Part shown: one piece after another, positions 1-29,595 of the stretch
How the letters are laid out: every line of letters begins with the position of its first letter
Position numbering within the stretch: the stretch's first letter is position 1
Assembly: GCA_934358675.1 (NCBI GenBank)
Contig: CAKRKX010000020.1
Location: 1 to 29,595 of the forward strand
Length of the DNA stretch: 29,595 bases
Direction of reading: 5' to 3'
Origin: an uncultured Agathobacter sp.
GTDB lineage: Bacteria > Bacillota > Clostridia > Lachnospirales > Lachnospiraceae
Position numbers and translations under genes: made by a program
Notes under the pieces: model-generated
Database searches by the model: none
What the model was told of the DNA's origin: nothing
What the model saw: the letters and a program-made list of their open reading frames with translations, nothing else

Positions 1-57
1 CTTCTCCCACAATAATTTTGCGAATTTTTCCTGAATCTCACCTAATTCAATTTCCAT
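1..57 (-). CDS. BlaI/MecI-type repressor, N-terminal fragment
   Basis: Only the first 19 codons lie in the window (protein begins MEIELGEIQEKFAKLLWEK); the rest runs off the left edge. The LGEIQ...F..LLWE pattern is the usual opening helix of BlaI/MecI/CopY winged-helix repressors. A good ribosome site (GGAGG) sits about 8 bases before the ATG. The assignment is supported by a 9+4+9 inverted repeat lying on its own promoter, which is how BlaI-type genes commonly regulate themselves. The identity rests on a short stretch plus the operator, so another winged-helix regulator remains possible. A BlaR-type sensor gene may follow outside the window. Confidence 0.6.
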   Translation of the reverse strand, partial: MEIELGEIQEKFAKLLWEK

Positions 58-86
58 ATCCCGTCCTCCGTCTATGGTTTACTCTC

Positions 87-129
87 GATAAACTAATTGT
101 AGTTTATCCTGAATAGACCAATTTGTCAA
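87..129 (-). promoter_or_regulatory. Promoter with BlaI-type operator
   Basis: Read on the minus strand there is a -35 TTGACA (124-129), a 17-base spacer and a -10 TAAACT (101-106). A perfect inverted repeat, GATAAACTA-ATTG-TAGTTTATC on the plus strand (87-108), covers the -10 box. Its core (ACTA..TGTAGT) resembles the TACTACA/TGTAGTA half-sites bound by BlaI/MecI. A repressor bound here would block polymerase, so autoregulation is inferred. Confidence 0.75.
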
Positions 130-130
130 C

Positions 131-174
131 AAAAAGGTGTAAAGTCTTTGATGATCATCAAGACTTTACACCTT
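131..174 (-). terminator. Terminator after the MntP-like gene
   Basis: A perfect 15-bp stem (134-148 with 160-174) closes an 11-base loop and is followed on the minus strand by TTTTTGTTG. It lies 22 bases beyond the stop of the minus-strand membrane protein gene ending at 196 and directly upstream of the next promoter, insulating the two units. Confidence 0.85.
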
Positions 175-195
175 ATCTTTATTTTATATTCGTAT

Positions 196-780
196 TTAGA
201 AAATGGATAATACTCTCTGTAACAGTACATCAATTCCGGCGATCCATAGAAGGATGGCTCCCACGGTGTAGACCGTTGTCTTGGAAGCAAATCCCATGTG
301 ATAACCGGTATACATTCCGCCGATGACAAACGCGATCGTGATCACGACGATCATAATCAAGATTGCGACGAGGTTCGTTCCGACGAATCCGAACGCAATT
401 CCCGCAAGCACCGTATACAGGCTGCTGACCGTTGCAAGCCGCACGAAACGGTGAATGCCGAGATTCGTCTCAAGATGCTCCTCGACGCGCTCATTGCGTA
501 TCGCCTTCACGATCAGGCGGATACCGAGACCGAAGAAGATGACCATCGCAAGGATTTCACCGAGGAACCGCTCGTCCGCCATCGCATGCCTTTTGCAGAA
601 CAGATCCGATAAGAAATGTCCGAAATAAAGCGCGATCAACTGGCACACTGCCATCAGGACGCAGATTCCAGACAAAAATTTTTTATTTACTTTATTGACC
701 AATGATCCCTGACACTCCATCGCACCAAAGATATCCAAAGATATTCCGGCAACAATGAGCAGATTCTCTATCCAGTTCAT
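196..780 (-). CDS. MntP-like integral membrane protein
   Basis: A 194-residue, very hydrophobic protein with about six predicted membrane segments. The opening (LLIVAGISLDIFGAMECQGSLV) and the overall size and layout resemble the MntP/YtaF group of putative manganese efflux pumps, in which an early membrane helix carries a conserved Asp. A hydrophilic loop near residues 95-110 (RNERVEEHLETN) separates two three-helix halves, as in that family. An AAGGAG ribosome site lies about 8 bases before the ATG. It is downstream of the MMPL/heptad-repeat genes (88-base gap) and may be read from them, ending at the strong terminator. The substrate cannot be told from sequence, and the family match is moderate. 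Confidence 0.6.
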   Translation of the reverse strand: MNWIENLLIVAGISLDIFGAMECQGSLVNKVNKKFLSGICVLMAVCQLIALYFGHFLSDLFCKRHAMADERFLGEILAMVIFFGLGIRLIVKAIRNERVEEHLETNLGIHRFVRLATVSSLYTVLAGIAFGFVGTNLVAILIMIVVITIAFVIGGMYTGYHMGFASKTTVYTVGAILLWIAGIDVLLQRVLSIF

Positions 781-868
781 CCGTTTGCTCCTTCACGAGT
801 CATTCTTACGATTCATCCCCTCTCCCCACAGCATCTCAAGAGAGGGAACCAATCGTTATCCGTTAGTC

Positions 869-3019
869 TTATTTTACGTCGTCAGCCTTAATAGAGTCAA
901 GCTTGTAAATGAATTTCACGCTTCCGTTTACGCCGTCTGCGATAGAAGTAAATGTCTGATAATCTTCACCGGCATCGAGCATTGCCTGAAGCTTATCGGT
1001 AAGAGGCTTGATGTCTCCGTTGTAGCTGTTCACAATCTTGGAGATACCCTTCTCATCGAATTCAACCATACCGTCTGCCAGATCATGTGATCCGTCATCC
1101 AGCTTATCAACACCCTCTACAATCTTGGTAGTTGCATCATTTAATGCGGTAATTCCGGCTGTCAGTGTAGGAACCTGATCGGCAAGTGTCTGTGTTCCCT
1201 TGCTGAGTGCTGCTGCACCGCTTACAAGGCTGTATCCGTTGGACTGTACGGCCTCGATCTGCTGGGCAATCGTAGACTTTGCACTCTCGGCTCCGGTGAT
1301 AGCTGCCTGCGAAGCTGCCTGGGAAGCAACTTCCTTGCAGGCACCTGCCAGCTGGTTTGCCAGTGTCTGAAGACTGCTCTCTACCGCACCATTGATCTGC
1401 TCATTCGTTCTTCCTGCTGCAAGTGTAGCCTTGATGGTATCCTGCGTCTTGTTGAACAGAGTATCCTTCGCTCCTGCTTTTGCATACAGTAACTCGGCAA
1501 GCTGTGCGCTTGACATATCTTTTCCGATCGCATACATTGCTGCGTAGGTCTGATCACCTGCCTGTGCAGCCTTAGCAAAATTTGTCTTGATTGCAGAAGC
1601 TACCTGATCTGCTGTCAGCTTGCTGTCTGCCGGCTGTCCTGCTGCCTGTAAAAGTACCTGTCTTACGACTTCATTGTATACCGTTGTGGCTGCCTGGCTG
1701 CTGAATGCACCATCGTAAAGCGATGTGTAAAGAGCACCGTCTGCTACGCTTCCGTCCTCACTTTGTGTATAGCGGAGTGCAGAGTAAATCTGCTTTGCAA
1801 CTTCCTCGGTCTTACCATTCTTAAACTCTTTGTCGACTGCTGCGGAAGCGGTCTTGGATGCGGCAGCTTTCTCCTCATCGCTCATCTTTGTATTTAATGC
1901 CTTGTCTAAGGTCTTTAATCCCTTGCTGATGCTTTTTGCACTGGAATTTAAGGTATTAACGCCTTTTCCAAGGTCACCGCTTGCGGCGTAAAGATCGCTC
2001 ATTCCACTTGCATAATCAGCGAGATTACTCTGCAATGTATCAAGTCCGTCTGCCAGATCGGAGGATCCGTTCTTGAGTTCTGTTGTTGCATCCGTCAGAT
2101 CATTGATCATATCATCAAGAGAAGAAGAATCTCCTGTGCTCATGGATACCATGCTGCCTGCATTGGCAACCATTGTCATGGCTGTGCTGATCTCGAAGTT
2201 CTCAACGTCAGCACTTACCTCAAAGTACTCCGGAAGATCCAGATCATCGATGAAATCGGAATCCTCAACGCCAAGGCTGTCCTTGATGCCCGGAAGTGCA
2301 TAGCCGATCACGATGTTGCTGTCTCCGTTGCTCTGTACTTTACCGTTGGTCACTTCTACGTTTGAAAAGCTGTCATCCAGTACCATAGCGGTTACAGCTG
2401 CGAACGGAACCTTAACTTCAACGTCTTTTCCGTTTACGGTCTCTTTATAAGAAGAGTTGTTGGTGTAATCGAAACGGATCGTTACTTTTCCAGATTTTCC
2501 TGCAAGGTCTGCCGGTGCGATCTCCTCGCCGTCCAGATAGTAGGTTACTTTCTGGCTGACCGGAGCTTCCTCATCGGTCGTTCCCTGGTAGTAGATATCG
2601 CTGCCGTCGGCCTGCCAGGTCAGCTTGTCGCCATCCTGCTTGAACTCCTCATCGCCCTTGACATTCTTGATATCAGAGAGATTTGACTGATCCTCGATGG
2701 TTGCCGCGCCATCAGCATTTGCAAGGTGGTCACTTACGATTGTCTTATAAACACTTCCGTTTGCATCCGACAAAAGATATACGCTTTCGTCCTTGCCGAT
2801 CTCTTTGTCGCTCACCTTAAAGGAAACGAGATCCTTAAGATCAGCATCATCATCGTCATCTACGGTAGTTTCCTGCTGCACCTCTGCGCCCTTGTTCTGA
2901 TCCGCATTGACTGCGACTGCTGTCATTCCGCTTCCGAGGAGTGCTACAGTAAGTACTCCTGCTACGATACGGATTGCATATTTATTTGTGAATTTCTTCT
3001 TTAATTCCGGTAATTTCAT
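869..3019 (-). CDS. Exported heptad-repeat (YhgE/Pip-like) protein
   Basis: This 716-residue protein has one N-terminal hydrophobic segment (about residues 17-37) after a basic start, so it is exported or membrane-anchored. An acidic stretch (VDDDDDADL) and a beta-rich region follow. Two long tracts then have Leu and Gly spaced at seven residues (for example LKNGSSDLADGLDTL near 320 and VEGVDKLDDGSHDLADGM near 655), the xxxLxxG heptad pattern seen in YhgE/Pip-like proteins. An Ala/Gln-rich helical region lies between them. No second membrane segment is obvious, unlike full-length YhgE. The gene starts 12 bases after the MMPL exporter stop, so the two are almost certainly co-expressed. It probably forms the extracellular partner of the exporter; this is inference. 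It might also be described as a coiled-coil surface protein. Confidence 0.7.
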   Translation of the reverse strand: MKLPELKKKFTNKYAIRIVAGVLTVALLGSGMTAVAVNADQNKGAEVQQETTVDDDDDADLKDLVSFKVSDKEIGKDESVYLLSDANGSVYKTIVSDHLANADGAATIEDQSNLSDIKNVKGDEEFKQDGDKLTWQADGSDIYYQGTTDEEAPVSQKVTYYLDGEEIAPADLAGKSGKVTIRFDYTNNSSYKETVNGKDVEVKVPFAAVTAMVLDDSFSNVEVTNGKVQSNGDSNIVIGYALPGIKDSLGVEDSDFIDDLDLPEYFEVSADVENFEISTAMTMVANAGSMVSMSTGDSSSLDDMINDLTDATTELKNGSSDLADGLDTLQSNLADYASGMSDLYAASGDLGKGVNTLNSSAKSISKGLKTLDKALNTKMSDEEKAAASKTASAAVDKEFKNGKTEEVAKQIYSALRYTQSEDGSVADGALYTSLYDGAFSSQAATTVYNEVVRQVLLQAAGQPADSKLTADQVASAIKTNFAKAAQAGDQTYAAMYAIGKDMSSAQLAELLYAKAGAKDTLFNKTQDTIKATLAAGRTNEQINGAVESSLQTLANQLAGACKEVASQAASQAAITGAESAKSTIAQQIEAVQSNGYSLVSGAAALSKGTQTLADQVPTLTAGITALNDATTKIVEGVDKLDDGSHDLADGMVEFDEKGISKIVNSYNGDIKPLTDKLQAMLDAGEDYQTFTSIADGVNGSVKFIYKLDSIKADDVK

Positions 3020-3031
3020 GGTGTCATCCTC

Positions 3032-5122
3032 CTACTTATTCTTAATACGAAATCCTGCACTTGTTGCACAGATTACACGGTCAAAAATCATTAACATGGA
3101 TGGAAGTACGAATGCTACAACGATCATACTGATGATTGCGCCTCGTGCCATCAACATACAAAGCGATCCGATCATATCGATATCGGAATATAAGCCGACA
3201 CCGAACGTTGCTGCGAAAAAGCTTAACGCGCTGACTAAGATGGACTGGATTGATTTCTCCAAAGCATCTGTGATCGCTTCCTTTTTCTCCATACCGCGTG
3301 AACGGTTTCTCTTGTACTTATTGGTCATAAGGATCGCATAATCGACGGTCGCACCAAGCTGAATGGTTCCGATTACGATTGATGCAATAAACGGTAATAC
3401 CGTTCCGGTGTATGCCGGGATGCCCATATTGATAAAGATGGCAAACTCGATGACAGATACCAGAATGATCGGTAATGAAATTGACTTAAATACGAATGCG
3501 ATGATAATGAAGATCGCACCGATGGAAATAATACTTACATTTCTAAAGTCGGTATCCGTGATCTCGATCAGATCCTTCGTACAAGGAGCTTCACCGATCA
3601 GCATTGCGGAATCATCATATTTCTTGATGATCTTGTTGATCTCATCACACTGTGCATTTACTTCATCCGTTGCGGATGCATATTCGGAAGCAACCAGCAT
3701 CAGCTGATATTTACCACTCTTTAACTCATTCGTTACCTCCTCCGGGATCATCTCCTGCGGAACACTTGGTCCTGCGATGGAATCCAGTGAAACAGCAAGC
3801 TTAACACCATCCACTTTCTTGATCTCATCGATCATGTTCATAGAGTCTTTTGCTGACAAATTACTGTCAGCAAGGATCATATGGGTTGCACCCATGTTAA
3901 ACTGTTCTGTCAGTTTGTCGTTACCAACCTTACTGTTAAATGTTTCCGGCAAGGTGTTGGTCAGATCATAATATACATCGGTATGTGTATATCCGTATAA
4001 TGCCGGGAACAGGATGACTACGAACAATACTGCAAATACAACATAATGTTTTGTAATCCATCCCGCGATACGTCCGAGATCCGGCATAATCACTTTATGC
4101 TTTGTCTTCTCGATCAGCTTATCGCACACAAGGATCATAGACGGCAGGATGGTTACACAGGCGATAACACCGATGACAACACCCTTTGCCATAACGATTC
4201 CAAGGTCTTTACCAAGTGTAAAGCTCATGAAACACAGTGCAACGAATCCGGCTACGGTTGTGATGGAGCTTCCGACCACCGAACTGATCGTATTGGAGAT
4301 TGCATGTGCCATGGCACGTTTCTTATCTCCCTCAAACCGCTCCTGATTCTCCTGATAGCTGTGCCACAGGAAGATCGAGTAGTCCATCGTTACACCGAGC
4401 TGTAAGACAGCCGCGAGTGCTTTCGTAATGTAGGAAATCTGCCCCATAAAGACGTTCGAACCGAGGTTATAAACGATCGCCAGTCCGATACTTAAAAGGA
4501 AGATAACCGGCACGATTGCGGAATCCATTGTCAGTGACAGGATGATCAGTGACAAGACAACTGCGATCAATACATAGATCACACTCTCGTTTTCGGCAAG
4601 CTTACGGATATCATTGTTGACCGAAGCCATACCGCTGACGAAGCACTGATCGCCAACCAGTCCGTTGATTTCCTCGATCGCATCCATTGTTCCGTCGGAT
4701 GACATGGACTCATCAAAAAACACTGCCATCAACTGGCTGTCCGCATCTTTGTTGTTAAAGAAATCATAGATGTCATCCGGCAGCGCCTCACGCGGGATAC
4801 TGAAATCTGCAACAGATCCGTACCAGATAACTTTCTTCACGTGGTCGATATCGCCGATCTCATCCGCAACTTTTTGCAGATCTTTGTCGTCCATACCTTC
4901 CACAACTACAAGTGAAAATGCACCCGTTCCGAATTCATCCAGCAGGATATCCTGACCCTTCATGGTCTCAATCTCACCCGGCAGGTAAGACAGGATATCA
5001 TAGTTTACTCTGGTGTTAATGTAACCGATTCCTGACGGGATCAGTAACAGAAATGCCAGAATCAGAATCGGGATGCGAAGTTTTACAACTCCCTTTCCAA
5101 ATTTAATCATTTTGTTCACCAT
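3032..5122 (-). CDS. MMPL/RND-family exporter
   Basis: A 696-residue membrane protein with the duplicated RND layout: one membrane helix near residues 12-32, a large outer loop, a block of five helices (about 180-355), a second single helix (about 365-390), a second outer loop, and a final helix block (about 535-690). Each half carries the MMPL-type motif with an acidic residue in a helix: LQLGVTMDYSIF in the first and IQLGATVDYAIL in the second. These Asp-Tyr pairs are the proton-relay positions of the family. Such proteins export lipids or amphiphilic compounds; the substrate here is unknown. The start is ambiguous: ATG at 5122, or an in-frame ATG at 5110 preceded by GGATGGTG. It lies between a TetR gene and the heptad-repeat gene, a common arrangement for a regulated exporter. 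Confidence 0.85.
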   Translation of the reverse strand: MVNKMIKFGKGVVKLRIPILILAFLLLIPSGIGYINTRVNYDILSYLPGEIETMKGQDILLDEFGTGAFSLVVVEGMDDKDLQKVADEIGDIDHVKKVIWYGSVADFSIPREALPDDIYDFFNNKDADSQLMAVFFDESMSSDGTMDAIEEINGLVGDQCFVSGMASVNNDIRKLAENESVIYVLIAVVLSLIILSLTMDSAIVPVIFLLSIGLAIVYNLGSNVFMGQISYITKALAAVLQLGVTMDYSIFLWHSYQENQERFEGDKKRAMAHAISNTISSVVGSSITTVAGFVALCFMSFTLGKDLGIVMAKGVVIGVIACVTILPSMILVCDKLIEKTKHKVIMPDLGRIAGWITKHYVVFAVLFVVILFPALYGYTHTDVYYDLTNTLPETFNSKVGNDKLTEQFNMGATHMILADSNLSAKDSMNMIDEIKKVDGVKLAVSLDSIAGPSVPQEMIPEEVTNELKSGKYQLMLVASEYASATDEVNAQCDEINKIIKKYDDSAMLIGEAPCTKDLIEITDTDFRNVSIISIGAIFIIIAFVFKSISLPIILVSVIEFAIFINMGIPAYTGTVLPFIASIVIGTIQLGATVDYAILMTNKYKRNRSRGMEKKEAITDALEKSIQSILVSALSFFAATFGVGLYSDIDMIGSLCMLMARGAIISMIVVAFVLPSMLMIFDRVICATSAGFRIKNK

Positions 5123-5153
5123 CCATTTTCTTTTATTTTCATTTGTGAGTATA

Positions 5154-5190
5154 AAAAAAAAGACCGAATATGAAAATATTCAATCTTTTT
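5154..5190 (-). terminator. Terminator or attenuator between tetR and exporter
   Basis: On the minus strand AAAAAGA-TT-GAATAT, a TTTC loop, then ATATTC-GG-TCTTTTTTTTT can form a 15-bp hairpin with two U-G pairs and a T9 tail. It follows the TetR gene and precedes the exporter start, so it either ends the tetR transcript or attenuates readthrough. Confidence 0.75.
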
Positions 5191-5221
5191 GTCTTGTATC
5201 GGTCAAATATACATTTTGGCA

Positions 5222-5247
5222 AATCTGTATATCTCGTTATACAGATT
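5222..5247. promoter_or_regulatory. Palindrome, candidate TetR operator
   Basis: A perfect 10-bp inverted repeat, AATCTGTATA and TATACAGATT, is separated by six bases. It lies just past the tetR stop and upstream of the exporter gene. It lacks a T-tract, and its size fits a TetR-dimer operator, so operator is preferred over terminator. Binding is inferred. Confidence 0.5.
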
Positions 5248-5281
5248 TTGTATTTTGTATTTGTGCAAAAAGCCGACTTCT

Positions 5282-5848
5282 CTACAATTCTTTGATCACA
5301 TCCGTCATCGAACGGGTAATCATGTAATGGTACGCCTCCGCAATCTCACGCGGGCTAAGCGTCATGCCCTGTCCGATCCATTCCTCTGTCGCAAAGCACA
5401 TAGACTGTGCATAGTAAGAAGCAATAATCTCCGGTGTCAGCCACTTGTGCTTCGGTGTCTTGCCGGACATCTGCTCCTCGATGATCTCGAGCAGCATCTC
5501 CCGCACGCATTTCTGCGCAACATCGTGGAATGTGACCGCACCTTCCAGCTTGACCACATGCGAATAGAACGCTTTGTCCCGCTCGATGCTGGTAAAAAGC
5601 AAAACCATCGCCTCCGTCACCATTCCACTTCGGACCAATGGAAGAATCGGCTCCAAAAGTTCCGTGCGGATAATCCATTCGAGCAGTTCAAACTTATCCT
5701 GAAAATGGTTATAGAACGTTGGACGGATAACTCCGGCTTTGTCTGTAATCTCTTTAATTGTAATCTTTTCCATCGGCCGCTTTGCCGCAAGCTCCTTTAA
5801 GCTATCCGCCAGCAATTGGTCAACATCGGTCCTTCCCTGTGTTGTCAT
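5282..5848 (-). CDS. TetR/AcrR-family regulator
   Basis: A 188-residue protein with a TetR N-terminal helix-turn-helix (about residues 9-55): ...LLADSLKELAAKRPMEKITIKEITDKAG followed by the recognition helix around VIRPTFYNHFQDKFELL. The C-terminal helical domain, with a WIIRTELL start, resembles the DhaS-like TetR branch and would bind a ligand. It is upstream of, and in the same direction as, the MMPL exporter and its heptad-repeat partner, separated by a palindrome and a terminator-like hairpin. It is therefore the likely controller of the exporter. The ligand is unknown. A TAAGG ribosome site lies about 7 bases before the ATG. Confidence 0.85.
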   Translation of the reverse strand: MTTQGRTDVDQLLADSLKELAAKRPMEKITIKEITDKAGVIRPTFYNHFQDKFELLEWIIRTELLEPILPLVRSGMVTEAMVLLFTSIERDKAFYSHVVKLEGAVTFHDVAQKCVREMLLEIIEEQMSGKTPKHKWLTPEIIASYYAQSMCFATEEWIGQGMTLSPREIAEAYHYMITRSMTDVIKEL

Positions 5849-5880
5849 ATGATACCTTACACTTCACCTCATTGATGCAC

Positions 5881-6102
5881 TTACTCATCAAACTCCATGG
5901 TTACAAAATACCCCTTTTCCGTCTCCTTTACATCAACAACGATGCCTTCTCTTGTCTTTAATCGCTCGCTGACCGCATAGTTTCCCGACATGGCGATCGC
6001 ATGCTCGATCGTATAATAATAAGAAGTCGGCAGCTTGCCTTCTGTCACTGACAGCCGTTCCCCAACCTTGGTAAGTCCCGGACGCTCCATCTTAAATTCC
6101 AT
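5881..6102 (-). CDS. Small conserved-looking hypothetical protein
   Basis: The product is about 73 residues from the ATG at 6102 (MEFKMERPGLTKVGERLSV...), ending YFVTMEFDE. This start is preferred because GAGG lies about 5 bases upstream and the gene then overlaps the end of the DUF308 gene by 11 bases, implying translational coupling. In-frame ATGs at 6111 and 6120 are alternatives. It has no membrane segment, cysteine motif or domain I recognise. Alternating hydrophobic residues in the last third (EGIVVDVKETEKGYFVTMEF) suggest a small beta fold. It sits between the DUF308 gene and the TetR gene. Confidence 0.6.
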   Translation of the reverse strand: MEFKMERPGLTKVGERLSVTEGKLPTSYYYTIEHAIAMSGNYAVSERLKTREGIVVDVKETEKGYFVTMEFDE

Positions 6103-6697
6103 CTGCCTCATCTTTATCACTGTCCTCTACAAAATTGACATCAACGGTCTCGTTGCGTCTTGCGTAGTCCTTTGCGGCATGTGTCGCCGTACCTGCGATC
6201 CAGATGTTCGAAATTCCGTTATAGATCAGAATGATTCCGACAACGATCGTCGCCTTCTCCATCATGCCGAACGCATCGAATACACAGAAGAAACCGAGGA
6301 CTACACTGATGATCGCAAGGATCAGGTTTGCGCCCCACGCATCAAATCCATATTTCTTTGCTTCGATGGTCTCCTTGATCGCACGGATTCCGTGGAACAG
6401 AAGCACCACGCCGATCACGATCGGGATCAGGCTCATGATGACCGCCGGCTCCGCAAGGAACCAGATACCCACTGCCAGAACCAGAATACCCATCACGACC
6501 GACAGGCCGTTCGTCACGACGTTCAAAAAGAAACTGCACAGATAGACTGCGCCGATCACGATCATGCCGATCGCAAGCACGCTGCCCATCACATTGATCA
6601 CGCTGCTATTCCAAATGATAAAAACCACACCCAGTAAAATACATAAAATCGAGGACAATAAAAAGTCCGCTTTAATTCTTCGTAAGAAATCTTTCAT
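6092..6697 (-). CDS. DUF308/HdeD-type membrane protein
   Basis: About 201 residues from the ATG at 6697 (MKDFLRRIKADFLLSS...), with six membrane segments in short pairs and the repeated (L/I)xxxGxxxI pattern typical of the DUF308/HdeD family. A charged soluble tail (VNFVEDSDKDEADGI) ends it. A longer reading to 6730 is rejected because its first codons lie in a repeated intergenic element; the 6697 start has GTGAGG just upstream. Family members are linked to acid or membrane stress in some bacteria, but no function can be assigned here. The likely promoter is at 6958-6986, giving a leader of about 250 bases that contains both repeats. Confidence 0.75.
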   Translation of the reverse strand: MKDFLRRIKADFLLSSILCILLGVVFIIWNSSVINVMGSVLAIGMIVIGAVYLCSFFLNVVTNGLSVVMGILVLAVGIWFLAEPAVIMSLIPIVIGVVLLFHGIRAIKETIEAKKYGFDAWGANLILAIISVVLGFFCVFDAFGMMEKATIVVGIILIYNGISNIWIAGTATHAAKDYARRNETVDVNFVEDSDKDEADGI

Positions 6698-6720
6698 TTG
6701 CCTCACGTCTCCTTCTTTTT

Positions 6721-6876
6721 CGCAGTGCATCTCGAAAAACCTCCGGTTTTCCTCGATGTACGGGCATTCGCCCTATCTATTTGCTACGGCAAAAGACTCG
6801 GAAAATCTTTTGGTCTATCGCAGTGCATCTCGAAAAACCTCTGGTTTTCCTCGATGTACGGGCATTCGCCCTATCT
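6721..6876. repeat. Tandem 58-bp intergenic repeat
   Basis: Two copies (6721-6778 and 6819-6876) differ at one base and are separated by 40 bases. Each contains an imperfect hairpin (AAAACC-TCC-GGTTTT in copy 1) and a second small one (GGGC-ATTC-GCCC). They fill the leader between the minus-strand promoter near 6960 and the DUF308 gene. They look like a mobile or family-wide intergenic repeat rather than coding sequence. The whole 6698-7052 gap holds only these repeats, a further GC-balanced segment and two promoters. Confidence 0.85.
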
Positions 6877-6957
6877 TCCAGGAAAGCCAACGCCCTCATT
6901 GTGCAAGCGCATTCGGTCCTTGTCTTTCCTGTTCGGCACTGCTCATTGCTTGCGCTC

Positions 6958-6986
6958 ATTATATCATTCCTTGATTTTTTGTTCAA
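6958..6986 (-). promoter_or_regulatory. Promoter for the DUF308 unit
   Basis: On the minus strand TTGAAC (6981-6986) is 17 bases from a consensus TATAAT (6958-6963). It would drive the DUF308 gene, the small gene and tetR. Confidence 0.75.
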
Positions 6987-7010
6987 CTTTTGATGAAAAT
7001 TTGTTATAAT
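6982..7010 (+). promoter_or_regulatory. Promoter for ybaK
   Basis: A consensus TATAAT (7005-7010) with an extended TGn (7002-7004) lies 17 bases from a weak -35, TTCAAC (6982-6987). That -35 occupies nearly the same bases as the -35 of the opposite promoter, so both polymerases could not bind at once. Confidence 0.65.
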
Positions 7011-7052
7011 GAAGCGTAAAATTTATTCTCAATAATATTCAGGAGGACGCTT

Positions 7053-7535
7053 ATGGGAAAAGAAACAAAGACAAATGCCGTCCGCATCTTAGAGCGAAAC
7101 AAAGTTCCGTATGAACTGATAACATATGAATGCGACGAGTTTATCGATGGCATGCACACCGTAGAGATGACCGGAGCTCCGGCCGAACAGACCTACAAGA
7201 CTCTTGTCATGCAGGGCAAAAGCAAACAGTACTATGTATTCGTGATTCCTATTGCAGAGGAAGTCGATCTCAAGGCAGCAGCCCGTTCCGTCGGCGAGAA
7301 ATCTGTCGAGATGATCCATGTCAAGGATCTGACCGCGATCACGGGATATGTCCGCGGTGGCTGCAGTCCACTCGGCATGAAGAAAGCCTTCACCACCGTC
7401 ATTGATTCTTCCGCAGAACAGTTCGACACCATGTATGTCAGCGGCGGACGCATCGGAACAACGATCAAACTCAATCCACAGGATCTCGCGAAAGTCGTTC
7501 GCGCAACATTTGCACCGATTCTGATGCATACCTGA
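7053..7535 (+). CDS. ybaK: Cys-tRNA(Pro) deacylase YbaK
   Basis: A 160-residue protein of the YbaK/EbsC editing family, which hydrolyses cysteine mis-attached to tRNA-Pro in trans. Typical elements are the N-terminal NAVRILERNKVPYEL strand-helix, the Y-K-T-L-V core (QTYKTLVMQG near 50) and the family signature GYVRGGCSPLGMKKAF near 99-114. Length matches the family. A strong AGGAGG site lies about 8 bases before the ATG. It appears to be a single-gene unit with its own promoter. The neighbouring sulfur genes give a loose cysteine link but are far away, so no functional tie is claimed. Confidence 0.93.
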   Translation: MGKETKTNAVRILERNKVPYELITYECDEFIDGMHTVEMTGAPAEQTYKTLVMQGKSKQYYVFVIPIAEEVDLKAAARSVGEKSVEMIHVKDLTAITGYVRGGCSPLGMKKAFTTVIDSSAEQFDTMYVSGGRIGTTIKLNPQDLAKVVRATFAPILMHT

Positions 7536-7632
7536 TGGAGGCACCCTCATCACGTTGCCCCGAACTACTTACTGCATCGATCTCATAGAACAAGTTATCA
7601 ATAATACTAGATTTCTCTATATAAACAGATAG

Positions 7633-7711
7633 CGGATTACAATTTTCAAAAAAGTATTTCCATCTACAGAATTTGGGGCATTTAAGCACACCTCTTGAAA
7701 ATTATAATCCG
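7633..7711. repeat. Long inverted repeat between ybaK and SseB-domain gene
   Basis: Two 17-base arms (7633-7649 and 7695-7711) are complementary except for one position, which is a U-G pair on the minus strand. They enclose 45 bases. There is no T-tract beside either arm. It lies in the 206-base space between the convergent ybaK and SseB-domain genes. It could be a structured 3' region or the trace of a small inserted element; nothing else is seen in this gap. Confidence 0.6.
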
Positions 7712-7741
7712 GTATCGTCACTTTATTATAGGAAATAAATA

Positions 7742-8722
7742 TTATGACAACTTGTCCTGTAACAGATCGATCACATACTGGAGTTCGGCGCCCTCAACCG
7801 GTGCAACTCCATGATCCACCTTCTCCCAATCGGGAGCCAGTTCCCCAAGTCTGCGTTCCTTCGAATCCTTCACCGTCTCGATCGTCATGTATCTTCCGCT
7901 TCCCGCAACATCATTCCATGCAAGATAAATGCGCAGACATGACGGGTCCGCCATATCACGATTCGGCAGATCCACACGGACGATCAGCAGATCCTCCGCA
8001 ATATTCATAACCATAACGGAGAAATCTTCCGGAAGATACGGATATCTTCGCTTCTCCTGATAAGCTTCCTCGAAAAGCTGGTCAACATACTCTTCCTTCT
8101 TCTCGCAAAGTTCATCGACCATCTCCTTGCCCTGCTCAAAGAAACGCTTCGGCAGAAATCCGAACTCAAACTGACGGCGCTCAAACTGCAGATACTGCTC
8201 CGGTGTCAGCTGCAGCGTCTTCTTCTTCGGCATCGCCTGATTCGGAATCTCGCTACGCTTTTTCTCCACTTCCTGAATGCGGAGTACCAGCGGCATCTTG
8301 AAGATCAGATTGTCCGTAAACGGATTAATCGCTATGCCCCCAAGATTCTCCTGCTGCTGCGCAGTCATCTCATTGACCGCAAGATACGGCATATTGATGA
8401 TGGCTTCGCTTCTCGGCGACTGTGGAATATGCTTGCGGCTCGTATAGATTGGGAAATACATTCCCTTCTCCTTGCTGTTTAACATACAAGGAATCGGGCG
8501 CTTCTCCTCATTGAGGTTCGCCGGAACGAGAAGACGACACTTACGGATCTCTTCGATCAAAGTGTTCAGATTTTCCCCATTCTTCTCTGCCGTATACTGA
8601 CGCACCAGCTCCTCCAGCTTATCGTTTCTGACATCCAGTGTCAGATTCGGATCAACCGGTGGCTTTGGCTGCGTATCCTTACTGTTTTTCATTGTATCGG
8701 AAAGTTTCTTTTTATCTATCAT
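7742..8722 (-). CDS. SseB-domain protein
   Basis: A 326-residue soluble protein. After a polar N-terminus, residues about 32-140 (LEELVRQYTAEKNGENLNTLIEEI...VPANLN...MYFPIYTSRKHIP...MPYLAVNEM...GIAINPF) follow the SseB N-terminal domain pattern, including the late 'INPFTDNLIF' strand. The second half (about 145-326) has a charged helix with EKK/EEY repeats followed by a beta-rich section, and I do not recognise it. The function of this domain is unclear; it appears in enhanced serine sensitivity and secretion-associated proteins. A GGAG site lies about 9 bases before the ATG, and a candidate promoter is at 8782-8810. Confidence 0.7.
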   Translation of the reverse strand: MIDKKKLSDTMKNSKDTQPKPPVDPNLTLDVRNDKLEELVRQYTAEKNGENLNTLIEEIRKCRLLVPANLNEEKRPIPCMLNSKEKGMYFPIYTSRKHIPQSPRSEAIINMPYLAVNEMTAQQQENLGGIAINPFTDNLIFKMPLVLRIQEVEKKRSEIPNQAMPKKKTLQLTPEQYLQFERRQFEFGFLPKRFFEQGKEMVDELCEKKEEYVDQLFEEAYQEKRRYPYLPEDFSVMVMNIAEDLLIVRVDLPNRDMADPSCLRIYLAWNDVAGSGRYMTIETVKDSKERRLGELAPDWEKVDHGVAPVEGAELQYVIDLLQDKLS

Positions 8723-8781
8723 GTGTTCTGTCTCCTAAACCCACACCAAAATTACATGTGTTCAACACGCTCTTCTATTTT

Positions 8782-8810
8782 ACCATAGAAATTCCCCGGA
8801 ATCTAGACAA
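8782..8810 (-). promoter_or_regulatory. Candidate promoter for SseB-domain gene
   Basis: On the minus strand TTGTCT (8805-8810), a 17-base spacer and TATGGT (8782-8787). Both boxes match four of six consensus bases, so this is a modest call. Confidence 0.4.
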
Positions 8811-8830
8811 AAAAGTATACACGTTTTACT

Positions 8831-8866
8831 GCAAAAGAAAAATGTGTTACCGAAGTAACACATTCT
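8831..8866 (-). terminator. Terminator after second BlaI-type gene
   Basis: A perfect 10-bp stem, AATGTGTTAC with GTAACACATT (8841-8850, 8855-8864), closes a tetraloop that reads TTCG on the minus strand and is followed by TTTCTTTT. It lies 25 bases past the BlaI-type stop at 8889. Confidence 0.9.
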
Positions 8867-8888
8867 TCCCATACGTTATACGTTGTTC

Positions 8889-9278
8889 TTATTTCTCCAT
8901 GGAATCTAACAGCTCGCGCAAACGCTGAATTTCTTCCTTGGAAACTTCTCTCTTGCTGCAAGCGGATGCAACTAACTGGTCAATCTGTCCTTCGTACCAG
9001 AAGTCGGTCTCCTCACTCATCAGCTTGGACTTGTACGCATCTTCTTCTCTCTCAGCATGGACAAATGCGTTCTTACCACGGCGATGCGTGCTGACAAATC
9101 CCTTGTCCGCCATCTTTCCTAAGAAAGTGACAACCGTAGTTCTTGCATAATCCTTTCCATACTGTTCCTTCAATTGCACGATCAGGTCCTGAACAGCAAT
9201 ATCGTCTTTTGCGTCCCATACCACTTTCATGATCAGGGTTTCGCATGCACTTAATTCTCTGATAACTGCTTTCTTCAT
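8889..9278 (-). CDS. BlaI/MecI-family repressor
   Basis: A 129-residue winged-helix protein starting at the ATG at 9278 (MKKAVIRELSACETLIMKVVW), which has AAAGGAG about 6 bases upstream; a longer frame to 9341 lacks such a site and runs through the promoter. Features match BlaI: the ACETLIMKVVWDAKDDIAVQDLI helix pair, the recognition helix YARTTVVTFLGKMADKGFV, and a beta wing (STHRRGKNAFVHAERE). The C-terminal helices give the dimer interface. No BlaR-type sensor or beta-lactamase gene is adjacent, so its target is not evident beyond its own promoter, which carries an operator-like site. Confidence 0.9.
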   Translation of the reverse strand: MKKAVIRELSACETLIMKVVWDAKDDIAVQDLIVQLKEQYGKDYARTTVVTFLGKMADKGFVSTHRRGKNAFVHAEREEDAYKSKLMSEETDFWYEGQIDQLVASACSKREVSKEEIQRLRELLDSMEK

Positions 9279-9306
9279 ATGCTCTCCTTTGTCTAACGTA
9301 TTCAAC

Positions 9307-9341
9307 GATACTATTGTAATACCTATCGCGGTAGAACTCAA
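9307..9341 (-). promoter_or_regulatory. Promoter and operator-like site of second BlaI-type gene
   Basis: On the minus strand TTGAGT (9336-9341), a 17-base spacer and TACAAT (9313-9318). The -10 lies inside GATACTATTGTAATACC (9307-9323), an imperfect dyad with the ACTA/TGTA elements of BlaI sites. The geometry copies that of the promoter at 87-129. Confidence 0.65.
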
Positions 9342-9381
9342 TAGTTTTTTTATAAAAAAATAGATTTTTTAAATTTGATAA

Positions 9382-9418
9382 TGTGATTATACGTTTTGAG
9401 TCGCAATATATAATCACA
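9382..9418. promoter_or_regulatory. Inverted repeat upstream of helix-turn-helix gene
   Basis: Perfect 10-bp arms TGTGATTATA (9382-9391) and TATAATCACA (9409-9418) are separated by 17 bases. The site lies 27 bases upstream of a TATAAT (9445-9450) that could be the -10 of the plus-strand regulator gene. Two half-sites two helical turns apart fit a DNA-binding dimer or pair; binding is inferred. Confidence 0.45.
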
Positions 9419-9484
9419 ATCTCATACCAAATATTTCCATTTACTATAATAGAAGTATAGAAAAGAAAGGAGTTATCTGGCGAG

Positions 9485-9829
9485 ATGCAAAAGAAATCCT
9501 GTGACATTATTCGTGAAAATCTAACCTATATGCTCAACCAGGACGAAAACACCTCTATGCGCAATCTCAGCACAAGCATTGGCGCATCCGACAGCTTCAT
9601 TCAGAAGATCCTGACGGAAAAAGCGAATCCCTCGCTGGACAAGATCGACTCGATCAGTGAATATTTCGATGTCGAAAGCTGGCAGATGTTCTACAATTTC
9701 CGTAAAGACAGCCCCGACATGCTTTCGATCATGCAGCAACTCCAAAAACTTCCGCCGACTGCACTCCCGGCAGTCAAAGCCTATCTCGATTTTTTATTGG
9801 AGCAATACAACCAGACACCTGCAAAATAA
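9485..9829 (+). CDS. XRE-type helix-turn-helix regulator
   Basis: A 114-residue protein whose residues about 8-62 form an XRE/Cro-type DNA-binding domain: IRENLTYMLNQDE...MRNLSTSIGASDSFIQKILTEKANPSLDKIDSISEYFDV. The last 45 residues (SIMQQLQKLPPTALPAVKAYLDFLLEQY) form amphipathic helices that probably allow dimerisation. An AAAGGAG site is about 13 bases upstream, slightly far, with GGCGAG closer. It is divergent from the BlaI-type gene and shares the 206-base intergenic region. It is a single-gene unit with its own terminator. Its target is unknown. Confidence 0.8.
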   Translation: MQKKSCDIIRENLTYMLNQDENTSMRNLSTSIGASDSFIQKILTEKANPSLDKIDSISEYFDVESWQMFYNFRKDSPDMLSIMQQLQKLPPTALPAVKAYLDFLLEQYNQTPAK

Positions 9830-9833
9830 TGAG

Positions 9834-9877
9834 CACCCTCAATTCCCATTCAGGATCTGAGGGTGCCCCCTTTTTTA
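9834..9877 (+). terminator. Terminator after helix-turn-helix gene
   Basis: A 9-bp stem GCACCCTCA / TGAGGGTGC (9834-9842, 9859-9867) is followed by CCCCTTTTTT. It begins a few bases after the stop codon. Confidence 0.9.
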
Positions 9878-9887
9878 TCGGATCCAC

Positions 9888-10637
9888 TTACGCGGTCACA
9901 TCGCTGACTTTCACATCGTCAAGCGTATTCTGGATCAATTTATCAAGTCTGCGTCCGATCTTGGCATATTTCTCGATGCGATGCGCCATCTCCGGTGACA
10001 CGTCCTTATCCTTCTTGTAGCTGACGCGATTGTCCATTCCTGCCCATGCGTCCATGATCATCGTGCGAAGCTGCAGTTCCACGCGGATCATCTCAATATG
10101 AGAATGCTCCGGCTTCTTTCCGCCGAAATGATGCTCCGGCTGACGATCCCCGATCTGTACCGGAACTTCGAGCACGATATGATAGCTCTCATATCCGTTC
10201 TTCTTCGGCTTTCGGACATAATCCTTCACCTTGAGCACATTGAAATCCTCGATCTTGCCGATCTGGCGCGCGATCCAGTAGATTTCCTTCACGCTGTAGC
10301 AGATGCAGCGCACCCCCGACAGATCGTTTAACTTCTCGGTCGCTGTCTCAAAATCGACATCATAACCCTTGCGGCGCAGCTTGTTGCAGATGCTCTCCGG
10401 CGTCTTCATTCTCGATTCCACAAACCGGGTAAATCCATGTCCGGTCTTGACGATATAATATCCATTCAGTTCACGCAGTGTGCGCACAACGATTTCACGC
10501 GCCAACGCATGCTTATCCTGAAATTCCTGATTTTCCCATTCTTTCCTTAATGCATTCTGCTGTTGCAGCTCTTCCTTCTGCAGTTCCCGCTGCAATCGGT
10601 CCTGCACATCCAATCCATACGTTTTCTTTTCTTCCAT
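9888..10637 (-). CDS. RelQ-type GTP pyrophosphokinase
   Basis: A small alarmone synthetase (about 249 residues) that transfers pyrophosphate from ATP to GDP/GTP to make (p)ppGpp or related alarmones. Family motifs are visible: SRMKTPESICNKLRRKG (nucleotide-binding Arg/Lys), LNDLSGVRCICY (Mg-binding Asp), the G-loop DYVRKPKKNGYESYH, and VELQLRTMIMDAWAGMDN with the catalytic Glu. There is no HD hydrolase domain, so this is synthetase only. The N-terminal 60 residues are a Gln/Glu-rich helix longer than in typical RelQ. The start at 10637 is preferred for its GGAAGG site; 10667 is an alternative. It is downstream of the NUDIX gene with a gap of about 100 bases. Confidence 0.85.
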   Translation of the reverse strand: MEEKKTYGLDVQDRLQRELQKEELQQQNALRKEWENQEFQDKHALAREIVVRTLRELNGYYIVKTGHGFTRFVESRMKTPESICNKLRRKGYDVDFETATEKLNDLSGVRCICYSVKEIYWIARQIGKIEDFNVLKVKDYVRKPKKNGYESYHIVLEVPVQIGDRQPEHHFGGKKPEHSHIEMIRVELQLRTMIMDAWAGMDNRVSYKKDKDVSPEMAHRIEKYAKIGRRLDKLIQNTLDDVKVSDVTA

Positions 10638-10737
10638 AATACCTTCCCTGCTTTCCATCTTCTTCATCTTTCGGTTTTATCTTAAAGGTATCATGTAAAA
10701 ATGATTGTATTGTCTGTGTAAATCCTATGTAAAATTT

Positions 10738-11244
10738 TTACCGGTTATGCATCAGTTCCGGCAACATCTGTATAAACTTACTGTCACGGTAACTCCATGG
10801 CTGCGTCTTTGCAAAAGGCGCATTGCCCGCAATAATCTGCTCCGGCGTCGCCCATTCCAGTTTAAAGCCTTTGGCAATCTCACTCTCCGTCATATGTGTC
10901 TCTGCCAATTCCTCCTTCGCATCGCAAAAGAAAAAGCACGAGTGGCAGACATAGATTTTGTCCGGCTCAAAGATGTCCCTGCGGCGCTCTACGATCTCTC
11001 CGATCTCCCGGATCGATTCCGGAATCACGACAAGTCCGGATTCCTCCTGAACCTCCCGTATGAGTGCCGCATGCAGATCTTCGCCCGGTTCTACGCCTCC
11101 GCCAAGGATCTTGTAATCCCCGGCCGCCCCGTGCTGCGTTGCAATATATCCATTCCTTATAATGACCGCTCTTGTGGAATACTTTTCGTATACCGCAAGA
11201 TCCGGTGTATAATTATGCTCATCAAGTGTCAGAAGCAGTCTCAT
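10738..11244 (-). CDS. NUDIX hydrolase
   Basis: A 168-residue protein carrying a perfect Nudix box: G49-x5-E55-x7-R63-E64-V-Q-E67-E68-S-G70-L, the metal-binding and catalytic loop-helix. Such enzymes hydrolyse nucleoside diphosphates linked to another group. The N-terminal strand (STRAVIIRNGYIATQHG) and the C-terminal W-A-T-P-E-Q motif are typical of the house-cleaning type, but the substrate cannot be predicted. A GGGGAG site precedes the ATG. A hairpin lies in its leader. It is followed in the same direction by the alarmone synthetase gene. Confidence 0.88.
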   Translation of the reverse strand: MRLLLTLDEHNYTPDLAVYEKYSTRAVIIRNGYIATQHGAAGDYKILGGGVEPGEDLHAALIREVQEESGLVVIPESIREIGEIVERRRDIFEPDKIYVCHSCFFFCDAKEELAETHMTESEIAKGFKLEWATPEQIIAGNAPFAKTQPWSYRDSKFIQMLPELMHNR

Positions 11245-11274
11245 CGCTTTTCTCTCCCCGTTTCACCAGCCGAT

Positions 11275-11329
11275 GCACTGTGACCGATCACAGTGCTGCT
11301 TTGTTTTACGCATATTATACTCTCATTAT
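11275..11329 (-). promoter_or_regulatory. Promoter and leader hairpin of NUDIX gene
   Basis: A consensus -10 TATAAT lies at 11324-11329 on the minus strand, with no clear -35. An 8-bp hairpin, GCACTGTG / CACAGTGC (11275-11282, 11289-11296), is in the leader. There is no T-tract on the minus strand, so it is not called a terminator. Confidence 0.45.
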
Positions 11330-11345
11330 CATAGAATTTGTACTA

Positions 11346-11774
11346 TTAAATTGAGTAACTGAAACAAATTTTATCATTATAACTGTTCATCAGGTCGAGC
11401 AGCGTCACACTGTCCAATGTCTGCTCGATCTGCGTCTGTAGATTTCCCCACAGCTCATTGACCACAAGTTCCACCGGACGCTCCTGAATATCCTCCTGCT
11501 GCGTTGCAGGAATGAGTGGTCCGTCCACGGTACGAAGAATTTTTCCGATTGTGTAATTTTCAGGCTTTCTTGTCAGATGATAGCCACCATGATAGCCGCG
11601 TGTGCTGACGACAAATCCTGCCTTCTGCAAAACACTCAGAATCTGTTCCATATATTTTTCCGATAAGTCCTGTCGCTCAGCAATTGTCTTAACATTGATT
11701 GCCTCACCGTTCTCATGGATTGCGAGGTCTAAAAGAATGCGGATTGCATACTGCCCTCTGGATGAAATCAACAT
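11346..11774 (-). CDS. Rrf2-family regulator, CymR-like
   Basis: A 142-residue Rrf2 regulator: the winged helix opens MLISSRGQYAIRILLDLAIHENGEAINVKTIAERQDLSEKYMEQIL, and the wing contains STRGYHGGYHLTRKPENYTI. The three cysteines that hold an Fe-S cluster in IscR/NsrR are absent from the loop near residues 88-105 (PATQQEDIQERPVEL); the only Cys is near the C terminus. This is the pattern of CymR, the cysteine-metabolism repressor of Bacillus, which lacks a cluster and responds through CysK. Its ATG overlaps the trxB stop (ATGTTGA), so it is translationally coupled as the last gene of the sulfur operon. Control of the metY and cysK promoters is a strong inference but is not shown. Confidence 0.88.
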   Translation of the reverse strand: MLISSRGQYAIRILLDLAIHENGEAINVKTIAERQDLSEKYMEQILSVLQKAGFVVSTRGYHGGYHLTRKPENYTIGKILRTVDGPLIPATQQEDIQERPVELVVNELWGNLQTQIEQTLDSVTLLDLMNSYNDKICFSYSI

Positions 11775-12709
11775 GGTTTGCCGGACCTCCCTTCCTTATC
11801 ATTGGTTGTAAGATATTCGGTAATCGAACAGACTGCATTGGCACCGTCCGCCACCGCAGTCACGATCTGACGAAGGCGCTTCGTGCGCACATCTCCCGCA
11901 ACATACAGTCCGGCTCTCTCCGTCGCACCGTCTTCCCCCGCCGGAACATAGCCGTGTTCCAGCTTCATAAGCGGCGCATAAAGTGCCGACTGCGGCTCCA
12001 TGCCTACCGCGATAAAGACACCGTCCAAATCGATCCGTTTCGTCTCGTCCGTGGCCTTGTGATGCACCGCAATTCCGGTTACCTGCTTGTCTCCGAGGAT
12101 CTCCATGACTTCGCTCTCTCCGAGGAATGTAATCTTCTCGTTTGCAAATACCTGCTCCTGCAGCACCTTTGTGCCACGCACTTCGTTTCTGCGATGGATC
12201 AGATACACCTGTTTACAGATATTCGCAAGATAGAGTGCATCCTCAAGCGCCACGTCGCCACCGCCAATGACCGCAACGGTCTTATCCTTGAAAAAAGCAC
12301 CATCGCACGTCGCACAGTAAGACACGCCGGCTCCCGCAAATGTCTCCTCACCCGGGACGTCAAGCTTACGGTGTGTCGCACCGGTCGCAAGCAGAACGAT
12401 TTTCGTCTCGATATCTTCGCCGTCCGCCATATGAAGTGTCCATGTAGCGCCTTTTGCCACGATCTCTTCCACTTCACCTTCCGCAAATGCAACGTCGAGA
12501 TCCCTCGCATGCTGCTCAAACACTTCTGCCAGTTCGAATCCGCTCCGGTGATTCAAGCCGAGATAATTATCCACTTCTTCCGTATAGATCACCTGTCCGC
12601 CGGACATTGCTTCTTTTTCGATCACAAGAACCGAAAGGCACGCCCGCTTCGCATAGACAGCCGCGGAAAGTCCCGCCGGTCCACTTCCAATGATTACCAA
12701 ATCGTACAT
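11768..12709 (-). CDS. trxB: Thioredoxin reductase
   Basis: A 313-residue NADPH-dependent flavoprotein that reduces thioredoxin. It shows the FAD-binding GSGPAGLSAA near residue 8, the redox pair C132-A-T-C135 in GVSYCATCDGAFF, the NADPH-binding GGGDVALEDA near 160, and the C-terminal GLYVAGDVR FAD motif. Length is typical. It starts 11 bases after the JAMM protease stop with GAGAGG upstream and overlaps the Rrf2 gene. In this operon it would supply electrons to the thioredoxin at 14302-14619, which may recycle sulfur-transfer intermediates. Confidence 0.95.
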   Translation of the reverse strand: MYDLVIIGSGPAGLSAAVYAKRACLSVLVIEKEAMSGGQVIYTEEVDNYLGLNHRSGFELAEVFEQHARDLDVAFAEGEVEEIVAKGATWTLHMADGEDIETKIVLLATGATHRKLDVPGEETFAGAGVSYCATCDGAFFKDKTVAVIGGGDVALEDALYLANICKQVYLIHRRNEVRGTKVLQEQVFANEKITFLGESEVMEILGDKQVTGIAVHHKATDETKRIDLDGVFIAVGMEPQSALYAPLMKLEHGYVPAGEDGATERAGLYVAGDVRTKRLRQIVTAVADGANAVCSITEYLTTNDKEGRSGKPC

Positions 12710-12720
12710 ACTGTTCCTCT

Positions 12721-13143
12721 CTACTCAGCGGAGATCAGCTTGATTTCCTCCACTGTCACCTGCTTTTCGCGGTCGATATCAAATGCTTTCAGCACAAGAT
12801 TCTCCGGGTCCATGAGCGACAGGATCAGATAATTCACACTCGGATCGTACGCCAGGCGCTTATCCTCCTCCGAAGGGCGCGAAGGCGACTCCGGATGGGA
12901 ATGCCAGTTGCCGAGCGGAACGAGTCCGTTCGCGCGCATATCCTTAACCGCTGCAAGCTGCTCCTTCGGGTCCATTGAAAAATGCTCATTCGTGTGATCC
13001 ACGTTGGTCAGCAGGTATACTTTTTTAATTTCTTTGACGTCGCCGTCCTTGGTTCCGGCGATCAGTCCGCATGCCTCCTCCGGAAGGTTTGCCTTCGCGT
13101 GGGCGACAATCTTATCATAATCACTTTGCTTTAATGTCAGCAT
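12721..13143 (-). CDS. hcyD: JAMM metalloprotease, HcyD/Mec+-type
   Basis: A 140-residue zinc protease of the JAB1/MPN (M67) family. The full catalytic signature is present: Glu22/23 in LPEEACGLIAG, H81-S-H83, ten residues, then D94 (HSHPESPSRPSEED). Bacterial relatives next to ThiS/ThiF genes cut residues off sulfur-carrier proteins (HcyD in Wolinella) or release cysteine from a carrier (Mec+ in Mycobacterium). The carrier encoded two genes upstream ends GGGSF, so a trimming step is needed to expose Gly-Gly, which fits this enzyme. It starts only 2 bases after the ThiF-like stop. The symbol follows the Wolinella naming by analogy. Confidence 0.88.
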   Translation of the reverse strand: MLTLKQSDYDKIVAHAKANLPEEACGLIAGTKDGDVKEIKKVYLLTNVDHTNEHFSMDPKEQLAAVKDMRANGLVPLGNWHSHPESPSRPSEEDKRLAYDPSVNYLILSLMDPENLVLKAFDIDREKQVTVEEIKLISAE

Positions 13144-13145
13144 AA

Positions 13146-13952
13146 TTAATGATCCTCACATACCACCTGTTCATAGTCAATCAGTTCCGTAATCGTCGGA
13201 TGCTCTCCACAGATTGCACAATGTTTGTCTGCCTTTGGCAGCTTGATTGTGTGGAATTCCATCTTGAGTGCATCGAAAGTCAGAAGCTTTCCGGTCAGCA
13301 GATCGCCCACACCGATCAGATACTTGATTGCTTCCATTGCCTGAAGGCTTCCGATCACACCGCCCATCGCACCGATGACACCCGCCTGCTTACAGGTCGG
13401 TACTGCATCCTTTGGTGGTGGATTCTTGAATACACATCTGTAGCATGGTCCTTCTCCCGGCACATAGGTCATGAGCTGACCTTTGAAACGGATGATTCCT
13501 GCATGTGAAAAAGGCTTTTTCGCCATAACACAGGCATCGTTGATCAAGAACTTGGCCGGGAAATTGTCCGTGCCGTCAATGATGAAATCGTAATCCTTGA
13601 TCAGATCCATGATGTTCTCGGAAGTAACGAACTCACGGTATGTATTGACGGTGACATCCGGGTTCATGGCGTTCATGGTTTCCTTTGCGGATTTTACTTT
13701 TGCCTTACCCACATCGGCGGTACCGTGGATGATCTGTCTCTGTAAGTTTGACAGGTCGACCTCATCCGCATCGACGATACCGATGGTTCCGACACCTGCC
13801 GCAGCCAGATACATAGCTGCCGGTGCTCCGAGTCCGCCCGCACCGATGATTAAAACTTTTCCGTTAAGGAGCTTTTTCTGTCCCTTGACACCAACCTCCT
13901 GAAGGATGATGTGGCGGCTGTAACGCTCCATCTGTTCATTTGTAAATGCCAT
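13146..13952 (-). CDS. hcyF: ThiF/MoeB-type sulfur-carrier adenylyltransferase
   Basis: A 268-residue E1-like enzyme that activates the C-terminal glycine of a ThiS/MoaD-type protein as an acyl-adenylate. Visible features: the N-terminal RYSRHIILQEVG, the ATP-binding GAGGLGAPAA (from residue 37), the conserved SNLQRQIIHG, the DGTDNF Mg/ATP motif, the PTCKQAGVIG loop with a possible catalytic Cys, and two CxxC pairs (CYRC and CAIC) that bind structural zinc. No rhodanese domain is attached, unlike many MoeB fusions. Start and stop overlap: its ATG shares one base with the carrier stop (TAATG). Context separates it from thiamine or molybdopterin genes, none of which are present. Confidence 0.92.
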   Translation of the reverse strand: MAFTNEQMERYSRHIILQEVGVKGQKKLLNGKVLIIGAGGLGAPAAMYLAAAGVGTIGIVDADEVDLSNLQRQIIHGTADVGKAKVKSAKETMNAMNPDVTVNTYREFVTSENIMDLIKDYDFIIDGTDNFPAKFLINDACVMAKKPFSHAGIIRFKGQLMTYVPGEGPCYRCVFKNPPPKDAVPTCKQAGVIGAMGGVIGSLQAMEAIKYLIGVGDLLTGKLLTFDALKMEFHTIKLPKADKHCAICGEHPTITELIDYEQVVCEDH

Positions 13953-14161
13953 TAGAAGCTTCCTCCTCCCATGAAATATAAGAACTCGATGTTGTCGTTC
14001 TCTTTGACAACAACATTTTCCAGATCGTGATTCTCAACAAACTCATCATTGACCGTTACGGTAACGTATTCCGGGTTCTCAACCTTCTCGTCGATCACCA
14101 GCTGTGCCAATGTGATTCCCTCTGCAATATCCTTTACGTTTCCTGCGATTGTTACTTTCAT
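13952..14161 (-). CDS. hcyS: ThiS/MoaD-like sulfur carrier with masked C terminus
   Basis: A 69-residue ubiquitin-fold protein of the ThiS/MoaD type. Beta strands at the start (MKVTIAG) and around EYVTVTVNDEFV, and the late KENDNIEFLYFMGGG, follow ThiS. ThiS normally ends in Gly-Gly; this protein continues with Ser-Phe after Gly65-67. The carrier must therefore be cut before adenylation and thiocarboxylate formation, and a JAMM protease lies in the same operon. AAGGAG is about 8 bases before the ATG. The thiocarboxylated form would be the sulfur donor for MetY, as in the Wolinella HcyS system. Use in thiamine or cofactor synthesis is less likely from context. Confidence 0.88.
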   Translation of the reverse strand: MKVTIAGNVKDIAEGITLAQLVIDEKVENPEYVTVTVNDEFVENHDLENVVVKENDNIEFLYFMGGGSF

Positions 14162-14178
14162 TTTCGTTCTCCTTGTCC

Positions 14179-14274
14179 TTAGAATATCAACTTGCCCAAA
14201 TCATCCAAGTCAATATGCCTCATTGTTATCATTTTACGGAAATTCCGTCTGAAATCTCCTGTGAATGAGTTCAT
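14179..14274 (-). CDS. Possible 31-residue peptide in trx-hcyS gap
   Basis: The 140-base gap between thioredoxin and the carrier gene holds an open frame of 31 codons beginning ATG AAC and ending ...RHIDLDDLGKLIF. The same frame is open all the way back to the thioredoxin stop codon (14302-14304), giving 40 sense codons directly after it. The peptide is basic in the middle and acidic-hydrophobic at the end. No good ribosome site is seen before 14274. It may be a real small protein, the remnant of a longer thioredoxin tail, or chance. I do not recognise it. Confidence 0.25.
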   Translation of the reverse strand: MNSFTGDFRRNFRKMITMRHIDLDDLGKLIF

Positions 14275-14301
14275 CGCTTTGATGCACTCATCAAATTCAA
14301 A

Positions 14302-14619
14302 TTAAAGTGCCTTCCGGATCAATTCCTCAAGTTGCGGGCGCTTCGTCAGTCCTCTTGCGCGCTCCACTTCCTGTCCGTCTTTAAAAAGCAGCAATGTCGG
14401 CGATGCCATCACGGAATACTGCTCCGCAAGTTCTGCATCAAAATTAACGTTCACCTTCACAACCTTAAGCTTATCCTCATAATCATCCTCAATATCTCCG
14501 AGGATCGGTGACATCTGCTTGCACGGGATGCAGGAATCGGAATAAAATTCGACGAGTACCGGAAGTTCTGAATTTAAGACTTCCGCCTCGAAATTGTCCT
14601 TGCTGATTCTTGCTGCCAT
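14302..14619 (-). CDS. Thioredoxin with CIPC active site
   Basis: A 105-residue thioredoxin fold with all usual elements: the ELPVLVEFYSDSC30-I-P-C33-K active site, then P.L..I..., the strand LKVVKVNVNFD, and the cis-proline loop MASPTLLLFKDG. The site differs from the standard W-C-G-P-C: Trp is Ser and Gly is Ile, which should change its redox potential and partners. It starts one base after the TusA-like stop and belongs to the sulfur operon with trxB. It may reduce disulfides or persulfides during sulfite reduction or carrier thiolation. That role is inferred from position only. Confidence 0.92.
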   Translation of the reverse strand: MAARISKDNFEAEVLNSELPVLVEFYSDSCIPCKQMSPILGDIEDDYEDKLKVVKVNVNFDAELAEQYSVMASPTLLLFKDGQEVERARGLTKRPQLEELIRKAL

Positions 14620-14620
14620 C

Positions 14621-14866
14621 CTACTCCTCCAGTTTCTTTACGATCAGATCGTAAGTTCCGTTCTCGTTGTCGATCAGCTTCAATACCTGCTGACCTTCTT
14701 CCTTAAAGCTTCTCGGCACATTCTGTACCGGCTCGCCGTCGTTCATGGTGACTGCAAGCACCTGTCCGACTTCCAGCTCTTCCATCGCAACTTTTGCCTT
14801 TACAAACGTCATCGGACAAACCACATCCGTAATATCTACTCTCTCGTCAATTGTGTAATCAGCCAT
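14621..14866 (-). CDS. TusA/SirA-type sulfurtransferase
   Basis: An 81-residue protein of the TusA family, which carries persulfide sulfur on a conserved cysteine. The key Cys-Pro pair is C17-P18 in DITDVVCPMTFVKAKVAMEEL, followed by the family's EVGQVLAVTMNDGEPVQNVPRS, and the beta strand GTYDLIVKKL ends it. Its ATG lies inside the end of the sulfite reductase gene (ATGGCTGA, 8-base overlap), a sign of tight coupling. In this setting it probably passes reduced sulfur from the sulfite reductase toward the sulfur carrier; no cysteine desulfurase is nearby. Wider TusA-like families of unknown function share this fold. Confidence 0.88.
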   Translation of the reverse strand: MADYTIDERVDITDVVCPMTFVKAKVAMEELEVGQVLAVTMNDGEPVQNVPRSFKEEGQQVLKLIDNENGTYDLIVKKLEE

Positions 14867-15722
14867 TGTACGCCTCCTCTATCACTTTCTTAAATTGATC
14901 TAATCCTACTCTTTCAATGGTCATGCGGAAACGCTCTCCCGGATTGGCATTGTCATCAAAGAACTGGATTGCCGCATCCGTGATCCGGAACAATTCCTCT
15001 TCTGTCCGGACGATCGGCAGATAATTCTCGCCTTTATATACGCGGTTACCGAACAGTCCTCCGAAAGATACCTCAAATGCCGGCGTTCCCTTCCACGCAT
15101 CCGTCGGGCACGCTTTCACGCAGCGTCCACAGTTGTTACATTTATCCTGATCCAGCACGATGTCACCGGCCTCATTCTGGCTCAGTGCATTCACGCGGCA
15201 GGTCTTTTCACAGATTCCGCAGTTGATGCAGGCATCCTTATCCCACTCAACGATCGATGCCCCCTTGATTCCGACATCGTTCTCCTCTGCCTTCAGACAG
15301 TTGTTCTGACATCCGGTTACACCGAACTTAAACTTGTGCGGAAGCTCTCTTGCGAAATAACGCTCGTCCAGCTTCTGTGCAATATCGTAGCTGTCAATGT
15401 TACCACTCGGACAGACAGCCGAACCCTGACAGGCAGTGATCGTACGAACACGCGGTCCGCACACACCCGGCTTGCATCCGCCGGTTGCAAGCACATCCTT
15501 AACCTCTTCCACATCATCCAGTTTGATGAAAGGGATCTCCACACTCTGGCGGGAAGTCAGATGCACATGTCCGTCACCGTATTTATCTGCGACATCTGCG
15601 ATAATCTTCAGATTTTCAGCGGTCAGATTACCGCCGACCACTGCAAGTCGCAGAGAAAAATGATTCTTTTGTTTCTGGCGCATGAAACCGCCTTTTTTTA
15701 ATGTTGCATAATCAACTGCCAT
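14859..15722 (-). CDS. Small siroheme sulfite reductase with ferredoxin domain
   Basis: A 287-residue redox protein. Residues 20-95 form a nitrite/sulfite reductase half-domain (HVHLTSRQSVEIPFI). The siroheme-[4Fe-4S] ligands follow as C98-x5-C104 and C138-x3-C142 (TACQGSAVC, TGCQNNC). A two-cluster ferredoxin insert follows, with C165, C168, C171, C175 and C195, C198, C201, C205. The C-terminal segment completes the reductase fold. This resembles the compact sulfite reductases of anaerobes (AsrC, Fsr-C-terminal and DsrAB relatives), which take electrons from ferredoxin. Reduction of sulfite to sulfide is inferred from its place next to metY, trx and the HcyS module. A nitrite-reducing role is possible but does not fit the neighbours. 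A GGAG site precedes the ATG. Confidence 0.88.
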   Translation of the reverse strand: MAVDYATLKKGGFMRQKQKNHFSLRLAVVGGNLTAENLKIIADVADKYGDGHVHLTSRQSVEIPFIKLDDVEEVKDVLATGGCKPGVCGPRVRTITACQGSAVCPSGNIDSYDIAQKLDERYFARELPHKFKFGVTGCQNNCLKAEENDVGIKGASIVEWDKDACINCGICEKTCRVNALSQNEAGDIVLDQDKCNNCGRCVKACPTDAWKGTPAFEVSFGGLFGNRVYKGENYLPIVRTEEELFRITDAAIQFFDDNANPGERFRMTIERVGLDQFKKVIEEAYNG

Positions 15723-15796
15723 AATGTTCTCCTTTTATCCTGTGCTCTCTCTCGTTTTTCTATTCAAGGATCATACCCCGGGTGCCACCTTTCCAT

Positions 15797-17032
15797 TTAA
15801 ATGTCGGCAGTGTCTGCGATCGCCGATTCGAAATCTTTGACCAGATCTTCGATATCTTCAATTCCGACACTCACCCGGATCATATCGTCATAGACGGCTG
15901 CATCGCGCTTCTCTTCTTCCGTGCTATGTGCCGCAAGTGTTGACTCCGGATGCACGATCAGTGTCTTGGTATCGCCGATGTTAGATACGATCTGTGGAAT
16001 CTTCAGCTGATTCATAATTGCAAAAGCTCTCGCCTTGCTTCCGACGCGAATCGTCAGGATCGCGCCGTACCGCTCATCTAAAATCCTCTCTGCAATCTCA
16101 TGCCAAGGACTGGAATACAGTCCCGGATAATTTACGGTGATTCCCGGGATCTTGTCTAAGTAAGCCGCAAGCTGCGCCGCGTTGTCACACGCCCGCTCCA
16201 TCCGAAGTCCTAAAGTCTCCAGACCGAGCAGATTGTAAAACGCCGTCTGCGGCGCCATACAGGCTCCCATATTCCGGAACAGTCCGTTGCGAAGCTTCGC
16301 AGTAAAAGCGAATCTGCCGAACTTGATATAATCCTTCATTCCAGGATATTGTTGCACATTCCACTTAAAATTTCCACTGTCGGTTATCACACCGCTGATT
16401 GCGCTGCTGTTGCCGTTGATATATTTGGAAGTGGAGTTGATGACAATGTCGGCTCCAAGCTCGATCGGCTTTACGAGAAAAGCTGTCGCTACCGTATTAT
16501 CGATCACAAGCGGAAGTCCGTGCTCATGTGCCAGTTTTGCCCATGCCTCAATGTCTGTGACATCCAGCTTCGGATTGCCGATTGTCTCCGCGAAGACGGC
16601 CCGCGTATTGTCAGTAATTGCAGCTTCCACAAGGCTTAAATCTCCGCCATCCACGAAAATCGTTTTGATTCCGAACGCCTCCAGATCATGAAACAGATCG
16701 ATCGTTCCTCCGTAAAGGCTCGTGCTTGCGATGATCTCATTGCCGCTTCCTACGATATTCAGAAGTGCGTTCGTGAGCGCCGCCATACCGGAGGCACATG
16801 CGACCGACGCAACTCCCCTCTCCAGCACCGTCATGCGTTCCTCAAACGCGGCGATGGTAGGATTATTAATTCTCGTGTAAGAGTATCCGTTTGCTTTATT
16901 ATGAAACAGCTTCTCGTGCTGCTCCGCCGAAGGCTGAAAGAAAGCACTGGACTGGTACACCGGAGTGAGCGTCGCACCTGTATGCGGATCACCGGTTTTC
17001 GTACCGTGTAAAAGTTCTGTGTTGAATCCCAT
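15797..17032 (-). CDS. metY: O-acetylhomoserine sulfhydrylase
   Basis: A 411-residue PLP enzyme of the Cys/Met-metabolism family that makes homocysteine from O-acetylhomoserine and a sulfur donor. Seen: the N-terminal GFNTELLHG...GATLTPVYQSSAF, YSYTRINNPT (active-site Tyr/Arg), the ASGMAALTNALL phosphate-binding loop, the D-N-T (IDNTVATAF) pyridine-N-binding Asp, and the PLP lysine K203 in NSTSKYINGNSS. Standard MetY has ...KxIxGHG here; the NGNSS variant is unusual. The start at 17032 is chosen because AAGGG lies 8 bases upstream; the ORF extends upstream to 17095 without support. It leads the operon that contains the HcyS carrier, so the donor is probably thiocarboxylated carrier rather than free sulfide. 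Confidence 0.92.
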   Translation of the reverse strand: MGFNTELLHGTKTGDPHTGATLTPVYQSSAFFQPSAEQHEKLFHNKANGYSYTRINNPTIAAFEERMTVLERGVASVACASGMAALTNALLNIVGSGNEIIASTSLYGGTIDLFHDLEAFGIKTIFVDGGDLSLVEAAITDNTRAVFAETIGNPKLDVTDIEAWAKLAHEHGLPLVIDNTVATAFLVKPIELGADIVINSTSKYINGNSSAISGVITDSGNFKWNVQQYPGMKDYIKFGRFAFTAKLRNGLFRNMGACMAPQTAFYNLLGLETLGLRMERACDNAAQLAAYLDKIPGITVNYPGLYSSPWHEIAERILDERYGAILTIRVGSKARAFAIMNQLKIPQIVSNIGDTKTLIVHPESTLAAHSTEEEKRDAAVYDDMIRVSVGIEDIEDLVKDFESAIADTADI

Positions 17033-17069
17033 TTGCATTTCCCTTAATTCATACTTTTCTACTAGGTTT

Positions 17070-17112
17070 AATATGTTATAAACACTATACCCCACTAAAG
17101 TATGTTTGTCAA
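17070..17112 (-). promoter_or_regulatory. Promoter of metY operon with shared sulfur motif
   Basis: On the minus strand TTGACA (17107-17112), a 17-base spacer and TATAGT (17084-17089). The plus-strand block ATACCCCACTA (17087-17097) spans the end of the -10 and the adjoining spacer, and AATATGTTAT (17070-17079) lies in the early leader. Both blocks recur in the cysK promoter. A repressor bound here would block polymerase; the Rrf2 protein of this operon is the candidate. Confidence 0.85.
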
Positions 17113-17163
17113 GATATAAATTACACTATTTTACTAGGAATACTAAGATTTAGTAAGTCAAAC

Positions 17164-17200
17164 GCGGCGGTACACTACTTTACTTGTAGTATACCGCCGC
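17164..17200 (-). terminator. Hairpin after the anti-sigma gene
   Basis: A GC-rich 15-bp stem (17164-17178 with 17186-17200), with one U-G pair on the minus strand, closes a 7-base loop. It lies just past the stop at 17224. The T-tract after it is short (GTTTGACTT), so termination may be partial. Confidence 0.7.
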
Positions 17201-17223
17201 GCAAATACATCTTGGGACTTCTT

Positions 17224-18105
17224 TTAAAAACCATTCATCCAACGAGTTGCCAATTCATTTACTTTGTTTTCATCTTCTTTCTGATATCTGATATCCAGAG
17301 TATAAATAACATTGTTTTCCTGCCAATATACCATTTTATTAAGCCAGCCATCCTCAAATTCGGTGGAATCTACCACCCAGAATTCGCGTCCGTTTGTGAC
17401 CACTGTTTCTCCCGAATAATCTACGCCCGGAAAATCATCGGAGTAGCTGGTTGCTCCTACACTAATTTCTCCATTATAGTTTTCTGTAAATATCCGTGCT
17501 TCCGTTTGCGCCTCAATTTCCCCATTCATTTTGTAATTAGAAATTAAAGTAAGATCTGTAATTTTTCCTTCTTGTGTTCCATCGACAAACAGATTTACGG
17601 ACTTCGTTTTTTCATTGAATCGTGTCCATACAAACTTATCATATCCAATATAGTCAAGTGCATCCTTAATACTATCAAATGATTTATCAATTCCATAAGG
17701 GCTTTGTGAACTATACATATTGTTAGCCACTACCTGATTCTTTATGATCGATTCGCATTCTTTTATGTTTCCCTTAAAGTTCTTTATATTAACTCTTGTC
17801 GCATCATCTACAACAAATGTTACATCTGTATTTTTATCCGATGCCTCGTTTGCTTTATGGAAAAAGAGTTTTCCCGATGATACCAAATGCGCATACACAA
17901 CCACGGATGCCGAGCCAATCAGGAAAAACAAGGCAAGCCCGACGAGAACCGGTACAAATGATTTTTTTGTGAAACGCTTTTGCGAACAATCCACTTCTCT
18001 TTTATAATCTCCATTCAATTGCATCAATTGATTTAATATCCGCTTATCACTCTGCGGATTTAATTCTATTTTTTCCCATGACTCTGCTATTTTATTTTTT
18101 CTCAA
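17224..18105 (-). CDS. Membrane anti-sigma factor-like protein (DUF4367-like)
   Basis: A 293-residue protein with a cytosolic N-terminus (about 48 residues), one membrane helix (about residues 50-75, VPVLVGLALFFLIGSASVVVYAHL) and a large outer domain of beta strands. The C-terminal part (FWVVDSTEFEDGW...VYWQENNVIYTLDIRY) resembles DUF4367 domains found in anti-sigma proteins. It begins at a TTG that overlaps the stop of the ECF sigma gene (TTGA), implying coupled translation. The arrangement is that of a cognate anti-sigma factor holding the sigma factor at the membrane until an outer signal arrives. The cytosolic segment has no zinc-binding HxxxCxxC motif, so it is not a classical ZAS type. 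Confidence 0.75.
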   Translation of the reverse strand: MRKNKIAESWEKIELNPQSDKRILNQLMQLNGDYKREVDCSQKRFTKKSFVPVLVGLALFFLIGSASVVVYAHLVSSGKLFFHKANEASDKNTDVTFVVDDATRVNIKNFKGNIKECESIIKNQVVANNMYSSQSPYGIDKSFDSIKDALDYIGYDKFVWTRFNEKTKSVNLFVDGTQEGKITDLTLISNYKMNGEIEAQTEARIFTENYNGEISVGATSYSDDFPGVDYSGETVVTNGREFWVVDSTEFEDGWLNKMVYWQENNVIYTLDIRYQKEDENKVNELATRWMNGF

Positions 18106-18584
18106 TCAACCTCACCAAGCCTTTCTTTCAAAATACCTCTAGCTTCTCTTAAGTGATTTCTGACAGTCGAAGACGGTTTCTTTAAAATTGTTGCAATCTC
18201 TTCGCTATTATATCCTTCATAATAAAACAGATATACAACGGTCTTGTATTTGTCGGGAAGATTTCGGATTGCCTCCATGGTTTCATCAATCTTCATTTCT
18301 TCCCCTGATGCATCTTCCATTTCATCCATATGAACACATTTTTTCTGCCAATGCTTTAACGCATTTTTGCACAAATTTGTTGCGACCCGGATCAGCCATG
18401 CCTTCTCATGTTCCGCATTTTCAAAAGAAGGAGCTTTCCGGATCAATTGGACAAATGTATCGCTTACCATGTCCTCCGCCTCAGAAACATTCTTCATATA
18501 AGCAAAGCAAATTCGGTATATCATATTGCTGTACTCATGGTATATTCTTTCAATTTCACCATTCGATCGAATTACTTTTTTCAC
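18102..18584 (-). CDS. ECF RNA polymerase sigma factor
   Basis: A 160-residue ECF sigma factor. Region 2 (residues about 11-75: IERIYHEYSNMIYRICFAYMKNVSEAEDMVSDTFVQLI...AWLIRVATNLCKN) binds the -10 and core polymerase. Region 4 (LPDKYKTVVYLFYYEGYNSEEIATILKKPSSTVRNHLREARGIL) reads the -35. The start is a GTG at 18584 with a strong AAAGGAGG 6 bases upstream. It lies inside the sulfur island between the two operons. A sulfur link is not implied by sequence, and a cell-envelope signal is as likely. Confidence 0.92.
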   Translation of the reverse strand: MKKVIRSNGEIERIYHEYSNMIYRICFAYMKNVSEAEDMVSDTFVQLIRKAPSFENAEHEKAWLIRVATNLCKNALKHWQKKCVHMDEMEDASGEEMKIDETMEAIRNLPDKYKTVVYLFYYEGYNSEEIATILKKPSSTVRNHLREARGILKERLGEVD

Positions 18585-18642
18585 GATATGCCTCCTTTCA
18601 CTTATAATACAAATGAAACTCTTAAACTGTCCGTTTTAAATA

Positions 18643-18698
18643 TAAAAAAGTGTAGCATACACTTCCGTTCATAACCAGAAGTCTGTACACTACACTTT
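18643..18698 (-). terminator. Terminator of the cysK-cysN operon
   Basis: On the minus strand AAAGTGTAG pairs with CTACACTTT (9 bp), with an inner partly paired arm, and the 3' arm runs into TTTTTTATATTT. It lies 26 bases after the cysN stop. Confidence 0.85.
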
Positions 18699-18723
18699 CG
18701 TCTTTTTAAAACGATCCCTTAGA

Positions 18724-20418
18724 TTAGTTCCAATGCTGATCCTTGAACACGATCTTACGATATGTCTCAAAATCAACCCATTTATTAAAGAAGTTTTCGG
18801 AAATGCTGCTGCCCTCCGATGCAAGCTCTGCCTTGAATGCATCAAGATCCGTCTGGCTGCTCACATGTACGGCGAAGCCGCGTCCGTTGATAACCGGTAC
18901 ATCATTGTATGTATAATCCGCAAGCGGCTGGATGACTGTGATCCTGCGGTCGCGTACCTGTACTGCTACCTGATCGCGGAGTACGACAACATCGAAGCTG
19001 TCCGGATACCGGTAAGACTCGCCTTCAACCGGAATCTCGTCGCCGATCGTGTAGGTCTTGCCGGATGGCTGCACCTTGAATACAGTCATGCTCTCCAGGT
19101 CATAGTAGAACTCCTCGAAGATATCTCCGTTGGCTTTCAGGTTGCCGGATACAAATGCGCATTTGACATCCTTGCTCTCATCAAGTGCCGGATTCTCGAC
19201 AACACCACACGCGGAAGTCATGTTCGTGATACGGTCGATCAGTATCAGCTCGCCGAGTGTCTTATGCGATAAAAATGCATCAAGTACGATCTCTTCCTGA
19301 AGTACCAGATCACAGACTGCAATCTCATTCTTTCTGAGGCGTCCGACCGGAATGTACTCACCGGTGTTGACATCGATCTTGTACTGGATATTCTTAAGGA
19401 TTCCCGGAATGGTTTCCGTTCCGATCTTGACCAGATAATCCTTGCCGACAGTCAGTTCCTGATCATCCATCCACAGGATCGTTGCGGTAAATTTCTTGCT
19501 GACCGGGAGCTCTACGGTTGTAAGAACGCAGCCTCTGGATACATCCACTTCCTTGTCAAGTTGAATCGTTACCGGGCGTCCGGCATCGGCACTGTCCGCA
19601 TTCCTGTCGCCGACTAAGATGCTCTTGACCTTGGCATGCTCATTGCTCGGAAGCGTAATGATTTCATCGCCGACTGCGATGCTGCCGCTTTCGATCTGCC
19701 CCTGGAATCCACGGAAGGTATGATCCGGACGGCACACACGCTGTACCGGCATATAGAATCCGTCCTCCTGCTTTTTCTCGCTGACATCGATATCCTCAAG
19801 ATAAGAAAGGAGCACCGGTCCGTCATACCAGTTCATCTTGTCGGAACGCTTTGTGACATTATCGCCCTCCGTTGCGGAAACCGGAATGATCTGCACGCTT
19901 GCAAGCGAAAGCTCATTGGAAAGTTCCTCAATCTGTGCGGTGATCTCCTTGAAACGGTCCTCGCTGTAATCCACAAGATCCATCTTGTTAACTGCAAATA
20001 CAAAGTATTTGATTCCCATCAAAGCGCAGATTCTCGCGTGGCGTCTGGTCTGCACAAGCACACCCTGCTTTGCATCCACGAGGATGACGGCAAGGTCTGC
20101 AAACGACGCGCCGACCGCCATGTTTCTTGTATATTCTTCGTGGCCCGGTGTATCTGCCACGATAAAACTTCTCTTATCGGTTGTGAAGTAACGGTATGCG
20201 ACGTCGATCGTGATACCCTGCTCACGCTCTGCCATCAGACCGTCAAGAAGCAGTGAATAGTCGATTGCACCGCCGCGGCTTCCGACTTTGGAGTCCAATT
20301 CCAATGCCTTTTCCTGATCTGCGTACAGCAGCTTGGAATCGTATAAAATATGTCCGATCAGTGTTGACTTTCCGTCATCCACACTTCCGCAGGTAATAAA
20401 TTTCAGTAATCCGCTCAT
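18724..20418 (-). CDS. cysN: Sulfate adenylyltransferase GTPase subunit, extended C terminus
   Basis: The large subunit of ATP sulfurylase, 564 residues. The GTPase domain has GSVDDGKST (P-loop), the switch sequences REQGITIDVAYRY and DTPGHEEYTRNM, and NKMD. Two EF-Tu-like beta domains follow (about 235-425). With CysD it couples GTP hydrolysis to formation of adenylylsulfate (APS) from ATP and sulfate. It is about 90 residues longer than the 475-residue Escherichia coli protein. The extension (about 440-564) has no APS-kinase P-loop, so this is not a CysNC fusion; I do not recognise it. Its ATG overlaps the cysD stop (TAATG), and the operon terminator follows. Confidence 0.93.
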   Translation of the reverse strand: MSGLLKFITCGSVDDGKSTLIGHILYDSKLLYADQEKALELDSKVGSRGGAIDYSLLLDGLMAEREQGITIDVAYRYFTTDKRSFIVADTPGHEEYTRNMAVGASFADLAVILVDAKQGVLVQTRRHARICALMGIKYFVFAVNKMDLVDYSEDRFKEITAQIEELSNELSLASVQIIPVSATEGDNVTKRSDKMNWYDGPVLLSYLEDIDVSEKKQEDGFYMPVQRVCRPDHTFRGFQGQIESGSIAVGDEIITLPSNEHAKVKSILVGDRNADSADAGRPVTIQLDKEVDVSRGCVLTTVELPVSKKFTATILWMDDQELTVGKDYLVKIGTETIPGILKNIQYKIDVNTGEYIPVGRLRKNEIAVCDLVLQEEIVLDAFLSHKTLGELILIDRITNMTSACGVVENPALDESKDVKCAFVSGNLKANGDIFEEFYYDLESMTVFKVQPSGKTYTIGDEIPVEGESYRYPDSFDVVVLRDQVAVQVRDRRITVIQPLADYTYNDVPVINGRGFAVHVSSQTDLDAFKAELASEGSSISENFFNKWVDFETYRKIVFKDQHWN

Positions 20419-21317
20419 TAGAAATAGCCCTCCCTTTTTCTTCTTTCCATGCTGCCGGCCGCCTCGTTATCAATCACTCGGGTGGTTCGCTCCGACTCGA
20501 CCGCGCTTAAGGTCTCATCGATGATCTCATCGAGTGTGGTTGCGGTGGATTCGATACCACCGGTCAGCGGGTAGCAGCCAAGTGTACGGAAACGCACACT
20601 CTTGTGCTCGATCTTCTCACCCGGACGAAGCTTCAGGCGGTCATCATCTACCATGATGATCTGTCCGTCACGCTCGATGACCGGACGCTCCGCTGCAAAG
20701 TAAAGCGGCACGATGTCGATGTTCTCTCTCTTGATGTATTCCCAGATATCGGTCTCTGTCCAGTTGGAAATCGGGAAGACACGGATGCTCTCGCCCTTGT
20801 GGATCTTCGAGTTGTAAAGTTTCCACATCTCCGGGCGCTGGTTCTTCGGATCCCATGCATGGTTCTCGTTACGGAAGGAGAAGATTCGCTCCTTCGCACG
20901 GGACTTCTCCTCGTCGCGTCGTCCGCCACCGAACGCAGCGGTAAATCCGTATTTGTTTAACGCCTGCTTCAACGCCTGCGTTTTCATGATGTCAGTGTAA
21001 GCACTGCCATGATCGAATGGGTTGATGCCCTGCTTTACGCCATCCTCATTGATGTATTCGATCATCTCGATGCCAAGTTTCTTGGCTGTCTCATCACGGA
21101 ACTTGATCATTTCCTTGAATTTCCATGTCGTGTTGACATGCAGGAATGGGAAAGGTGGCTTCTCCGGATAGAAGGCTTTCATCGCCAGATGGAGCATTAC
21201 GGAGCTGTCTTTTCCGATGGAATACAGCATTACCGGTTTCTCACACTCGGCTGCCACTTCTCGTATAATGTAGATTGCCTCTGCTTCGAGTGCATCAAGA
21301 TGGGATAATTCACTCAT
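20418..21317 (-). CDS. cysD: Sulfate adenylyltransferase subunit 2
   Basis: A 299-residue small subunit of ATP sulfurylase, of the PP-loop adenylyltransferase family. It shows the PP-loop [14 protein letters not shown], the [12 protein letters not shown] and [15 protein letters not shown] segments, and [16 protein letters not shown] near the C terminus, all characteristic of CysD rather than CysH. The C-terminal RKREGYF is the usual end. An AAAGGAGG site precedes the ATG. The genes aprA-aprB-cysD-cysN run in one direction with small gaps, so activation and reduction of sulfate are co-expressed. Confidence 0.96.
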
Positions 21318-21341
21318 GTTGTTCCTCCTTTATGTAGGTCA

Positions 21342-21656
21342 TTAATATTTATTCGAATCTTTCTTGTTTACCGTAATTACTTCGGTTGTGCCATCTGTCT
21401 TATCAATCTGCCAATTGAGCAGATCTCCCTGCGTGGAGACCGTCATCTTACTGCCCATACCGCCGATATCGGCTCCCAGATAGAACGAGATTGCACCGAA
21501 TGCACACTCCTTGATACAGGAAGCGCAGCCCCAGCAGTCCTTCGGATAACGGATGTAGGCTTTCTTATTCTCATCCAGTTCGATCAGACTTCCCGGACAG
21601 ACAGCGGTACACTTTGTACAGCCTTTGCATTTAAGTTTGTTAATTGAAATGCTCAT
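21342..21656 (-). CDS. aprB: APS reductase-type beta subunit (two [4Fe-4S])
   Basis: A 104-residue ferredoxin-like protein. Cluster one: C10-x2-C13-x2-C16-x3-C20-P (KCKGCTKCTAVCPG). Cluster two: C41-x2-C44-x2-C47-x3-C51 (DCWGCASCIKECAFGA). The tail (WQIDKTDGTTEVITVNK) resembles that of AprB, which wraps around AprA. AprB of sulfate reducers is longer (about 150-165 residues), so this is a short form. The ATG at 21656 is chosen for the AGGAGG 8 bases upstream; a longer frame to 21695 lies in a hairpin region. It would feed electrons to AprA. Confidence 0.88.
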   Translation of the reverse strand: MSISINKLKCKGCTKCTAVCPGSLIELDENKKAYIRYPKDCWGCASCIKECAFGAISFYLGADIGGMGSKMTVSTQGDLLNWQIDKTDGTTEVITVNKKDSNKY

Positions 21657-21682
21657 ACCGCATTCCTCCTTTCTTGGAACAT

Positions 21683-21716
21683 CAGCCCATTCCAATTCGC
21701 CTTCGGCGAAGGGCTG
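21683..21716 (-). other. Hairpin upstream of aprB
   Basis: A two-part hairpin: an outer CAGCCC/GGGCTG pair and an inner TTCGCC-GAA-GGCGAA stem, with 7 unpaired bases on one side. There is no T-tract. It lies between the aprA stop and the aprB ribosome site and may stabilise or process the transcript. Confidence 0.6.
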
Positions 21717-21725
21717 ACGCTACAT

Positions 21726-21750
21726 GTCAACTTTCAAAAGAAAAGTTGAC
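21726..21750 (-). other. Hairpin over the aprA stop codon
   Basis: A perfect 9-bp stem GTCAACTTT / AAAGTTGAC with a 7-base loop. The aprA stop codon (21727-21729) is in the 3' arm. It could affect termination of translation or mRNA decay. It is followed closely by the second hairpin. Confidence 0.6.
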
Positions 21751-23514
21751 ACCTTTCACTAAGTCTCTGTAGATCATCTCGATCCTGCCGTCCACCAGAC
21801 GGGAATTCACATAGCGCAGCCATTCATCGGACTTCTCCGGATAATCCAGATTCTCCGCAAAGCTGTGCCAGCGCGTCTCTTTTCTCGCACGCAGATGTGC
21901 GATCACAGTCAGGCAGACCGTCAGCCGTTCCTTTAATTCATACACAAACATCAGCTCATGCATGTCTTCCGCTTTCAGCCCCTCCGCAAGTGTCTGGATC
22001 TGTTTGATCTTCTCCTCCGCCATATCCAGCTGCTTCGCATTAAACTGATAATGGGTTCCGATGCCTCCTGCGTAAGTATCCATCACTTTCTGCATCGCTT
22101 CTTCCAACTGCTCCACGGTAAACACCGCGTTTTCTTTCTGTAAGATGGCATCGTACTCAGCAACTTTGTCGTTCAGACTTTGAACCGATTGCGCAACTTC
22201 ATGATTCCATGCCGCCTCTGTATCGTTCTTGATCTCAGCAATGTCCGTTCCGTTCGCTGTATCGGTGTGCGCATCTTCTATGCTTCCGGTCACACCCCTG
22301 TGGGCTTCTTCCGCATCGAGCTGCTCCACCATGCGAAGCGCTGCGATCTCGCCCTCAACCAGGGCTCCGGTCACATACTTCTGTGGACATCCGCCCGCTA
22401 CATCGCCTGCGGCAAAAAGCCCGCGGATCGTTGTCTCACGGTTTGTGTCCACCCAATAACCGCTCGCCGTGTGTCCTCCGACAATATACGGCTCGGTGCC
22501 TTCGATCTCCACATTCTGCTCACTTGGGTTCTTTCCTGACTCTACCCATTTGAGGGTCTGACTCGGAGCCATGTTCAGGTACGCCTTGCGAAGCGCATCG
22601 TCCTGTTCCGCGCTGATACCTTCCGTCCGCAGATAACACGGTCCGCGCCCTTCCAGATTCTCCTGCACAGTTCCGTACACACGCTGCGAAGTGGTCAGAC
22701 CGTATTTTGTCTCATACACCTCGCCCAAAGCATTCACCTGCTTCGCGCCGACGCCCTGTGCAATCGTTCCGGTCGGTGCGATCGTGTCTTTGCACCGGAG
22801 TGCGATAAAACGCATCTCGAAAGTGGTCATCTCTGCACCCGCGCGGATTCCCATCGCGTAACCCGCTCCCGTGTTAAATGGTGGATACCACATCTTATGT
22901 CTGGAGAATCCCGGATTGTTCGGTTTGTACAATCCTGCGGCTCCTCCGGTTGCGATCAGCACTTTCTTTGCACGGATCTCATATGCTTTCTGCTCCTCGA
23001 TGGAGAAACCATACGCACCCTGAATCTCATTGTTTTCTACAATATAATCTGTAATATTTAAACGGTTGATCACCGTCACGTCATCTAATTTTGCTACCGC
23101 ATCCGCAAGCAGCGGCTTGAAATTCTCACCGTTAATCTTGATGTTGCGATTTCCTCTGGCAACATACTCACCGTTCTCATCTTTTAAGATGACCAGTCCG
23201 AGCTGTTCCAGCTTTGCGGTCACACGGTTCAGTCCCTCCGACATGGTCAGAAGCAGATCCTCACGCACAATGTTGTCCGCATCCTTCTTCGCATAATCCA
23301 CATAATCCTGTGGCTTTCTGCCTTTTACAATATAAGCATTTAAAGCGTTGACTCCGGCTGCCAGACAACCGCTTCGTTTGATGTTGGCTTTCTCCGCGAT
23401 CACCACCGAATAGTCCGAATGCTCCCGGATTGTCAATGCCGCGTAGCAGCCGGCGGTTCCGCCGCCGATGATCAGGATATCTGTATATAAAACTTCTTTT
23501 TGATCGATTTTCAT
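21727..23514 (-). CDS. aprA: APS reductase-type alpha subunit (flavoprotein)
   Basis: A 595-residue FAD enzyme of the fumarate reductase/AprA superfamily. Seen: the Rossmann FAD site DILIIGGGTAGCYAAL, the KRSGCLAAGVNALNAY segment, LIATGGAAGLYKPNN, and the catalytic-region motifs FEMRFIALRCKDT, YIVGGHTASGYWVD and LFAAGDVAGGCPQKYVTGALVEGE. The helical C-terminal domain ends near VNFSFES. The neighbours aprB and cysDN make APS the clear substrate: it should reduce adenylylsulfate to sulfite and AMP. AprA normally serves energy metabolism in sulfate reducers; here everything around it is assimilatory. A homologous fumarate or other reductase function cannot be excluded by sequence alone. GAGAGG lies 8 bases before the ATG. 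Confidence 0.85.
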   Translation of the reverse strand: MKIDQKEVLYTDILIIGGGTAGCYAALTIREHSDYSVVIAEKANIKRSGCLAAGVNALNAYIVKGRKPQDYVDYAKKDADNIVREDLLLTMSEGLNRVTAKLEQLGLVILKDENGEYVARGNRNIKINGENFKPLLADAVAKLDDVTVINRLNITDYIVENNEIQGAYGFSIEEQKAYEIRAKKVLIATGGAAGLYKPNNPGFSRHKMWYPPFNTGAGYAMGIRAGAEMTTFEMRFIALRCKDTIAPTGTIAQGVGAKQVNALGEVYETKYGLTTSQRVYGTVQENLEGRGPCYLRTEGISAEQDDALRKAYLNMAPSQTLKWVESGKNPSEQNVEIEGTEPYIVGGHTASGYWVDTNRETTIRGLFAAGDVAGGCPQKYVTGALVEGEIAALRMVEQLDAEEAHRGVTGSIEDAHTDTANGTDIAEIKNDTEAAWNHEVAQSVQSLNDKVAEYDAILQKENAVFTVEQLEEAMQKVMDTYAGGIGTHYQFNAKQLDMAEEKIKQIQTLAEGLKAEDMHELMFVYELKERLTVCLTVIAHLRARKETRWHSFAENLDYPEKSDEWLRYVNSRLVDGRIEMIYRDLVKGVNFSFES

Positions 23515-23652
23515 ACCCGTTCCTCTCTTTATCTACAACCATTCAGCCCTCCACCAACATTCGCAAAATCCGTCATCTTCGATTCCGGTCGCTGCTATCG
23601 CAGCTTCCCATTTTGCTCATATTGGAAGGCGGCAACTCTATTCAGAGTTGTC

Positions 23653-23710
23653 ATAGCATGAACACATGCACGCTTTCATGCCAGCATGACGCGTGAAGCA
23701 TTCATGCTAT
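23653..23710. repeat. Nested palindrome upstream of aprA
   Basis: Outer arms ATAGCATGAA (23653-23662) and TTCATGCTAT (23701-23710) are perfect. Inside them CACGC/GCGTG (23669-23673, 23691-23695) and CATGC/GCATG (23677-23681, 23684-23688) are also paired. The 23515-23725 gap between cysA and aprA also holds small hairpins (GCTGC-TATC-GCAGC and CAACTC-TATTCA-GAGTTG). No promoter was evident, so this gap looks like structured leader inside the operon. Confidence 0.7.
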
Positions 23711-23725
23711 AGATCTGAATAGTTG

Positions 23726-24784
23726 TTATATATAAAATACATCATCTGTCTGCATTTCCTGATTCTCCACAAGATACGTCTGATGCTCATCAAAGATGTA
23801 CAGCCGATAGATCAGCACATACACTTTCTGCCCGATCTCCAACGCGTCTTTTTCGAGCGAGCGCTCCGCCACGATCTCGATGCCGTCGATGTCCACCACA
23901 ATATCCAAGTGGTTGCCGCGAAAGACAATATCTTTTACGATACCTTCCTCCGTCGCACTGATGAACCGCTCCGGTTCGCTGCGCGAAAGCTTCACAAATT
24001 CCGGCCGCAGCACCGCATGATCTGCACCCTCGATCCTGTCAAAGCCGCGAAGTCTGTCATACTCATTGACCACCGAGGATCGTCCGATAAATTGCGCCAC
24101 AAACGGCGTGTCCGGTGCCTTGTAGATTTCCATCGGCGTGCCCATCTGCTCGATGCGTCCGTGGTTCGTGATGATGATCTCATCCGCGACTTCCACCGCC
24201 TCGTCCTGATCATGTGTGACGAAAATGCTTGTGATACCAAGCTTTGTCACCATCTCCTTGAGCCACGTCCGAAGCTCCGTTCTTACTTTTGCATCGATCG
24301 CCGCAAACGGCTCATCAAGAAGCAGCACCTGTGGATTCGGCGCAAGCGCGCGGGCAAATGCGACACGCTGCCGCTGTCCGCCGGACAACTGATTCGGATA
24401 GCGTTTCTCAAATCCCGACAGTCCGGTCAGTTCCAACAATTCGGTCACGCGTTTCTTGATTTCTTTCTTCGGGACTTTCGCAAGCTCCAGACCGAATGCG
24501 ACATTGTCATACACGGTCATGTAACGGAACAACGCGTAACTTTGGAACACAAACCCGATTCCGCGTTTCGCCGCCGGAATATCATTGACACGCTGACCGT
24601 CAATGTAAATGTCTCCGGAGTTCGGATTTTCCAGCCCGGCGATCATGCGAAGAAGCGTTGTCTTGCCGCTGCCGGATGGTCCGAGCAACGCGACCAGTCT
24701 GCCTTTTTCAATGCCAAAGCTTACGTTATCCGAGGCTTTAAAATCCCCATAATTTTTACAGATATTTCTCATTTCCACATACAT
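23726..24784 (-). CDS. cysA: Sulfate ABC transporter ATPase
   Basis: About 352 residues. It shows the Walker A GPSGSGKTT, the Q-loop VFQSYALF, the signature LSGGQRQRVAFARAL, the Walker B VLLLDEPFAAID and the switch H in FVTHDQDEA, then a C-terminal regulatory domain (about 245-352) ending VYVLIYRL...YI as in CysA/TOBE-type ATPases. The start at 24784 (MYVEMRN) is preferred because AGAGG lies close upstream and it then follows cysW by 13 bases; an in-frame ATG at 24835 would lie inside cysW. It powers import of sulfate or thiosulfate with CysT, CysW and the binding protein. Confidence 0.93.
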   Translation of the reverse strand: MYVEMRNICKNYGDFKASDNVSFGIEKGRLVALLGPSGSGKTTLLRMIAGLENPNSGDIYIDGQRVNDIPAAKRGIGFVFQSYALFRYMTVYDNVAFGLELAKVPKKEIKKRVTELLELTGLSGFEKRYPNQLSGGQRQRVAFARALAPNPQVLLLDEPFAAIDAKVRTELRTWLKEMVTKLGITSIFVTHDQDEAVEVADEIIITNHGRIEQMGTPMEIYKAPDTPFVAQFIGRSSVVNEYDRLRGFDRIEGADHAVLRPEFVKLSRSEPERFISATEEGIVKDIVFRGNHLDIVVDIDGIEIVAERSLEKDALEIGQKVYVLIYRLYIFDEHQTYLVENQEMQTDDVFYI

Positions 24785-24797
24785 ACTGTCTACCTCT

Positions 24798-25646
24798 TTA
24801 ACGTGGTGTGTGGGTTTTCTTATTTCGATACTCAAAGATGTTGCGAAGGATCAGAACAACGACCGCGATCAGCACCAGGATCGATGATACCGCAAATGCC
24901 GCGGTAATCGATGTGTCGGTGCCGGACATATACAAAGCGTCAATCTCAAGCGGAAGTGTGAATGTCTCACCTCTCGTCTTCGATAAGGCGTTGACTGCGC
25001 CGAACTCTCCAAGTGCTCTTGCTGTACAGAGGATGATGCCGTAGATCAGTCCCCACTTCATCTGCGGGAGCGTGATCCGGCGAAAGATTGTCCAGCCGCC
25101 GGCTCCCATGAGTGCCGCCGCTTCCTCCTCGTCTTTGCCTTCCGCATTCAGGATTGGGATAATCTCACGCGATACATACGGAAATGTAACAAAAATCGTT
25201 GCGAGCACAACGCCCGGCAATGCGAACGTAATCCGTATATTCGTTCCAAGGAGTTGATTGATCGCCCGGATGCCCGGGTACGTCCACCCAAGTCTGCCGA
25301 AGGTCATCAGAAATGCAAGTCCGACGATGACCGGCGAGATGGAAAACGGAATATCGATCAGTGTCGCAAGAATCTGCTTGCTCCTAAATGAAAACTTGGT
25401 CAAAAGCCACGCTGCCGCCACCCCGAAAAAGGTATTGACCGCTACCGCGATCACGGTTGCAAGAAGCGTTACAAGAAGTGCGCTTCTGACATATTCGGTC
25501 GAGATCGACTGCAGATAAAACTTTATGCCTTCGCCCAACGAATTTACGATGATCGAACAAAGCGGAAGTACCAGCATGATTCCGATAAACAGGACGCTGA
25601 TCGCGATCAATATGTATTTTGTTATTTTCTTACTGCTTTGCTCCAT
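24798..25646 (-). CDS. cysW: Sulfate ABC transporter permease CysW
   Basis: About 282 residues with six membrane helices. The EAA loop that contacts the ATPase is visible (EEEAAALMGAGGWTIFRRITLPQMKWGL), followed by the family's ARALGEFGAVNALS, typical of CysW. The start at 25646 has AGAGGG about 8 bases upstream; an ATG at 25673 is an alternative. It pairs with CysT, encoded 78 bases upstream. Confidence 0.93.
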   Translation of the reverse strand: MEQSSKKITKYILIAISVLFIGIMLVLPLCSIIVNSLGEGIKFYLQSISTEYVRSALLVTLLATVIAVAVNTFFGVAAAWLLTKFSFRSKQILATLIDIPFSISPVIVGLAFLMTFGRLGWTYPGIRAINQLLGTNIRITFALPGVVLATIFVTFPYVSREIIPILNAEGKDEEEAAALMGAGGWTIFRRITLPQMKWGLIYGIILCTARALGEFGAVNALSKTRGETFTLPLEIDALYMSGTDTSITAAFAVSSILVLIAVVVLILRNIFEYRNKKTHTPR

Positions 25647-25723
25647 GTGTGTTCCCTCTATCTGCTTTTTCATGTTTCCCCGTCAATTTGCGAAACCGCA
25701 CGCCAGACATGCATGCCTGCTAT

Positions 25724-26575
25724 TTATAAAACATTTGTCCTGGCTGCCTGCCGCATCTGCACGATGTTGACACCCAGCAGGATCACAAACGAAAAAATCA
25801 ACATAACAAGCGCGATCGCTGTAGCGCTCGCGTAATCGATGTAACCAAGCTTCTGCATGATCACATACGATACTACCTGTGTCTGCTCTCTGGCGCTGTT
25901 GCCGGAGATGTAGATCACGCTTCCGTACTCGCCGATACCTCTGGCAAAAGCAAGTCCGAATCCGGTTAAGATTGCCGGCCGGATTTCCGGAAAAATCACT
26001 TTATAAAATGTCTGCCAACGATTCGCACCCAACATAAAAGACGCTTCCTCATACTGAAGATCCAGCTTTTCCAGTACCGGCTGCACCGCACGGATCACAA
26101 ACGGAATTCCGATGAAAACCAATGCGATGATCAGTCCCAGGTGCGTGTATGATACTTTGATGCCAAGCTTCGCAAGCGGTTTCCCAAGGAATCCGGTCTC
26201 TGAATATAGTTTTGATAACGTGATACCAGCGACTGCCGTGGGCAGTGCGAAAGGAAGCTCGATGCATCCGTCAAGCAGGCGTTTCCCGGGGAAATCGTAC
26301 CGGACGAGCACCCACGCCACGATGACACCAAACACGCAGTTGACAAATGCCGCCGCCAGCGAGCACAGGATACTGGTGCGAAACGCATGCAGCACATTCG
26401 GCTTTGTTACCAGCGAAAAGAACTCCGCCGGTGAAAGCTTCAGTGCGTAGACGAGCACCGATGCCAGCGGGATCAGGATGAGCAGGGAAAGCATCGTTAT
26501 CACGATTCCCATTGTCAAATGATATCCCGGGATCACTCTTACTTTTTTCGTTTTGTTAGTACTCGTAGATTTCAT
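25724..26575 (-). CDS. cysT: Sulfate ABC transporter permease CysT
   Basis: About 283 residues, six membrane helices, with the EAA loop EEASFMLGANRWQTFYKVIFPEIRPAILTGFGLAFARGIGEYGSVIYISGN, the latter half being the CysT signature. LPFALPTAVAGITLSKLY earlier is also typical. The gene overlaps the end of the binding-protein gene by 20 bases, with GGAG upstream of the chosen ATG at 26575; ATGs at 26590 and 26596 are possible. Coupled translation is likely. Confidence 0.93.
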   Translation of the reverse strand: MKSTSTNKTKKVRVIPGYHLTMGIVITMLSLLILIPLASVLVYALKLSPAEFFSLVTKPNVLHAFRTSILCSLAAAFVNCVFGVIVAWVLVRYDFPGKRLLDGCIELPFALPTAVAGITLSKLYSETGFLGKPLAKLGIKVSYTHLGLIIALVFIGIPFVIRAVQPVLEKLDLQYEEASFMLGANRWQTFYKVIFPEIRPAILTGFGLAFARGIGEYGSVIYISGNSAREQTQVVSYVIMQKLGYIDYASATAIALVMLIFSFVILLGVNIVQMRQAARTNVL

Positions 26576-27650
26576 CAAACATTGCTCCATCGTCAAAATA
26601 GGTCTTGTACGCGTTGTCCCATCCGCCGTAATCCTTGATCGTGTACAATTTTACGTCCAGGTCAAATTGATCCGCATACGCATTTAAAATTTCTTCATTG
26701 CTCGGTCGGTATCCGTATTCTGCCGCAGTTCGCTGCGCCTCGTCGCTGTACAGATACGATAAATATTCGCGGCTGACTTCCTGCGTGCCGTTCGCATCCG
26801 CATTGTCATCAACGATCGCCACACTCGGCTGCGCCAAAATGCTGACCGACGGCGTGATCCGTTCGTACTCATCCGGATAGCTTCTCATTGTTGTCAGAGC
26901 CTCATTTTCCCACGCGATCAGCACATCACCCTTTTGGTTTTCCACAAACGTTGTTGTCGATCCGCGTGCCCCGGAATCCATGACGGACACCTGTGCATAC
27001 ACCTTTTTCAAAAAGTCTTTTTCCTTTGACTCATCACCGTAGTTTTCCTTCGCATAGGACAATGCTGCAAGGAAGTTCCAACATGCGCCGCCGCTGCTCT
27101 TCGGATCCGGCGTGATCACTTCCACATCCGATCGGATCAGATCATTCCAGTCCCGTATGTTCTTTGGATTGTTTTTTCTCACAAGAAAAACGATCGTGGA
27201 CGTGTACGGTGCTGAGTCCTTGTCGAACTCTTTCTGCCACCCCGGCTCAATCAGTCCCGTCTGCTCGATCAGTGTGATATCATGCTCCAAAGCCAGTGTT
27301 ACGACATCCGCGTTACAGCCCTCGACGACCGAACGTGCCTGCGCACCGGAGCCGCCGTGCGACTGGATGACTTCCACTTTCTTTCCGAACTTCTCTTCGT
27401 AATAGTTCTCAAACATCGGATTGTAGGCTTCGTAAAATTCACGCGTCGGATCGTAGGAAACATTTGTGATCGTAAGTGTATCGCCTTTGTTTCGCCCGCA
27501 TCCGGTGAGCGCCAGTGTAAGGAGAATTGTGACTGCTGCCAGACGTCTTGACCTTCGTTTCTTTTTGTTGCAGCCTGATTTCTCTTGAGGCTTTGCCAAA
27601 CCTCCTTTATATGTAATTGTGAAGTTTGAAAACTTTTGATTCTGCTTCAC
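26556..27650 (-). CDS. sbp: Sulfate-binding lipoprotein of CysP/Sbp type
   Basis: A 364-residue extracytoplasmic binding protein. After a long basic N-terminus a hydrophobic stretch ends in LTGC, a lipobox (cleavage before Cys near residue 51). The mature protein has the Sbp signatures: NVSYDPTREFYEAYN, SHGGSGAQARSVVEGCNADVVTLAL, KSSGGACWNFLAALSYA and GARGSTTTFVENQKGDVLIAWENE. Sulfate or thiosulfate is the expected ligand. The start is a GTG at 27650 with AGAGGA about 6 bases upstream. This gives a 36-residue tail before the signal helix; a perfect AAAGGAGG at 27601-27608 has no well-placed start after it. Co-transcribed with cysK. Confidence 0.9.
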   Translation of the reverse strand: MKQNQKFSNFTITYKGGLAKPQEKSGCNKKKRRSRRLAAVTILLTLALTGCGRNKGDTLTITNVSYDPTREFYEAYNPMFENYYEEKFGKKVEVIQSHGGSGAQARSVVEGCNADVVTLALEHDITLIEQTGLIEPGWQKEFDKDSAPYTSTIVFLVRKNNPKNIRDWNDLIRSDVEVITPDPKSSGGACWNFLAALSYAKENYGDESKEKDFLKKVYAQVSVMDSGARGSTTTFVENQKGDVLIAWENEALTTMRSYPDEYERITPSVSILAQPSVAIVDDNADANGTQEVSREYLSYLYSDEAQRTAAEYGYRPSNEEILNAYADQFDLDVKLYTIKDYGGWDNAYKTYFDDGAMFDEIYEY

Positions 27651-27666
27651 GCTTTTATCCTCTTGC

Positions 27667-27690
27667 CTGGTGTAAAAATTTTCACGCCAG
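27667..27690 (-). other. Hairpin between cysK and sbp
   Basis: CTGGCGTGAAAA and TTTTTACACCAG pair over 12 positions with one C-A mismatch and one G-U pair; only the central A/U pairs need open. No T-tract follows. It is in the 65-base spacer after cysK and may set the relative amount of upstream and downstream message. Confidence 0.5.
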
Positions 27691-27715
27691 CTTCTGTTAA
27701 GTCGTAACTCTTCGC

Positions 27716-28642
27716 TTAAAACAAAGAGGTCGAAAGATATCGCTCTCCGGTATCCGGCAGCAATACAACGATTCTCTTACCCACATTCTCCGTCCGCTTC
27801 GCAAGTTCGGTTGCCGCCCAAAGCGCCGCTCCGGAGGAGATTCCAACAAGCAGTCCATCCGACTTTGCGACCTCACGCGCCGTCTCAAACGCTTCCTCGT
27901 TGCCCACCTTGATGACCTCATCCACAAGACTCATATCCATAACCTTCGGAATAAATCCGGCACCGATTCCCTGAATCTTGTGTGGTCCCGGCTTCTCTCC
28001 GGATAATACCGCCGATGTCGCCGGCTCCACAGCGATAATTTTCACGTTCGGATTCTTCTCCCGAAGTCCCTCTCCGGTTCCGGTCAGTGTTCCACCGGTT
28101 CCTACGGATGAAACAAAGATATCCACATTACCGTCCGTATCCTTCCAGATTTCCTGTGCCGTCGTAACCTTATGGATTTCCGGATTGGCTTCATTCTCAA
28201 ACTGCTGCGGAATGAATGCGTTTCCATATTCTTCTTTCAGCTGCGCCGCCTTCTCGATCGCGCCCCGCATTCCCGCACGTCCCGGTGTCAACACGATCTC
28301 TGCGCCGAGTGCCTTCACGATCTTGCGCCGCTCCATGCTCATCGTATCCGGCATCGTCAGGATCAGATGCAATCCCTTAGCTGCCGTCACGAAAGCAAGT
28401 CCGATTCCGGTGTTGCCGCTTGTCGGTTCGATGATCACCGTATCCTGATTGATCTTTCCTTCCTTAATTCCCTGCTCGATCATTGCATTCGCCACACGAT
28501 CCTTGACGCTTCCCAGCGGATTAAAATATTCCAGCTTCGCTATAACCTGTGCGCTAAGCGAATGCTTCTTCTCATAATTGGATAATTCCAGTAACGGTGT
28601 GCCTCCGATCAGCTCCGTCAATTGTTTTGCAATCTTCTCCAT
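27716..28642 (-). CDS. cysK: Cysteine synthase (O-acetylserine sulfhydrylase)
   Basis: A 308-residue PLP enzyme making cysteine from O-acetylserine and sulfide. Motifs: the PLP lysine K47 in FNPLGSVKDRVA, the substrate loop EPTSGNTGIGLA, the phosphate-binding GTGGTLTGTG, and the C-terminal GISSGAALWAA and VVLLPDTGERYLS. Length is typical of CysK. First gene of the transport/activation operon, with its own strong promoter. In Bacillus, CysK also binds CymR and acts as the cysteine sensor; an Rrf2 regulator of that kind is encoded in the sister operon, so a similar partnership is plausible but not shown. Confidence 0.96.
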   Translation of the reverse strand: MEKIAKQLTELIGGTPLLELSNYEKKHSLSAQVIAKLEYFNPLGSVKDRVANAMIEQGIKEGKINQDTVIIEPTSGNTGIGLAFVTAAKGLHLILTMPDTMSMERRKIVKALGAEIVLTPGRAGMRGAIEKAAQLKEEYGNAFIPQQFENEANPEIHKVTTAQEIWKDTDGNVDIFVSSVGTGGTLTGTGEGLREKNPNVKIIAVEPATSAVLSGEKPGPHKIQGIGAGFIPKVMDMSLVDEVIKVGNEEAFETAREVAKSDGLLVGISSGAALWAATELAKRTENVGKRIVVLLPDTGERYLSTSLF

Positions 28643-28667
28643 AAACTGTTCCCTCTTATGTTCTGCA

Positions 28668-28711
28668 AATATGTTATGACCTATAATACCCCACTATTCC
28701 TACCATGTCAA
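28668..28711 (-). promoter_or_regulatory. Promoter of cysK operon with shared sulfur motif
   Basis: On the minus strand TTGACA (28706-28711), a 17-base spacer and TATTAT (28683-28688). ATACCCCACTA (28686-28696) and AATATGTTAT (28668-28677) repeat the blocks of the metY promoter at nearly the same distances (8 versus 7 bases between blocks). Confidence 0.85.
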
Positions 28712-28812
28712 TAGGTATTGTGGGCTTTGTGTATAAAAATGCATTTTGAGTTAAATATTACCTTATTCACATGTGAAATCTGTATGAATATAGTAAAAAG
28801 CATGAAAAGTTC

Positions 28813-28841
28813 TTGAAATGAACCATTTTGAATGATAAAAT
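28813..28841 (+). promoter_or_regulatory. Promoter of SulP transporter gene
   Basis: TTGAAA (28813-28818), a 17-base spacer and TAAAAT (28836-28841), each five of six to consensus. It is divergent from the cysK promoter, about 100 bases away, and lacks the shared ATACCCCACTA block. Confidence 0.7.
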
Positions 28842-28909
28842 TTTAACTTGCGCGTTTATATTTTTTTAATAAACACTTTATAGATATTTTACAGAGAGGA
28901 TAAAACTTC

Positions 28910-29595
28910 ATGAACGAATTACGCCCGAAACTTTTTGACGTGATGAAAGGCTACACAAAGACCCAGTTGATCAAAGATATCATTGCCGGAATCATTGTTG
29001 CCATCATCGCACTCCCACTTTCCATCGCACTTGCGATCGCATCCGGTGTCGGACCTGAACAGGGACTTTACACCGCAATTATCGCAGGCTTTTTTATCTC
29101 CTTCTTCGGAGGAAGCCGCGTACAGATTGGCGGACCGACCGCTGCTTTCGTTGTTATCATCTACGGAATCGTGACAGAATACGGAACTGACGGACTGATC
29201 GTTGCAACGATCCTCGCCGGAATCATTCTGGTGATCATGGGTATCTGCCGCTTTGGTTCCCTGATCAAATACATCCCTTATACCATTACAACCGGCTTTA
29301 CATGCGGTATTGCCGTCACTTTATTTGTTGGACAGCTGAAAGATTTCTTCGGAATGGATATCGCGTCGGTTCCTTCCGAATTCTTAGATAAGATCATTGT
29401 GTATGCGAAAAATATCGGTTCTGTCAATGTGACTGCCACACTGATCGGACTTCTAGCCGTGGTGATCATGCTTGTCTGGCCAAAAGTTACCGATAAAATT
29501 CCCGGATCACTCATTGCGATCATTGCAACTACCGCAATCGTTTATTTTGCCAAACTTCCGGTCAACACGATCGGCAGCGTTTACGGCGAATTAAA
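28910..29595 (+). CDS. SulP-family anion transporter, N-terminal part
   Basis: The first 228 codons of a membrane protein that continues past the window. SulP features: an N-terminal cytosolic segment (MNELRPKLFDVMKGYTKTQL), then the helix IIAGIIVAIIALPLSIALAIASGVGPEQGLYTAII, which is the SulP family signature, and GGSRVQIGGPTAAFVVII. Several further helices follow. Family members carry sulfate, bicarbonate or other anions. Its place back to back with the sulfate operon suggests sulfate, but bicarbonate is a fair alternative. AGAGAGGA lies about 9 bases before the ATG. The STAS domain expected at the C terminus is outside the window. Confidence 0.92.
   Translation, partial: MNELRPKLFDVMKGYTKTQLIKDIIAGIIVAIIALPLSIALAIASGVGPEQGLYTAIIAGFFISFFGGSRVQIGGPTAAFVVIIYGIVTEYGTDGLIVATILAGIILVIMGICRFGSLIKYIPYTITTGFTCGIAVTLFVGQLKDFFGMDIASVPSEFLDKIIVYAKNIGSVNVTATLIGLLAVVIMLVWPKVTDKIPGSLIAIIATTAIVYFAKLPVNTIGSVYGEL

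What the first reader, a model, noticed from the sequence alone, without database searches (positions are those of the whole stretch)
12721..14161. Protein-thiocarboxylate sulfur transfer cassette whose carrier needs trimming
The ThiS-like carrier ends GGGSF, so Gly-Gly is hidden behind Ser-Phe. A ThiF-type activating enzyme and a JAMM protease with a complete HxH-x10-D signature follow with 1-base overlap and 2-base gap. This matches the HcyS/HcyF/HcyD logic described in Wolinella succinogenes, where metY is the acceptor, and metY heads this operon. Its place in a Clostridia-type genome, fused in one operon with sulfite reductase, TusA, thioredoxin and trxB, seems little described.
Basis: partly seen in the sequence, partly recalled or inferred. 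Interest (0 to 1): 0.8.

Follow-up and report, generated by a model that had tools for sequence, protein, structure and literature searches.

The report
Capped sulfur-carrier operon for methionine synthesis
A gut bacterium carries a known but seldom annotated protein-based sulfur delivery system for making methionine, whose carrier protein probably has to be trimmed by its own protease; related genomes hint that such proteases also prepare the vitamin B1 sulfur carrier.

Summary
In detail: a ThiS-like carrier ending FMGGGSF, an E1-type enzyme without rhodanese domain and a JAMM protease with full catalytic motif, in a minus-strand operon with metY, sulfite reductase, TusA, thioredoxin and trxB. 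The HcyS/HcyF/HcyD reading is the best one. The claim that it is little described in Clostridia fails: Iyer et al. 2006 (PMC1779556, Table 1 row 4e) lists this operon type, clostridia included. New lead: the thiamine carrier ThiS, encoded elsewhere, is capped or fused to ThiG in 33 of 96 genomes read that have a JAMM and in 0 of 58 without one detected. Among hcy+ genomes this goes with lack of a dedicated ThiF: 13 of 21 against 1 of 18. Phylogeny-aware support is only suggestive. The cassette is a new member of a known kind; sharing of HcyD and HcyF with thiamine synthesis would be new.

The parts
15797..17038 (-). metY (PLP-dependent homocysteine synthase, likely acceptor of the carrier's sulfur). 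The listed frame opens at GTG 17095, but ATG 17038 or 17032 is the likelier start because the promoter-like site overlaps the GTG
   Evidence: Cys_Met_Meta_PP 374.5 bits; TIGR01326 439 bits, below its cut-off of 495.1; start is inference
17084..17112 (-). promoter-like site TTGACA-17-TATAGT ahead of metY
   Evidence: 11 of 12 consensus positions, best of 13 sites in 11300-18000; 9.9 +/- 3.3 expected by chance, so the number of sites is not enriched
14859..15722 (-). small sulfite reductase with added 4Fe-4S ferredoxin domain
   Evidence: NIR_SIR 101.5 bits, NIR_SIR_ferr 76.3; nearest NCBIfam TIGR02912 sulfite_red_C 159 bits, below its cut-off of 324
14621..14866 (-). tusA (persulfide carrier)
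   Evidence: TusA 67.9 bits
14302..14619 (-). thioredoxin with atypical CIPC site
   Evidence: Thioredoxin 88 bits; sequence
13952..14161 (-). HcyS-type sulfur carrier, capped ...GGG-Ser-Phe
   Evidence: cap conserved in kind in 76 of 76 carriers
13146..13952 (-). HcyF-type E1 adenylating enzyme, no rhodanese domain
   Evidence: ThiF 298 bits over residues 11-245 of 268; MoeB subfamily NF004281 297.7 bits, cut-off 266
12721..13143 (-). HcyD-type JAMM metalloprotease
   Evidence: Prok-JAB 90.6 bits; catalytic residues invariant; matches solved chain 2kks_A, 159.1 bits
11768..12709 (-). trxB-like reductase
   Evidence: Pyr_redox_2 162.8 bits; TIGR01292 323.9 bits, just below its cut-off of 343
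11346..11774 (-). Rrf2-family regulator-like ORF at the operon's end
   Evidence: ORF; family assigned by eye and recall, not by a profile search
21727..23514 (-). aprA (APS reductase alpha), upstream sulfate-reduction gene, separate unit
   Evidence: NF005331 939.9 bits, cut-off 557
21342..21695 (-). aprB-like ferredoxin subunit
   Evidence: TIGR02060 58 bits, below its cut-off of 135.65; position after aprA
18724..21317 (-). cysD and cysN (ATP sulfurylase)
   Evidence: ORFs 21317-20418 and 20418-18724; names by recall of the sequences, no profile search

Best explanation
This is an HcyS/HcyF/HcyD-type sulfur relay at the end of an assimilatory sulfate pathway. Sulfate is taken up, activated and reduced to sulfite (CysDN, AprAB) and then to sulfide (Sir), possibly handed on by TusA and Trx/TrxB. 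The carrier is made with a two-residue cap; the JAMM protease (HcyD) cuts after the third Gly, exposing Gly-Gly; the E1 (HcyF) adenylates it and sulfide or a TusA persulfide turns it into a thiocarboxylate; MetY joins it to O-acetylhomoserine; HcyD probably also releases homocysteine from the adduct. Shown here: genes, order, cap, catalytic motif, conservation, association of cap with JAMM. Inferred: every chemical step, and the role of TusA and Trx.
For: Gene set and motifs. Carrier caps: 76 of 76 next to this JAMM, none ending at GGG; 10 of 10 hcy-type carriers in an independent draw of 106 Lachnospirales genomes, 9 of them with the JAMM inside the locus read. Bacillota draw of 199 genomes, 150 listed PF02597 matches read: JAMM-linked 10 of 10 with residues after GG (5 caps, 5 carrier-E1 fusions), unlinked 20 of 140, 120 ending exactly at GG (Fisher p 2.6e-8, not corrected for kinship). 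Same-strand neighbours within 5 kb of 65 carriers: metY 57, sir 52, tusA 59. Same operon type in PMC1779556 row 4e. Capped carriers needing a JAMM are reported in Streptomyces (PMC6006322, passages). The Wolinella pathway itself is recalled from the abstract of Krishnamoorthy and Begley 2011; the paper is not held, its citation was seen in PMC5764234.
Against: No chemistry could be tested. No Wolinella HcyS/HcyF/HcyD sequence could be compared. MetY is not specifically closest to 3ri6 (the Wolinella MetY, by recall): it ranks 17th at 287.5 bits against 361.8 for 8sf5. Seven of 65 loci lack metY, 13 lack sir and six lack tusA within 5 kb, so some relatives may feed another acceptor. Two loci (L060, L077) have E1 and JAMM but no carrier found beside them.
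Confidence: 0.85

Rival explanations
1. Broader sharing: the JAMM (HcyD) and E1 (HcyF) of this cassette also serve ThiS of thiamine synthesis in trans, trimming its cap or cutting a ThiS-ThiG fusion, and HcyF replaces a missing ThiF. This adds to the best explanation rather than excluding it.
For: ThiS in thi loci is capped or fused to ThiG in 13 of 21 hcy+ genomes without ThiF (fam2) and 1 of 18 with it (Fisher p 2.6e-4); in 0 of 14 JAMM-negative Lachnospirales genomes; in 5 of 19 JAMM-positive and 0 of 32 JAMM-negative Bacillota carriers next to thiG; in 14 of 38 JAMM-positive and 0 of 12 JAMM-negative Pseudomonadota genomes read. In G001, G003, G021, G424 and G425 (ThiS capped or fused) the only E1 matches found are HcyF and a TcdA-like protein. 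Iyer et al. 2006 suggested that JAB might cleave fused ThiS (section 16).
Against: On a ThiG tree there are only 9 supported independent pairs; JAMM goes the same way in 5.1 on average, never the other way, sign test median p 0.06 (0.25 without the hcy-selected genomes). 63 of 96 JAMM-positive genomes have uncapped ThiS. G352 has ThiF and a capped ThiS; eight ThiF-less hcy+ genomes have uncapped ThiS. In Pseudomonadota the JAMM is not hcyD (28-43% identity apart from G015) and no E1 or carrier was found within 1.5 kb of 19 such JAMMs.
Confidence: 0.5
2. The JAMM acts only after sulfur transfer, like Mec+ in the CysO system (recalled), hydrolysing the carrier-homocysteine adduct; the Ser-Phe cap is removed by another protease or is harmless.
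For: The Mec+ precedent, and a second, adduct-cleaving role for HcyD, are recalled from the Wolinella abstract.
Against: It does not explain why carriers beside a JAMM are always capped (76 of 76; 10 of 10 against 20 of 140) nor why carrier-E1 fusions occur beside JAMM (5 cases).
Confidence: 0.12
3. The three genes are a ubiquitin-like conjugation and deconjugation system rather than a sulfur relay.
For: Iyer et al. 2006 considered conjugation for E1 plus JAB operons (section 16); the JAMM's best NCBIfam match is haloarchaeal desampylase, 81.2 bits, under its cut-off of 130.
Against: Neighbours are sulfate assimilation and metY, and no E2-like gene was identified among the operon ORFs examined (no dedicated E2 search was run).
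Confidence: 0.04
4. It is simply a second thiamine ThiS/ThiF pair.
For: The carrier passes the NCBIfam thiS equivalog cut-off (52 against 37.45 bits).
Against: No thiG or thiH is listed near it; hcy+ genomes often have a separate ThiS next to thiG.
Confidence: 0.03

Closest known systems
HcyS/HcyF/HcyD/MetY protein-thiocarboxylate methionine pathway of Wolinella succinogenes (Krishnamoorthy and Begley 2011, doi 10.1021/ja107424t; paper not held, recalled)
   Same: carrier, E1, JAMM, MetY and sulfite reductase in one cluster; carrier with residue(s) after Gly-Gly
Operon type 4e of Iyer, Burroughs and Aravind 2006 (PMC1779556)
   Same: ThiS/MoaD-like, JAB, rhodanese-less E1, SirA/TusA, sulfite reductase, O-acetylhomoserine sulfhydrylase, sulfate genes; several clostridia listed
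   Different: they say SirA is always present; here tusA is near 59 of 65 carriers
Capped sulfur carriers of Streptomyces platensis, PtmS2 (cap MV) and PtmS3 (cap C), with JAMM PtmS1 and E1 PtmS4 (PMC6006322, passages); QbsE/QbsD in quinolobactin synthesis
   Same: short cap after GG; JAMM and E1 needed
   Different: acceptor is a natural-product pathway; the product is a small-molecule thioacid
CysO / Mec+ cysteine synthesis of Mycobacterium (recalled)
   Same: protein thiocarboxylate, JAMM and a PLP enzyme for amino-acid sulfur
   Different: product cysteine; JAMM releases it from the adduct

Membership tests
HcyS/HcyF/HcyD pathway | carrier with residues after the C-terminal Gly-Gly | tested here: met
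   GGG-Ser-Phe; profile ends at Gly67; 76 of 76 relatives capped
HcyS/HcyF/HcyD pathway | E1 enzyme without rhodanese domain, next to the carrier | tested here: met
   ThiF domain only, residues 11-245 of 268, no rhodanese match
HcyS/HcyF/HcyD pathway | JAMM protease with complete catalytic residues in the cluster | tested here: met
HcyS/HcyF/HcyD pathway | MetY and sulfite reductase in the same cluster | tested here: met
   no terminator-like site found on the minus strand in 11300-18000
HcyS/HcyF/HcyD pathway | sequence kinship to the Wolinella proteins | tested here: inconclusive
   only MetY could be compared: 3ri6 (Wolinella by recall) 287.5 bits, 17th of 60 shown; no Wolinella HcyS, HcyF or HcyD sequence was found in the calls
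HcyS/HcyF/HcyD pathway | JAMM removes the cap; E1 makes the thiocarboxylate; MetY uses it with O-acetylhomoserine | not testable with these tools
   biochemistry
Iyer 2006 operon type 4e | ThiS/MoaD-like, JAB, rhodanese-less E1, SirA/TusA, OAH sulfhydrylase, sulfite reductase | tested here: met
SAMP-type conjugation (desampylase) | JAMM passes the desampylase cut-off | tested here: not met
   NF041370 81.2 bits against 130
thiamine ThiS/ThiF | encoded with thiG/thiH | tested here: not met
   neighbours are metY, sir, tusA, trx, JAMM, trxB

The most novel reading that the evidence does not exclude
One JAMM protease and one E1 enzyme, annotated as the methionine pathway's HcyD and HcyF, are shared maturation enzymes for several sulfur carriers in gut Clostridia: they also uncap or cut loose and activate the thiamine carrier ThiS, which in these genomes has gained a cap or become fused to ThiG after loss of its own ThiF. 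More widely, ThiS-ThiG fusions can exist only where a JAMM protease is present to cut at Gly-Gly.
Probability: 0.5. Interest if true: 0.6.

Novelty: new member of a known kind. Interest (0 to 1): 0.4.

Why it matters
It places an abundant gut lineage among organisms that move sulfur into methionine on a protein rather than as free sulfide, and it makes the trimming step directly testable. If JAMM sharing with ThiS is true, thiamine pathways that look incomplete for lack of ThiF would be complete, capped and ThiG-fused ThiS proteins would be explained, and methionine and vitamin B1 synthesis would depend on the same two enzymes.

Tried and rejected
The window's own genome is not held, so its own ThiS and ThiF could not be checked; relatives were used. 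The Wolinella paper is not held. A search for the gene names HcyS/HcyF/HcyD found only homocysteine papers among the 20 listed, with no occurrence of HcyD or HcyF. Rfam search of the whole window at gathering scores found no RNA family, so no riboswitch supports the methionine link. Counts of promoter-like sites do not exceed chance. Structure prediction was not run.

The first read of genome-search loci assumed that all lay on the plus strand and gave wrong C-termini; it was redone with strands. L307 was misread at a clipped contig and re-fetched as L363. L119 was counted as not JAMM-linked, although one search shows a JAMM about 1.4 kb downstream, outside the fetched flank.

The idea that every cap needs a JAMM in the same genome is not fully borne out: of 10 short-capped unlinked carriers of the Bacillota set, five (G101, G137, G212, G024, G171) lie in genomes without a strong PF14464 match. 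I counted as JAMM only matches of about E 1e-8 or better; weaker matches in frames of about 230 aa were taken as RadC-like, by recall. Carriers with neither thiG nor a ThiF/E1 beside them, or fused to E1, were left out of the ThiS tables (L082, L084, L282, L287, L315); L338 (G456), with neither found nearby, was kept as an uncapped ThiF-less case.

Full report
What is there. On the minus strand the window holds metY (from about 17038 down to 15797), a small sulfite reductase (15722-14859), tusA (14866-14621), a thioredoxin (14619-14302), a ThiS-like carrier (14161-13952), an E1-type enzyme (13952-13146), a JAMM protease (13143-12721), a trxB-like gene (12709-11768) and an Rrf2-like ORF (11774-11346) (families; Rrf2 by eye). 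The stated overlap of 1 base and gap of 2 bases are right. A good promoter-like site (TTGACA-17-TATAGT) lies just before metY and no terminator-like site was found on the minus strand between 18000 and 11300, though such scans are weak evidence. Upstream, by profile or by recall, are aprA, an aprB-like gene, cysDN, a sulfate ABC transporter and cysK.

Who carries it. The window's own carrier sequence has no name in the protein collection; carriers 97% identical to it are named Lachnobacterium sp. and Agathobacter sp.. The window genome itself is not held. A scan of 84,980 species genomes gave 545 stretches encoding a relative of the JAMM; the best 80 were kept: Roseburia, Agathobacter, Blautia, Ruminococcus, Clostridium homopropionicum, and also Fibrobacter, Succinimonas and Treponema.

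The cap. Both ThiS profiles end at Gly67, so Ser68-Phe69 are extra. In the 80 loci plus the window, 76 carriers were found; all 76 end in GGG plus 1-6 residues and none ends at GGG: Q 22, C 19, R 15, SF 8, SL 2, AR 2, and CL, SR, TR, RF, QR, AWH, SNGND and SYGING once each. Five loci gave no carrier (L011, L060, L063, L077, L080), three of them because the contig starts at the JAMM or inside the E1. As a control, 150 listed PF02597 matches from 199 Bacillota genomes were read (the list was cut at 150, best scores first). Without one: 120 of 140 end exactly at GG, 10 have short caps, 10 long extensions.

What is known. Iyer et al. 2006 described this operon type, with the rhodanese-less E1 and SirA/TusA, and named Wolinella and several clostridia; they proposed that sulfur from sulfate/sulfite ends up on the carrier (PMC1779556: passages, sections 12 and 16). 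The HcyS/HcyF/HcyD biochemistry is recalled from the abstract of Krishnamoorthy and Begley 2011; PMC5764234 (passages) cites it as the protein thiocarboxylate pathway and says that as of 2017 it was absent from MetaCyc and KEGG. Capped carriers needing a JAMM are also reported in Streptomyces (PMC6006322, passages). So the cassette is a new member of a known kind. Differences in detail: TusA is near 59 of 65 carriers, not always, and MetY is not specifically closest to 3ri6, which I recall as the Wolinella enzyme.

A lead outside the coordinates. In genomes with this cassette a second ThiS lies in the thi locus (before thiG and thiH), and it too often has residues after GG: SC in Blautia, C in a Ruminococcus, SR in a Lachnospira, CGTSLMYRSIM in Roseburia faecis; in Butyribacter, ThiS is fused to ThiG. 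I read such ThiS in 39 hcy+ genomes. Without a dedicated ThiF (TIGR02354 over its cut-off) 13 of 21 are capped or ThiG-fused; with it, 1 of 18 (p 2.6e-4, not corrected for kinship). In 14 of 14 JAMM-negative Lachnospirales genomes ThiS ends at GG. In the Bacillota draw, thiG-linked ThiS is capped or fused in 5 of 19 JAMM-positive and 0 of 32 JAMM-negative cases. In Pseudomonadota, 50 ThiS were read (30 best-scoring loci plus 20 I picked, 19 of them JAMM-positive with short frames): 13 ThiS-ThiG fusions and one cap, all among the 38 JAMM-positive; 0 of 12 JAMM-negative. Twelve further JAMM-positive genomes have frames over 300 aa that were not read. Together: 33 of 96 against 0 of 58. In five ThiF-less genomes with capped or fused ThiS the only E1 matches are HcyF and a TcdA-like protein; the latter scores 152-171 bits to the TcdA model, below its cut-off of 304, with no other family at E 1e-40.

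How far this can be trusted. The genomes are related. On a ThiG tree of 147 of the 154 cases there are at least 11 changes of state; in 9 supported independent pairs JAMM goes the same way in 5.1 on average and never the other way, sign test median p 0.06; without the genomes chosen for their hcy cluster there are 5 pairs and median p 0.25. Many JAMM-positive genomes keep uncapped ThiS (63 of 96). Eight ThiF-less hcy+ genomes have uncapped ThiS, and one ThiF-bearing genome (G352) has a cap. In Pseudomonadota the JAMMs are distant from HcyD, and no E1 or carrier was found within 1.5 kb of 19 of them. Five capped carriers of other kinds sit in Bacillota genomes without a strong JAMM match. Iyer et al. 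2006 had already suggested that JAB might cut fused ThiS, and stated that thiamine operons hold no JAB gene; the paper searches made here showed no test of this by co-occurrence, within a library that lacks most subscription journals.

Most likely mechanism. Sulfate to sulfide by CysDN, AprAB and Sir; HcyD uncaps the carrier; HcyF adenylates it; sulfide or a TusA persulfide gives the thiocarboxylate; MetY uses it with O-acetylhomoserine; HcyD frees homocysteine. The genes, the cap, the motif and the associations are shown; the chemistry and the roles of TusA and Trx are inferred. Sharing of HcyD and HcyF with ThiS is my boldest reading, at about even odds.

Noticed in passing
window 14302-14619 (-) and loci: The operon's thioredoxin has CIPC in place of CGPC. 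Among 51 Trx-like ORFs in the 80 loci plus window the first CxxC is CVPC in 30, CIPC in 17, CGPC in 1 and not found in 3: a specialised thioredoxin whose partner is unknown.
   Followed up: partly
L161, L162, L163, L165, L167 (and L082): Carrier-E1 fusion proteins with Gly-Gly inside the chain, next to a JAMM gene: a JAMM cut would be needed to free the carrier.
   Followed up: partly
L111 (G101), L116 (G137), L131 (G212), L232 (G024), L262 (G171): Capped carriers in genomes with no strong Prok-JAB match: another protease, an incomplete assembly, or caps that do no harm.
   Followed up: no
window 17224-18105 and 18102-18584 (-): A sigma-factor-like ORF and, by its place, a likely anti-sigma gene sit between cysN and metY (by eye), splitting the sulfate genes into two units.
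   Followed up: no
L019, L032, L034, L066, L070: Several loci, most of them Fibrobacter, show two JAMM-like ORFs close together in the hcy locus: duplication or a broken frame, not checked.
   Followed up: no
L060 and L077: E1 and JAMM present but no carrier found beside them.
   Followed up: no
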